Source of the DNA: an uncultured bacterium
GTDB lineage: Bacteria; Cyanobacteriota; Vampirovibrionia; Gastranaerophilales; Gastranaerophilaceae
Length of the DNA: 55,125 nucleotides
Assembly: GCA_902774905.1 (NCBI GenBank)
Contig: CACYKF010000019.1
Location: 1 to 55,125 of the forward strand
Direction of reading: 5' to 3'
Each line of letters opens with the position of its first letter. Position 1 is the first letter of the stretch. Both the position numbers and the translations under genes were made by a program. Below the pieces are notes generated by a model. It saw nothing but the letters and a program-made list of their open reading frames with translations, did not search any database and had not been told where the DNA came from. Below, one piece after another: positions 1-55,125 of this stretch.

Positions 1-60
1 GTGTGATACAAGACCCTCTTTTAAACCCGCCATTTTTATTTTGTCATTGCGAGAAAATCT
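1..60. repeat. Dispersed repeat, copy 1 (cut by window edge)
   Basis: The first ~50 bases match the start of two longer copies at 20570-20896 and 53961-54241 (shared words gtgatacaa, ccctcttttaaacccgcc, ttttgtca). All three copies lie immediately 3' of a minus-strand pilin-like gene. This copy runs off the left edge, so its full length is unknown. Confidence 0.85.
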
Positions 61-150
61 TTGATTTTCGTGGCAATCCCATGAATTCAAGGTTGTTCAG
101 TTGTTGATTAGATGAGATTACTACGCAAACTGTGTTTGCTCGTAATGACA
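42..150. repeat. REP-like intergenic palindrome element
   Basis: The ends are inverted copies, tgtcattgcgag (42-53) and ctcgtaatgaca (139-150), with gtggcaatcc inside. The same 'tcattgcgag...gcaatcc' vocabulary recurs at 15496, 20622, 47232 and 54013. It looks like a non-coding dispersed repeat between the pilin-like gene and whatever lies to its left. Confidence 0.6.
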
Positions 151-151
151 A

Positions 152-793
152 TTAATAATCCATCTTCCAATTGTTATCAACCAATGCATCATAACAATGT
201 AATGGAGCATTTCTAAGAGATTTACAATTTTTTACTTTATTTGAATGAGTAGAATTTGGGGAATAATATCGAACATGTCCTTTAGAATTAACTTTAAAAG
301 CAAATAAATCTCTTCCTGCTATATTGGGTTTATCATTTCCATTTACATCAACTAAAATACGGGCATATTTTTTCCCATCAATAGTTTTTATGCCATAGCG
401 GAACATCAAACCATTTTTTAATATAACTGTCAATCCTGATGCAACACCTACACCTCTGTTATAAAGATACTTATATTTCACCTTATCTTTCCCTTCTGCC
501 TCGGTTTTCCAACAATCTTTGAGAGAATTTTCGGCCGTACAAATTTTCACAATACTAAAATGTCCGTCAGTTAAAAGTTTTGACGGCTCGCCAAAATCTG
601 TGTCAAATAAATCACGGGTTTTGTGGGTAATCAGTTGATCCTGCGCAAACTGTTCTATTTCTGCAGAAAAATTCTTTATCTGCGTTGCAAACAACCTGTT
701 TTGAAAATTATTTATCAAAATCGGTACGGTCAAAACCGCAAGAACACCAACTATTGTCAGTGCCATTAAAAGTTCTGTTAGAGTAAAAGCCAC
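152..793 (-). CDS. Pilin-like protein with prepilin N-terminus (5' end probably frameshifted)
   Basis: The N-terminus has the class III prepilin signature: a short leader, then FTLTELL with Glu at mature position +5, then a hydrophobic helix (about residues 8-28). The remaining ~180 residues are polar with several Cys. Such proteins are exported, cleaved by a prepilin peptidase and assembled as type IV or type II pseudopilins. The open frame can only start at GTG (791-793), which lacks a Shine-Dalgarno. A good one (AAGGAGGT, 861-868) precedes an ATG at 853-855 in another frame. One extra G in the G5 tract (820-824) would join the two and give a normal charged leader, so the gene probably extends to 855 with a frameshift or a sequence error. 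There is no lectin-like C-terminus, unlike the pilins at 21116 and 54243. Confidence 0.75.
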   Translation of the reverse strand: MAFTLTELLMALTIVGVLAVLTVPILINNFQNRLFATQIKNFSAEIEQFAQDQLITHKTRDLFDTDFGEPSKLLTDGHFSIVKICTAENSLKDCWKTEAEGKDKVKYKYLYNRGVGVASGLTVILKNGLMFRYGIKTIDGKKYARILVDVNGNDKPNIAGRDLFAFKVNSKGHVRYYSPNSTHSNKVKNCKSLRNAPLHCYDALVDNNWKMDY

Positions 794-934
794 TCTATAA
801 GGAGGTTTTAGCGATTGCTCCCCCTAAAAACATTAATATCACTGCGTTTTAGCATATTCAACCTCCTTATATGCTTAATTCATAAGACTTTTGTCTAAAT
901 ACTTTTTACATTTACTATTTAACTTAACTGGTAG

Positions 935-955
935 ATTCTGAAACAAGTTCAGAAT
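935..955. repeat. Short palindromic repeat (attctgaa/ttcagaat)
   Basis: Perfect 8-bp arms around a 5-nt centre 'acaag', followed by tgac. A variant with the same centre (atcctgaa ccaag ttcaggat) is at 21038-21058. It lies in the 140-bp gap between the pilin-like gene and mtaB. Confidence 0.6.
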
Positions 956-995
956 GACACTACCATCTTAAAAATTTTTTCATTTTTTGTCAAGA

Positions 996-2282
996 TTATA
1001 CAAGCAACTTTCCGTAAATTATTCCGTCATTAAACTCTGTCAGTTGAACCTTTTGCAATGTATTAAATAAATCTTCCCGGTCTGATCCAATTTGGACCGT
1101 CAGATAATTTCTTGTAACCCCTTTTAAATTACCATTATGCCGATCACGATGTTTTTCAATCAGAACTTCGTGAACTTTACCGAGATTTTTATTTACAAAA
1201 TCATTATATTTTCTGCGTGAAATTTCTTTCACAATATTTGCTCTTTTTTCTTTAACCTCATCACTCACCTGATTTGGCATATTTTCACCGATAGTACCTT
1301 TGCGAAGTGAATACGGGAATGTATGAATTTGCGTCAGCCCAGATTTTTCAAGATTTTGCCTTGTAATTTCAAAATCTTCATCACTTTCACCTGCAAAACC
1401 TGCGATGATGTCACTGCCTAAAAACGGCAAATCAAACATATCATTTATCTGTTCAATTTGTTTTAAATAAAAATCCGTCTTATAAAATCTGTTCATAGAG
1501 CGCAGAGTATTATCATTCGCACTTTGCAAAGATAAATGAAAATGCGGGCAGAATTTATCAGATTTTTGCAAAAATTCAAGCAGTTCATCATTTATTTCAT
1601 TGGGATTTAGCGAACCCAAACGATAACGATTAATACTTGTTTTTGTTTCAATATCTTTTAATAAATCAATCAAAGTCAGACCGAAATCCTTGCCCCACTG
1701 ACCAATGTGAATTCCTGTCAATACTACCTCTTTAAAACCGGCATCGGCAAAATCATTAATCTGTTTTATTATGAAATCGCTTGACGCACTTCTGCTTTTG
1801 CCCCTTGCTTTCCATATTATACAATATGCACATCTTGAATCACATCCGTCCTGAATTTTCAGACTCGCTCTTGTTTTTGAAGTATCTGCAAGTAAAACTT
1901 CATTAAATTTATCAATAGTCATCACATCAGAAACACAATATTTTTCATCATCTTTAAGATACTTATAAAGATGCAGTTTGTCATCATTTCCTATAACGTA
2001 ATCAATAAAATCTTTTTTTAAAAGTCCATCTTTTTCAATTTGAGCAATACAACCTGTCAAAACAGTTTTAATCTGAGGATTTTTATGTTTGGCATTTCGC
2101 AAATGATAAAATGCCTCATTATCACTTTTGTGTGTGACAGAACATGAATTGAGAATAAAATAATCGGCATTGTTAAGATTATTAACTTCCTCAAATCCGT
2201 TATTTATGAGATTTTCTTTAATTATTGCCGTTTCAAATTGATTTGATTTACAACCCATTGTAGATATAAAAAATCTGTTCAT
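996..2282 (-). CDS. mtaB: tRNA t6A37 methylthiotransferase MtaB
   Basis: A radical-SAM methylthiotransferase, which by family converts t6A37 to ms2t6A37 in tRNAs reading ANN codons. The UPF0004 domain has the three cluster cysteines C11, C47 and C78. The radical-SAM motif is C147-x3-C151-x2-C154, and a TRAM-like segment closes the protein (about residues 360-428). MtaB is preferred over MiaB/RimO because of the GCKSNQFE start and the length (428 aa). The frame is open 22 codons further upstream, but those residues are hydrophobic filler. A TTTACA-17-TACTAT promoter lies 6 nt before this ATG, so the start at 2282 and a leaderless mRNA are favoured. Confidence 0.9.
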   Translation of the reverse strand: MNRFFISTMGCKSNQFETAIIKENLINNGFEEVNNLNNADYFILNSCSVTHKSDNEAFYHLRNAKHKNPQIKTVLTGCIAQIEKDGLLKKDFIDYVIGNDDKLHLYKYLKDDEKYCVSDVMTIDKFNEVLLADTSKTRASLKIQDGCDSRCAYCIIWKARGKSRSASSDFIIKQINDFADAGFKEVVLTGIHIGQWGKDFGLTLIDLLKDIETKTSINRYRLGSLNPNEINDELLEFLQKSDKFCPHFHLSLQSANDNTLRSMNRFYKTDFYLKQIEQINDMFDLPFLGSDIIAGFAGESDEDFEITRQNLEKSGLTQIHTFPYSLRKGTIGENMPNQVSDEVKEKRANIVKEISRRKYNDFVNKNLGKVHEVLIEKHRDRHNGNLKGVTRNYLTVQIGSDREDLFNTLQKVQLTEFNDGIIYGKLLV

Positions 2283-2288
2283 AAAGAA

Positions 2289-2317
2289 ATAGTAAGAAAA
2301 ACAGGATAAATTGTAAA
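2289..2317 (-). promoter_or_regulatory. Promoter of mtaB (leaderless)
   Basis: On the minus strand TTTACA (2312-2317) is separated by 17 bp from TACTAT (2289-2294), which ends 6 nt before the ATG at 2282. Transcription should begin at or next to the A of the start codon. Confidence 0.65.
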
Positions 2318-2356
2318 TATTTATAAATATTTTTATATAAATTAGCAAAAAAATAA

Positions 2357-2385
2357 TTCACATGACTTAGGAATTATAGTATAAT
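2357..2385 (+). promoter_or_regulatory. Sigma70-type promoter
   Basis: TTCACA (2357-2362), a 17-bp spacer, then a consensus TATAAT (2380-2385). It should drive the gene at 2412 with a ~20-nt leader containing AAAGG. Confidence 0.7.
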
Positions 2386-2411
2386 GAAGTTGCGAAAGGT
2401 ATAGGTGTTAT

Positions 2412-3329
2412 ATGCAGGTAAATTCTGTTTCATCAAGTCAAAATGCCAATAATACGGCATTTAAGGCGAGTGTGGAGGAACAACTTTTTGCAAAGTTGAA
2501 AGACAGAGATTTAAGAGATATAGCATGGAAGAAAGCCTCACATGATGTCAATGACAGAAAACACCGAGCAATAGACAATGCCTTATTTGTAACATTACCT
2601 TTAGCAGGCGGACTTTCAGCCGCAGCAGCAAAATTATCCCCTGAAGCACTTGCAAAATTCGGAAAAAATAATGCCCGTGCTTTGAAATTTGCACGCTTTG
2701 GATTAGTCAGTGCAAGTTGGGCTGCAGGACTTGCGGCTTTGGGAGTATTGTGGGATACAAAAGATTTTCTTGCAAAGAAAATTGATGTTATAAGAAATAA
2801 TCCTGTAATTTCTTCTATTGCAACATTTGCTGCAGGTTTTGGAGTTCTTGCAGGTGTTGACAAACTCGGAACAAAAGCAATAGTTAAGGCTATCAATATG
2901 GCTGATAACGAAAAAATTCTTTCCGTTCTTAAAAAAGTAAGAAACGGACTTAATAACAGTAAAATTTTAAATAAAGCATCCGAATTGGCTGCAAAATTTC
3001 CGTCACCGATTAAAGACATTGCAAGAGGAACGGCAGAACTTGCACCGTTACTTGTTATCGGTACTCAAATTGCGCACATGTTCGGTCATCAAAGAGTAAA
3101 AACTCAGGTTGCTTACAAAAATTATGACGATTTGAAACAAGCACGACAAAATATCAGAGAAAATATTGCGGACGAACAGATAGACAAACATTTTCAAAAG
3201 AAAACAGTTGCGCAATTACATAACGAATACGAACAAATGCTCAAAACAAAACCGGTTATAGATGCTCAAACACAAGAACCGATTACATTTGAACAATTTG
3301 TAAAACTTGCAACAACTTATGTAAAATAA
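2412..3329 (+). CDS. Unclassified protein with Ala-rich hydrophobic segments and FKA N-terminal motif
   Basis: A 305-residue protein I cannot assign to a family. It starts with a polar Ser/Asn-rich stretch ending in AFKAS (residues 16-20). I associate this leader style with many Gastranaerophilales proteins. Three or four Ala/Gly-rich hydrophobic segments follow (about 57-77, 95-118, 131-150, 205-225). The C-terminal ~80 residues are charged and helical. There is no classical signal peptide and no Cys. It has its own consensus promoter and is followed by a rho-independent terminator, so it appears monocistronic. Membrane association is inferred from hydrophobicity only. Confidence 0.75.
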   Translation: MQVNSVSSSQNANNTAFKASVEEQLFAKLKDRDLRDIAWKKASHDVNDRKHRAIDNALFVTLPLAGGLSAAAAKLSPEALAKFGKNNARALKFARFGLVSASWAAGLAALGVLWDTKDFLAKKIDVIRNNPVISSIATFAAGFGVLAGVDKLGTKAIVKAINMADNEKILSVLKKVRNGLNNSKILNKASELAAKFPSPIKDIARGTAELAPLLVIGTQIAHMFGHQRVKTQVAYKNYDDLKQARQNIRENIADEQIDKHFQKKTVAQLHNEYEQMLKTKPVIDAQTQEPITFEQFVKLATTYVK

Positions 3330-3356
3330 AAAACATTCAAAATAAATAAAAAAAAG

Positions 3357-3382
3357 TACGCTCGGACAGAGCGTATTTTTTT
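3357..3382 (+). terminator. Rho-independent terminator
   Basis: Stem TACGCTC/GAGCGTA with loop ggaca, followed by seven T. It ends the transcript of the gene at 2412. The next gene's -10 box begins only 3 bp after the T-run. Confidence 0.85.
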
Positions 3383-3384
3383 GA

Positions 3385-3390
3385 TATAAT
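3385..3390 (+). promoter_or_regulatory. -10 box of a leaderless gene
   Basis: TATAAT lies exactly 6 nt before the ATG at 3397 with no room for a Shine-Dalgarno, so transcription should start at the start codon. The region where a -35 would sit is inside the preceding terminator hairpin and shows no good match. Confidence 0.55.
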
Positions 3391-3396
3391 TACATT

Positions 3397-4341
3397 ATGA
3401 GAGCGGTTGTATTAGGGAAAGGTTTAATGCTTGCAAATATTATACTTGGCGTCATTGATGCCGGAGTAGAAATTGCAGGTGTTTTTCGTTATGATTACAC
3501 TTCAAAATCAAGACTCAAAATCATGCTTGATGATTTTTTTACACCTGCACCGGAAGTTACACTAATTAAAAAACTTAAATTAAATCAAATAAGACTAAAA
3601 TCTGCAAATTGCGAGGCTTTTCAAAAACTTATGCTGTCCTTAAATGTAGATTTAATCATAATAGGAACATGGAAAGAACTCATTTTGCCAAAGACCTACA
3701 ATATACCTAAAATTGCAACGGTCAATGTGCATCCGTCACTGTTGCCCAAATACAGAGGACCAAATCCTTATATCCAAACCATTTTGCATGGAGAGGAATA
3801 TTCAGGTGTGACTATTCACCTTGTAAATGATGAGTACGATGCAGGGGCAATCTTAAAACAAGAAAAGATAAGGATTTATGAATGTGACACATCTCGGGAA
3901 CTGAGAGAAAGAACAGTATCAAAAGCAAGAGAACTTGTTGCAGAATTTTTAAATGACCTTAATGAAAAGATTTTAACTCCTGTCAACCAAAACGAAAGCC
4001 TCGCAACATATTTTCCTAATATTTCAGGAGAAGAAATGATGCTTGACTTTACACTTCAAAGTTCTGATGAAATTTCACGCACCATAAGAGCCCTGCATCC
4101 GTTTTTACCAAGTTACATTACTTATAAAGAAGTATTTTTTACGGTTGACCCGTATAATTTTAGGATAAGTAAAACACCTGTAAAATACCCCGCAAATAGC
4201 ATTATTGCCAAAAATCCACAGGCGAATTCACTTACTATTGTTTGCGCTGACCACAAAGCAATACAGTTTAACAACCTGAAACTTTACCGCAAAAAAGGAG
4301 TAAAACAATACATCAATAATTATGTTGATGTAATAAAATAA
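3397..4341 (+). CDS. Formyltransferase family protein (methionyl-tRNA formyltransferase-like)
   Basis: The formyl-transferase core is clear: NVHPSLLPKYRGPNPY (from N110) and DEYDAG contain the catalytic triad N110, H112 and D148, matching the Asn-His-Asp of Fmt. Length (314 aa) and a C-terminal segment with a 'sDEISRTIRALHP' pattern resemble Fmt, which formylates Met-tRNAi using 10-formyl-THF. The N-terminal Rossmann part is atypical (it lacks the usual GTP/F motif), so a formyltransferase for another substrate, such as an amino sugar, is possible. It stands alone between a terminator and a convergent small gene. Confidence 0.75.
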   Translation: MRAVVLGKGLMLANIILGVIDAGVEIAGVFRYDYTSKSRLKIMLDDFFTPAPEVTLIKKLKLNQIRLKSANCEAFQKLMLSLNVDLIIIGTWKELILPKTYNIPKIATVNVHPSLLPKYRGPNPYIQTILHGEEYSGVTIHLVNDEYDAGAILKQEKIRIYECDTSRELRERTVSKARELVAEFLNDLNEKILTPVNQNESLATYFPNISGEEMMLDFTLQSSDEISRTIRALHPFLPSYITYKEVFFTVDPYNFRISKTPVKYPANSIIAKNPQANSLTIVCADHKAIQFNNLKLYRKKGVKQYINNYVDVIK

Positions 4342-4343
4342 AA

Positions 4344-4577
4344 TTACCCCTTAAAATAATCGCAAATCAATTTACTGTCCCTTCGAGAAACAAGGTGTTT
4401 AATCCTATTTGCTATCGAATTATTTTTCAAATCATCAAGTTGTTTTTTTAGGATTGCTTTTTCAATTAACACTTTATTGTATAAATCTGAACAAATATCA
4501 CTTTTATCGATATGCTGTTTTAATTTCGCCAGTTGCAATTCTTTTTCGTGTATAGATGCAATTAGTTGTTTTTTCAC
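4344..4577 (-). CDS. Small coiled-coil protein, unclassified
   Basis: A 77-residue Lys/Leu/Ile-rich protein with heptad spacing over residues 5-52 and a basic C-terminus. It starts at GTG with AAAGG 12 nt upstream and ends 2 bp from the convergent formyltransferase. No family was recognised; size and composition fit a small helical or nucleic-acid-associated protein, but nothing is diagnostic. Confidence 0.5.
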   Translation of the reverse strand: MKKQLIASIHEKELQLAKLKQHIDKSDICSDLYNKVLIEKAILKKQLDDLKNNSIANRIKHLVSRRDSKLICDYFKG

Positions 4578-4658
4578 TTTTATACAGACCTTTCTACTTA
4601 CACATGAAGAATATACTGTTTTGACAAATTTAAAATCAACTTTTTAGGTGATTTTGAA

Positions 4659-5207
4659 CTAAACTTTTAATAAATCATACTCATAACCGAGTTTTAACGC
4701 TTCAATATTTTTGGGAATAAGATTTGCTTTTCTGGCAGGAATTACATTATGCAAAGCCTTTTCCAAAGTTTCAAGTGAAATCAGTTTGCTAACTCTTGAT
4801 AATGTTCCCAATGCCAAAATATTGGACATCTTTATATTTCCTAATTTTTCCTGAGCAAGTTTTGTAATAGGAACAAAGATATAGTTTATATCTTCTCTCG
4901 TCTTTTTAATTACTGCAAGAGAGGAATTTACGATAATAGAACCGCCTTTTTTAACCCAGGAAATATATTTGTCAAATGATGCCTGATTTAAAACAATAAT
5001 AAAATCAGCACTTGATTTTTGAACTGCACTAACATCTTCATCAGACATTACGACAGTACAATTAACCGTTCCGCCACGCATTTCCGCACCGTAAGACGGA
5101 TACCAGGTTACATTTTTATCATCAATCATAAAACCGTTAGCAAGCACTTCACCTGCCAAAAGAACACCCTGTCCGCCAAATCCTGCAATTATAAAGTCTT
5201 TTTCCAT
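4659..5207 (-). CDS. 2-oxoacid:ferredoxin oxidoreductase, gamma subunit
   Basis: Catalyses, with its partners, CoA-dependent oxidative decarboxylation of a 2-oxoacid using ferredoxin. The 182-residue gamma domain shows the start IIAGFGGQGVLLAGEVLA, the SYGAEMRGG motif, and VVMSDEDVSAVQ. GAGGAA 6 nt before the ATG supports the start. It is the last gene of the operon, separated from the beta gene by a 44-codon ORF. An AT-rich imperfect hairpin follows it, but no convincing terminator. Confidence 0.9.
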   Translation of the reverse strand: MEKDFIIAGFGGQGVLLAGEVLANGFMIDDKNVTWYPSYGAEMRGGTVNCTVVMSDEDVSAVQKSSADFIIVLNQASFDKYISWVKKGGSIIVNSSLAVIKKTREDINYIFVPITKLAQEKLGNIKMSNILALGTLSRVSKLISLETLEKALHNVIPARKANLIPKNIEALKLGYEYDLLKV

Positions 5208-5224
5208 ATCATTTCCTCATATAA

Positions 5225-5359
5225 CTACTTATTTATTTTAGTAAAAGAATCCTTTTTCATATTCAATTCTAACTTTGCTTTTAAATATTTTGCGATATTT
5301 TTGTCAGTCATCTTTTTAACAGTCTTAAAATTTAAACCTGACAATTTATTAATTTTCAT
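5225..5359 (-). CDS. Small protein (44 aa) inside the 2-oxoacid oxidoreductase operon
   Basis: An ATG at 5357-5359 overlaps the end of the beta gene by 11 bp. AAAGGA lies about 8 nt upstream, inside the beta coding sequence. The frame runs 44 codons to TAG at 5225-5227, ending 17 bp before the gamma gene. The product is basic (many Lys/Asn) and helical, starting MKINKLSGLNF. Overlap, Shine-Dalgarno and filling of the beta-gamma gap suggest a translated, co-expressed small subunit or accessory protein. It is too short for family assignment. Confidence 0.5.
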   Translation of the reverse strand: MKINKLSGLNFKTVKKMTDKNIAKYLKAKLELNMKKDSFTKINK

Positions 5360-6113
5360 TACTAAAATCCTTTGTAATATCTTTATAAATTCCCGGCTTA
5401 AAAATCTGCATCATCTCATCTCTCACTCTTTCGTGCGCTTTTTCCGGAGTCATTCTCCAATTCGTCGGACAAGATGAAAGAATTTCAACAAATCCGAAAC
5501 CTAAACCTTTCATTTGAACTTCAAATGCTTTTTTTATAGCCTGTTTTGCTTTACGAATATTAGGAACACTATCTAACGAAACTCTTGCACTAAAAGCAGT
5601 ACCGTCACAAAGTGCAATATGTTCAGCTATTTTTATCGGATAGCCGTAATATTCAAGATTTCTGCCGGTTGGAGAAGTCGTTGTAACCTGACCTAAAAGA
5701 GTCGTCGGTCCTAACTGACCGCCTGTCATACCGTAAGTTGTATTATTTATACAAATTGCAGAAATTTTTTCGCCTCTTAAAGCGGCATGCATACTTTCTG
5801 CAAGACCGATTGAAGCAAAATCACCATCTCCTTGATAAGTAAATACAAACTTGTCAGGGCATGCCCTTTTGATACCGGTTGCTTCTGCCAACGCTCTGCC
5901 ATGAGGCGCTTCAAGGGAATCTACATTTAAAAAATCATAAATAGTAACCGAACAACCGATAGAACAAGCAGCGATTGTATTTTCGGTTAAGCCAAGTTCC
6001 GACAGGCATTCTCCGACAAGACGAACTGCAACACCATGGTCACATCCCGGACAAAATGTGTACTTTGCATCTTTTTTAAACGAATCAGGTATTTTAAAAA
6101 CTTGTGTTGCCAT
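5349..6113 (-). CDS. 2-oxoacid:ferredoxin oxidoreductase, beta (TPP-binding) subunit
   Basis: Carries the thiamine pyrophosphate site: GDGDFASIGLAESMHAA with downstream NNTTYGMTGGQ, the GDG...NN motif of TPP enzymes that binds Mg-diphosphate. The early CPGCDHG motif and Cys residues fit the beta subunit of KOR/VOR enzymes. Length (254 aa) is normal. Its ATG shares a base with the alpha stop codon (TAATG), indicating translational coupling. The GQLGPTTLLGQ segment is typical of 2-oxoglutarate or 2-oxoisovalerate enzymes rather than pyruvate enzymes. Confidence 0.92.
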   Translation of the reverse strand: MATQVFKIPDSFKKDAKYTFCPGCDHGVAVRLVGECLSELGLTENTIAACSIGCSVTIYDFLNVDSLEAPHGRALAEATGIKRACPDKFVFTYQGDGDFASIGLAESMHAALRGEKISAICINNTTYGMTGGQLGPTTLLGQVTTTSPTGRNLEYYGYPIKIAEHIALCDGTAFSARVSLDSVPNIRKAKQAIKKAFEVQMKGLGFGFVEILSSCPTNWRMTPEKAHERVRDEMMQIFKPGIYKDITKDFSNEN

Positions 6114-7177
6114 TATATTAACTCCTCTATCTGCTTAACTATTTCTTCAGGTGACGGCGGAGTGCCAACACCTTTGTGAATAAGTTCAACAGGAACTTTA
6201 CCGTTTACTGCGAGTCTGACATCCTGAACCATTTGCCCCATATTAACTTCAACACTTATAAACATCTTCACTTTTTGTGATAATTCCTGCAAGCGTTTAG
6301 TCGGGAACGGAAACAGTGTAATCGGTCTTAAAACACCGACTTTCATTCCGTTTTGTCTGCATATTTTAGCAGCCGTTTTGACATTTCTTGAAGTAGAACC
6401 GAAACTGACAAGAACAATATCAGCATCTTCCGTCCCGATTTCTTCCCATTCTGTTTCATTTTCTTCAATCGTTCTGTATTTTTCGAATAATTTTTCAAGA
6501 AAAACACATTGATTATCGGCTAAAGGAGCATAAGAACGAATTATTCTTGCATCTCTGCCTTTTGCCCCCGACAATTTCCATTGTGAATTATCGATTTCAG
6601 GATACGGATATTCTTTAAATTCAACCGGTTCCATCATTTGTCCCAATAAACCATCGGCTAAAAGTACTGTCGGATTGCGGTACTTCTGAGCAAGATAAAA
6701 TGCTTTGTAAGTCAAGTCAGCACATTCCTGAACCGTTGACGGAGCAAGGACAATGAGTTTGTAATCCCCGTTTCCGCCCCCTCTTGTAGCCTGAAAATAA
6801 TCGCCCTGAGAAGGATAAATATTACCTAACCCCGGGCCGCCACGCATAACACTAACCAAAACTACTGGAAGTTGGTCTGAAGTTGCATAAGATAAACCTT
6901 CCTGCATAAGTGAAACAGCGCATGAAGAAGACGAAGTCATGGCTTTTACACCAGTTGAACACGCGCCGATTGTCATATTTATTGCGGCAAGTTCACTTTC
7001 AGCGGAAACATAGGCTCTGCCAAGTTCCTGCATCTTACCGCTCATAAACTCTCCGATTTCACTCTGCGGAGTAATAGGATAACCGAAATAGCACTGACAA
7101 CCTGCCAAAACAGCAGCATTTGCTATTGCATAATTACCCTTCATCAAAACTCTTTTATCTGTAATTGTTGCCGTCAT
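6113..7177 (-). CDS. vorB: 2-oxoacid:ferredoxin oxidoreductase, alpha subunit (VorB/KorA type)
   Basis: The 354-residue alpha subunit starts KGNYAIANAAVLAGC followed by FGYPITPQSEI, the pattern I know from subunits named VorB (2-oxoisovalerate) and KorA (2-oxoglutarate). No gamma domain is fused to it. GAAAGG 8 nt before the ATG supports the start. It lies 24 bp after the ferredoxin-like gene and overlaps beta. Substrate cannot be fixed from sequence: branched-chain 2-oxoacid or 2-oxoglutarate are both possible. The complex would generate reduced ferredoxin and acyl-CoA during amino-acid fermentation, or run in reverse. Confidence 0.88.
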   Translation of the reverse strand: MTATITDKRVLMKGNYAIANAAVLAGCQCYFGYPITPQSEIGEFMSGKMQELGRAYVSAESELAAINMTIGACSTGVKAMTSSSSCAVSLMQEGLSYATSDQLPVVLVSVMRGGPGLGNIYPSQGDYFQATRGGGNGDYKLIVLAPSTVQECADLTYKAFYLAQKYRNPTVLLADGLLGQMMEPVEFKEYPYPEIDNSQWKLSGAKGRDARIIRSYAPLADNQCVFLEKLFEKYRTIEENETEWEEIGTEDADIVLVSFGSTSRNVKTAAKICRQNGMKVGVLRPITLFPFPTKRLQELSQKVKMFISVEVNMGQMVQDVRLAVNGKVPVELIHKGVGTPPSPEEIVKQIEELI

Positions 7178-7201
7178 TAAACTAACCTTTCAAAAAACGA
7201 A

Positions 7202-7414
7202 TTACCCTCTGTAAACCTCTGTAATAGCCAAATCAGGACATCTCGTTGCACACATGGCACAACCCAAACATTCACCGTTAGGGTCCTGAAATTCTACCAC
7301 TCTGTTTCCTAAATTATTTGTATCATCACTGATTTTAATTAAATTTTTAGGACACTCTTTCATACACAAATAACAAGCCTTACACTTTGATTTGTCAATT
7401 ACAATGTTACTCAT
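7202..7414 (-). CDS. 2-oxoacid:ferredoxin oxidoreductase, delta (2x[4Fe-4S]) subunit
   Basis: A 70-residue ferredoxin-type protein with two clusters: CKACYLCMKECP and CLGCAMCATRCP. It passes electrons from the TPP site to external ferredoxin. The ATG at 7412-7414 is chosen because AGGGG sits 7 nt upstream; the frame extends 9 codons further without a ribosome-binding site. It is the first gene of the operon (delta-alpha-beta-small ORF-gamma). Confidence 0.9.
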   Translation of the reverse strand: MSNIVIDKSKCKACYLCMKECPKNLIKISDDTNNLGNRVVEFQDPNGECLGCAMCATRCPDLAITEVYRG

Positions 7415-7596
7415 GTCATCCCCTCTTAAAACTCTATACATGTTCTATACTAACACTAACTAAATATTTTATCGCCACATTTATTTTTTCTGCTTAACAT
7501 TTGTAATAAATAAGAGTAAATTATTTTACTAATAGGTTATAAGTTGATAAAATTAGCATGTAGGGATAGTTATATTTTAATGTTAAGGGATTTAAA

Positions 7597-10500
7597 ATGG
7601 CTCATGATATAGAAAAAATAATAAATTTGCTCAATGATATGCAAAGGAGTAATGATGCAAATGCAGACAGTTTTGACCGTTTGCTGACAAGTATAAATTC
7701 AAGGCTTGATATGACAAGTTCAGATACAAATACCGAACTATTGAAGGCTTATATCAATGAACTTGCAAAATCTGTGGATGAAAAATATTCTCAAACCCTT
7801 AACAAATTTGAAGATATAGAAAAAGCACTCAAAGCCGTTTACAACTCTCAGGATGATCATGTTAAAAATGATGATATGAAAGAGTTGTTTGATGTTTTTT
7901 CAAAAAATGTAAATAACTTTTACACAGAAGCACGGCAGGAAAAAGCAATTTTAGCAGGAATTGAAACAAGGCTCAATGATGTTGCAACAAACAAAACCGA
8001 TAAAGAAGATATTCTAAGAACCATATCACTTTTGAGAAATGACCTTGGAAATGTTAATCATTCTTATAAAAATACCATAGACGATATCAATACGACTTTA
8101 AAAACAGTTTTGGCAAATGTTAAAGGACTTGATCCTCTAAAATCCGGCGAAACCGCTAAAGCACAGATTGACATTATATTTAAGGCAACAAATGATATAA
8201 TAAATCTTCTTAACGAAATTGAATCAAAAGAAGATAATCTCGAAAAATTACTAAACAATGTCGCAACAAATGAAGATTTGAAAATAACAAAAGGTATAAT
8301 TGATTCAATTTTTGAAAAAACAAATGCAATAGAAGAAAGACTAAATTCTAATATTCAAAAAGACGATTTAGATGAAGTGCAACTCACACTTGCAAGCATA
8401 GATAAAAAAGCAGACCAAAATATAAACAAAGAAGATTTTGAATTAGTACAAAAACAAACTGAAGATATCCTGTCTCAAACTGATGAAATTAAACAGACAT
8501 TGAGCCAAGTCGCACAGAATATAGAAAAAGCCCCAGACGCATCCGAACTTGAAAGAGGTTTATCGGAATTATTTGTTCAAATTAACAATCTTACAGGTAT
8601 GATAACTTCTTCTGATACAAATAATAATGCAGATATTAGTGCGGATTTAAATACATTAAAAGAAGAACTTGATGTAATCCAAAATATTGTCACTGACCTC
8701 AATGACGCACTTGCGACAAGAATACTTAGTGACATTGATGACATTCATAACTCGCAGAACGAATTAAAAAACATAATATCGGAAATTTTGGAGAATACTC
8801 CATCACAAGATAAGATTGAAAGCATTTTGCAAAACGGTCAGACACTTGAAAGAATCAATGAGAAAACAGATGAAATTTCAAAACAACTTGAAGTATTGCC
8901 AAAAATTCAGGAAGATGTTGAAGATATAACTCTGAAACTACCTAATATTGATGTTTCTAACGAAATTGCCAACATATATAACAAAACAAATTCCATTGAA
9001 AATTGGCTTATTTCTTCAAATATTAAAGAGAATTCTGAAAAAATTGCCACTCAAATTGAAAATACTTCAACTTCTGATGAAATCGCGCAAGTTCAGTACA
9101 CCACAAACGAAATAATTTCGGTACTTGAAAAACTTACACAAAGTTACGATTCCGAACAAATTAATGAATCAATTGAAGAAATTGGAGCAAAACTTAATGA
9201 AATTATTTCTGCAATAGATGGCAACATATCTAATACTGAAGATTCCGCAGTTTATGAAAAACTGGCAGACATTGAACGTTCTATAGCAGAAATAAGCACG
9301 AAAGACGATTACTCAAATGAGGATGAATTTAACCAACTTCACGATAAATTTGCACAGTTGCAGGACTCTGTTGAAGATTTAAAACTTGATATTGAAAAGC
9401 AGTTTTTGAATAACCAAAAATATATAGCAGATAATATAACTTCTGTAAATGAATTTATTAAAAATAATGCCCTTGCGAACAACGAATATATCAAAGAAGA
9501 ACTTCATACAATAAAATCATTGATAGAAGCAAATTCTTCAGATTTTGACAATATATCGGACTCTGAAAATTCAGATTTTAAATATGTCAGAGAATATTTA
9601 AGCGATATAAAAGATTTACTTCAGGATAATCAAAAAAGTGACCTGTATTCAAAAATTCTTTCACTTGAAGATTCTCTTGTAAATAATCAGACTTTTAATG
9701 AATCCGCCTTTTCACAAATTATAGACAAAATTAACGGAATTAAATTTGATAAACCTGCGACAGAAGACAGTGCACAAATTGAACAGGCAATGTCGGAAAT
9801 AAATTCCTTAAAAGAGCAAATTGAAACATTAACGGCAAGTTTTGATAATAAAGATATTGATTTGGATTTAGATAATCCCGAAGAACTTTATGTTTCAAAA
9901 ATTGAAGATTTTCTTTCAGACAAACTAAAAGAAATCCGCACTAATGTTTCAGAAATAGCCAACGCTTCAGACAAAAAGATTACTGAAGGATTTGCATATC
10001 AAACAGAACTTCTTGAGCAAAAAGTCGCTCAGTTGCAAAAATTAATATCAGAGATTGAATTAAACAACAATACGAACAATCCTGATTTCAGTGAAAAACT
10101 CTCTAATGCAAACGAAACTCTCGGCGATTTTAGGCAAGAATTACAACTTGTTTCTACAGATATTACAGAAAATATTTCAAAACAAACAACAGATATTTTA
10201 AAAGAAATCGAGCCAATAAGAGAACTTCTTGAGAGAATGTATAACAATTCAAATCCTGCGACTTTGAAAAATGAAGTTGAAGAACTTAATCAATCTTTGC
10301 TTTCTGCTCCTGAACTTGCAGATTTAAGCGCAGATATTGAAGATTTATACGGCAGATTAACCGAAAAATTTACAGAAAACGAAAACAACCTTAAAGATTT
10401 CATTCTGACAGATACCGATTCAATAATAATCAAACTTGATAATTTAAGAGATTATGTTGAAAAATCTCTTGATGCTATTGTTCCGCCTGATGCCGAATCA

Positions 10501-12675
10501 ATGAAAGAACTTCAGGACTTTGTTTCAGACATCAAAGATTTTAAAGACTCTCAGGAAAGATTGATAATTAAAAGCGTTGATGAAATTAAGCAGGAAATCA
10601 AAGCACAAAGTGACGAAATTAAATCAATGCTTGCTGTTGCAAACAATAATGAGTTGATTCTTGAAGCGATTGAAGGACTTAAAAAGAGTTTTAAAGCAAA
10701 ATCTTCAAAGAAAAAATCAAAAACTGACAATGAAGACTCCGAAATATTTGCAAACATTGAATATAGTCCGGATGTGCTTGATGAACTAAAACAAGAATTT
10801 GAAAAATATTCAAAACAAATTGAAGTTCTCTCTAACGATAACAAACAAATTTCAGGAGTACTTGAAGGTATAAGCAAAAAACTTGAAAACCTCGCACTTT
10901 CTAAAATTACGGCTTCAAAAGTTACTAATACAAATGAAGGTGAAGAACTCGAAGATGACGATTTTGAAGTCAGCGAAGATGATATTTTCGGAGAAGACAA
11001 ATTCGATTTTGTTCAGGCTTTTGACATTCTTCAAAACGATATAAGAAATCTTAAAGATACTGTTGAAGAAGTTAAGAAAAGTTCAAATGACAAAGAAACA
11101 TCAAAAATTCCTTCTATCAATAACAGCGGAGTTGTAATGAGTATCAACTCTAAAGTTGATGAAGTACTAAAAGCCTTAAACAATAATTGGTTAAGCGACA
11201 TTGAAAAATACATAAAAACAGGGAATATTACAGTTAATTCAAAACTTGATTCAATAGAATCAAAACTTGATGTATTTGTATCAGATACAACAAACACTGA
11301 TATTTTGAACGAAGTATCAGACACTTTGGCAGATGTAAATGATTCCGTATCCGAAATCGCCCCAAAAATTGAGGATATGGGAACAAAAATTGAAGATATT
11401 ACACCTAAAATAGAAGCATTAGGACCTGCAATAGAAGAAAAATTAACAGAGAACGATAAAAAATTGTCTTCTATGCTCGAAGAACTAAATGAAAAAATTA
11501 CCCAAATCGGAGATAACGACAATAGCATAGAAGAACTAAACAACATCAAAACTCTTATCGGGGAACAAAAAACATATATTGAAGACCTTGAACCAAACGA
11601 AAAACTTGAAGCGTTCAAAAAGTGCTTGGATGAAATATCTTTTGAAGTTAATGCTTTGGCTGCTGATTCAAATGCCGACAGCGAAAAATTAAGCAAAACC
11701 ATCAAAGAAATGAAAGAATCTTTGATGAGCGCGGTTGTAACAATATTTGATCAGGTTTCATTTGTTGAAGAAACTGAAGATATTAAAGATTTTGTTGAAG
11801 AAAGAACAGACGAAATTAATAAAAATATTGCACAAATTACAAAACAACTTCATCAGATTACATCTTCGGATGAAAACAATGATTATACCTATTCAATGCA
11901 GGATATTGAAACTGATTTGGCAAAATTAAGACTTGCCCTGCAGGATAGCCAACAGGTAGATTTAACGGAAATCACCGACAAATTACATTCCATCACATCC
12001 TCTGTTGATTCTTTGACTCAGGATGAAATGAAAGAATTAAAATCTGAAATTTCTAACCTGAAAGAACAGACAGAATTTCTTATTGCGACATCTGACAAGT
12101 CTTACAATGCGCTCAATTCCGGTTTTGAAGGATTCGGCGAAAAAATCAGCGATAATATTTCGGTTAAGGTTGACGGGCTATCAAAAATGCTTGAAAATTC
12201 CGCTCAATCAGATAGTGTCGTAAGGCAGGCTCTTATATACATAGGCGAATGGATAGATTCCGCAACAACAAGCATAAATAAAATTTCTACAAATTCTGAT
12301 GAAATCACCAGAATTAATGAAGTTCTTAACGGTATAGAAGATTTAAAAACTTCTGTTCATACTCAGGTAAACAACACTATAGAAGAAAAATTTGAAATCA
12401 GAAGCAATCAAATTGAATCAATTGAAGAAAAATTTGAGGTTTTGAGTTCACAAATTAAATCTTTAGAAAAACAGTTTAACAAAGTAGAAAACCTTGAAAA
12501 TCAACTAATGCAGCAACAAGAACGGATTGACAGACTTGAAATGAGTATTGACAAATTGCTGTCTATCGTAGAAAATCTTGATGCCCCGGGTATAACACGA
12601 AAAATGGACAAGATAGAAAAACAACTCTCTAAACTCGGTACAAATGTAGAAAAATTGGCATCGTATGTTGACTAA
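7597..12675 (+). CDS. Giant acidic coiled-coil protein (1692 aa), unclassified
   Basis: Almost the whole length is heptad-like, rich in Glu, Asp, Lys, Asn, Ser and Ile, with no Trp-rich or globular segment, no signal peptide and no membrane helix. A degenerate unit recurs, especially in the first ~500 residues: a T-[ND]-[ED]-I-x2-x-L core (ATNDIINLL, KTNAIEERL, QTDEIKQTL, KTDEISKQL) followed by KEDL/KDDL-like turns. Around residues 1025-1130 are a Lys/Ser-rich patch and a very acidic stretch (EGEELEDDDFEVSEDD). AAGGGA 7 nt upstream supports the ATG. The 3' end overlaps the GlcD-like gene by 11 bp. A cytoplasmic scaffold or filament is the simplest guess; homology searches will be confounded by coiled-coil composition. 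Confidence 0.85.
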   Translation: MAHDIEKIINLLNDMQRSNDANADSFDRLLTSINSRLDMTSSDTNTELLKAYINELAKSVDEKYSQTLNKFEDIEKALKAVYNSQDDHVKNDDMKELFDVFSKNVNNFYTEARQEKAILAGIETRLNDVATNKTDKEDILRTISLLRNDLGNVNHSYKNTIDDINTTLKTVLANVKGLDPLKSGETAKAQIDIIFKATNDIINLLNEIESKEDNLEKLLNNVATNEDLKITKGIIDSIFEKTNAIEERLNSNIQKDDLDEVQLTLASIDKKADQNINKEDFELVQKQTEDILSQTDEIKQTLSQVAQNIEKAPDASELERGLSELFVQINNLTGMITSSDTNNNADISADLNTLKEELDVIQNIVTDLNDALATRILSDIDDIHNSQNELKNIISEILENTPSQDKIESILQNGQTLERINEKTDEISKQLEVLPKIQEDVEDITLKLPNIDVSNEIANIYNKTNSIENWLISSNIKENSEKIATQIENTSTSDEIAQVQYTTNEIISVLEKLTQSYDSEQINESIEEIGAKLNEIISAIDGNISNTEDSAVYEKLADIERSIAEISTKDDYSNEDEFNQLHDKFAQLQDSVEDLKLDIEKQFLNNQKYIADNITSVNEFIKNNALANNEYIKEELHTIKSLIEANSSDFDNISDSENSDFKYVREYLSDIKDLLQDNQKSDLYSKILSLEDSLVNNQTFNESAFSQIIDKINGIKFDKPATEDSAQIEQAMSEINSLKEQIETLTASFDNKDIDLDLDNPEELYVSKIEDFLSDKLKEIRTNVSEIANASDKKITEGFAYQTELLEQKVAQLQKLISEIELNNNTNNPDFSEKLSNANETLGDFRQELQLVSTDITENISKQTTDILKEIEPIRELLERMYNNSNPATLKNEVEELNQSLLSAPELADLSADIEDLYGRLTEKFTENENNLKDFILTDTDSIIIKLDNLRDYVEKSLDAIVPPDAESMKELQDFVSDIKDFKDSQERLIIKSVDEIKQEIKAQSDEIKSMLAVANNNELILEAIEGLKKSFKAKSSKKKSKTDNEDSEIFANIEYSPDVLDELKQEFEKYSKQIEVLSNDNKQISGVLEGISKKLENLALSKITASKVTNTNEGEELEDDDFEVSEDDIFGEDKFDFVQAFDILQNDIRNLKDTVEEVKKSSNDKETSKIPSINNSGVVMSINSKVDEVLKALNNNWLSDIEKYIKTGNITVNSKLDSIESKLDVFVSDTTNTDILNEVSDTLADVNDSVSEIAPKIEDMGTKIEDITPKIEALGPAIEEKLTENDKKLSSMLEELNEKITQIGDNDNSIEELNNIKTLIGEQKTYIEDLEPNEKLEAFKKCLDEISFEVNALAADSNADSEKLSKTIKEMKESLMSAVVTIFDQVSFVEETEDIKDFVEERTDEINKNIAQITKQLHQITSSDENNDYTYSMQDIETDLAKLRLALQDSQQVDLTEITDKLHSITSSVDSLTQDEMKELKSEISNLKEQTEFLIATSDKSYNALNSGFEGFGEKISDNISVKVDGLSKMLENSAQSDSVVRQALIYIGEWIDSATTSINKISTNSDEITRINEVLNGIEDLKTSVHTQVNNTIEEKFEIRSNQIESIEEKFEVLSSQIKSLEKQFNKVENLENQLMQQQERIDRLEMSIDKLLSIVENLDAPGITRKMDKIEKQLSKLGTNVEKLASYVD

Positions 12676-14047
12676 ACTGGAAAAAGAACTCAATAAAGTT
12701 TTACCCCGACAAAATGTTATGACAAGCATAGAAGAACGATATGCCTATTCTTTTGATGCCTCGGAAACTCAAAATGCTGGTTCAAAAATAGCAGATGCCG
12801 TTGTTTTTGCTGAAAGTACGGAAGAAGTTTTGGAAGTAGTAAAAATTGCCAATAAACTAAATGTTCCGATAATATGCAGAGGTGCAGGGACAAACACTGT
12901 CGGCAGTTGTATCCCAACAAACGGCGGAATCGTTTTGAATTTTTCAAAGATGAATAAAATTCTTGAACTTAATACACAAAATATGACAATTCGTGTTCAA
13001 CCCGGGGTTACGGTAGGAGAAATTCAACAAATTGCGCAAAAAAATAATTTATTTTATCCTCCTGACCCGTCAAATTTGAAAGTATCAACAATTGGCGGAA
13101 GTATTGCCCAAAATTCAGCAGGAGCAAGGTGTTTTAAATACGGTTCAACAAAAAATTATGTTCTTGACTTGAAAGTGGTAACTGCAAATGGTGAAGTTAT
13201 TTCAACGGGTTCAAATACAGTAAAAAATGCTGTCGGATACGATTTAAACAGTCTGTTTACAGGAAGTGAAGGGACTTTGGGTATAGTAGTTGAAGCGACA
13301 TTAAAACTTATCCCAAAACCGCAGGAAACACAGGTTTTGATGGCGTATTTTGAAAAAATAGACAATGCCGTTGAATGTGTAAATAAAATTATTGACCAAA
13401 AGATTTACCCTTCAACAATCGATTTTATGGACAAAAATGCACTTTTAACAGTTGAGCAGTTTTATCATACCGGACTTTTAACAGATAAAGAGTGTGCATT
13501 GCTGATTGAAATTGACGGAGATTATGAAAGCGTTTTAAAAACAAAGTATAACATTTGCCAAATTTTAAATCTTAATAATGCCGTCAATATTCAGTACTCA
13601 AAAAATGAACAGGATGCGCAAAATATATGGAGTGCAAGACGCTCATCTATGAGTGCGTGTGCAAAATTAAAACCAAATGTCACAACTGATGATATTATTG
13701 TTCCAAGAAATAATCTTGCAAAACTTGTAAAAGGAGTTCAGGAAATTTGTGTCAGACATAATTTGACATCATGCCTTGTCGGACATGTCGGCGATGGAAG
13801 TATTCACCCTCAGATTCCAATTGATTTTTTAGACACAAATGAATACAAACACTATAAACAGGCAAAAAGTGAAATGTACGAACTTGCAGTTTCTTTAGGC
13901 GGAACAATTTCGGGCGAACACGGTATAGGATTAGAAAAGAAAGCGTTCATTTCTCAGGTTGTAGAATCAGGCACACTAAATTATATGCGCCAAATCAAGA
14001 AAATTTTTGACCCGAATAATATCTTAAATCCTTATAAAATATTTTAA
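12665..14047 (+). CDS. FAD-binding oxidase, glycolate/D-lactate dehydrogenase GlcD type
   Basis: A VAO/PCMH-fold flavoprotein. The FAD-binding part shows CRGAGTNTVG, the PPDPSN and TIGGSIAQNSAG segments, and AVGYDLNSLFTGSEGTLGIV. The C-terminal cap shows GHVGDGSIHPQIP and GGTISGEHGIG. 460 aa is the normal GlcD length. It would oxidise a 2-hydroxyacid (glycolate or D-lactate) to the 2-oxoacid; the electron acceptor partner (GlcE/GlcF type) is not in the window. It starts inside the last codons of the coiled-coil gene without a good Shine-Dalgarno, so it is probably translated by coupling. Confidence 0.88.
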   Translation: MLTKLEKELNKVLPRQNVMTSIEERYAYSFDASETQNAGSKIADAVVFAESTEEVLEVVKIANKLNVPIICRGAGTNTVGSCIPTNGGIVLNFSKMNKILELNTQNMTIRVQPGVTVGEIQQIAQKNNLFYPPDPSNLKVSTIGGSIAQNSAGARCFKYGSTKNYVLDLKVVTANGEVISTGSNTVKNAVGYDLNSLFTGSEGTLGIVVEATLKLIPKPQETQVLMAYFEKIDNAVECVNKIIDQKIYPSTIDFMDKNALLTVEQFYHTGLLTDKECALLIEIDGDYESVLKTKYNICQILNLNNAVNIQYSKNEQDAQNIWSARRSSMSACAKLKPNVTTDDIIVPRNNLAKLVKGVQEICVRHNLTSCLVGHVGDGSIHPQIPIDFLDTNEYKHYKQAKSEMYELAVSLGGTISGEHGIGLEKKAFISQVVESGTLNYMRQIKKIFDPNNILNPYKIF

Positions 14048-14776
14048 TTATCTCAGGCGCAAAAATGCTTCAATCTTTGCCTTGACAGAATTTGTAGCAT
14101 AATCGTCTATATCAATATAAAGTCCGTTATATTTATTTGCAAGATACTTTGCAAGTTGAGTTTTTGAACAAAAAGCCTGCGCATAAAAAACAGTCGGCAC
14201 ATCAGGTTCTACATACATTTCTAATTCAATGTCTGCCGGAACTTTTGCTTCTACACATCTTGTCCAACCATAAACATGCGTTTCGTCAGGAAACAACCTT
14301 AAAACTTCAAGGTCATTTGGCGGTACACCCCAAAAACCGAATTTGGGCTTACATTGAACTATATTATCAATTGGCTTTTCCTCAACAATATTAGCAGTAA
14401 TTGCGGTAACTTTGTCATATAAAGGCATATTGGAAGTAGAAATCACAACAGGTTTGCGATATTCAAAAGTTTCAAATTTGGTTTCCTCAACATCAAATCC
14501 CATATCTTTCAATAACTGTGCGGCAAACCAACCGCTATCACACTTATCTTTTCCGATTGGTGCGACTATTTTTATGATTTCATCTCTGAAATAAAGCGAA
14601 TTATTTATAATCTGCTTGATAATTTTACAATAACTCTCAGGCAAAATATTTGACTCTGGGACTTTGGGCGAAAAATCAAAATCCAAATCAAACCAAGTTG
14701 CCTGAGGATACTCAGACTTTACTCTTTCTATAACTTTCGGATGAGGATACCCCCAAAAACCTATCTTGTTTTTCAT
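14048..14776 (-). CDS. Unclassified protein with internal duplication (GFWGxP repeats)
   Basis: 242 residues made of two related halves: KIGFWGYPHPKVIERVKSEYP near the N-terminus and KFGFWGVPPNDLEVLRLFP at about residue 147, each followed by an alpha/beta stretch. No family was recognised. The stop codon abuts the stop of the GlcD-like gene with zero spacing, so neither has room for its own terminator. An extended -10 (TGTTATTAT) ends 6 nt before the ATG and there is no Shine-Dalgarno, so the mRNA is probably leaderless. Confidence 0.7.
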   Translation of the reverse strand: MKNKIGFWGYPHPKVIERVKSEYPQATWFDLDFDFSPKVPESNILPESYCKIIKQIINNSLYFRDEIIKIVAPIGKDKCDSGWFAAQLLKDMGFDVEETKFETFEYRKPVVISTSNMPLYDKVTAITANIVEEKPIDNIVQCKPKFGFWGVPPNDLEVLRLFPDETHVYGWTRCVEAKVPADIELEMYVEPDVPTVFYAQAFCSKTQLAKYLANKYNGLYIDIDDYATNSVKAKIEAFLRLR

Positions 14777-14782
14777 AGGTTT

Positions 14783-14791
14783 ATAATAACA
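14783..14791 (-). promoter_or_regulatory. Extended -10 of a leaderless gene
   Basis: On the minus strand TGTTATTAT, with the hexamer at 14783-14788, ends 6 nt before the ATG at 14776. The same string TTTATGTTATTATAAA precedes the binding-protein gene starting at 27390. Confidence 0.55.
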
Positions 14792-14797
14792 TAAATA

Positions 14798-15004
14798 TTA
14801 TTTTAAATTTTCTTTTGATACAACAATTCCGCAATATTTACAGGCAAAAAATTCTTCACTTGAATCTAAAGGCATAAAAACATGCTCACATTCATCCGGA
14901 TTTTCAAGTAAATCTTCACCATCTGACGGAATATAATCCGTTCTGACAGACGGCTTATAAGTTTTACCTTTTATAAATTTAGTAATCCACTCAAAAATAT
15001 ACAT
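14798..15004 (-). CDS. Small zinc-ribbon-like protein
   Basis: 68 residues. The C-terminal half has a possible metal site: C39-x-H41 then C-x2-C in FACKYCGIVVS, like a one-knuckle zinc ribbon. The N-terminus is short and amphipathic (YIFEWITKFI). Its ATG overlaps the cdd stop (TAATG), so it is translationally coupled to cytidine deaminase. No function is assigned. Confidence 0.65.
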   Translation of the reverse strand: MYIFEWITKFIKGKTYKPSVRTDYIPSDGEDLLENPDECEHVFMPLDSSEEFFACKYCGIVVSKENLK

Positions 15005-15390
15005 TATAAATTAAAACTTTCAGGTAATAACTGTGCAAGAGTAAATATTTTTAATTCATTACCACTTTGCAAAATAATATCAACATCATTATCATTATCA
15101 CAAAACTCATGTATAACCTGTCTGCAAGCACCGCAAGGCGCGCAATTATCCTGAACGGGAGAAAAAATTGCAACGGCTTTAATTTTTCTTTTACCTTCAG
15201 CGATTGCTGAACCTATGGCATTTCTTTCCGCACAAATTGTCATACCAAAACTTGAATTTTCAAAATTGCAACCCGTATAAATTGCTCCATCATCAGTCAT
15301 TACACATGCACCAACAGGGAATTTTGAATAAGGGCAATAAGCATTTTTTGCCGCATCTATTGCTTTTTGCATCAATTCTTCATAAGTCAT
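15004..15390 (-). CDS. cdd: Cytidine deaminase
   Basis: Homotetramer-class enzyme (128 aa) that deaminates cytidine and deoxycytidine to uridine forms in pyrimidine salvage. It shows the zinc and proton-shuttle motif CAERNA and the second zinc motif PCGACRQV, plus the substrate-binding start YSKFPVGA and NFENSSFG. The ATG at 15388-15390 is chosen because AAGGTG sits 6 nt upstream; a GTG three codons earlier lies inside that ribosome-binding site. Confidence 0.93.
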   Translation of the reverse strand: MTYEELMQKAIDAAKNAYCPYSKFPVGACVMTDDGAIYTGCNFENSSFGMTICAERNAIGSAIAEGKRKIKAVAIFSPVQDNCAPCGACRQVIHEFCDNDNDVDIILQSGNELKIFTLAQLLPESFNL

Positions 15391-15458
15391 AATTATCACC
15401 TTTATAAAAAATTATATAACTTTCAATAAAAATTTAATCCCTTGAATGTATGAATGAA

Positions 15459-15668
15459 TTAATTTAGGTAACTATATACAATGTTACAGTAAATATGTCT
15501 GTCATTGCGAGGAGCGACAGCGACGCGGCAATCCATTATACTAACGACAGCCAAACACAAACGACTGGATTGTCCTCTCGAAAAACAATACTTAATTGTT
15601 TTTCTCGGCAGAGTACTTCGTTCGCAATGACATGCTACTGTAAAATAGTATATAATTACCTTAATTTA
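15459..15668. mobile_element. MITE-like element with 8-bp target site duplication
   Basis: A non-coding 194-bp element (15467-15660) flanked on both sides by TTAATTTA (15459-15466 and 15661-15668). The ends are inverted repeats of ~45 bp: the left begins ggtaactatatacaatgtta, the right (reverse complement) ggtaattatatactatttta, and both continue into cattgcga. The interior carries REP-like words (gcggcaatcc, gattgtcc). With intact ends and target duplication but no transposase, it fits a MITE moved in trans. Confidence 0.75.
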
Positions 15669-15740
15669 TCTTAAAATTTCTAAAGTTTTTAACAATTTCT
15701 GCCGACTATAAAAAAGTAAATTTACAACCAAGGGTGAACT

Positions 15741-16982
15741 ATGGATGTATCAAGAATAGAAGCGTATAATCCAAACAAAATCAATTGGCGCAACATGACA
15801 GCCAAAGAAATACTTAAATACGAAAAACAGGGAGTAGAAGTCCCTGATGTATATGTACAGTGGGCGCACAATTTTTTACAAAATATACAAAAATATGACA
15901 ATGATGAAGTAACTTACGAAAATGCAAAAGCAATAACAAGACATCAAAGCAACGAAGCAAAAACAAACGAAAACTCAAGAAGCGGAGCAAATACAAAAGT
16001 AAAAGATTTGGATAAACCTAAAGAAGCAGAAGACCAAACATCAGAAGAAGATGCCGCTTTAGCAGTAGAAAATGCGAATATTTCTACGGATTTAGGAGAC
16101 TCTGAAAGCATTTCAACCGATAACGGAACAGAAGCGATACAACTTACGGCTGCACAATCAAAACGCAAAGATTTTCAGGATAAAGGCGTAGAACTTAGAG
16201 AACAGGCAACATCTTTTACGCAAGACAGCCAAACCTACGGAAGTCAGGCATCATCTGAAATAAGCACTATGGATAGCATTGAAAGCAGTTCAAATAATGA
16301 AATTGCAGAACTTGAAGGTGCAATGAAAGAACTTATAGCAGAAGCCGATGCCAAACAACAGGAACTTAGACAAAATGTAGATAAAATAAACAACGAAAAA
16401 AGTGACAGTTCAACATTTGCCCAAATTGAAAAATTACAAAAAGAACTTGAACAACTCGGGATGTCAGGTCAAAACGAAATAGCACAAAGCGAAGGAACAT
16501 TGAGAGGTTACAGTTCCGATATTAATGCAGGACAGGCAATAATGCTCAATGCAGGTGATTTTGGGACAGAAACCGTTGATGTCGGGAACGAATTATTATC
16601 AACAACAGGCGGAGCGTGGTGGTTTAATATTGACAGAATGATAGGTCAAAAAGCCGTTAATGCAGGTAATAGTGCAATAAGAAAAGCACAAGAAGGAGAA
16701 AATGCCGTAATTTCAGCACAAGATACAAACAATGCAAACATCGGCAGAGTTTCGGAATTAAAAACGAGCGTAACCGATAAAACAGGTGTAGATGCACAGA
16801 ATGCAAAAAGTCAAGGGAATGCTTCAGAACAAGACCCGATAACAGGCAAAGAAAAAGAAGCGGATAAAGATATCAAAACGGCATCAAATGACGGTACGGA
16901 TACAACCGATAAATTGCATATAAGCATTGATGAACTTGTAAAGCGTAAAGTCCGCAGAGGAGAATATATCAAGGATGCCTAA
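15741..16982 (+). CDS. Unclassified Ser/Glu/Asn-rich helical protein
   Basis: 413 residues, polar and largely low complexity, with coiled-coil-like stretches (about 175-245) and no Cys or signal peptide. The first ~60 residues look folded (WRNMTAKEILKYEKQGVEVP and VYVQWAHNFL). A short hydrophobic patch near residues 268-297 contains GGAWWFNIDRM. AAGGG 6 nt before the ATG supports the start. It ends 1 bp from the convergent rpe. No function is assigned. Confidence 0.7.
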   Translation: MDVSRIEAYNPNKINWRNMTAKEILKYEKQGVEVPDVYVQWAHNFLQNIQKYDNDEVTYENAKAITRHQSNEAKTNENSRSGANTKVKDLDKPKEAEDQTSEEDAALAVENANISTDLGDSESISTDNGTEAIQLTAAQSKRKDFQDKGVELREQATSFTQDSQTYGSQASSEISTMDSIESSSNNEIAELEGAMKELIAEADAKQQELRQNVDKINNEKSDSSTFAQIEKLQKELEQLGMSGQNEIAQSEGTLRGYSSDINAGQAIMLNAGDFGTETVDVGNELLSTTGGAWWFNIDRMIGQKAVNAGNSAIRKAQEGENAVISAQDTNNANIGRVSELKTSVTDKTGVDAQNAKSQGNASEQDPITGKEKEADKDIKTASNDGTDTTDKLHISIDELVKRKVRRGEYIKDA

Positions 16983-16983
16983 T

Positions 16984-17631
16984 CTATTTTAGAGAATCAA
17001 TCGCTTGTTTAATATCACTTGCCCCATAAATATAACTGCCTGCGACAAGAGAATTTGCACCAAAATCTTTGCAAATTTTACCTGTTTGAGCGTTAATCCC
17101 GCCATCGACCTGAATAATCAAATCTTCAGGGGCATTTTGTCTTATAAATTTAATTTTTTCGGCACAATCACTCATAAACGACTGACCGCCAAACCCCGGT
17201 TCAACCGTCATAACAAGGACCATATCAACAATATCAAGGTAAGGCAACAGCACATCCGGTCTTGTTTTCGGCTTGATGGAAATACCGGCTTTTATACCAA
17301 AAGACTTGATTTTTGTAATTAAATTAACAATATCATTTTCTTTTACCGCTTCGTAATGAAAAGTCAAAATATCCGCACCCGATTTTGCAAACGGTTCAAC
17401 ATACTTATCGGGATTTTCAATCATCAAATGAACATCCAGCGGTAAATTTGTGATTTTTTTAAGCGATTTTACAACAGGAACACCGATTGTAATATTCGGG
17501 ACAAAATGCCCGTCCATAACATCAACATGCACCCAATCCGCCCCGCAATCTTCAACTTTTTTTATATCACGCTCAAGATTAGCAAAATCCGCAGATAAAA
17601 TAGATGGTGAAATAATAATTTTATTGTTCAT
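16984..17631 (-). CDS. rpe: Ribulose-phosphate 3-epimerase
   Basis: TIM-barrel enzyme interconverting ribulose-5-P and xylulose-5-P in the pentose phosphate pathway. Motifs: ISPSILSADFANLE at the N-terminus, HVDVMDGHFVPN (metal and catalytic Asp), MTVEPGFGGQSF, and IQVDGGIN. 215 aa is normal. Its ATG directly follows the rnc stop, and it is the last gene of the pyrH-frr-cdsA-rnc-rpe run. Confidence 0.96.
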   Translation of the reverse strand: MNNKIIISPSILSADFANLERDIKKVEDCGADWVHVDVMDGHFVPNITIGVPVVKSLKKITNLPLDVHLMIENPDKYVEPFAKSGADILTFHYEAVKENDIVNLITKIKSFGIKAGISIKPKTRPDVLLPYLDIVDMVLVMTVEPGFGGQSFMSDCAEKIKFIRQNAPEDLIIQVDGGINAQTGKICKDFGANSLVAGSYIYGASDIKQAIDSLK

Positions 17632-18315
17632 CTATATAATCCCCAACTTTTCACAAGCACTATAAGCCGCTTTCTGTTCGGCGTCTTTTTTGGATAAACC
17701 TTTTTCTGTCGCCAAAACTTCTCCGTTATAAGAAACTTCAACTTCAAATATTCTTTTATGCGCAGGGCCTGATTCGTTTACAACTTTATAAACAGGGCGG
17801 TTTTTATCTAAACTTTGAGTGTACTCCTGCAAAATTTCTTTTGAATTATATTTTGCAAAATTATCTTTTACATCTTTTATGTACGGAGTTAAAGTTTTTT
17901 CAATATATTTTCTGACCTGCTTATATTTGCCGTCGAGATAATATGCCCCCAAAATTGCCTCAAAAGCGCAGGCACAAATAGAATTCAAATTTCTTGCGCC
18001 CTGCTTTTCGTCATGTTTACTTAAAATTATTAGTTCTGATAAACCATTTCCTTTTGCTATTTGAGCAAGTGTATTATCCGAAACCACAATAGAGCGAATT
18101 TTTGACATTTCGCCTTCGGTACTTTGCGGATACATATTATATAAAACATCGGAAACAGTTAGTTTTAAAACCGCATCTCCCAAAAATTCCAATCGTTCAT
18201 AAGATTCTGTATAATCTAAATTCAAATCCTGAGTATAAGACGGATGAGTCAATGCTTTTTTAAATAAATCAGAATCAACAATCTTTATTCCAAAAATTTT
18301 TTCAAGCGATTTCAT
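17632..18315 (-). CDS. rnc: Ribonuclease III
   Basis: Endoribonuclease for double-stranded RNA (rRNA precursor and mRNA processing). The N-terminal domain has the signature ERLEFLGDAVLKL (about residues 40-52) with the catalytic Glu/Asp; a second acidic cluster lies at AFEAILGAYYLDG. The C-terminal ~70 residues form the dsRNA-binding domain. 227 aa is normal. The start overlaps the cdsA stop by one base. Confidence 0.95.
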   Translation of the reverse strand: MKSLEKIFGIKIVDSDLFKKALTHPSYTQDLNLDYTESYERLEFLGDAVLKLTVSDVLYNMYPQSTEGEMSKIRSIVVSDNTLAQIAKGNGLSELIILSKHDEKQGARNLNSICACAFEAILGAYYLDGKYKQVRKYIEKTLTPYIKDVKDNFAKYNSKEILQEYTQSLDKNRPVYKVVNESGPAHKRIFEVEVSYNGEVLATEKGLSKKDAEQKAAYSACEKLGII

Positions 18316-19187
18316 TAGAATATACCTTTAACAAAATCCCATACAGTAGTCATCCATTCAGTTTTAAATACGAAATATTTAAAGAAATAATAAGCAATCG
18401 GTATAGTGAACGCAAAACTATCAGTTCTGTCTAAAAAACCGCCATGCCCCGGGAGGGCATCGCCTGAATCTTTTACCCCTGCATCGCGTTTCAATAACGA
18501 TTCACATAAATCACCGATTTGAGCAAAAGTTGTGCATAACAAACCGGCAACCAAAGACCAAAACCAGCCAATACCCAAATAAAGCCCGAATATTTCTGCA
18601 AATATAACAGAGCCTAAAACTCCGCCTAATGCTCCTTCAATAGTCTTATTTGGGCTTACAGTCGGCGCAAGTTTATGCTTACCCCATCTTGATCCGACAT
18701 AATAACACCCGACATCTGTTGCGATAACTGATGCTATCATCAGGACTACAAAACCTAAACCACTGTCATATTCTCCATTATGAAGGTTTCTGAAAAATAT
18801 AAGATGCAAAGGAAACCAACCGCAATAAACCATTCCGAAAAGAGTTGTAGCAACATTTGCAATATACGGTTGTCTGCCAACAAACAATACCCACATAAAT
18901 GATGCCATAGCGCAAATTGTGAGAGTTGCTGCGACTAAATCAAACCTTTCAAAATAAACAATTGCAGCCAAAACCGCTTCGGTTATATAAATAACTTTTA
19001 AACTCGGATAAAAACCTTTGTGATTAAGAATTTTTACATATTCTCTTGATACAAAAGCAAGAACAACCGCTAACAAGCCTAACAGGACAAGTCCGCCTGC
19101 CATTATGCACAACATAACAATTGTGCCCATTATAAAGCCTGTCAACATTCTTATTGCATTTTTGTTTAACCCGAGATCAATTTTCAT
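18315..19187 (-). CDS. cdsA: Phosphatidate cytidylyltransferase
   Basis: Integral membrane enzyme making CDP-diacylglycerol from phosphatidic acid and CTP. Several membrane helices are visible. The C-terminal signature reads LLKRDAGVKDSGDALPGHGG followed by FLDRTDS, which is the CdsA pattern. 290 aa is normal. It overlaps both neighbours by one base (frr upstream, rnc downstream). The uppS gene that commonly sits between frr and cdsA in other bacteria is absent. Confidence 0.95.
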   Translation of the reverse strand: MKIDLGLNKNAIRMLTGFIMGTIVMLCIMAGGLVLLGLLAVVLAFVSREYVKILNHKGFYPSLKVIYITEAVLAAIVYFERFDLVAATLTICAMASFMWVLFVGRQPYIANVATTLFGMVYCGWFPLHLIFFRNLHNGEYDSGLGFVVLMIASVIATDVGCYYVGSRWGKHKLAPTVSPNKTIEGALGGVLGSVIFAEIFGLYLGIGWFWSLVAGLLCTTFAQIGDLCESLLKRDAGVKDSGDALPGHGGFLDRTDSFAFTIPIAYYFFKYFVFKTEWMTTVWDFVKGIF

Positions 19188-19753
19188 TATACGGTCATAA
19201 CCTCTTTTTCTTTATCAACTACCGCTTTATCAATATTATCAGTATATTTATCGGTAATTTTCTGTATTTTATCCTGATTGTCTTTTACAGCATCTTCAGG
19301 AAGATTTTCGTCTTTTTCAATTTTCTTTAATTTATCAACCATATCACGACGAATATTTCTGATTACAACTTTAGCATCTTCGCCTAATTTTTTCACATCT
19401 TTTGCAATTTCACGGCGTCTGTCTTCTGTTAAAGGCGGGAACGGTAAACGAATACAAGTTCCGTCAGAATTTGGAGTAATACCGATTTCAGCCTTAATTA
19501 TACCTTTTTCAATTTCTTTCATAATTGTCTTGTCATAAGGAGTGATGACAAGAGTTGTCCCGTCCTGAACAGTAACCTGAGACATTTGTCTTAAAGGTGT
19601 AGGCGCACCATAGTATTCAACAACAACTTTATCTAAAATTGCAGGATTTGCACGACCTGAACGGACTGATGCAAATTCTTTATGCAACTGTGCAACGGCT
19701 TTTTCCATTTTTTCTTCGCCGAATAAATACATTTCATCTAATGCTTCTGACAT
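19187..19753 (-). CDS. frr: Ribosome-recycling factor
   Basis: Releases mRNA and tRNA from post-termination ribosomes together with EF-G. Motifs: FASVRSGRANPAILDKVVVE, YYGAPTPLRQMSQV, and the C-terminal KLKKIEKDENLPEDAVK helix region. 188 aa is normal. It lies 13 bp after pyrH and overlaps cdsA by one base. Confidence 0.96.
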   Translation of the reverse strand: MSEALDEMYLFGEEKMEKAVAQLHKEFASVRSGRANPAILDKVVVEYYGAPTPLRQMSQVTVQDGTTLVITPYDKTIMKEIEKGIIKAEIGITPNSDGTCIRLPFPPLTEDRRREIAKDVKKLGEDAKVVIRNIRRDMVDKLKKIEKDENLPEDAVKDNQDKIQKITDKYTDNIDKAVVDKEKEVMTV

Positions 19754-19766
19754 TTTTTACCTCTTT

Positions 19767-20477
19767 CTAATTTATATAAGTTCCTAATTTTTCACCATTT
19801 AGAATGTCTTTTATTCCGTTTTCCTTTTTAAAATCAAATACAATAATCGGAATATTATTTTGTTTACACAAATCACAAGCAGATGTATCCATAACTTTCA
19901 AACCGTTAACAATGATATCATCATAGTGCATTTGGTCAATCTTTTTAGCATTCGGGTCAACATTTGGGTCTGCCGTGTAAACACCATCAACACCGTTTTT
20001 GGCCATTAACATTGCTTGTGCATTGATTTCGGATGCTCTTAAAGCAGAAGCCGTATCGGTTGTAAAGAACGGATTTCCTGTTCCTGCGACAAATATGACA
20101 ACTCGGCCTTTTTCCAAATGTCTGATTGCTCTGTGGCGAATATATGGTTCAGCGATTTGCTTCATTGTTATTGCACTTTGAACACGACAATCAACACCTA
20201 TTTGATTTAATGCGCTTTGTAAAGTTATCCCGTTCATTACAGTAGCAAGCATACCGACATAATCGCCTGTTGCACGGTCTAAACCGATTTTTGTACTGTT
20301 TTTCATTCCTCTGAAAATATTTCCGCCACCTACAACAACCGCAACCTGTGCGCCCATATCAACGGCTTTTTTAATCTCGTTAGCCATCATAGTAACGGGT
20401 TCCGGTGCAATACCAAACTGCTGATCACCTAACAATGCTTCCCCGCTAATCTTTAACAAAATTCGTTTATATTTCAT
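19767..20477 (-). CDS. pyrH: UMP kinase
   Basis: Phosphorylates UMP to UDP for nucleic acid and sugar-nucleotide synthesis. Motifs: YKRILLKISGEALLGDQQFG, VVVGGGNIFRG, and GTGNPFFTTDTASALRA. The ATG at 20475-20477 is chosen because it begins the conserved domain and GAGGG lies 10 nt upstream; the frame extends 15 codons further without a ribosome-binding site. It leads the pyrH-frr-cdsA-rnc-rpe operon. Confidence 0.95.
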   Translation of the reverse strand: MKYKRILLKISGEALLGDQQFGIAPEPVTMMANEIKKAVDMGAQVAVVVGGGNIFRGMKNSTKIGLDRATGDYVGMLATVMNGITLQSALNQIGVDCRVQSAITMKQIAEPYIRHRAIRHLEKGRVVIFVAGTGNPFFTTDTASALRASEINAQAMLMAKNGVDGVYTADPNVDPNAKKIDQMHYDDIIVNGLKVMDTSACDLCKQNNIPIIVFDFKKENGIKDILNGEKLGTYIN

Positions 20478-20569
20478 TAACCAATATCCCTCTCGCTTCA
20501 AGTGTGATTTTAACTTAAACACACGATATTGTAAAGTAAATATTAATAAATATTGTTATTACTTTAAAA

Positions 20570-20896
20570 GCGGGAGAGGGTGTGATACAAGACCCTCTTT
20601 TAAACCCGCCGTTTTATTTTGTCACTGCGACAATCCGATTTATTGCCTATCTCCCTCGGGGAAGAGTAATTTTTCTTAATGAGCGGTAGCGAATTTAGAA
20701 AAATGAGAGAGGGTTTGTAGTTAACACCCTCTCCTGTCAACTTCGTTGACATCCTCTCCGTAGGAGAGGTAGAAAACCTATCTCCCCTGCGGTGAGAGTA
20801 ATTTTTCAATGTGAGAAATTTATTTTGAACATTTGAAAAATGAGAGAGGGTTAGGTTTATTATCAATTTGGTGCGTATAAACGCACCCTACTCACT
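20570..20896. repeat. Dispersed repeat, copy 2 (stacked palindromes)
   Basis: About 327 bp closely matching 53961-54241, with an internal expansion here. It contains hairpins such as gtcaac-ttc-gttgac and ggtgcg-tataaa-cgcacc, and repeated ctctcc/gagagg words. It lies 3' of the pilin-like gene at 21116. An open frame across it is an artefact of the repeat. Confidence 0.85.
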
Positions 20897-21115
20897 GCGT
20901 TTGCTCGTAATGACATGTTATTGTGTCAGACAATTGCCTGACATACACCCTCTACCAACGGGAGAGGGTAGAAAATCACTTTGAGCAATAGCGAAAAGTA
21001 GATTTTCGGGTGAGGTGGCAATCCCGTTAGGGGTGAGATCCTGAACCAAGTTCAGGATGACATTGTACGACCCCTCACCCCACCCCTCTCCCTCGAAGAG
21101 GGATGCAAACTACTA
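20897..21115. repeat. Gene-free tract of short palindromes
   Basis: Continues the repeat region up to the pilin stop codon. It includes gagagggta/accctctc words, the palindrome atcctgaa-ccaag-ttcaggat (21038-21058, a variant of 935-955) and ctcaccc/ctctccc strings. No coding sequence was recognised. Confidence 0.6.
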
Positions 21116-22297
21116 CTACTCCAAATCACCGACACAAACAGCCCTAATGCTCGAATTGTTGCGGTGGTTGCTGATCCTGTACGAGGTCGAACTGTCGAAG
21201 GTCCGGCGGTACGCGTAGGTGGCACCTCCCTCACTACCTACCCACAAGGAGTAACAAGAGCCTAAGCCCGAAAAACTCTCAGGTAGTTGGCTGAAATCAG
21301 GTGTGCCTTCGCAGCGTTGTGTTGAATCATTACAATTTGATTCTCCATAAACTTTCTTGGCTAATTCATACAAGTCATCTTCAGTCGGGAGATTTTGGAC
21401 TCCGCCACATTTTTCCACAGCCGCAGCCCAGTAATCATTGTCATAAGGGCATGATTTAATCCCCAGTGATTCTTTTTTTGCTTCACAATCCGCTTTACTC
21501 ATCGGAGTTGTGATTTCCTGCGGTTCCCATTTGTCAAACTGACGACGTTTTGCTAACTTTTCTTCTTCTGTTAATTCATATTCTTCTTTCCCGTTTCCTC
21601 CTAAAAAAGTCGCAAGTGAAGCATTTGTTGCAGGTTCGACCGCTCCGTCATGAAACACTACAGGGAAAATATCTCCCATACTGCCATTTGTTACTTTACA
21701 AGTGGTATTGGCACTGATTGTCGTTGTACCCTCAGCACACTGTACCTCTTTATTTGGCGGAGTAGGTCCGTTTACGTCTATAAACCCTATACAATTTGCT
21801 AATTTATCTGACAACATCGCAGTAGTTATTACATTCCCAACCCCAACACCACAACCTTTTGCGTTCGGATTAAACGCAACAATTGCGCCGTCAGCGAATG
21901 AAAAGAACAAAAAGTTTTCAACAGAAAAACTTTTCATATCCGCACTATAAGGACTAAATAAATTTGCACCTTTGACGTTGCCGTATTTGCCTAAATAAGT
22001 CTGACCTGCCAAAGTGTTGTTAAACAGTCCGCAAAAATTGTACTGACCACCTGCGAGAGTATCGCTTTTGCAAGTCGCATCATCATTAATTTGAGTTAAA
22101 AGCGAATAATCCAAATCATACTGTGCCTGCGCTCCGATTGCCGCCTGATTTAGAGTAGATAAAGATTTTTTAAACTGTGCTGTAAACTTTTTAGAGTTAG
22201 AATTTTGCATCAAAAGAGGAATAGTAATCGCCGCAACAACACCAATGATGCCAATTGTAATCATTATTTCTGCCAATGTAAAAGCGTACTTTTTCAT
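21116..22297 (-). CDS. Pilin-like surface protein with variable lectin-like C-terminus
   Basis: A prepilin leader MKKYA precedes FTLAEIMITIGIIGVV (mature Glu+5, helix about residues 6-26). The ~370-residue exported part ends in a domain with LPTEDDLYELAK, LWVGSE and RAVCVGDLE, resembling DUF1566/FGE-type C-type-lectin folds. It is close to the gene at 54243 over the body but differs at the tip. The tip (21146-21223) is 58% GC by hand count, and 23 of 26 codons end in G or C, unlike the AT-rich rest. The ATG at 22297 (GAGGA 8 nt upstream) is preferred over one 15 nt earlier. It is divergent from an XRE regulator. Role inferred: adhesin or minor pilin. Confidence 0.8.
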   Translation of the reverse strand: MKKYAFTLAEIMITIGIIGVVAAITIPLLMQNSNSKKFTAQFKKSLSTLNQAAIGAQAQYDLDYSLLTQINDDATCKSDTLAGGQYNFCGLFNNTLAGQTYLGKYGNVKGANLFSPYSADMKSFSVENFLFFSFADGAIVAFNPNAKGCGVGVGNVITTAMLSDKLANCIGFIDVNGPTPPNKEVQCAEGTTTISANTTCKVTNGSMGDIFPVVFHDGAVEPATNASLATFLGGNGKEEYELTEEEKLAKRRQFDKWEPQEITTPMSKADCEAKKESLGIKSCPYDNDYWAAAVEKCGGVQNLPTEDDLYELAKKVYGESNCNDSTQRCEGTPDFSQLPESFSGLGSCYSLWVGSEGGATYAYRRTFDSSTSYRISNHRNNSSIRAVCVGDLE

Positions 22298-22329
22298 GCT
22301 TATTATCCTCATTTATTAAACTCATGGTT

Positions 22330-22358
22330 AATATACCATATTTAAATATCTTTTTCAA
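22330..22358 (-). promoter_or_regulatory. Promoter of the pilin-like gene
   Basis: On the minus strand TTGAAA (22353-22358), a 17-bp spacer, then TATATT (22330-22335), about 33 bp before the ATG at 22297. The spacer overlaps one arm of an 11-bp inverted repeat. Confidence 0.6.
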
Positions 22359-22376
22359 TATTAATAGATATTTAAA
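22341..22376. promoter_or_regulatory. Inverted repeat, likely operator between pilin and XRE genes
   Basis: Perfect 11-bp arms tttaaatatct (22341-22351) and agatatttaaa (22366-22376), 14 bp apart. The left arm lies in the spacer of the pilin promoter and the right arm lies upstream of the XRE gene. A dimeric XRE protein bound here could control both directions; this is inference from position. Confidence 0.5.
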
Positions 22377-22430
22377 AAGGGTGCATAATAAATTTCAATG
22401 GGAATATCATTAGCAAAGAGGAGTTTTTTA

Positions 22431-22748
22431 ATGAATACACAAAAACTATTTGGGCTTAGAGTTAAAGAATTGAGAAAAAAATGCAATATGACTCAAGAGC
22501 AACTTGCTGAAAAATTAGGTGTATTCCAAAAACAAATCGGGAATATTGAAACGGGAACAACATTTACCACAATGGCAAATCTTGAAAAACTTGCGAAAGC
22601 ATTAAAGGTTGATATCTGTGATTTATTCTGTTTCAAGCATCATCAAACAAAAGAAGAACTGATATCGGAAATAAACATATTAATCAATCAGGCAACAAAA
22701 GAACAAGTACAAACGATTTATAAAATATCAAAAAATATAATAAAGTAG
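22431..22748 (+). CDS. XRE-family transcriptional regulator
   Basis: 105 residues. The N-terminal helix-turn-helix is clear: LRVKELRKKCNMTQEQLAEK, LGVFQKQIGNIETG, then LEKLAKALKVDICDLF (residues 8-62). The C-terminal ~40 residues are helical and may dimerise. The ATG at 22431 has AAGAGGAG 7 nt upstream; the frame extends 11 codons further but without a better site. Divergent from the pilin-like gene across an inverted repeat, so it is a candidate regulator of that gene and of itself. Confidence 0.85.
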   Translation: MNTQKLFGLRVKELRKKCNMTQEQLAEKLGVFQKQIGNIETGTTFTTMANLEKLAKALKVDICDLFCFKHHQTKEELISEINILINQATKEQVQTIYKISKNIIK

Positions 22749-22773
22749 GACAATCAAAACGGTCTTATAATTT

Positions 22774-23508
22774 TTAGGTTTCGCTGTATTCCTGAATTGA
22801 AATCGAATCTATATTTTTAAGAGTTTGAAACGCTTTATACAAATCTTTGATAGGTTTTCTGTCCATAACATTAATAACACAGGTCAATTTTGTGGAATTT
22901 GCATCTGCATTTAGTTGCCTGCGATTTATTTCCGAAATATCCTGATATTTTTCGATAATAAAATCTTGAACTGTTTGAACATAATCATTTGCACAAACAA
23001 TTCCGACTTTGACCATTCTTGTTTTCTTTGTACTTGACGGCAGCACATTTTTTTCGAAAATTCTTACCATAACAAGAGTCATAATAGCCATAGCCGTACC
23101 TGCAAATGCAATATCAAACATGCCTGCCCCGCAAGCCATACCGATACTTGCTGCAATCCATAAGGTTGATGCGGTAGTCAACCCCAAAACAATAGGACCG
23201 TTTCTCAAAACCGTACCTGCACCGATAAAACCGATACCTGTTACAACCTGAGCGGCAACTCTTGCTGTATCACGAACCCCTGTCGCCTGAGATATAACAA
23301 CATTATCCCCTTGCGCAAATGTCGGGAAACCGTATATTGAAATCAATGTAAATATACACGCACCCAAAGCAACCATAATATGAGTTCTCAAACCTGCATA
23401 TTTGTTTGTCAATTCTCTTTCCAAACCGATGCAAAAACCGAATGCTGCGGCTGCTACAATACTCAAACCGCAATTCAAATTCAATATATGATCAAAATTT
23501 AATATCAT
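22774..23508 (-). CDS. MgtC/SapB family membrane protein
   Basis: The N-terminal MgtC domain shows FGFCIGLERELTNKYAGLRTH, VTGIGFIGAGTVL, and LTTASTLWIAASIGMACGAG across four or five membrane helices. The C-terminal ~80 residues form a soluble ACT-like domain. Family members are linked to Mg2+ limitation and membrane ATPase control. GAGGG upstream supports the ATG. It follows the peptide permease gene by 15 bp and may be co-transcribed with it. Confidence 0.85.
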   Translation of the reverse strand: MILNFDHILNLNCGLSIVAAAAFGFCIGLERELTNKYAGLRTHIMVALGACIFTLISIYGFPTFAQGDNVVISQATGVRDTARVAAQVVTGIGFIGAGTVLRNGPIVLGLTTASTLWIAASIGMACGAGMFDIAFAGTAMAIMTLVMVRIFEKNVLPSSTKKTRMVKVGIVCANDYVQTVQDFIIEKYQDISEINRRQLNADANSTKLTCVINVMDRKPIKDLYKAFQTLKNIDSISIQEYSET

Positions 23509-23523
23509 TTTTATCCCTCTTAT

Positions 23524-24591
23524 TTACCTTACCTTACTTTTTGGGTCAAGTACATCTCTAATGGTATCACCTATCAGGTTAAATGCCAAAACTGATACAA
23601 AAATTAAAAATCCCGGAGTCAAAAGCCAAGGTCTGTATAAAATATTGGTAAACTCTTGTGCTTCTTTAAGCATATTGCCCCAACTTGCATCAGGCTGCTG
23701 AATACCCAATCCCAAAAAACTCAAACCGGATTCCGACAAAATATAAGACGGAACCGATAATGTCATTGCAACAATTACAAAACTTGTAGTCTGAGGCAAA
23801 ATGTGTTTGGTTATTATCCTCAATTTTGAAGCCCCGATACTTTTAGCAGCCTGAACATAATCTTCGCTTTTTATAGATAAAACCATTCCTCTGACTACTC
23901 TTGCAAACCCTGCCCAGCCAATTAGCGCCAAAATAAGAACAATCAGCATAAACCTTTGCGAACTTGTCATTCCTGAAGGCAAAATTGATGCAAGAATAAT
24001 TAAAAGATAAAAACTCGGTATGGACATAACCCCTTCTGCAAACCGCATCATTATCATATCAGTCCTGCCGCCAAAATATCCGGAAATCCCACCATACAAT
24101 AACCCTATCGGAAACAGTACAAATAATGCCAAAAATCCGATAGTCATAGAAATTCTGCCCCCGAATAAAAGCCTTGAAAAAACATCTCTGCCGTTTATAT
24201 CCGTTCCGAGTAAGAATATTCTGCCATCACTATCTGTTGTAAAAAGATGCCTTTTCATGGGAATTAAGCCTAAAAATTTATAAGGCTGACCTTTTGAGAA
24301 AAACTTTATATAATGTTTTTGACTTCTGTCTAAACTATATTTTATCTGCAAAGTCTCAGAATCAAATTCTCGTATATAATTATAGGTATATGGCATTGAA
24401 AATTTACCGTTTTCATCTATTGTGAAAACTTTTGACGGAGGAACATAAGCCATTGTTCTGTCTGAGAAATCTTTTGTATAAGGAGCAATAAAATCAGCCA
24501 AAAATAATGCAATATAGATTACCCCCAAAACAATAAGCGCAATTCTTGCAAATTTATCTTTCCATAATGCTTTTAATAAATCTCTAATCAT
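23524..24591 (-). CDS. Peptide ABC transporter permease, OppC/DppC type
   Basis: Membrane subunit of an oligopeptide or dipeptide importer. Six membrane helices are visible, with the C-terminal binding-protein-dependent permease signature region containing EDYVQAAKSIGASKLRIITK (EAA loop) and FLGLGIQQPDASWGNML. A ~100-residue insertion with periplasmic character follows the first helix, typical of OppC. The ATG overlaps the OppB-type stop (ATGA). Confidence 0.9.
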   Translation of the reverse strand: MIRDLLKALWKDKFARIALIVLGVIYIALFLADFIAPYTKDFSDRTMAYVPPSKVFTIDENGKFSMPYTYNYIREFDSETLQIKYSLDRSQKHYIKFFSKGQPYKFLGLIPMKRHLFTTDSDGRIFLLGTDINGRDVFSRLLFGGRISMTIGFLALFVLFPIGLLYGGISGYFGGRTDMIMMRFAEGVMSIPSFYLLIILASILPSGMTSSQRFMLIVLILALIGWAGFARVVRGMVLSIKSEDYVQAAKSIGASKLRIITKHILPQTTSFVIVAMTLSVPSYILSESGLSFLGLGIQQPDASWGNMLKEAQEFTNILYRPWLLTPGFLIFVSVLAFNLIGDTIRDVLDPKSKVR

Positions 24592-25559
24592 GACTTACTC
24601 CTTATTCTCGGATCTGTAATGATTAGCAGAATATCCGCAATTAAATTCCCGGCAACGAGCATTATTGCACCCATCATAAGTGATGCCATGACAAGATTAA
24701 TGTCTGATTTTAGTACCGCTTCCAAAATAAGCCTGCCTAACCCCGGATACTGAAAAACATATTCCGTCAAAGCCGCACCCGATAACAGCCCTGCAAATTC
24801 AAAGCCCAAAAGCGTAATCATGGGATTAACCGCATTTCTTAATGCGTGCTTATAAATTACCGCATTTTCACTTAATCCCTTTGCTCTTGCAAATTTTACA
24901 TAATCACTATCCAATACATCAAGCATATTGGCTCTCATTTGTCTTTGCAAACCTGCAAGTGAAATAGTGAATAGAACAATAACAGGCAAAATAAGATGAT
25001 GCGTAATATCCAAAAATTTTCCGCCAAAACTCATATCGGCAAAATTTGGGCTTGTCAAACCTCCAATGGGAAACCAACCCGATTTAACAGCAAACATCAA
25101 AAGTAACACCGCAAAGAAAAATGACGGAATTGCCATGCCAATACTTGTTAAAACAGTTAAAATTCTGTCTAAATTCGTTTTCCACCGAACTGAAGCAATT
25201 ATGCCAAGGGGAACACCAACAAGCCATGTTAAAAGAATTACAATGGTTGTTAAAAGCAAAGTATTAGGTATTCTTTCGCCAAGTTTTTGCGATACTTTTT
25301 CACCTGTTGAAGTGACACCCAAATCACCCTTGACAAAAGAAATTGCCCACTTACCGTACTGAACAATAATAGGTTTATCAAGCCCTAATCTTGCCCTTTC
25401 TTTTTCAACCGTTTCAGGAGAAACTGACGGATTAAGTTTTAATTCTGCCAACGGGTCAACCGGCGACAATCTTATAATGAAAAAACTTATCATTGATACG
25501 ATTATCAACAACGGTATGGTCTGAAGTATTCGTTTAATTATGTACTTTATCGTGTCCAA
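24588..25559 (-). CDS. Peptide ABC transporter permease, OppB/DppB type
   Basis: Partner permease of the importer: KYIIKRILQTIPLLIIVS start, EAA loop DYVKFARAKGLSENAVIYKH, and ending EYVFQYPGLGRLILEAV. 323 aa is normal. The start codon is TTG (25557-25559) with GAGGA 8 nt upstream. It overlaps the end of the binding-protein gene by 26 bp, so translation is coupled. Confidence 0.9.
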   Translation of the reverse strand: MDTIKYIIKRILQTIPLLIIVSMISFFIIRLSPVDPLAELKLNPSVSPETVEKERARLGLDKPIIVQYGKWAISFVKGDLGVTSTGEKVSQKLGERIPNTLLLTTIVILLTWLVGVPLGIIASVRWKTNLDRILTVLTSIGMAIPSFFFAVLLLMFAVKSGWFPIGGLTSPNFADMSFGGKFLDITHHLILPVIVLFTISLAGLQRQMRANMLDVLDSDYVKFARAKGLSENAVIYKHALRNAVNPMITLLGFEFAGLLSGAALTEYVFQYPGLGRLILEAVLKSDINLVMASLMMGAIMLVAGNLIADILLIITDPRIRSKS

Positions 25560-27390
25560 TATAAATTTCCTCTATATTATGTGTCAATCCGCCTAAACTT
25601 GACGGGTAGATATTTTTGAATTTATCTCTTATTGCAACTATTCTTATCGGCGAATAAATATAAATCATAGGTTTTTGAGTGTAAACTATATCCTGATATT
25701 TATCATAATACACTTTTCTGTCCTCAAATTTTGTTGCAAGAGCACCTTTGTCAAACATCTCATCTAATTCTTTTTCCCAAGGTAAAATTCCGACCTTACC
25801 TTCCGCAGGAGTACGCATGTTAAACATGTGAAGCCGTCCATCAGACAGCCAGACATTTTTCCCGCCGTTTGGCTCTAACGGAGAGCCTGTCAAACCCATT
25901 ATGACCATATCCCAGTCAAAAGTTGAAACAAGTTTATTTACAAGCGAATTAAACTCTATCGGTTTGAAATTAACTTTCATTCCCAAATCTTCCAAATCCT
26001 GTTTGACCATAACCCCGATTGCCTCGCGCTCGGTGTTGCCGGCATTTGTATAAAGGTTAAATTCAACTCTGTTACCGTCTTTGTCAAAGAGTCTGCCCTT
26101 TTTATCAGCTTTAAATCCTGATTTTTTGAGCAAAATTTTAGCGTTATTTACATCTCTATCATAAGGTTTTAATTTTTTATTGAGATAAATTGAATTAAGA
26201 GTTTCAGGAGTAAAAAGCGGAACTCCCATACCGTTTGCGATATTTAAAACCATATTTTTTCGGTCAACGGCATAATCTACTGCTCTGCGAAAGTTCAAAT
26301 CATTAAACCATTTTTGTTTGACGGGTTCTACATAATATTTACCTTTTTCATTTTTTCTTGTATTCAGGTTCATTGAAATATACATAGTTCCCGTATCAGG
26401 TCCTAAATTATAGAGTTTAAAATCTGAATGCGGCTCTAATGACTTATACCTTGCAACTTTTGAGCCCTGCAAAGATATAACATCAAGTTCTTTGGCTTCA
26501 AATTTTAAAACTTCATTATTCAAATCCCCGACAATTAAATATACAAGTTTATCAAGATATGGCAATTTTTCATTTTTGGTATTTATTTCGTAATAGTTCG
26601 GATTTCTTTCAAACACAACCCTTTGTGCAGGAACATATTCTTTTAATTTGAACGCTCCTGATACAACAAAATCTTTAGGCTTTGCATTAGTAGAAAGGAA
26701 TGAATCAAAATATGCGCTTCCCTTTTGGACTGCATTGTAAAATACATGTTTAGGGGCTATTGAAGTTGATAACATTCTCAAAAAAGGAGCATAAGGTTCA
26801 GGGGTAACAAAAACCACAATATCATCACCATATTTTCTTACAGTAGGAAGTTTACCGTTTATTACAAGTGAATCTCTTGTAGAAGTATCTCCTAACCCTG
26901 CAAAAATTATGTTTTGCCAAGTAAACACAACATCATCAGCCGTAATAGGTTTGCCGTCTGACCATTTAATCCCATGCCTTAAATATATTGTATAAACTTT
27001 ACCGTCAGGTGAAATTGTGTAACCTTTTGCAAGTTTTGGAGAAACTTCACCAGTTATAGGATTAGTAGTAAAAAGCCCGTCATACATGACTCCTGATAAA
27101 ATTGCAGATGTATTGTCTTTACAATTAAACGGATTAAATGTTTTTGGACCTTCACCTATAGTTGAAGCAACAAGAGTACCGCCAAAAGTTCCGACAGGCA
27201 CCTGAGATTGGAGATAATCAATCCCTTTTAGTGTTACATTTTTAGGCATAGTATAAGCAGAGGCCAAATTAGCCTGATGCGTAAAGGTATTATTTATGAT
27301 TTTGGGCGGAACATCACGAATTATACACGCTTTACATAAAAGCGCAATAAAAGCCAAAAACAATAAAACCCTAAACACTCTCCCTGTCAT
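25534..27390 (-). CDS. Peptide-binding protein of an ABC transporter (SBP family 5)
   Basis: Extracytoplasmic family-5 solute-binding protein (618 aa). The N-terminal ~22 residues form a signal sequence ending LLCKACI. A lipobox is only weakly matched (Lys at -2), so lipoprotein status is uncertain. Family segments: FNPFNCKDNTSAILSGVMYD, LRHGIKWSDGKPITADDVVF, and FRRAVDYAVDRKNMV. It leads the operon SBP-OppB-OppC(-MgtC). No ATPase subunits are in the window, so they must be encoded elsewhere. An extended -10 lies 6 nt before the ATG. Confidence 0.9.
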   Translation of the reverse strand: MTGRVFRVLLFLAFIALLCKACIIRDVPPKIINNTFTHQANLASAYTMPKNVTLKGIDYLQSQVPVGTFGGTLVASTIGEGPKTFNPFNCKDNTSAILSGVMYDGLFTTNPITGEVSPKLAKGYTISPDGKVYTIYLRHGIKWSDGKPITADDVVFTWQNIIFAGLGDTSTRDSLVINGKLPTVRKYGDDIVVFVTPEPYAPFLRMLSTSIAPKHVFYNAVQKGSAYFDSFLSTNAKPKDFVVSGAFKLKEYVPAQRVVFERNPNYYEINTKNEKLPYLDKLVYLIVGDLNNEVLKFEAKELDVISLQGSKVARYKSLEPHSDFKLYNLGPDTGTMYISMNLNTRKNEKGKYYVEPVKQKWFNDLNFRRAVDYAVDRKNMVLNIANGMGVPLFTPETLNSIYLNKKLKPYDRDVNNAKILLKKSGFKADKKGRLFDKDGNRVEFNLYTNAGNTEREAIGVMVKQDLEDLGMKVNFKPIEFNSLVNKLVSTFDWDMVIMGLTGSPLEPNGGKNVWLSDGRLHMFNMRTPAEGKVGILPWEKELDEMFDKGALATKFEDRKVYYDKYQDIVYTQKPMIYIYSPIRIVAIRDKFKNIYPSSLGGLTHNIEEIYIGHDKVHN

Positions 27391-27396
27391 GCTTTT

Positions 27397-27405
27397 ATAA
27401 TAACA
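27397..27405 (-). promoter_or_regulatory. Extended -10 of a leaderless gene
   Basis: Minus-strand TGTTATTAT, hexamer at 27397-27402, ends 6 nt before the ATG at 27390. The sequence TTTATGTTATTATAAA is identical to that before the gene starting at 14776. Confidence 0.55.
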
Positions 27406-27480
27406 TAAATTATAATTTTTGCATTAGTTATGTGTATATTATTGTATTGTTACGAAATATAATAAAAAACTTTACCAAGT

Positions 27481-27510
27481 TTGCAATAAATGAGTTGTAT
27501 GTAGTACAAT
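27481..27510 (+). promoter_or_regulatory. Promoter of the class II ribonucleotide reductase
   Basis: TTGCAA (27481-27486), an 18-bp spacer, and TACAAT (27505-27510). The predicted leader is ~78 nt. No cobalamin riboswitch architecture or clear NrdR boxes were seen in it. Confidence 0.5.
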
Positions 27511-27594
27511 TTTTATAAGCACTCTTATTTGGGGCATGCTTATTTTTTGGGAAATGTATTAATATATTATAATTTACAGACTATGGAGGTTAAT

Positions 27595-29592
27595 GTGTCA
27601 GACACTTGTTTAGAAGAAAAACTCGATCTTACCGAGAACGCAATTAAGGTCTTGGAAAGACGCTATTTGAAGAGAGATAAGGATGGGAATTGTATTGAAA
27701 CTCCGTCAGATATGTTCCACAGAGTAGCAGATACTATTGCATCAGGAGATTTGAAATTCGGCAAATCGGAAGAAGAAGTTAAAAAACTTGCAGACAGATT
27801 TTATCGTGCAATTACAAACCGCTACTTTATGCCAAACTCTCCGACATTGATGAATGCAGGCAGAGAATTGGGGCAATTGGCAGCATGCTTTGTATTGCCG
27901 GTTGAAGACAGCCTTGAAGGTATTTTTGAAACAGTTAAAAATACCGCACTCATTCACAAATCAGGCGGAGGCACAGGTTTTTCATTCTCAAGATTAAGAC
28001 CTAAAAACAGTGTAGTTCGTTCTACAATGGGTGTATCATCAGGTCCGGTTTCATTTATGAGCGTATTTAATGCTGCAACGGAAGCCGTAAAACAAGGCGG
28101 AACAAGACGCGGTGCAAATATGGGCATCTTAAGAGTTGACCACCCTGATATTTTAGATTTTATTGACTGCAAATCAGATAATAACCAGTTGAACAACTTT
28201 AATATTTCTGTTGCAATAACTGATAAATTTATGGATGCTTACCTTGCAAACCAAGATTATGATTTGGTTAATCCGCAAAATAATCAGGTTGTCGGCAGAT
28301 TAAGCGCAAAAGCGGTATTTGATAAAATTGTTGACGGTGCATGGAGAAACGGCGAACCGGGCATTATATTTATTGATAAAATGAATTATGACAACCCTAC
28401 TCCGCAAATCGGCGCTATCGAATCAACAAACCCTTGCGGTGAAGTACCGCTGCTTCCTTATGAAGCATGCAACCTCGGTTCAATAAACTTAGGCAGAATG
28501 ATGAAAGAAACATCCAACGGATGGGTTGTTGATTGGGATTTACTTGAAGAAACAACAAGAACTGCTATGAGATTTTTGGATAATGTAATTGCGGTAAATA
28601 ATTATCCGCTTCCACAAATTTCTGAAATGGTTCAAAATAACAGAAAAATCGGTCTTGGCGTCATGGGCTGGGCAGATATGCTAATGAAATCAGGTATTTC
28701 ATATTCAAGCGAAGAAGGGACAAGACTTGCAGGACAGGTTATGGAATTTATTGATTATGTTTCTAAAACAGAATCAATTGAAATGTCTAAAGAAAGAGGA
28801 AGATTTAACAACTTCACAGGCAGTATCTATGATCAGGATAATTACCTTTACAACAAATACAAAGGCAAATCTGCAGGCAAAATTTCTGATGAACAATGGG
28901 CAGAACTTGATAAACAAATTAAACAATACGGTTTGAGAAACGCAACAACAACATGTATTGCTCCGACAGGAACCATTTCCATGATTGCCGGTGCATCAGG
29001 CGGGGTTGAACCGTTATTTGGTTTGGTATTCTCAAGACTTATCATGGATAAGACTGAAATGCTTGAAGTTAACCCGATATTTAAAGACTATATGATTTCA
29101 CACGGTTTATACAGTGATGAATTGATGTCAAAAATTGCGGTGGACGGTTCAATTGCTCATGTTGACGGTGTAAGTGATGATGTCAAAAAGATTTTCTATA
29201 CTGCGCATGATGTTACACCGTATTGGCATGTTAAAATGCAGGCTGCATTCCAACTTCACACGGATAACGCAGTATCAAAAACAGTAAACTTTGTTGAATC
29301 TGCAACAAGAGAAGACATTAAAGAAGCATATATTTTGGCATACAAAAATAATCTGAAAGGAATTACGGTTTACAGAAATAACTCACGCCAATTCCAACCG
29401 ATGAATTTGGATGCTAAAAAGAAAGACAGTATTGAAATCAAGCCTGTCGTTGAAGATAAGATTGAGAGCGTTGAAGAATACAACCCGACAGGGGAAATTA
29501 AAGAAGTTAAATGCCCTGAATGCGGAACAAAAATTCAGATGGCAGAAGGATGCTTTATTTGCCCAAGTTGCGGATATTCAGGTTGCGCTTAA
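27595..29592 (+). CDS. nrdJ: Adenosylcobalamin-dependent (class II) ribonucleotide reductase
   Basis: Reduces ribonucleotides to deoxyribonucleotides with B12 as radical source, independent of oxygen. Motifs: PNSPTLMNAGRELGQLAACF, SGGGTGFSFSRLRP, STNPCGEVPL (catalytic Cys), and the ATTTCIAPTGTISMIAG phosphate-binding loop. The C-terminus is a zinc ribbon (CPECG...CPSCGYSGC) typical of NrdJ. The GTG at 27595-27597 is chosen because GGAGG sits 5 nt upstream; an ATG 12 nt earlier contains that ribosome-binding site, and the frame extends further back without one. 665 aa. Stands alone. Confidence 0.93.
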   Translation: MSDTCLEEKLDLTENAIKVLERRYLKRDKDGNCIETPSDMFHRVADTIASGDLKFGKSEEEVKKLADRFYRAITNRYFMPNSPTLMNAGRELGQLAACFVLPVEDSLEGIFETVKNTALIHKSGGGTGFSFSRLRPKNSVVRSTMGVSSGPVSFMSVFNAATEAVKQGGTRRGANMGILRVDHPDILDFIDCKSDNNQLNNFNISVAITDKFMDAYLANQDYDLVNPQNNQVVGRLSAKAVFDKIVDGAWRNGEPGIIFIDKMNYDNPTPQIGAIESTNPCGEVPLLPYEACNLGSINLGRMMKETSNGWVVDWDLLEETTRTAMRFLDNVIAVNNYPLPQISEMVQNNRKIGLGVMGWADMLMKSGISYSSEEGTRLAGQVMEFIDYVSKTESIEMSKERGRFNNFTGSIYDQDNYLYNKYKGKSAGKISDEQWAELDKQIKQYGLRNATTTCIAPTGTISMIAGASGGVEPLFGLVFSRLIMDKTEMLEVNPIFKDYMISHGLYSDELMSKIAVDGSIAHVDGVSDDVKKIFYTAHDVTPYWHVKMQAAFQLHTDNAVSKTVNFVESATREDIKEAYILAYKNNLKGITVYRNNSRQFQPMNLDAKKKDSIEIKPVVEDKIESVEEYNPTGEIKEVKCPECGTKIQMAEGCFICPSCGYSGCA

Positions 29593-29620
29593 TATTTAAA
29601 GATATTTAGGCAATACATTA

Positions 29621-29655
29621 AAAATACCATCCTTAAAATAAAGGATGGTATTTTT
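29621..29655 (+). terminator. Rho-independent terminator after nrdJ
   Basis: Long stem ACCATCCTT/AAGGATGGT with loop aaaata and A/T tracts on both sides. It can work in both directions, but it lies directly after nrdJ. Confidence 0.85.
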
Positions 29656-29691
29656 ATATAATAAAATTTTTATTTAAAATACATTGCATAA

Positions 29692-29727
29692 AAAAACAGA
29701 GTCACAAATAAATGCGACTCTGTTTTA
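29692..29727 (-). terminator. Rho-independent terminator after secY
   Basis: Stem AAAACAGAGTC/GACTCTGTTTT with a 12-nt loop. On the minus strand the stem runs into seven T. It ends the rpsE-rpmD-rplO-secY transcript. Confidence 0.85.
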
Positions 29728-29750
29728 TGTGTTTATTTAATGCTACCTGA

Positions 29751-31091
29751 TTAATCATCTTTTAAGAATGATTCATAATTTCTCGCCAACAGGTGAGAAC
29801 GAACCTGATTGATTAAATCAAGTGCAACACCAACCATAATGATTAAAGATGTAGCACCGATACCCTGAAGGGTCTCAATCTTGGTAATGTAACTACCAAA
29901 TGACGGTACCAAAGCAATTATACCAAGTCCTATTGCACCGATAAATATAACTTTTGATAAGATTTTATCAAGTGCCTCAGCTGTAGGTTTCCCCGGTTTG
30001 ATACCGGGAATTGATGAGCCATATTTTTTCAGGTTATCCGCAATATCCTTTGGCTGCATATTAGGCATAATTGAAGCATAAAAGAAAGTTAATGCAATAA
30101 TTAAACCAACATATATAAGATAATACGGAATTCCGTCAGGACTCAAAAAGTGATTCATACTTATAATAATATGTTTCAACTGAGCGGATTTTATGCTTGC
30201 CTGACCAACCATTGCAAGAATAGTTGACGGGAATAACAAAATTGCGATAGCAAAGATGATAGGCATAACCCCGCCGGGATTAAGTTTAAACGGAATGAAA
30301 GAATTCATACCGCCATAAACCTTATTACCAATTTGGCGTTTAGGGTTTACAATAATTACCTTTCTTACCGCCTCCTGCATGATAACGATTAAAATCGTTG
30401 CACAGAAAAAGATTGTAAGTAAAAGTAATAAAGCAAGTTGCATACTCGGACTTGCCTTTACAAGTTGATAAGTTCTTTGGGCATAAACAGGAATACCTGA
30501 TAAAATACCGCAAAAGATTATCAGCGAACCGCCGTTACCAATGCCTTTTTCGGTTATCAGTTCTGAAATCCACATAACAAGCACCGCTCCGGCACTAAGT
30601 ATGCAGACTGAATTGATATAGAATAATACATGGTTTACATTCGGAATTACCGCTCCCGGCAAATGATGCAAGAAGAGCATAAATATAAACCCTTGGAATA
30701 TAGCAAGTACAACCGTAAATATTCTCGTATATTGAGATAATTTGCGTCTGCCTTCTTCACCCTCTTCTTTTTGCAATTTTTCCAAAGCCGGAATAACAAC
30801 TGAAACAAGTTGAACGATAATTGAAGATGTAATGAACGGTCCGATACCCAATGCCAAAATGGATACTTTACCTAACGCACCGCCGGAAAATAAATCCAAA
30901 AAACCTATGATATTGTTTCCTGATGCAATTGTAGAAAATACCTGATTGTTAATTCCATACAAAGGAATCTGAACCCCGAATCTCCAAACTGCTATCATTA
31001 ACAATGTGAAAAGGATTTTTTGTTTTAATCCCGACGCATTCCACATCGACATCAAGTCTTCTGTAGAAGGTGCTTTAATTTCATTAGCCAT
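29751..31091 (-). CDS. secY: Protein translocase subunit SecY
   Basis: Ten-helix channel of the Sec translocon. Recognised by the start (LKQKILFTLLMIAVWRFGVQ), the FLDLFSGGAL plug region, GIGPFITSSIIVQL, and KKYGSSIPGIKPGKPT near the C-terminal cytoplasmic loop. 446 aa is normal. The ATG shares a base with the rplO stop. Downstream is a strong terminator, so adk/map/infA, which often follow secY, are not linked here. Confidence 0.96.
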   Translation of the reverse strand: MANEIKAPSTEDLMSMWNASGLKQKILFTLLMIAVWRFGVQIPLYGINNQVFSTIASGNNIIGFLDLFSGGALGKVSILALGIGPFITSSIIVQLVSVVIPALEKLQKEEGEEGRRKLSQYTRIFTVVLAIFQGFIFMLFLHHLPGAVIPNVNHVLFYINSVCILSAGAVLVMWISELITEKGIGNGGSLIIFCGILSGIPVYAQRTYQLVKASPSMQLALLLLLTIFFCATILIVIMQEAVRKVIIVNPKRQIGNKVYGGMNSFIPFKLNPGGVMPIIFAIAILLFPSTILAMVGQASIKSAQLKHIIISMNHFLSPDGIPYYLIYVGLIIALTFFYASIMPNMQPKDIADNLKKYGSSIPGIKPGKPTAEALDKILSKVIFIGAIGLGIIALVPSFGSYITKIETLQGIGATSLIIMVGVALDLINQVRSHLLARNYESFLKDD

Positions 31092-31540
31092 TATACTATT
31101 TCAACCTTTCCGCCTGCGGCTTCAATTTTTTCTTTTGCTGACGGTGTAAAATATGCAGCCTTGACTGTAACAGCATTTTTAATTTCACCGTTGCCCAAAA
31201 CTCTCAAACCAACACAGTCTGATTTGATTGTCATTCTTTCTTTCAATGTTTCCAATGAAACTTCTTTAAGACCCAATGCATCAAGTCTGCCAACATTGAT
31301 TTGTGCATAATTAACTTTTGAATATACCTGGAAACCTTTTAATTTAGGTAATCTTCTGTATGCAGGCATCTGACCGCCTTCAAAACCTCTTTTTGAAGCG
31401 TTACCTGATCTTTGACCTTCACCGTTGTGACCTCTGCTTGAAGTTTTACCACAACCTGATGAACGACCACGACCAACACGAACGGATTTTTTTGTTGCAC
31501 CCTTTGCCGGTCTTAAATCTTCTAATGTTATATTAGCCAT
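31091..31540 (-). CDS. rplO: 50S ribosomal protein L15
   Basis: 149 aa with the L15 N-terminal Gly/Arg-rich tail: RVGRGRSSGCGKTSSRGHNG, and FEGGQMPAYRRLPKLKGF. The 80-bp gap to rpmD contains a small GGGC-ttactc-GCCC hairpin (31565-31578), probably a short dispersed palindrome. Overlaps secY by one base. Confidence 0.96.
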   Translation of the reverse strand: MANITLEDLRPAKGATKKSVRVGRGRSSGCGKTSSRGHNGEGQRSGNASKRGFEGGQMPAYRRLPKLKGFQVYSKVNYAQINVGRLDALGLKEVSLETLKERMTIKSDCVGLRVLGNGEIKNAVTVKAAYFTPSAKEKIEAAGGKVEIV

Positions 31541-31620
31541 TTTTTCCTTCTTTCTTTAAATGCCGGGCGAGTAAGCCCAACCTACTTTGTAATTTACATT
31601 ATTAATATTTAAGCAGGCAA

Positions 31621-31815
31621 CTATTTAACAATCTCAACCAAATGAGATACTTTGTTTACCATACCTAAAATTGTAGGAGTTGAAGCATGTTCAACAACCT
31701 GATCTTTTTTTGATAAGCCCAAACCTGCAACAACACGTCTTTGCTTTTCGTTTGAACCGATTAAACTTTTAACAAGTTTAATTTGAATTTTTTCTGCTGT
31801 TTTTTTATTTGCCAT
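31621..31815 (-). CDS. rpmD: 50S ribosomal protein L30
   Basis: 64 aa. The L30 pattern is clear: IKLVKSLIGSNEKQRRVVAG, LGLSKKDQVVEHASTPTILG, MVNKVSHLV. It sits 22 bp after rpsE in the usual S5-L30-L15-SecY order. Confidence 0.95.
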   Translation of the reverse strand: MANKKTAEKIQIKLVKSLIGSNEKQRRVVAGLGLSKKDQVVEHASTPTILGMVNKVSHLVEIVK

Positions 31816-31837
31816 TTTTTTATTCCTTTATAATTTA

Positions 31838-32503
31838 CTAATTTAAAAATTCTGCCATTGAAAGACCGCGTTTTTTAGCCATTTCGCCAAATGTTGTCAA
31901 AGATTTCAAAGCTTCAAATGTAGCATAAGCAGCATTCAAAGGAGCCTTTGAACCTAAGGATTTAGCCAAAATGTTTTCGATACCTGCAAGTTCCAATACT
32001 GAACGAACAGCACCACCTGCAATAATACCTGTACCTTGTGAAGCAGGTCTTAACATAACACATCCTGCACCTGATTTTGCCTGAACAGGGTGAGGAATTG
32101 TTGTTTTGAAAATAGGAACATTGATAACATTTTTTCTTCCGGCAGCAATTGCTTTTTGAATAGCAATAATAACTTCTGATGCCTTAGCACATCCGATACC
32201 GACCTGACCTTTTTTGTTACCAACAATAACGATTGCTCTGAATGATAATTTTTTACCACCTTTAACAACCTTTGTTACACGACTGATTTGAACTACATTT
32301 TCAGTCCATTCTGATTGCGGTTTTTCTTCTGCAACTGTTTCGATTTTTTGCTTTTTACCACGACCGCGTCTTGATTTAGCAGGTTTTTCTTCTGCTACTG
32401 CTTCGGTTACTTCTGCAGTTTCTTCTGCTGCCGGAGTTTCCTGTGCAACTTCAGTTGATGTTTCTTCAACAACTTCAGCCTTTAATTCTTCATTGTTTTC
32501 CAT
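31838..32503 (-). CDS. rpsE: 30S ribosomal protein S5 with N-terminal extension
   Basis: The S5 core begins near residue 65 ([18 protein letters not shown], then [15 protein letters not shown] and [19 protein letters not shown]). It is preceded by ~45 acidic Glu/Ala/Val/Thr-rich residues and a basic patch [11 protein letters not shown], giving 221 aa against the usual ~165-170. GAAAGG 9 nt upstream fits the ATG. It is first in its transcript: rplR, the usual upstream neighbour, is replaced by a promoter and a TPR gene. Confidence 0.95.
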
Positions 32504-32563
32504 TGATTTTTACCTTTCTTAAATGTTAAAAATGCTATTTAAAGGGCTAACCTTTATGAAACA

Positions 32564-32608
32564 AATACGCCAAACACAAGCCAACAAAGGCTCTTTGGAA
32601 ATCGTATT
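32564..32608 (-). promoter_or_regulatory. Structured leader hairpin upstream of rpsE
   Basis: On the minus strand the leader folds as nested stems: AATACG/CGTATT, CCAAA/TTTGG and AGCC/GGCT around a tttgtt loop, with small internal loops. It lies between the rpsE promoter and the gene. A second small hairpin AAAGG-ttagc-CCTTT (32541-32555) follows. Position suggests a ribosomal-protein autoregulatory leader; this is inference. Confidence 0.45.
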
Positions 32609-32632
32609 CAATTTATAACTTCTGACAGAGAC

Positions 32633-32661
32633 AAATTAACATAAAAAATATATAGTGTCAA
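32633..32661 (-). promoter_or_regulatory. Promoter of rpsE-rpmD-rplO-secY
   Basis: On the minus strand a consensus TTGACA (32656-32661), a 17-bp spacer, then TAATTT (32633-32638). It starts 8 bp after the TPR gene stop and gives a leader of ~120 nt. Confidence 0.7.
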
Positions 32662-32668
32662 GTGATTA

Positions 32669-34339
32669 CTATATTTCAAACAAACTGTGAAGACGACTTT
32701 TTATATCATCTTCGTCAAGTTCATCGGTTAATTTATTCAAATCCATTGCCATTTGATAATAATTTGCCGCATCATTTATAAATCCCATTTTTTGACTTGC
32801 TCTGCCTGCATTAAAATAAGCAAGTGTATAATTGGGATTGAGATTTATTGCTGTCTCAAAATATTCTAATGATTCTTCCGCATCTTCAAGTCCGTCTAAA
32901 TACAAAATACCTAAATTATTTTGCGAATATTCATTATCAGGGTTAATTTCAATCGCTTTGTGATACGCTACTAATGCTTCCTCAAGATAATCTTTTTCCC
33001 ATAAGGCTACACCAAGTTTTGAATACCCTCTTTCCTCATCAGGATTCAGAGTAACCGCATCACAATATGAATGAATTGCCTTATCCAAATCATAGTCAGC
33101 CATATAAATATCACCCAAAGCAATATATAAATCATAATTGTTTGGATCTAAGATTATTCCCGCCTGATAAGTTGAAACTGCCGCTTCAACATTTCCCTTT
33201 TCGCCCGCATAAATTGCACCAAGCGCCTGACATACAATAGATGTCCATTCAGGATCGGGGTTTAAGGAAATTGCTTTCTGATAATGCGCAATAGCATCAT
33301 CATATAATTCCGCCTTTGCATAAGCATAACCTAAAGAATTGTTATAAAACGGATTTTCGGAATCATTTTCTACCGCAAGTTTAAACGCACTTATTGAATT
33401 TAATTTGTCCTCTTTATTCATATATAGATGACCGAGTTCATAATATATTTGCGCCTTATCAATATCAAATTCCAAAAGTCTTTCGTAACAATCAATCGCT
33501 TCATCAGTGTTTTCAGGGTAATAAGCCTGCAAAATTCCTGCAAGTTTTACTAAAACATCACGATTTAGCGGATTTTCTTCCAAAACTTTCCTGTAACATT
33601 CTGTCGTTAATTCCAAATCGTTACTTTTGAGAGCCAAATCTCCCATTTTTGAATAGAAATACTCGCGTTTTACAGTCTTTTCAACGGCATTTTTATAAAC
33701 ACTATTTGCCCTGTCATACATCTTGAAGTGTTCCAAGAACTTGCCGACAGTTGAATAAGAAAACACACTCATATCGCTTGATATGTTATTGTAAAACATC
33801 TTTAAGGCGGTTCTGTCCCATGCAAGCATAACGCTTCCTGATAAAAAGTAATATAAAAATCTTACATAGTCATTAAAATTGCCGTTTTGAGAATTAATTT
33901 TTTCAAGAATTGATTGCGACATAATCATCCTTGAACGACCGGAATTTATACCGCTTATATCAATTGCAGACTTGTATTCACTTTCTGCAGCCTGATAATC
34001 CTGAGAAAGTTGCATAAAATAACCTGTATATAAATGAGCATTAACACTGTCAGGAGAAAGCGTAACCGCAGTTTGGCACTGTTCGATTGCACCATGAACA
34101 CTTATTTGCCCCTGTTCCCACATTAAAGATGCCAAACGATAGTATGCTTCAGGAATAGACGGGTCATATTTAACCGCATCAATATAGCAGTCAATCGCGG
34201 TTTGCAAATCCGAATTTTTTCGTTCAGTAAGATATTTTCTGTGTGCAATTCCCGCTTTTTCCAGATAATCCTGCGCTTTTTGCTGATATTGAGAGTTTGC
34301 CGCCCCTACTAACTTCGGCATAACTATTTGTTCTGACAT
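32669..34339 (-). CDS. Tetratricopeptide-repeat protein
   Basis: 556 aa with about ten TPR-like 34-residue units, clearest from about residue 255 to 540 (for example DEAIDCYERLLEFDIDKAQI, DDAIAHYQKAISLNPDPEW, EEALVAYHKAIEINPDNEYS). No signal peptide or membrane helix, so a cytoplasmic scaffold is likely. The middle (about 150-220) is a less regular helical segment. GGAG 7 nt before the ATG supports the start. Partner unknown. Confidence 0.85.
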   Translation of the reverse strand: MSEQIVMPKLVGAANSQYQQKAQDYLEKAGIAHRKYLTERKNSDLQTAIDCYIDAVKYDPSIPEAYYRLASLMWEQGQISVHGAIEQCQTAVTLSPDSVNAHLYTGYFMQLSQDYQAAESEYKSAIDISGINSGRSRMIMSQSILEKINSQNGNFNDYVRFLYYFLSGSVMLAWDRTALKMFYNNISSDMSVFSYSTVGKFLEHFKMYDRANSVYKNAVEKTVKREYFYSKMGDLALKSNDLELTTECYRKVLEENPLNRDVLVKLAGILQAYYPENTDEAIDCYERLLEFDIDKAQIYYELGHLYMNKEDKLNSISAFKLAVENDSENPFYNNSLGYAYAKAELYDDAIAHYQKAISLNPDPEWTSIVCQALGAIYAGEKGNVEAAVSTYQAGIILDPNNYDLYIALGDIYMADYDLDKAIHSYCDAVTLNPDEERGYSKLGVALWEKDYLEEALVAYHKAIEINPDNEYSQNNLGILYLDGLEDAEESLEYFETAINLNPNYTLAYFNAGRASQKMGFINDAANYYQMAMDLNKLTDELDEDDIKSRLHSLFEI

Positions 34340-34413
34340 TATAATGCTCCAATAAACTGATTTAATTAATTAAACGAAAAACAACTTCTTATCTTTAACA
34401 ATTTTATAAAATC

Positions 34414-35310
34414 TCATACATTTGTATTAGATTGGTTATATATATAATTTTTAATTTTTTGAAGTGATTTTGTTTCTTCTCTTTCTTCTTTTATTGATTG
34501 GGCAAGTAGATTTTCTACAATTTTAATTTTTTCGGATAGCATAAGTTCTTTGCCAAAATCGCTCAGTTCTTCTTGATTAACTTTTTTACCGAGTTTTTTA
34601 AGTATTTTTGCGTAGTGGTAATCCTGTTTATAAGCATGTTCTTCCATTTGCATGCTAAAACGAATAAACTTCAGAAATACGATTTTTGTACTAAAAGGAA
34701 GTAAATTTATGAATTTTGATGTCGCATGCTCGGCAGTTTTTAAAATATCTTCGGGTTTAACATTTTCTGCGCCCTCATTATAAAAATATTTTTCGTAAAA
34801 TTTTACAAATTTATGGCTCAACGGATTATCAAAAAACGCTCTTTCGCTTCTTAAAAATTTCGGATTTAGCAGGAAATCGAGTACATGAGTAGATTCGTGC
34901 ATAAGGGTTGGCAGAGTCCTGATACTGATTTTATCATTTTTTGTAACCGGGAGTTCCATTGCATAACCGACATACATGCCCATTTTTTCGACAACTCTCG
35001 TGCCACCCGCCAAATCATCGTCACCATAGTCTTTGAGCGGTACAATCGCGACATTTTTATTTTCGGGAGTACAAAAATTGTAGCAATCTTCAATTATATC
35101 CGCAGGATAATTATTTCTTTTCCCCTGATAGAGTTTAACAGTATTCCCAAATATTTTTTGGTTAATCTTATCCGCAGCCGCAAATCTTTGTGCCAAAGAG
35201 CCTTTGGCATAAGCGGAAGAAAATTTTGTCAGTCGGGGATGAATAATCATATTTAAAATAAAATGTCTAAAAAAATTTTTTGCCATGCCCCAAAAAGCAT
35301 GCATTTTCAT
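34414..35310 (-). CDS. Putative zinc metallopeptidase-like protein (HExxH)
   Basis: 298 aa with LMHESTHVLDFLL containing H138-E139-x2-H142, the zincin motif. A downstream acidic candidate third ligand lies in MQMEEHAYKQDYHY. The N-terminus is basic and hydrophobic (FFRHFILNMIIH), possibly a membrane-binding segment rather than a clear signal peptide. Family unassigned. A perfect 10-bp inverted repeat sits just before the ATG. Confidence 0.6.
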   Translation of the reverse strand: MKMHAFWGMAKNFFRHFILNMIIHPRLTKFSSAYAKGSLAQRFAAADKINQKIFGNTVKLYQGKRNNYPADIIEDCYNFCTPENKNVAIVPLKDYGDDDLAGGTRVVEKMGMYVGYAMELPVTKNDKISIRTLPTLMHESTHVLDFLLNPKFLRSERAFFDNPLSHKFVKFYEKYFYNEGAENVKPEDILKTAEHATSKFINLLPFSTKIVFLKFIRFSMQMEEHAYKQDYHYAKILKKLGKKVNQEELSDFGKELMLSEKIKIVENLLAQSIKEEREETKSLQKIKNYIYNQSNTNV

Positions 35311-35311
35311 T

Positions 35312-35340
35312 AAAAAAAGATTGTACCAAAGTACAATCTT
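35312..35340 (-). promoter_or_regulatory. Inverted repeat before the zincin-like gene
   Basis: aagattgtac-caaa-gtacaatctt (35317-35340) is a perfect 10-bp inverted repeat. On the minus strand it runs into seven T just 2 nt before the ATG, so it looks like a terminator. It also contains TACAAT placed as a -10 box. Either an operator over the promoter or an attenuator/terminator is possible. Confidence 0.45.
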
Positions 35341-35671
35341 ATTAATTATTTACAAAAAAATAGCATCAAATTTTGTTTTTGAATAGACGCATAAGCGCAC
35401 TACAAGGGTTTTTCAGATGTTTTATATTAAATACTAAGAAAATTTAATAAAATTTAATAAAAAGATTTATTCAAAAAATGTTTGTGATACTATGCAGATA
35501 GGTCGATATGTTGCAATATCACTTTTTTAGCGGATTGTGGTATTAAAAAAAAATGTTTAAAAAGTTGTCGGATATAAATATGCAAATTATTGGATATAAT
35601 AGCAAATTAGGCATTGCTAAAAAAAATCTTATATCTACATTGTTGTTTGCATTGGGGTATGTTGAATTTAA
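35341..35671. other. AT-rich gene-poor stretch before the polysaccharide locus
   Basis: Very AT-rich, with a direct repeat of aaaatttaat (35438-35460) and long A runs. It should hold the promoter of the polysaccharide genes, but no hexamer pair stands out. A 33-codon ATG frame (35580-35681) overlaps the next gene by 10 bp and lacks a good ribosome-binding site; I do not call it a gene. Confidence 0.4.
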
Positions 35672-36016
35672 ATGGCAATAACTACTAGTGCAAAGAATAT
35701 ATTGTGGGTAGATATTGCGAAATTCATTGCGATGTTTCTTGTTGTTTTTGAACATGTTGTTCTTGCTTTTAAATTAGACCATACGAGTTACATAGCATAC
35801 ATTAGAAATGTTATTGTAACATTTCACATGCCTTTGTTTTTTTTAATTACATTTTTTATACCAAAAACCTATGAATTATTTCTTTTCGTAATTTTGTATT
35901 CAAGTTTGATTTATGGTGTAAGTTACTTTGTTATAAAAATTTGTCAAAAAACTAAATTGGATATTCTTTTAGGCAAATACTTACCTTCAAAAGCCATGGA
36001 GGTAAAAAATGTCTAA
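35672..36016 (+). pseudogene. Acyltransferase-3 family remnant, internally deleted
   Basis: The first ~55 residues match the start of AT3 membrane O-acyltransferases (ILWVDIAKFIAMFLVVFEHV, then VTFHMPLFFLITFF). The next ~50 residues look like the last membrane helix and tail of the same family. The normal ~200-residue middle is missing in frame, so 114 aa remain of an expected ~320-340. Not expected to be an active sugar acetylase. It overlaps the following glycosyltransferase by 8 bp and is the first frame of the polysaccharide locus. Confidence 0.6.
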
Positions 36017-36938
36017 CATCCCTAAAAAAATTTTTTACGTATGGGGAGCTGGCGAACCTAAAAAAAGAGATGTGAATCTCTGTATTTTAACGTGGAAACA
36101 AAAATGTCCTGATTATGAAATTATAGAAATTAATGAAGAATGTGTTGAATATTTTAATTTTCAGGAAGAACTTAAAAATAATAAATGGTTTAGAACAGTA
36201 TATGAAAACAAAATGTATGCATACATTGCAGATTATATAAGAATAAAAGTTCTTTATAATAATGGTGGTATTTATCTTGATACAGATGTTTCGGTATTAA
36301 AGAATTTTAACGAATATCTAAACGAGCCTGCATTTGTCGGTATGCAAAAAGACAGTAAAAGCGGTTCAGACAATCTTGAGCCTGCAATATTAGGAGCTCA
36401 AGCCGGGAATTATCTTTTAAAACAAATTGCCGATTTTTATGACAAGGATATATGGAAACTTCCAATTTTTACTATGCCTCAGATTTTTAACCATTTTATT
36501 ACTAAAAATTATGGGAAAATAATATATTCAGAATACGATAAACAAGAAATTATAAAGTTAAAAGATATAACAATATATCCCGAAAAATATTTGATACCTA
36601 TGAGATGTGGTGAAGAGTTTTATATGGATTGCATTAAACCAGAAACTACAACGATTCACTGGTATGGCGGCAGTTGGACTGCGGGTAATATAAAAACTTT
36701 TTTACTGAATAAGCATAAAGTTCAAACAGAAAAACTTATAGAACAATGTTTTTCAAAAAAGACATATATTAACAATTTATTTATTAAAATTGAAAAATTA
36801 CATCAAAATTTTTCAATAAATATAGATTTTTACTATTCTTTCAGATTTAAATACCACTTTTACGACAAACAAAAGTATTTGGTTTTATATCTATTTGGTC
36901 TAAAGATTAAGTTATTTAAGGTTGGAACATGCAAGTGA
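36009..36938 (+). CDS. Glycosyltransferase, DXD sugar-binding (GT32-like)
   Basis: 309 aa. The start IPKKIFYVWGAGEPKK, the AYIADYIRIKVLYNNGGIYL segment and the DTD motif that follows it match the 'glycosyltransferase sugar-binding region containing DXD' family, with a TIHWYGGSW motif near residue 220. The C-terminal ~45 residues (FRFKYHFYDKQKYLVLYLFG) are a membrane-proximal tail. GGAGGT before the ATG supports the start. Transfers a sugar in surface-glycan assembly; donor unknown. Confidence 0.85.
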   Translation: MSNIPKKIFYVWGAGEPKKRDVNLCILTWKQKCPDYEIIEINEECVEYFNFQEELKNNKWFRTVYENKMYAYIADYIRIKVLYNNGGIYLDTDVSVLKNFNEYLNEPAFVGMQKDSKSGSDNLEPAILGAQAGNYLLKQIADFYDKDIWKLPIFTMPQIFNHFITKNYGKIIYSEYDKQEIIKLKDITIYPEKYLIPMRCGEEFYMDCIKPETTTIHWYGGSWTAGNIKTFLLNKHKVQTEKLIEQCFSKKTYINNLFIKIEKLHQNFSINIDFYYSFRFKYHFYDKQKYLVLYLFGLKIKLFKVGTCK

Positions 36939-38344
36939 GAATAAATATACTAAAAATAAAAACAATATTACTATTTCTTATATCAGGACTTCCTGGATGC
37001 TGTTTAATTTTTGGTGCACTTAAGCTGCGTTTGTCATTAATTTTAACTTTTGGTTTTTTGATTTTTTATATTATTTTTGCATTTAAAAAGTTTTTAAAAG
37101 AAATTTTTCAAACATTTATTAATAATAAATATAGCAGATTCTTATTATTATGGCTTGGCTGGTGTTTTATTACCGGAATAATTGCCTGCATATTTGGTCA
37201 CTATAATTTTGGAAAGTTTTTGTATTATTTTATATTTCATGGAGTATTGCTAGTATGTGTTCCGTATTATTTAGCTTTTAATATTATACAAAACACTCCT
37301 ACTAATAAAATAATAAAATACTATTATATTTTCTTAATATGTATATATACCTTAGGGCTAATTAATTTCATATTTGTACATTCCGGAAATTCATTTTTAC
37401 AAACATTTTTTGATTACACACTTACAAATACGAGGCAACAAACTATATATAGTGAATGTCTTAGAACAAAATCTACTTTTGTAGAACCTTCATTTTTTGC
37501 AAATTTTATCTGCCTTCATTTGCCGTTATTATATGAGTTTTCAAGAAATAAATATAAAATTTTTGAGTCAAAAAACTTAAATTTATTTAGTAAAAATTTG
37601 ATGATACCAATAGCCTGGTTTCTTATTGTATCAACATACTCGCCTATTTTCCTTATTTTTGGAGTCTTATTAACCATAATATATTTTGCCTCAAGCATCA
37701 ATTTAAAACGATTTTTTAATATACAAAATCTTGTAATTCTTGCTTTATTAATTATATTTTCAATTTTAATTGGGCTTGTTGTTAATATTAGCGGTGTCAT
37801 AAACATAGATATTTCTGAAACATTTTTAAAAAGAATAACTAAAACAATAAATAATCTTAGTAGTTTTGAAGCTTTTATTCAAGCAGAGCCATCTCTTGCA
37901 ACAAGAATTGTCAGTATGATAAATCAATTTATTATAGGAATGCACAATCCTATTTTTGGAGTTGGATATGGAAATCTTTCGGGTGTTTTAGATTCACAAC
38001 TATTAAAGTCTCCTGTAATGCTTACATATGAACTTTTTGATGTAATTAAAGATGGCACATCAGTTGTAAATGTATTTATTTTTTGGACAACATTGGCAGA
38101 AACAGGTTTTATCGGACTTATATTGTTTTACTTATTTTTATTTGTGATTATAAAACAAGGACTGAAACTTCTAACATATATGAGAGGAAAGACAAAATTA
38201 TTTTTTAAATCATTATGCTGGGGCGTTTGTTTTTTTACAGCAGTATCAATTTACGATGGAGAATTTGCAACACATATTTTGATGATAATAGGCTTTATAG
38301 CCGGATATGGTGTTTGTTTAAGCCGAAACGTAAAAAATAATTAA
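36929..38344 (+). CDS. O-antigen polymerase/ligase-like membrane protein (Wzy candidate)
   Basis: 471 aa with about 10-12 predicted membrane helices and one large periplasmic loop (about 285-375) containing the GMHNPIFGVGYGNL motif seen near the end of Wzy/WaaL loops. Placed among glycosyltransferases and before a Wzx flippase, so polymerase is the best guess. Very AT-rich. Overlaps the previous gene by 10 bp. Confidence 0.7.
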   Translation: MQVRINILKIKTILLFLISGLPGCCLIFGALKLRLSLILTFGFLIFYIIFAFKKFLKEIFQTFINNKYSRFLLLWLGWCFITGIIACIFGHYNFGKFLYYFIFHGVLLVCVPYYLAFNIIQNTPTNKIIKYYYIFLICIYTLGLINFIFVHSGNSFLQTFFDYTLTNTRQQTIYSECLRTKSTFVEPSFFANFICLHLPLLYEFSRNKYKIFESKNLNLFSKNLMIPIAWFLIVSTYSPIFLIFGVLLTIIYFASSINLKRFFNIQNLVILALLIIFSILIGLVVNISGVINIDISETFLKRITKTINNLSSFEAFIQAEPSLATRIVSMINQFIIGMHNPIFGVGYGNLSGVLDSQLLKSPVMLTYELFDVIKDGTSVVNVFIFWTTLAETGFIGLILFYLFLFVIIKQGLKLLTYMRGKTKLFFKSLCWGVCFFTAVSIYDGEFATHILMIIGFIAGYGVCLSRNVKNN

Positions 38345-38358
38345 AAAGAGGGATTATT

Positions 38359-39609
38359 TTGAACGAATATATGAGAAACAAAAAAATTTTAATTGTAAAT
38401 GCATTTTTTTCTCCCTGGGGAGGCGCAGAAATTATTGCATATAATACTTATAAGTTATTAAAAAAACAAAATTTTGAAACATATTTTTGGGCATCTGATA
38501 AAAAAGATTATTTTGAAAAAGTTAGTTATGATAATTATTTTTCAAAATTTAATGTAGGAATTAATAATTACATAAAGAATCCTTTAAAATATTATTACAA
38601 TTATGAGGCAAAAAAACAATTAAATAAGTTCATACATTATATAAAACCAGACTTGATACATGTTCATTCTCTGTATGGTATTACAAATTCAGTATTAGAA
38701 TGCTGTAAAAATGTTCCAACAATTATGACACTACATGATGCAAGTTTAATTTGTCCTTCTGCCGAACTTCTATACAAAAATAATAAATATTGCGAAAAAC
38801 AATATTGTAAAGACAGGAATTTTTTACCTTGTATATTTAATAAATGTTCTAAGAATTCGTTGGAGGCAAGCATTCGTCATAGCTTGTTAACATATATAAA
38901 TAATTTTAATTTAAAATATGTTAATAAATTTATAACTCCGTCTCATAAATTAAGAGAATTATTTCTAAGCAGTAATATTGGTATTGCGACAAGTGATATT
39001 AAAGTTATTAATAACTTTTTACCGCAGGAAGAATTAGAAATAACACCAAATTTAGCAAATAAAGGTTATTTTTTATTTATTGGTAGATTATCAAAAGAAA
39101 AAGGTGTTCATTATCTTCTTAAAGCGATGAAAGATTTACCAAGAGAGATTGAAGTTCATATTGTTGGGAAAGGTGCTGAAGAAAATAAATTAAAACAATA
39201 TGCAAAAGAAAATAACTTAGATAATGTAAAATTTTTAGGCTTTAAAAATAGAGAAGAAATAAAAGAAGAATATCAAAATTGTATCGCTACAATCCTTCCA
39301 TGCAATTGGTTTGAAAATTTTCCAACAACAAATATGGAAAGTTTTATTAACGGAAAACCTGTTATTGCGTCAAATATAGGCGGGATTCCGGAGCAAGTTG
39401 AACATAATAAAACAGGATTACTATTTGAACCGACAAATGTTGAGCAATTAAAAGAATGTATTATAAAATATTGGAATAATCCAAATTTAGTTGTGGAACA
39501 TGGAAAAAATGCTTATGAAAAAGCTAAAAAACAGTACACAGAAGAAAGATATTATAATAAATTAATGAAAGTTTATGAAGAGGTATTAAGTAATGCAAAA
39601 CAATATTAA
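38359..39609 (+). CDS. Glycosyltransferase family 4
   Basis: GT-B enzyme of 416 aa. N-terminal acceptor domain with AFFSPWGGAEIIAYNTYKLL; C-terminal donor domain with FIGRLSKEKGVHYLLKAM, the E-x7-E-like region NFPTTNMESFINGKPVIAS and NIGGIPEQVEHNKTGLL. Retaining transfer from a nucleotide sugar is expected. It begins at TTG (38359) with GAGGG 6 nt upstream, or at an ATG four codons later. Confidence 0.9.
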   Translation: MNEYMRNKKILIVNAFFSPWGGAEIIAYNTYKLLKKQNFETYFWASDKKDYFEKVSYDNYFSKFNVGINNYIKNPLKYYYNYEAKKQLNKFIHYIKPDLIHVHSLYGITNSVLECCKNVPTIMTLHDASLICPSAELLYKNNKYCEKQYCKDRNFLPCIFNKCSKNSLEASIRHSLLTYINNFNLKYVNKFITPSHKLRELFLSSNIGIATSDIKVINNFLPQEELEITPNLANKGYFLFIGRLSKEKGVHYLLKAMKDLPREIEVHIVGKGAEENKLKQYAKENNLDNVKFLGFKNREEIKEEYQNCIATILPCNWFENFPTTNMESFINGKPVIASNIGGIPEQVEHNKTGLLFEPTNVEQLKECIIKYWNNPNLVVEHGKNAYEKAKKQYTEERYYNKLMKVYEEVLSNAKQY

Positions 39610-40639
39610 ATTTTCAATAGTCGTACCAATATATAATGTAGAAAAATATTTATCAAAGTGTTTGGATAGTTTGGTTAATCAAACTTATTCAAATATAGAA
39701 ATCATTTGTGTCAATGACGGTTCAACAGATAGTTCATTACAAATATTAGAAGAATATGCACGCAAAGATGAACGAATAAAAATAATTAATCAAGAAAATC
39801 AAGGAGTTTCAGCTGCCAGAAACAATGGTATTGATAATGCAACAGGGGATTATTTCTTATTTGTTGATCCAGATGATTTGTTAGACATACATGCGAGTGA
39901 AACTTTAACCCAAATAATTACAGAGACTCAAAAACCTGATATCGTACAGTTTGATGTAGATTTTATTGATAAAAATATTATAAATAGATGGACAAATATT
40001 TCAAAATATGATAGTTATCGTAATAATGTAAAAAAAGTATTATTCGAAGATGATGCACTTTCTTATTTACAATTATTAAAATGTTATAACTGCTGGGATA
40101 AAGCCTATAAAGCAGATTATATCAAAACAAATAATATTTGTTTTGATACTGATGTTGCAATTGGAGAGGATGCTTTATTTGTTTATAATATTTTAGTTAA
40201 TAATCCAAGCATTTTTATTTGTAGAAAAGTTTTATATTATTATTTTAAACATACTAATTCTGCAACACAGCACGAAAACAAATTTGATATATTTAAAAAA
40301 CATTTAAACTATGAAATTAAACTTAGAGATTTTATTTATAAATATAAACAAAAATATTATATAAAATATTTTTATCAGTATTTATTCACATGTTATATAG
40401 GTTTTTGGTCAAATTTATATTTTTCTTCACATAAAGCTGAATATTTAAAGCGTATTGATAATTTTATGGCATTTGGTGATAATTTCGGATTTAATGCCAA
40501 AAGAGCAAAAAAGCATTTATTATTAGCAAAACTCCACTTATCTTGGTGGTATTGGAAATTAATCCGTCCGATTGGGAAGTATTGTGTCGTCTTGCCATAT
40601 AGAAGATTTAAAGAATTTTTGAGGAGCAGAAATGGATAA
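39593..40639 (+). CDS. Glycosyltransferase family 2
   Basis: GT-A enzyme of 348 aa: FSIVVPIYNVEKYLSKCLDS, ICVNDGSTDSSLQIL, GVSAARNNGIDNATGDYFLF with the VDPDD metal motif. The C-terminal part is basic and aromatic and may contact the membrane. Overlaps the GT4 gene by 17 bp and the next gene by 8 bp. Confidence 0.9.
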   Translation: MQNNIKFSIVVPIYNVEKYLSKCLDSLVNQTYSNIEIICVNDGSTDSSLQILEEYARKDERIKIINQENQGVSAARNNGIDNATGDYFLFVDPDDLLDIHASETLTQIITETQKPDIVQFDVDFIDKNIINRWTNISKYDSYRNNVKKVLFEDDALSYLQLLKCYNCWDKAYKADYIKTNNICFDTDVAIGEDALFVYNILVNNPSIFICRKVLYYYFKHTNSATQHENKFDIFKKHLNYEIKLRDFIYKYKQKYYIKYFYQYLFTCYIGFWSNLYFSSHKAEYLKRIDNFMAFGDNFGFNAKRAKKHLLLAKLHLSWWYWKLIRPIGKYCVVLPYRRFKEFLRSRNG

Positions 40640-42410
40640 TAAAATATACATTACGAACTTTTGGTGGGCAGCAAACTACGGCGCGAATCTGACAGCATAC
40701 GCTATAAATCAGATTGTTTCAAATTCTTACTTAGTTGATAATTCTGATTGTTATCAATTAATAAGAGAAAGTAGTTTTTCTTTCCATAAAAATTTCAAAA
40801 AAAAATATTTCAATAAAATAGAAAAACTTTGCAATATAAAAAATATGGACTCTTTGACATTTATAGTTGGTTCTGACCAAGTTTTTAGACCAATTATAAA
40901 TAAAAATATTTCTGAAACTTTTATGCTGAATTATGCTCAACCTAATTCTAAAAAAATCGCTTTTTCCGCAAGTTTTGGAGTAGATAAAGAGCAATTCGTA
41001 AAAGAAAACTCTCAAGATACAATTGCAAAAATGAAAAATTCACTAAAATCTTTTGATTTCATCTCTGTTCGCGAAAAATCAGGTGTTGAAATTTGTAAAG
41101 ATATTTTTGACATTGATGCACAATGGATTATTGACCCAGTTTTTATATTAGAAAAAGCGTACTATTTAGAACTAATAAATAATGTTTCATCAACATCAAA
41201 GTATAAAAATAAAATAGTTGCACATTTCGTTGCGAATAAGAATACTAAAATTAACAAATACAATGATAAAAAAGTTATAAAGTTGCATAACTCCAATATA
41301 TCTGTAGAAGAATGGCTAAATGCAATTAGGGATTGTGAATTATTGATTGCAGATAGTTACCACGCCGTTTGCTTTGCAATAATATTTAATAAACCTTTTA
41401 TTGCTATTACACAACAAAAGCACGGGAAAAACATTTTGGTTGTAAGATATGGGACAATAGGCGATACGATATTCACAGTTCCTTTTTTCAAAGAATTGCG
41501 CAATATAAACGGGAACGACTGTATTATTGACTTCGTTGTAAATAACGGAAACAAAACAATAGCAGAAAATATACCTTATGTTGACAATCTTGTAAACATT
41601 AACGAAATTGCTCCGTTAAAAATACAAAATTTTTATAAATGGATACCATTGTTAAAAAAATATGATACCGTATATTTTTTGTGCAGCAGTAAAGTTTTAT
41701 CGATTTTTGCATTTCTTGCGGGAATAAAAGTCCGTTCGGGTTTCAAATTCAGAAATTACGAACACAATTATTTTTTAACCCGGGAAACCGAATACAAAAA
41801 AGATATTCATGCAACGCAAGCATATTTATCCCTGCTCGGCAATAAATATACGGAAATGCCGGAAATCGAATACGAAAATATATTCAAAAATATATGCGAT
41901 AGCGTAAAATATGAAATAAACAACAAATATATTGCAATTCACCCTTTTTCGAGAATTAAGTTAAAAAATTGGGAGCCTTCAAAATGGATTGAGGTAATCA
42001 AATATTTGACGGAAAAAGGATTCAACATAGTGCTTTTGGGTGCGAAAAAAGATTATACTCAATCGAACGAACTTGTAATATCGGACAAAATTCATAATTT
42101 GTGCGGCAAAACAACCTTTGAGGAAACGATTTCAATTATACATTCATCCGAAATTTTTATGGGAATTGATTCGGGGCTTATACATATTGCTGCGGTTTTG
42201 AATAAGAAATCAATTTTATTAAACGGTTCAACCTCTTTGACGCATTGGAAACCTTTAAATAAAAATTGCAAAATTATTACCGAAAATTTCAAATGCTCTC
42301 CGTGCTGCTGTCTTATGACAAAATCGGACAACCCGACTTGCACGGATGTCGATTGTATGAAAGCAATCTGTGTGGAGAAAGTCGTATCCGCCATAAAAGA
42401 AATCATTTGA
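40632..42410 (+). CDS. Fusion: polysaccharide pyruvyl transferase (C-truncated) + heptosyltransferase GT9
   Basis: 592 aa. Residues 1-265 are a polysaccharide pyruvyl transferase domain (NFWWAANYGANLTAYAINQI, IVGSDQVFRP, IADSYHAVCFAIIFNKPFIA). It stops where the family normally has ~50 more residues. From I268 a complete GT9 domain begins (ILVVRYGTIGDTIFTVPFF, PFSRIKLKNWEPSKW, FMGIDSGLIHIAAVL). Composition changes near the join (~41433): lines I counted before it are 23-32% GC and after it 38-40%. This looks like an in-frame recombination chimera; the first half may be inactive. Confidence 0.8.
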   Translation: MDNKIYITNFWWAANYGANLTAYAINQIVSNSYLVDNSDCYQLIRESSFSFHKNFKKKYFNKIEKLCNIKNMDSLTFIVGSDQVFRPIINKNISETFMLNYAQPNSKKIAFSASFGVDKEQFVKENSQDTIAKMKNSLKSFDFISVREKSGVEICKDIFDIDAQWIIDPVFILEKAYYLELINNVSSTSKYKNKIVAHFVANKNTKINKYNDKKVIKLHNSNISVEEWLNAIRDCELLIADSYHAVCFAIIFNKPFIAITQQKHGKNILVVRYGTIGDTIFTVPFFKELRNINGNDCIIDFVVNNGNKTIAENIPYVDNLVNINEIAPLKIQNFYKWIPLLKKYDTVYFLCSSKVLSIFAFLAGIKVRSGFKFRNYEHNYFLTRETEYKKDIHATQAYLSLLGNKYTEMPEIEYENIFKNICDSVKYEINNKYIAIHPFSRIKLKNWEPSKWIEVIKYLTEKGFNIVLLGAKKDYTQSNELVISDKIHNLCGKTTFEETISIIHSSEIFMGIDSGLIHIAAVLNKKSILLNGSTSLTHWKPLNKNCKIITENFKCSPCCCLMTKSDNPTCTDVDCMKAICVEKVVSAIKEII

Positions 42411-42421
42411 AAGGATTTTTA

Positions 42422-44620
42422 ATGACAAACATAATAAAAACATATATAGTACAATCAAAAAATTATGATATCAATCAAAAATCTTCATCTGGTGGCATGT
42501 TTGCAGAACTTGCCAGATATGTTTTGTCGCATGGCGGTGTTGTTTTCGGATGTAGTATGGAACGGAGCCAAGAAGGTTTTGATGTTAAGCATATTTACAT
42601 TGAAACCGAAAAAGACTTATACAAACTTCAGGGGTCAAAATATGTTCAAAGCCGACTCGGGAATTCAATAAAAAAAGCGAAAGAATTTCTTGACAACGAA
42701 AGATTGGTTTTATTTTCCGGTACACCTTGTCAAATTGCAGGTTTAAAGGCATACTTAAAACAAGATTACGAGAACCTTTTGACTGTTGATCTGAGTTGCA
42801 CGGGTACTCCTTCTCTAGAAATTTTTAATGATTATATTAAATTTTTGGAAAAAAAATATAAACAAAAAATCGTTAATTTTGATTTTCGGAATAAAGAAAA
42901 ATTCGGCTGGTCATGCGGAAATGCTTTAATTACTTTTGAAGATGGAAAACAAAAAATTATTTACAATAATACATCATCATACTTAAACCTATTTATAACA
43001 AAGCAATTACAAAAACCATCCTGTCAAAACTGTAAATATTCCGGCTTGGACAGAGTTGCGGATGTTACAGTTGCGGATGCTTGGGGAATTGAAAACGAAT
43101 ATCCCAAGTTATTAAAAAATAAATTTAACAAAAATAAGGGGATTTCACTTGTTTTGATTAATACACCTAAAGGCTTTGAGTTTATCCGAAAAAATTCAAA
43201 CAATATAATATCGGAAGAAGTGAATGTTAATAAGTTTACGAAATACAATAATCCGTTAACCGGAGAAAATAAGAATATTCAAACAAAATATATAGAAAAA
43301 TACAAAAACAATGGTTATGAAAGTTTAGACAAACTTTTTAAAAAAGATCTGGGGTATAAATTTTATTTCAATAAAATAAAAAATCATACTCCCCATATTA
43401 TAAAAAACATTATCAAAAAACTTATAAGGAGAACAGAAAAAACAGACTGCCTTCTCTATACGTTTTTTGAAAACCCAAATTACGGTTCGTTATTAACGGC
43501 ATACGCACTTCAAAAAGCAATAGAAAACAGCGGTTACACGAACAAATTAATTCAATTCAGGGGGTTATGCACCTTTAACAAACCATTTGTTAAAAAATAT
43601 TTAAAAACAACAAAGCCCTGCAGAACATTTGATTTATTGCAAAAACTGAACGATTATACAAATACTTTTGTATTAGGCTCTGATAATTTGATTGATATGG
43701 TGGGAAATGATTTTAAATGGAGTGCGTTGGCGCTTTTAAATTTTACGTTACCTTCTAAAAAAAGATTAATGTTTTCATGTACGTTGGGTGATTGGGACGG
43801 GATGACAAAAAATCAAACTGAATACAATTATATGAAATATTTAATTGACAGATTTGATTATATTTCAACAAGAGAAGAACACAGTAAACAAATTTTTGAG
43901 AATATTTTTTATTACAAAGCGGATTGGATTAACGACCCGGTTTTTTATCTTGATAAACAAGATTACATCAATTTGGCAAAAGATGTGAAAAACGATTATT
44001 CAAACCTTATTATGCAATACATTCTTTATCCGGACGAGAATAAGCGCAAAATCGTTGAACATTATAAAAAGGAAACAGGACTTGAAACCGTAAAATTTGA
44101 CGGGAATGAAAATATAAAAAATTTCTCACAACATAAAAACCTGTCGGTTGAGAATTGGCTCTCGGCAATTTTAAATTCAAAATTTATAATTACCGATTCT
44201 TTTCATTGCGTTGCATTTTCGCTTATTTTCAACAGACCTTTCGTGTGTATAAAAAATACACATAATACAGTGCGTTTTAAATCATTATTTAAAAGATTGG
44301 GGATTGAAATTCCGCTCATTGAATCAGTTGAAGATATTAAAATAGCAGATTTCTCTTATGACAAAGAATTGGTAAACAACAAACTGAATGATATAAGAGC
44401 ATTTGCTTTGGCGAGAATAGAGCAAGTATTACTAGCTCCAAAAAAAGAACACACAGAAAATATGGAGATGGAAAAATATAACAAAGAATTTATGAAAAAA
44501 TATACGCCTTGGTATAAAAAAAATAAATTATTTTACTACAGTTTTATTGTACCATTTGTAATTCCTATAAAAAAAATGATGGCTGATATAAAAAATGAAC
44601 ATAACAGAAAAAATAAATAA
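42422..44620 (+). CDS. Fusion: F420H2-dehydrogenase beta-like domain + polysaccharide pyruvyl transferase
   Basis: 732 aa. Residues 1-~330 match the FrhB/FpoF-like family often found with exopolysaccharide pyruvylation (SSSGGMFAELARYVLSHGGV, FSGTPCQIAGLKAYL, CQNCKYSG, ADVTVADAWG). Residues ~345-640 are a polysaccharide pyruvyl transferase (FENPNYGSLLTAYALQKAIE, VLGSDNL, WINDPVFYLD, ITDSFHCVAFSLIFNRPFV). The ATG at 42422 has GAAAGGA upstream; the frame is open further back but overlaps the previous gene. The tail is basic. The redox role of the first domain in glycan work is not established. Confidence 0.82.
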   Translation: MTNIIKTYIVQSKNYDINQKSSSGGMFAELARYVLSHGGVVFGCSMERSQEGFDVKHIYIETEKDLYKLQGSKYVQSRLGNSIKKAKEFLDNERLVLFSGTPCQIAGLKAYLKQDYENLLTVDLSCTGTPSLEIFNDYIKFLEKKYKQKIVNFDFRNKEKFGWSCGNALITFEDGKQKIIYNNTSSYLNLFITKQLQKPSCQNCKYSGLDRVADVTVADAWGIENEYPKLLKNKFNKNKGISLVLINTPKGFEFIRKNSNNIISEEVNVNKFTKYNNPLTGENKNIQTKYIEKYKNNGYESLDKLFKKDLGYKFYFNKIKNHTPHIIKNIIKKLIRRTEKTDCLLYTFFENPNYGSLLTAYALQKAIENSGYTNKLIQFRGLCTFNKPFVKKYLKTTKPCRTFDLLQKLNDYTNTFVLGSDNLIDMVGNDFKWSALALLNFTLPSKKRLMFSCTLGDWDGMTKNQTEYNYMKYLIDRFDYISTREEHSKQIFENIFYYKADWINDPVFYLDKQDYINLAKDVKNDYSNLIMQYILYPDENKRKIVEHYKKETGLETVKFDGNENIKNFSQHKNLSVENWLSAILNSKFIITDSFHCVAFSLIFNRPFVCIKNTHNTVRFKSLFKRLGIEIPLIESVEDIKIADFSYDKELVNNKLNDIRAFALARIEQVLLAPKKEHTENMEMEKYNKEFMKKYTPWYKKNKLFYYSFIVPFVIPIKKMMADIKNEHNRKNK

Positions 44621-45821
44621 TCTAATAAAAGACAATTTATACGCACTTTCTCTATATGCAAGACAAATTGCAGGAACACTTGTGTTATTTATTATTGCAA
44701 GATACTTATCAGTTTATGACTATGGAGTCTTTTCAAGTTATAAAGCAATTGCTTGTTTTATTCTTACTTTTGCGTGCCTGGGTTATAACGAATATATTTT
44801 AGTTTCAAGTCAAAATAATGTTAGAATGGTTTCTCAAAAAATCGCATTATTTATGACTAATGCATTCTTTTTAGTTTTTGGAACTATTTTTTGTTCTATG
44901 TTTATGCCAATTGATTGGCACTTGATATTTATTCTTGTGTTAATAAGATGTTTTTTTGACGGAACTTTTTTTGCTCTAATATTGCCTTACTTTCAAGCGA
45001 GTAAAAAACTAAATACTATTGGTATAATTAATATTACATATAGCATTTTGGTTATGGCTATTGCATGCATGTCATATATATTCAAATTATCATTATTGAA
45101 GTTTTTATTACTGAGTTGTTGTATCGGACTTATCAACTTTATACAATGTTCTTTATATACCAAAACAAATTATTTCTTTGTATTATTAAAACCAATACAT
45201 TACTTAAAACTTTTGGATAAAAGTATCTGGGGATATATTGGTGTTATTGTTGCATTTATACTATATTCTCAAATTCCATCATTATTTGTATCAACATATT
45301 TAACTAAGGAAAATGCAGCACTTTATTTTTCTGCTTTTACAATAGCAAATATTATAGGGTTATTAATAACTGCTCAAAATCAAAAAATCGTCCCCGAGAT
45401 GATAAATGCCTCTTTTGATAAGGTGAAAATGCTTATTAAAAATAATTTCAAATTTATAATGTCAATTAATACTATTATATTTATAATCTTTGTATTTTCA
45501 GGAAAACCGCTACTTCAATTAATCTACGGACAAAAATATTATGGTAACGCGTATTGGTTATTATTAATCTTTACTATTTCAAATATAAGTTTAGCGCTTG
45601 CTAATATTTACGGGGCTTATATTACAGCAAGTGGAAATCAGTATATGAAAGTTCGGTTTCAATTAGTATCAATAACTATTTCAATTTTTACGTTACTCAT
45701 TACCTATAAATTAGGGGTTTATTCAGCAGCATTAGCTTATTTGTTATCCGCAGGATATATAGGATTTGCTTATATGCATAAAACAAAACAATTATTAAAA
45801 ATACAAGAAAAAGGAGAATAA
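44595..45821 (+). CDS. Polysaccharide flippase (Wzx/MATE-like)
   Basis: 408 aa, about 12 membrane helices, start LYARQIAGTLVLFIIARYLS followed by YDYGVFSSYKAIACF, the usual first helices of Wzx-type flippases. It would move lipid-linked glycan units across the inner membrane. Overlaps the preceding gene by 26 bp. Confidence 0.82.
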   Translation: MNITEKINNLIKDNLYALSLYARQIAGTLVLFIIARYLSVYDYGVFSSYKAIACFILTFACLGYNEYILVSSQNNVRMVSQKIALFMTNAFFLVFGTIFCSMFMPIDWHLIFILVLIRCFFDGTFFALILPYFQASKKLNTIGIINITYSILVMAIACMSYIFKLSLLKFLLLSCCIGLINFIQCSLYTKTNYFFVLLKPIHYLKLLDKSIWGYIGVIVAFILYSQIPSLFVSTYLTKENAALYFSAFTIANIIGLLITAQNQKIVPEMINASFDKVKMLIKNNFKFIMSINTIIFIIFVFSGKPLLQLIYGQKYYGNAYWLLLIFTISNISLALANIYGAYITASGNQYMKVRFQLVSITISIFTLLITYKLGVYSAALAYLLSAGYIGFAYMHKTKQLLKIQEKGE

Positions 45822-45822
45822 A

Positions 45823-47166
45823 ATGGAAGAACAATTAATTGATTTTCAGCAAGAAAATGACGAAATTACAATTAACCTGAAAAACATATTTCTTGCATTG
45901 TGGAGCAGAAGATTTTTTATTATAAAAATTTTCTCAATAGTTTTGGCTTTTTTTATTGCCTTAACTTTTGTTTCTGCAAAAAAATGGAAAGTTGATGCAG
46001 ATTTGTATATCAACAAAACTAATAACTCCAACTTTATGGAAGTAAATCCCTATGCTCTTGAAGATGTCGGGAAAATAGGTTCGGTTTTGGGTGGTACTGA
46101 CCCGCTTGCTGATGAAATCGAACTCATTCAATCGCCACTTGTTATTGATAAAGTTATCAAAGAAAATAACTTAAGATATAGAAAAATGTATGGGTTTATC
46201 CCAACTAAAAAAACAGGGCAATATTTGACAACAGGCGCTTTCCTCAAAAAAGGTCCGGAGTTTGAAAGCAAAAAAGGTACTCATGTGCTATCTATATCTT
46301 ATACAAGCAAAAAGAAAGATTTGGCTTACAATGTCGTAAATTCAATCATAAAAAATTACATTATTTTGCATAAAGAAGTAAACTCAAGAAAATCAAAATC
46401 TGACAAAGCCATCATTGAATCAGAATACAAAAAAGCAAAAGCGGAATTAGACAAGAATGTAAATACCGCCGGCGGATTACCGACTCAATCTCTTGCAGGA
46501 ACAGGAAATTTAGCCGCAATGAGCGCATTTTCTCGTACAGCACAAAGCGCTATCGGAAACATTAAAGGTCAATATGTTGCAGGAGAAAAATCAAGAATTG
46601 CCGTTGGCGAAAGCGCAGCAAAAGTTGAGAAACTTGCATCAAAACTTGAATGGGCAAACCTTGTTGATGTAATGTCTGATTCTTCTAAAGTTATTGTCAT
46701 AAAAAAACCACACCCTCTAAGAGATTGGGAATATGCCTCACCTAAATTATTTATAAATATATTATTAGGCATTGTATTTGGCATAATATTTTCAATTATC
46801 GGGGTTATTTATAAAGAAATTACCGATAAAAAACTATCATACTCAATGCTTGGCAGTGATGTAATTTATGACTTAAAAAATGACTATGTCAAATTTATGA
46901 CAGAATTAGTTGCAAATTCGGATAAGAAAATTCTGTTTACGCAATTTGAAAATTTACCTGCTAAATATACAGAAGAACTCAAAAAATACCCAAATATAAG
47001 ATATACAAATGCAGATATATCTACAGAATTTAAAAATTCGGTAAAAAATACGGATTTTGTAGTTCTTTTGGCAAGTATTAATAAAACGAATGCAGAAAAT
47101 TACAAATCTGTAAAACGCATTATAGAAAAAACAAATAAAACTATATTGTATGAAGTTTTAGTATAA
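45823..47166 (+). CDS. Wzz-like chain-length protein with degenerate C-terminal domain
   Basis: 447 aa. The Wzz domain has a first membrane helix (about 36-53), a periplasmic part with coiled coil, a Pro-rich KKPHPLRDWEYASPK and a second membrane helix (about 309-330). After it lie ~115 cytoplasmic residues shaped like a BY-kinase (KKILFTQFENLPAKY) but with no Walker A lysine loop or Tyr cluster. Controls glycan length by family. GGAG before the ATG. Confidence 0.8.
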   Translation: MEEQLIDFQQENDEITINLKNIFLALWSRRFFIIKIFSIVLAFFIALTFVSAKKWKVDADLYINKTNNSNFMEVNPYALEDVGKIGSVLGGTDPLADEIELIQSPLVIDKVIKENNLRYRKMYGFIPTKKTGQYLTTGAFLKKGPEFESKKGTHVLSISYTSKKKDLAYNVVNSIIKNYIILHKEVNSRKSKSDKAIIESEYKKAKAELDKNVNTAGGLPTQSLAGTGNLAAMSAFSRTAQSAIGNIKGQYVAGEKSRIAVGESAAKVEKLASKLEWANLVDVMSDSSKVIVIKKPHPLRDWEYASPKLFINILLGIVFGIIFSIIGVIYKEITDKKLSYSMLGSDVIYDLKNDYVKFMTELVANSDKKILFTQFENLPAKYTEELKKYPNIRYTNADISTEFKNSVKNTDFVVLLASINKTNAENYKSVKRIIEKTNKTILYEVLV

Positions 47167-47231
47167 ACAAAAAGAAAATAATATAACATTCAGCGAAAAT
47201 CCGGATAATTTATTATTAATACAAAATAAAA

Positions 47232-47295
47232 GGCTGGATTGCCACGCCCTATCGGGCTCGCAATGACATTCTACTGTAGAATAGTATATAGTTGC
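47232..47295. mobile_element. Partial MITE-like copy
   Basis: The right end of the 15467-15660 element recurs: cgcaatgacatt-ctactgta then aatagtatata-gtt. To the left are ggattgcc and cgggctcgcaatgac REP-like words, but no matching left end or target duplication is visible. A solo half copy. Confidence 0.5.
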
Positions 47296-47346
47296 AAGAA
47301 GTACTGTAAACTTATGTAACAATATACATCAAAACTATAAAGTTTC

Positions 47347-47401
47347 AGCAGTCATGTGCCGACGCATCAATTATAGAGTAATTATATAGGAAAGGACTGC
47401 T
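47347..47401 (+). promoter_or_regulatory. Candidate structured 5' leader (three-way junction)
   Basis: Pairs: AGCAGTC (47347-47353) with GACTGCT (47395-47401), ATGTG-ccga-CGCAT (47354-47367), and AATTA-tagag-TAATT (47369-47383). The outer stem ends 5 nt before the ATG at 47407 and takes in part of the AGGAAAGGA ribosome-binding site. It matches no riboswitch class I recognise. Folding by eye only. Confidence 0.35.
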
Positions 47402-47406
47402 AAAAC

Positions 47407-49299
47407 ATGGGAATGTCAGCTTCACAAGCCAGATTTCTGAGTTTGACGGCTCGCAAGACCAATGTTGAGTACGAAGGTCAACAGATTAACCAACAGCGTA
47501 CCACATTGTCTAACGAATCGTCTAACTATTATAGCCAACTGACATCTATGGCAGTTCCTGTTCCGCCATCGACTGCTGATTATACAAAAATTACTTATAC
47601 TTTTAATGATGGTAGTGCTAAAAACACCATCACTTCACTTGTTGCGACAAAAAGCACTGCAAAATCAGGGTTATATATGCTTAATTATGTTCAGGAAATT
47701 CCGTCACAAAATATGGTTGTGAACGGAACTTCGATTGTTACAAAAATTAACGATAAATATAATATCGGCACTGTTGAATTGCAGGAAGCCGGAAATAATG
47801 ATTACTCTATTAATAAATTCACGAAGGCTGGTATTCCTTACGAAGTAGTAGTAGCGATGTCCGAAGAAGAGAGAAAAAACAAGCTGGCGGTCGAACAGCA
47901 ATATGTTGCAATGGCATCTGAAAAGTATGCAACTGATGATTGGCTTGTACGCTATCAGAGAAATTCTTCAACAGGCTCTTATGATGCAGTCTTATATAGC
48001 CTCAAAGAATTACAAAATGCTGCTTACAACCCAAAAACAGGTGCATCTTTAAGCGGTATCAAACAATATGTATTCGGTGAAACAACCGAATCAAGAGAAA
48101 TCAAAAATGCTCAGGCAAAACTCACTCAGGATGCAACGGGCAGATACCAAACTATCACTATATTTGATGATAATGATATTACATCAAATACAACACAAGG
48201 CGACATAAGAACAGATGAACAGAAAAATGTAGCTGAAATTTGGGCAAGCCAAGAACCAAAACTTAGTGATTATGTTTTTGAAGAAACAAATCCTGTGCTA
48301 TATAACATATTCTCTGATGCATCAGACGGGTGTTACAAAGGAGCACTTAACGGTAATATCGTATGTTATCAACATGTTTTAGCGCACATGTTAGACCTTA
48401 CACTTGATAGCAACGGTGAAATTATAAAAGGTGCATATCCGAAAAAATATCAAAGTTCAATATCAAACAATACAGATGACACATTTATCACATACTCCAA
48501 TGTCAAAAGCACAGCAATCCATGATAATCACGAAACACGAAATATGCTCCTTATATCCGATGCCATTCGTGGTGGTTATCAGCCCGAAGGTAAAAGCGGC
48601 AAATGTATTATTATGGCTTCTGATTATACAAATACAACAACAGAAGCAGATAAACTTATGAGCGCATACTATATAAGTCAAAGTAACCCTACCCCGGAAC
48701 AAATATTACTAAGTAACTACTACAAAGACAGTAACGGTAACATAAAAAATAAAAGTTTAGAACAAAAATGTGTTGATATATACAAAGCACTTGATTTACT
48801 TTATAGTGCAGTTGGCGGTAAATATATAACTAAAGGTAGTATTTACGCAGATTACTATTATGATATTATGATTCCAATTTTGAGTTCAATGAATGATGAT
48901 ATGCAAAATTTCACATTAAATGACCAAGAAGGTTATGACAAAGCGGTAGAAGAATGGCAAAATAACAAACCGCAATATGCAGATCCTGTTATTGGAGACA
49001 TAACAACATACAACATCAATGGTACAGGCACAACATACAATCTTACCTGCACAACAGAAAGTGATGATGCTGCATACAACCAAGCAATGAATCAATATTA
49101 TTATGACAAAGCAAAATATGACCAAATGGTTCAGGAAGTTAACGCTAAGATTGAAATTATTCAGGTTCAGGATAAGAATTTAGAACTCAAACTTAAACAA
49201 CTTGATACAGAACAGAATGCAATTCAGACCGAAATGGACGCAGTTAATAAAGTTATCTCTAAAAATGTTGAATCTTCATTCAAAACATTCAACGCATAA
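47407..49299 (+). CDS. Unclassified protein with helical ends (MSASQARFLSLTARK)
   Basis: 630 aa. Both ends are amphipathic helices: the N-terminus reads SASQARFLSLTARKTNVEYE and the C-terminus LELKLKQLDTEQNAIQTEMD. The middle is Thr/Asn/Tyr-rich, probably beta-structured. This head-to-tail helical plan resembles axial proteins such as hook-associated proteins, but no flagellar genes are here and similarity is only architectural. No signal peptide. Family unknown. Confidence 0.7.
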   Translation: MGMSASQARFLSLTARKTNVEYEGQQINQQRTTLSNESSNYYSQLTSMAVPVPPSTADYTKITYTFNDGSAKNTITSLVATKSTAKSGLYMLNYVQEIPSQNMVVNGTSIVTKINDKYNIGTVELQEAGNNDYSINKFTKAGIPYEVVVAMSEEERKNKLAVEQQYVAMASEKYATDDWLVRYQRNSSTGSYDAVLYSLKELQNAAYNPKTGASLSGIKQYVFGETTESREIKNAQAKLTQDATGRYQTITIFDDNDITSNTTQGDIRTDEQKNVAEIWASQEPKLSDYVFEETNPVLYNIFSDASDGCYKGALNGNIVCYQHVLAHMLDLTLDSNGEIIKGAYPKKYQSSISNNTDDTFITYSNVKSTAIHDNHETRNMLLISDAIRGGYQPEGKSGKCIIMASDYTNTTTEADKLMSAYYISQSNPTPEQILLSNYYKDSNGNIKNKSLEQKCVDIYKALDLLYSAVGGKYITKGSIYADYYYDIMIPILSSMNDDMQNFTLNDQEGYDKAVEEWQNNKPQYADPVIGDITTYNINGTGTTYNLTCTTESDDAAYNQAMNQYYYDKAKYDQMVQEVNAKIEIIQVQDKNLELKLKQLDTEQNAIQTEMDAVNKVISKNVESSFKTFNA

Positions 49300-49334
49300 T
49301 TTATAACAAAATTTGTCTGCAAAATTTGTAATTC

Positions 49335-49410
49335 GGATTTGCAGGGGGTAAAATTGACACAAAAAAACGGCTGTGTGCCGTTATTTTAAATGGTACCCCC
49401 AAGCAAATTC
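49335..49410. repeat. tRNA-Glu 3'-end hairpin repeat, copy A
   Basis: About 76 bp almost identical to 49499-49575. It contains the last ~20 nt of the tRNA-Glu gene (ccccaagcaaattc on the plus strand) without the rest of the tRNA. It also contains a terminator hairpin (AACGGC-tgtgt-GCCGTT, 49366-49382) and an outer inverted repeat (ggatttgc...ggggg to ccccc...gcaaattc). Confidence 0.75.
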
Positions 49411-49498
49411 TGCAATTTTTGTTGGCGAGAATTGGATATTCGAGCCTACAAAAATGTATTTATTGAGCAATTTTGACAGACGGCAAAATTGCTAATTT

Positions 49499-49575
49499 GG
49501 ATTTGCAGGGGGTAAAATTGACACAAAAAAAACGGCTTTGCGCCGTTATTTTAAATGGTACCCCCAAGCAAATTC
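49499..49575. repeat. tRNA-Glu 3'-end hairpin repeat, copy B
   Basis: Overlaps the real 3' end of tRNA-Glu. The outer arms are ggatttgcagggggtaaaatt (49499-49519) and aatggtacccccaagcaaat (49554-49573). On the minus strand the tRNA 3' end is therefore complementary to its own downstream trailer. Offset from copy A is 165 bp. Confidence 0.75.
49525..49547 (-). terminator. Rho-independent terminator of tRNA-Glu
   Basis: On the minus strand stem AACGGC-gcaaa-GCCGTT followed by eight T, starting 9 nt after the encoded CCA. Confidence 0.8.
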
Positions 49576-49631
49576 GAATTGCTGTCTACACCGTGAAAGG
49601 GTGTTGTCCTAGGCCTCTAGACGATGGGGGC
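49556..49631 (-). tRNA. tRNA-Glu (anticodon UUC), CCA encoded
   Basis: Full cloverleaf on the minus strand: acceptor GCCCCCA/TGGGGGT (first pair G-U), D stem GTCT/GGAC, anticodon stem ACACC/GGTGT with loop CTTTCAC (TTC = Glu), 4-nt variable loop AGAC, T stem AGCAA/TTGCT with loop TTCGAAT, discriminator A and encoded CCA. It follows the TOPRIM gene by 50 bp on the same strand. Confidence 0.95.
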
Positions 49632-49681
49632 TTGTGTAATCCCTTTTGTACGAACTATCTTATCGTGAACAAAACTAAATG

Positions 49682-50668
49682 TCAACAATTAGATTTTAAT
49701 TTTTTTATTTCCTCAATTATTTCTGCAATTTCAGGGGTTAAATCGGCTTTTGACGATATATTTTCCCTTACCATCTGCGCAAACTCTACTTTTTTAAACT
49801 CATGCATTCCTCTGTGCTTAAAAATTTCTTCAAGATATTTTACTCTGTGACCTTGTTCTTCTTTTATATTTATATCCGTTACCGAAATATTTTTGAGTTC
49901 ATTGTTTAAAGTTCGTTCAACAAGGTCTTTTGAAAGCGTATCCTCAAACTCCCCACAGTTGATTATATGAATTTTATCATTTTTTCGTAATTTAGATTCA
50001 ATTTCTTTTGAGTTTCTTATACCATCTTTGTCAAAAAGAACATATATAGGCAATTTTAATTGATTATAAAGTTCATAGTAAATTCTGACCACCTGATTTT
50101 TACCGCCTGCGGGCAAAACAAATACCCCGTTTTTATCAAAATCAAAGCCTGCAAGTTTGGCAAACTCAGGCAAAAGAGTTGATTCTGTAATCCCTTCGAC
50201 AAGAACAACAATTTCAACAGGGAACAAAAAACCTTTCATTTTGCGCATCTGTAATATATCGTTTGATTCTGACAATGCCTTGAGCCATCTTAAATTAAGA
50301 ACAGAATTATCATCAATAAACTGAACACATGACTGATAATCTATACTGTTTTTTACAAGCCATTGCATATTTTCATCAAGAAATGCTACAGAATTTTCAT
50401 ATTTATATAACTTTTTATTGATTGTTAAATCCGAAGAATTCTCGCCTGTTAATTCATTTATGGAATAATTAAGAATATCCTGACCGTATTTTCTTAATGT
50501 TTTATAATCCATGCGCTCAATATCAGACTTTGAAAACACCGGTTCTAAAAGATTGTGCGTAATCAAATCAGTAAAAACTCTGACATACTTAGATTCGGTA
50601 AACCGAAATCTTGTAAGCCTGTCAATTGATATTAAAATCTGTTCTTTTGTAAGCGGTTTTATTTTCAA
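49682..50668 (-). CDS. Stand-alone TOPRIM-domain protein (OLD-like)
   Basis: 328 aa. The TOPRIM core has VVLVEGITESTLLPEF (E158) and VLFDKDG (D213, D215), the metal-binding residues of OLD-family nucleases. There is no ATPase (Walker) domain in this protein or its neighbours. The N-terminal ~150 residues are helical and unassigned. The C-terminus is Glu/Lys-rich. Likely a nuclease or nuclease subunit; phage-defence role is possible but unproven. Located directly upstream of tRNA-Glu. Confidence 0.75.
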   Translation of the reverse strand: MKIKPLTKEQILISIDRLTRFRFTESKYVRVFTDLITHNLLEPVFSKSDIERMDYKTLRKYGQDILNYSINELTGENSSDLTINKKLYKYENSVAFLDENMQWLVKNSIDYQSCVQFIDDNSVLNLRWLKALSESNDILQMRKMKGFLFPVEIVVLVEGITESTLLPEFAKLAGFDFDKNGVFVLPAGGKNQVVRIYYELYNQLKLPIYVLFDKDGIRNSKEIESKLRKNDKIHIINCGEFEDTLSKDLVERTLNNELKNISVTDINIKEEQGHRVKYLEEIFKHRGMHEFKKVEFAQMVRENISSKADLTPEIAEIIEEIKKLKSNC

Positions 50669-50761
50669 TTTTTATCCTTAATTTACATTTATTTACAAAT
50701 ATTATAACAAATTGGCAATTTTTTCTATATCCGTTTTTTAATATTAATGTGTGGAGTTATT

Positions 50762-52147
50762 ATGGCAGTAGAAAAAATTAACAACGCTCTCGGGCTCTAT
50801 AATTATAACATAAGCGTCAATGCAGTTGATAACAAAACAAAAAATCAGGTGCCAAGTCATGCTTTTACATGCCCGTCTTTTACTGCCAAGACAATACCGC
50901 TTAATCCGAATCAGCAAATTACATTGCGTACAGAATTAAACAATAAAGATGAGAAGAAAAAATATAACGAAATATGCGCAAAATTAGACCGTAACACAAA
51001 AAAAGTTGTAAACACTTTATTAAAAAACGGTGTACTTTTAAGTAATAATTCTGACGACAGAACTTCAGTTCTTGACAATCTTCATAAAATTGCAACAGAA
51101 CCGAGAGCACAAGGTTTAACCAATAATGGTATTTTGCGTGATACAATTGCAACAATTGCTTATCCGTTTTTGATTACCCAGCAATTTGGAGATATACCGA
51201 ACAATTACAGACAAACAGCCATTCAGGCTAACAATATGTTTAAAAATAATACGCCGGATATAAGACAAACATCTGACGATATAGATGTTGAGCATTCAGG
51301 CACATGCGTTGCGGCAAGTACGGAGTTTAAACTTGCAAAACAAATGCCTGCAGAGTTTGCAAGACTTGCGCAGGAATTGAGTTCTCCAAAACTTTCCGCA
51401 ACAAAACATATTAAACTTGAAAATCTCGCAGATAACACTCTCAACGGAGTATGGCTTTTGAATGCGTTTGATATGCCATTCAAACTTAACAGCAATTATG
51501 ATGATGCCGAACTTAAATTTGCACCTGACAAAAATGCAATTATAAGAGCGCAAATTCAGACAACAGACAAAGATCCTGAAGAAAGAACACCGCTTGATGT
51601 ATTAATGCAGTCAACCTTTATGCAAATCGGTTCTCAACAGTCTTACAATACATTAACAGACAAAAGAGCAGGAAAATTCAACCAAAATGATAAGGGCTTG
51701 ATTGAATTTGAAAAAACTTTTACTGAATCCGTAGTATTTGACAAAAATATTTTGTCAGTGACATACCAGACAGTTGATGAAAACGCAAGACTTGTAGGCT
51801 ATGAAACCGATTTAGATACAATGAAACGTCATCTTTTAACCGCACTTGATATGGGCGAAAATATCATCATAGGTTATACTCAGACAAATGAAAACAATAT
51901 TATCGTAAACGGTCATGAAATAACTATTGTCGGCTACAAAAAAGACGATAAAGGCAAATTGAATTTCATCTGCAACGACACTGACGACGGAATTTCAAGA
52001 CCTATTGTATATAGTGAAGATTATTTGCTTCCAAAAATTCACCACGCAGCACTTCCAAAAGAAGTAGTTGAAAACGATATGAATATCGTTCCAAATTGGG
52101 AAGAAGGAATTGATATGTTTAAGCAAATGAAAAAGCAAGTTGCTTAA
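50762..52147 (+). CDS. Putative papain-fold protein with FTAK N-terminal motif
   Basis: 461 aa. A possible catalytic triad in papain order: C182 in HSGTCVAAS, H385 in NGHEITIVGY, and N405 in FICNDTDDG. This resembles the C1/C39 peptidase superfamily, but overall similarity is low and helices before C182 are long. The N-terminus is a polar leader ending in SFTAK (about residues 39-43), as in the gene at 2412. No signal peptide. GGAG 6 nt before the ATG at 50762 favours this start over one 15 nt earlier. Confidence 0.6.
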   Translation: MAVEKINNALGLYNYNISVNAVDNKTKNQVPSHAFTCPSFTAKTIPLNPNQQITLRTELNNKDEKKKYNEICAKLDRNTKKVVNTLLKNGVLLSNNSDDRTSVLDNLHKIATEPRAQGLTNNGILRDTIATIAYPFLITQQFGDIPNNYRQTAIQANNMFKNNTPDIRQTSDDIDVEHSGTCVAASTEFKLAKQMPAEFARLAQELSSPKLSATKHIKLENLADNTLNGVWLLNAFDMPFKLNSNYDDAELKFAPDKNAIIRAQIQTTDKDPEERTPLDVLMQSTFMQIGSQQSYNTLTDKRAGKFNQNDKGLIEFEKTFTESVVFDKNILSVTYQTVDENARLVGYETDLDTMKRHLLTALDMGENIIIGYTQTNENNIIVNGHEITIVGYKKDDKGKLNFICNDTDDGISRPIVYSEDYLLPKIHHAALPKEVVENDMNIVPNWEEGIDMFKQMKKQVA

Positions 52148-52191
52148 TAGCAAAAATAGATTAATAAGATTTATTTTTGTAACAATTTGGT

Positions 52192-52197
52192 TATAAT
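52192..52197 (+). promoter_or_regulatory. -10 box before the 5'-nucleotidase gene
   Basis: TATAAT 55 bp before the ATG at 52252. The -35 region is weak, so this is a partial promoter call. Confidence 0.35.
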
Positions 52198-52251
52198 AGT
52201 AGCAATTTTTTCTTTGACAGGGGTTAATTAAAGTAGAAAAGGTTAGAATGT

Positions 52252-53907
52252 ATGATTAGTAATATTTACAATTCATATAGTAACAACAATTTATTAAAAT
52301 ATTATTTTAATAATACAAATCGTTCTATACCCCAACAAGCACCCAAGCAATACAGCGAACCGACTTATACAAAATCCGTTTATAATGATTCTGACCTTTC
52401 CCATACAAGTTGGTTTTACATTAACGATTTGCATGGAAAAATGACAAAAATGGAGCGTATTTATAACATGGTTCAGCAATTTGACCGTAAAGACGCATCA
52501 AAAATTGACTTTTTCAAAAACACCACAAATAACAAGGTCGCAAAGTTCAAAGTTTCATCAGGGGACATTTCGATAGGTTGCAATCCGAACAACAACAAAG
52601 TTGCATACAAATTCCTTGACTGGTGCGGGTTTGATGCAACAGAACTTGGCAATCATGAAATGGATGTTGCGGAACCGGGGGATTTGGCATCACTTATAGA
52701 TAATACAAATTGCAAAATGCTTGCGCTGAATGTTAAGGCTGATGAAAATTCTCCGCTTGCCAACAAATTCAAAAAATCGGTAATTGTTGAAAACAACGGA
52801 GAAAAAGTCGGACTTATCGGTATTGCGCCATCTGATATGTTTGACAGGGTTAAAATGAGTAATTCATTAAGCAGTATCAAAGTTGCCAATATTGATGAAA
52901 CAATTAAACTTGTTCAGCAGGAAGTTGATAATCTGAAAAAACAGGGCATCAACAAGATTGCGCTTCTTTCTCACAGCGGGATAGATAACGATAAAAAAAT
53001 TATATCAATGACAGACGGAATAGACATCATTTTCGGCGGTCACACACATAATTTAATAGAAGGAATTACAGAGGGCAAAAACCTTTTCTATTCAAAGAGC
53101 GGCGAGCCCGTTATTATGACTCAGGCAGGCAAAAACGGGGATTATATAGGGATACTGAATGTTGATTTTGACAAAAACGGCATAATCAAAAGAGTACAGA
53201 ATAATGTTATCCCGACTTCACCTTACAACAGACCGCTTTATGTAAAAGATGCCGTTGAAAAGATTATCGGCAAACCTGAAATTGTCGGCAGGGTAGGAGA
53301 AGCCGTTCCGATGCCGAAACATATTTTAATTGAAGATAATCCGCACGGGAATCTTATTGCAGATGCAATGAGGTATGAATTAGATACAGATATTGCAATT
53401 CTTAATACAGGTAATATCAGAGGAAGATTCACGTCAGGTGCAGAAGTGGATTCAAGACTTTTGGCGGATATTTCTCCGTTTGAAGATAAAATGATGGTGC
53501 TTAAACTGAGCGAAAAACAAATTGTTGATGCGATAAAAACGGGACTTGAACTTTCGTTTAACAGTAAAAATCATAAACCCGGAATTTTACTTGTATCAGG
53601 AATGAAATATAAATGCAATAACAAGGGTGAATTATTGAACCTTGAATTTATTGACAGAAATAACAATTCGCACAAGATTGACATAAATAATCCTGATGAA
53701 AATAAAACTTATACTGTGGCAGCAGATGATTTCTTTGCAAAGGGCGGAGATAACTACTTGCCGTCAAATCTGCCGGAAAGCAGTATTTTAAAAACACTTG
53801 ATTTTGACAAGAACAAACTTGCCTGTGATTACATCAAAAAGCAAACACAGCCAATTGACATCAAATACGACGGCAGACTTGAAATAATCAATGACACGTT
53901 GCCTTAA
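52252..53907 (+). CDS. 5'-nucleotidase/2',3'-cyclic phosphodiesterase family metallophosphatase
   Basis: 551 aa. Metallophosphoesterase domain with INDLHGK (D59, H61), SSGD (D105), GNHEMD (133-138), LLSHSG and GGHTHN; C-terminal 5'-nucleotidase domain with NPHGNLIADAMR, LNTGNIRG and FFAKGGDNYL. UshA-type enzymes are usually secreted, but this one has no signal peptide: its first ~50 residues are Asn/Ser/Tyr-rich and polar. Substrate and location are open. Confidence 0.88.
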   Translation: MISNIYNSYSNNNLLKYYFNNTNRSIPQQAPKQYSEPTYTKSVYNDSDLSHTSWFYINDLHGKMTKMERIYNMVQQFDRKDASKIDFFKNTTNNKVAKFKVSSGDISIGCNPNNNKVAYKFLDWCGFDATELGNHEMDVAEPGDLASLIDNTNCKMLALNVKADENSPLANKFKKSVIVENNGEKVGLIGIAPSDMFDRVKMSNSLSSIKVANIDETIKLVQQEVDNLKKQGINKIALLSHSGIDNDKKIISMTDGIDIIFGGHTHNLIEGITEGKNLFYSKSGEPVIMTQAGKNGDYIGILNVDFDKNGIIKRVQNNVIPTSPYNRPLYVKDAVEKIIGKPEIVGRVGEAVPMPKHILIEDNPHGNLIADAMRYELDTDIAILNTGNIRGRFTSGAEVDSRLLADISPFEDKMMVLKLSEKQIVDAIKTGLELSFNSKNHKPGILLVSGMKYKCNNKGELLNLEFIDRNNNSHKIDINNPDENKTYTVAADDFFAKGGDNYLPSNLPESSILKTLDFDKNKLACDYIKKQTQPIDIKYDGRLEIINDTLP

Positions 53908-53957
53908 TATACATGAAAATTTATAAACTGCAATCAGGCATGCAACCATATATTTTG

Positions 53958-54241
53958 AAAGCGGGAGAGGGCGTGATACAAAACCCTCTTTTAAACCCGC
54001 CTTTTTTATTTTGTCATTGCGATTATTAGCAAAGCAATCCGATTTATTGCCTATCTCCCCTGCGGGGAGAGAAATTTTTCAATGTGAGAAATTCATTTCG
54101 AACATTTGAAAAATGAGAGAGGGTTTGTAGTTAATACCCTCTCCTGTCAACTTCGTTGACATCCTCTCCAAAGGAGAGGTAGAAAATCTATCTGGTTAGG
54201 TTTATTATCAATTTGGTGCGTATAAACGCACCCTACTCACT
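53958..54241. repeat. Dispersed repeat, copy 3
   Basis: About 280 bp matching 20570-20896 with a shorter middle: gcgggagaggg start, tcaacttcgttgaca hairpin, and ggtgcgtataaacgcacc near the end. No gene in it. It ends at the stop of the pilin-like gene on the minus strand, the same relation as copy 2. Confidence 0.85.
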
Positions 54242-54242
54242 A

Positions 54243-55125
54243 CTATTGTTTTTCCAAATCTCCGACACAAACAACCCTGTACGTATTACTCTTACGAGTT
54301 CCACCATTAGATAAAACGCTAACTCTTGTCCTTGTAGCATCAAATCTAAGTCCTACAGCATTACTACTGGTCTCACTCCCAGACCATAAACGATGAATAG
54401 AACCACCTAAATCTGAAAGATTATCTGGCAGTTGACTAAAATCAGCGGTGCCGGTGCAGTTTTTTGTATTGTCGTCACATGTAGGATATACTTTTTTGGC
54501 TAATTCATACAAATCATCCATTGTAGGCAAGTTTTGTACCCCGCCACATTTTTCCACAGCCGCAGCCCAGTAATCATTGTCATAAGGGCATGATTTAATC
54601 CCCAGTGATTCTTTTTTTGCTTCACATTCGGCTTTTGACATCGGGGTTATGATTTCTTGCGGTTCCCATTTGTCAAACTGACGGCGTTTTGCTAACTTTT
54701 CTTCTTCGGTTAATTCATATTCTTCTTTCCCGTTTCCGCCGAGAAAAGCCGCAAGTGAAGCGTTTGTTGCAGGTTCGACCGCGCCATCATGAAAGACCAC
54801 AGGAAATATATCCCCCATTGAACCGTTTGTCACTCTGCAAGTTTTATTTGCAACGATTATTGTCGGGACTTCTGCACATTGTACTTCTTTATTTGGCGGT
54901 GTCGTGCCGTTTACGTCTATAAACCCGATACAATTTGCTAAATTGTTTGTCAATTTTTCATTTGTTAATGTCTGACCGACACCGATCCCGCAATTCTTTG
55001 CGTTCGGATTAAATGCGACTATCGCACCGTCGGCAAACGAAAAGAACAAAAAGTTTTCAACAGAAAAACTTTTCATATCTGCATTATAAGGACTAAATAA
55101 ATTCGCACCTTTGACGTTGCCGTAT
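54243..55125 (-). CDS. Pilin-like surface protein, second copy (5' end beyond window)
   Basis: Runs off the right edge: the frame stays open to 55125 with residues matching YGNVKGANLFSPY of the gene at 21116. The visible ~294 residues share most of the body (SFSVENFLFFSFADGAIVAF, DIFPVVFHDGAVEPATNASL, LAKRRQFDKWEPQEI). They diverge after VEKCGGVQNLPT, keeping LWSGSE and VVCVGDLE. The tip codons here mostly end in T or A, in contrast with the GC-rich tip of the first copy. An internal ATG at 55076 is not the start. Confidence 0.85.
   Translation of the reverse strand, partial: YGNVKGANLFSPYNADMKSFSVENFLFFSFADGAIVAFNPNAKNCGIGVGQTLTNEKLTNNLANCIGFIDVNGTTPPNKEVQCAEVPTIIVANKTCRVTNGSMGDIFPVVFHDGAVEPATNASLAAFLGGNGKEEYELTEEEKLAKRRQFDKWEPQEIITPMSKAECEAKKESLGIKSCPYDNDYWAAAVEKCGGVQNLPTMDDLYELAKKVYPTCDDNTKNCTGTADFSQLPDNLSDLGGSIHRLWSGSETSSNAVGLRFDATRTRVSVLSNGGTRKSNTYRVVCVGDLEKQ

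Follow-up and report, generated by a model that had tools for sequence, protein, structure and literature searches.

The stretch of DNA analysed here (the window) spans 55,125 nucleotides, corresponding to C19:1-55125 in a genome assembly (G000) that totals 1.99 Mb over 51 contigs, and carries a gene for a type-IV-pilin-like protein of 398 amino acids (Table 1). A prepilin cleavage/methylation N-terminus was recognized in this protein by TIGR02532 (19.6 bits, over the cut-off of 16.3), and PF07963 matched slightly short of its cut-off (E 3.5e-4, 20.5 bits against 21.2). In a preliminary description, the C-terminus of this pilin had been described as GC-rich and codon-shifted, which was confirmed: positions 21146-21223 have a GC content of 57.7%, compared with 33.4% in the whole window, and 23 of their 26 codons end in G or C, the highest score among 15,371 windows of 26 codons taken from the long reading frames of the stretch (mean 6.9, SD 2.6). 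In the same way, GC3 rises from 33% in the body of the gene to 73% in its variable part. It had been proposed on this basis that the tip could be diversified by a diversity-generating retroelement (DGR), in which a reverse transcriptase (RT) and a template repeat (TR) supply new sequence to a variable region (VR).

Table 1. Coordinates and strand of the pilin genes, variable regions and repeats discussed in the text (window positions unless a contig or locus is named)
Feature	Coordinates	Strand	Remark
Target gene, type-IV-pilin-like protein with C-terminal variable domain	21116..22312	-	ORF, prepilin N-terminus FTLAEIMITIGIIGVVAA
VR1, variable region, 136 bp	21125..21260	-	Ungapped match to template G000:C8:46141-46276
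VR1 3' end, candidate initiation-of-mutagenic-homing site	21125..21147	-	23 nt identical to TR
Paralogous pilin, same domain, not a target of the C8 template	54243..55124	-	Continues beyond the end of the window, where the assembly has a gap
VR2, pilin variable region beside RT	C36:16903-17041		Match to TR
Dispersed intergenic repeats	1-154, 20563-20954, 53945-54022; L027:8051-8220

The window contains neither an RT nor a template, as had been stated, and both lie on other contigs of this genome. When the variable stretch of the window was searched for at the DNA level, an 81% match was obtained on contig C36, directly after an RT gene, and an 85% match at C8:46141-46276. The latter is an AAC-rich repeat outside any pilin gene (SWYNLWSGSEKSANNAYNRNFNSSNSNRNNNNRNNSSFRAVCVGD), located between the end of contig C8 and an avd gene, and constitutes the TR. 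VR1 differs from it at 20 positions, 16 of which are template adenines, so that 16 of the 42 adenines and 4 of the 94 other bases are changed (Fisher P 1.2e-6). In VR2, 15 of the 16 mismatches fall on template adenines (15/42 adenines and 1/98 other bases changed; P 2.3e-8), and the P value pooled over both regions is 1e-13, sites being treated as independent in this test as in those of the single VRs. The stretch of 21116-21300 originally indicated as hypervariable does include template-related DNA, the latter being slightly narrower and ending 6 nt ahead of the pilin stop codon. A homing role for the 23 nt that VR1 shares with the TR at its 3' end may be proposed by analogy with known DGRs.

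A horizontally acquired domain, or a quirk of codon usage without any targeted mutation, would also give a tip whose GC and GC3 are high relative to the remaining gene. However, this reading is refuted by the comparison of TR and VRs and retains practically no probability, given that the tip shares its skeleton with a TR of this genome and that the differences are adenine-specific in VR1 and VR2 alike. It is likewise extremely improbable that the tip was produced by gene conversion among pilin copies in the manner of Neisseria, without reverse transcription. Many pilin paralogues of the genome do have tips that are unrelated although their bodies are nearly identical, and conversion or tip swapping probably also occurs; nevertheless, such a process would not place nearly all differences on the adenines of one non-pilin copy, and it requires donor copies of the VR alleles, none of which is present in the genome assembly, whereas every VR is explained by a single AAC-rich template accompanied by avd and RT.

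Exactly one RT was found in the genome (C36:14744-15415), which matched PF00078 over the cut-off (E 3.3e-18) and the reverse transcriptase family phrog_1423 (E 1.6e-99), and which contains the motifs IGNLTSQ and YVDD. Its closest solved structure is 8ub7, which we take to be the DGR RT of Bordetella phage BPP-1; profiles, IGxxxSQ-type motif and best solved relative together indicate, at the sequence level, an RT of the DGR group. The accessory protein Avd is represented by a 114-residue ORF adjoining the TR on C8, which was recognized by PF22296 (bAvd, 49.9 bits, over the cut-off of 40) and by phrog_3206, annotated as 'Avd protein of DGR' (E 1.5e-21), with NF033474 reaching 54 bits, short of its cut-off of 80. 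The search for an RT and for a template over 80% identical with mismatches mostly at adenines, which the preliminary description had set as its test, was therefore positive on both counts and additionally revealed Avd. Together with 3'-terminal VRs in protein genes, a TR outside the target gene, a shared 3' end and differences almost restricted to adenines, these findings support the DGR hypothesis and make it almost certain that 21125-21260 is a remote VR of a chromosomal DGR comprising TR and avd (C8), RT (C36) and at least two targets, VR2 and VR1. When the template was searched against the whole genome, no VRs were found beyond these two, the tips of the C11, C17 and C26 pilins being cut off at contig ends.

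The composition of the tip is explained by the template itself, which contains 13 AAC codons and has 40 of its 42 adenines at codon positions 1 and 2. When their adenines are replaced, AAC codons become NNC and never stops, hence the GC-rich, C-ending codons of VR1; the earlier suggestion that adenine mutagenesis had left NNC-type codons and raised GC thus agrees with a TR whose rewritten codons are mostly AAC. If any base were allowed at each TR adenine, about 10^23.5 protein variants are computed, and a stop could arise at one codon only. VR2 carries a 3-nt in-frame insertion within the AAC run, and it was observed across loci that TR/VR indels inside this run are nearly all multiples of three, from 3 to 15 nt (VR2 = L027:7904-8042, L155, L157, L151, L180, L182). 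As a separate observation, the interval from TR to avd contains a 12-bp hairpin with a T run after it (L028:4576-4612, minus strand), which is terminator-like for the template RNA. A perfect 18-nt palindrome occurs 12 nt downstream of VR2, but it belongs to a dispersed intergenic repeat, and no hairpin was found 3' of several VRs of a sister genome (G060); an obligatory hairpin 3' of the VR is thus unsupported across VRs. A further candidate TR/VR pair, the L090 repeats, was rejected since their differences are not adenine-biased.

In this assembly, the RT and TR-avd lie on separate contigs, in the orders glmM - RT - pilin(VR2) - contig end on C36 and contig end - TR - avd - rpsJ - rplC on C8. 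In all seven relatives that were read across the junction, glmM is followed by rpsJ within about 2 kb, and the last 130-150 bp ahead of rpsJ are conserved in most of them. Because glmM adjoins rpsJ in relatives, the C36 end can be joined to the C8 end, and the two are most simply interpreted, from synteny and from a sister genome, as the edges of a single insertion that separates glmM from rpsJ, with the order RT - pilin(VR2) - gap - TR - avd. With the cassette placed there, VR1 represents a remote target. Additionally, no relatives of the pilin domain were found in viral contigs, where the best RT was just 36% identical, so that nothing points to a copy carried by phages.

Related genomes of the genus, from uncultured rumen bacteria, extended the view of the system, the same C-terminal domain being present in 13 of 46. 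Ribosomal proteins and UMP kinase gave matches that were not diagnostic of the phylum. VRs were counted under a strict test (an alignment of 110 bases or more, non-adenine mismatches not above 10%, and at least 65% of mismatches at adenines), and the counts per genome come from fragmented metagenome assemblies. In G060 (rumen isolate RUG13924), TR, avd and RT are 93.7%, 84% and 84% identical to their counterparts in G000, and the single TR accounts for 11 pilin tips passing the strict test, with changes at 187 of 429 adenines against 30 of 1108 other bases. A VR-bearing pilin tip, TR and avd follow one another in this genome, and the RT lies on another contig beside the matching pilin 5' end, an order that supports RT - pilin(VR2) - gap - TR - avd as a single locus. 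The G060 cassette is not located at glmM-rpsJ, and therefore the cassette changes place between species.

A second sister genome, G020, carries two different TRs, the second one followed by avd, which account for 15 and 6 strict VRs, at least 21 in total, further tips being borderline. The bases changed were 312 of 616 adenines versus 53 of 1447 others for one TR, and 144 of 284 versus 33 of 575 for the other. No RVT_1 match was found in the G020 assembly, from whose bin the RT may be missing. Each of the two distinct templates (L143, G020:C36; L231, G020:C101) was seen to serve a separate set of pilin tips. G007 has a pilin target in the classic order pilin-avd-TR-RT, and in G043, of the same order, the target carries Lcl_C domains (E 1.8e-27). 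VR-like tips were also detected in G002, G030 and G015, in whose assemblies no matching RT or TR was found; these may be orphan VRs or assembly losses. The VR-bearing pilin of G002 is split over two reading frames (L214:3247-4429) and may be decaying or misassembled.

G002, from roe deer rumen, also provides the orthologous locus of the target pilin, which is 91.5% identical to window positions 25545-21279 and 96% identical to 20633-16929. Between these flanks, its tip is unrelated to that of the target pilin, the final two blocks of 75 nt being 33-47% identical, and its codons are ordinary, with 14 of 46 ending in G or C. Therefore, divergence between the species is concentrated in the tip and, as the G002 tip is not template-like, at least part of this difference reflects tip exchange rather than adenine rewriting. 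The boundary with the syntenic G002 pilin is sharp and lies immediately upstream of VR1 (L219:4264-4429 against window 21116-21278).

Within G000, the paralogous pilin of the window has the frame residues LWSGSE ... RVVCVGDLE in common with the target pilin and a different tip between them, as had been noted. This tip shows ordinary codons (10/46 G/C-ending), and no template-like DNA was matched in it. Three further paralogues (L009, L010 and L011; G000:C13, C1 and C27) and the target gene have bodies 76-91% identical and unrelated tips, one of which is a long repeat protein, a pattern as if tips were swapped between copies. Dispersed intergenic repeats, some with GTCAGGCAATTGCCTGAC palindromes, directly follow several pilin genes and also occur at contig ends.

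These observations bear on the unlikely, though by no means negligible, alternative that VR1 is a fossil whose rewriting in trans has ceased, being left over from past DGR writing or taken from a VR-bearing pilin through recombination. It would account for the four non-adenine changes in VR1 against one in VR2, for the loss of 3 nt and the Trp-to-Cys change immediately upstream of VR1, and for the different tip at the orthologous G002 locus, which implies that whole tips are exchanged between pilins. On the other hand, RT, Avd and TR seem to be intact, VR1 agrees with the template over its 3' 23 nt, and most scattered VRs in G060 and G020 have few non-adenine changes, consistent with trans action throughout the genus. 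While a past transfer from TR to VR follows from the sequence comparison, present activity of the DGR and trans homing at VR1 are inferred, and the last rewriting of VR1 may be old because of its four non-adenine differences.

According to the DGR explanation, the TR would be transcribed and its RNA copied by the RT with Avd, template adenines being misread at random during copying. The mutated cDNA would then home to, and replace, the 3' ends of pilin genes sharing the 3' end of the template, the targets in this genome being at least VR2, beside the RT, and VR1, which would be written in trans. Altered tips could be displayed via the pilus of the cell or a related machinery; four T2SSE-family pilus assembly ATPases were found over the cut-off, and a prepilin peptidase candidate fell slightly short of it (E 6.4e-4). 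The variable C-terminal domain of the pilin-like product is probably exposed, and its variation most likely changes what the cell binds, assuming that the domain binds ligands. On a broader scale, it appears somewhat favoured that, in this rumen genus, pilin tips form a dispersed and expanding family rewritten by a single trans-acting retroelement, with one or two templates serving 11 to more than 20 genes in each genome, and that whole tips also move between bodies, providing each cell with a large and changeable repertoire of surface binders.

A C-type-lectin fold is frequent among DGR targets and is not obligatory. The resemblance to this fold that had been proposed for the tip is plausible and weakly supported: family members gave weak matches to Lcl_C (E 0.0075) and InvE_AD (E 0.0033), the C-terminal domain matched intimin weakly (E 0.057), and hhalign was also weak (39% over 41 columns). 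On the other hand, no known fold matched the AF2 model of the domain (pLDDT 72, with much of the variable part below 50), and the AlphaFold model of the full-length pilin was poor (pLDDT 45).

Our literature search found no prepilin or type IV pilin as a DGR target, which is weak evidence given that it covered neither subscription papers nor preprints. Each component is known, namely DGRs, remote targets and pilin targets, and it is their combination and scale that look new, adding prepilin-type proteins to the known DGR targets and indicating template-driven diversification of many scattered genes per genome. If active, the element would offer a natural setting in which to study how many sites can be located and rewritten from one template RNA, and how rumen bacteria vary the binding of their surface filaments. 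A large DGR survey states that targets far from the RT would escape it (PMC8144416), and VR1 is a case that it would overlook. In Thiohalocapsa, 15 targets were assigned to nine DGR loci (PMC10907252), and higher target counts were reported in one survey for atypical cases, in which non-adenine differences occur (PMC6642488).

The set of RT, Avd, TR and 3'-terminal VR found here corresponds to that of the Bordetella phage BPP-1 DGR, in which the VR belongs to a receptor-binding gene; however, the present system is chromosomal, has the order RT-VR-TR-avd instead of VR-avd-TR-RT, and acts on remote targets and on pilins. In the Treponema denticola DGR (TvpA and remote paralogues), a single RT and a single TR serve 2 to 7 scattered targets (PMC4891356). 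This layout and the adenine-biased differences recur in the present system, and the C-terminal domains of the T. denticola targets are surface-exposed, as those of the pilins probably are. In contrast, the T. denticola targets are lipoproteins, whereas those described here are pilin-like, and a sister genome carries at least 21 strict VRs. In cyanobacterial DGRs, C-type-lectin paralogues bear remote VRs at their 3' ends (PMC7517822), and Trichodesmium (T. erythraeum) has 18 TR/VR-homologous loci with two DGR RTs (PMC8867640); remote VRs at target 3' ends are thus common to these systems and to ours, although their targets are mostly cytosolic, signalling-linked proteins rather than prepilin-type ones. 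In a review (PMC12632263, citing Macadangdang et al.), the DGRs of Bacteroides, which are also gut bacteria, are described as diversifying the tip pilins of type V pili. As described there, pilin tips are the targets in both cases, but those of Bacteroides are type V lipoprotein pilins, whereas here type-IV-like prepilins are involved and one template serves many targets.
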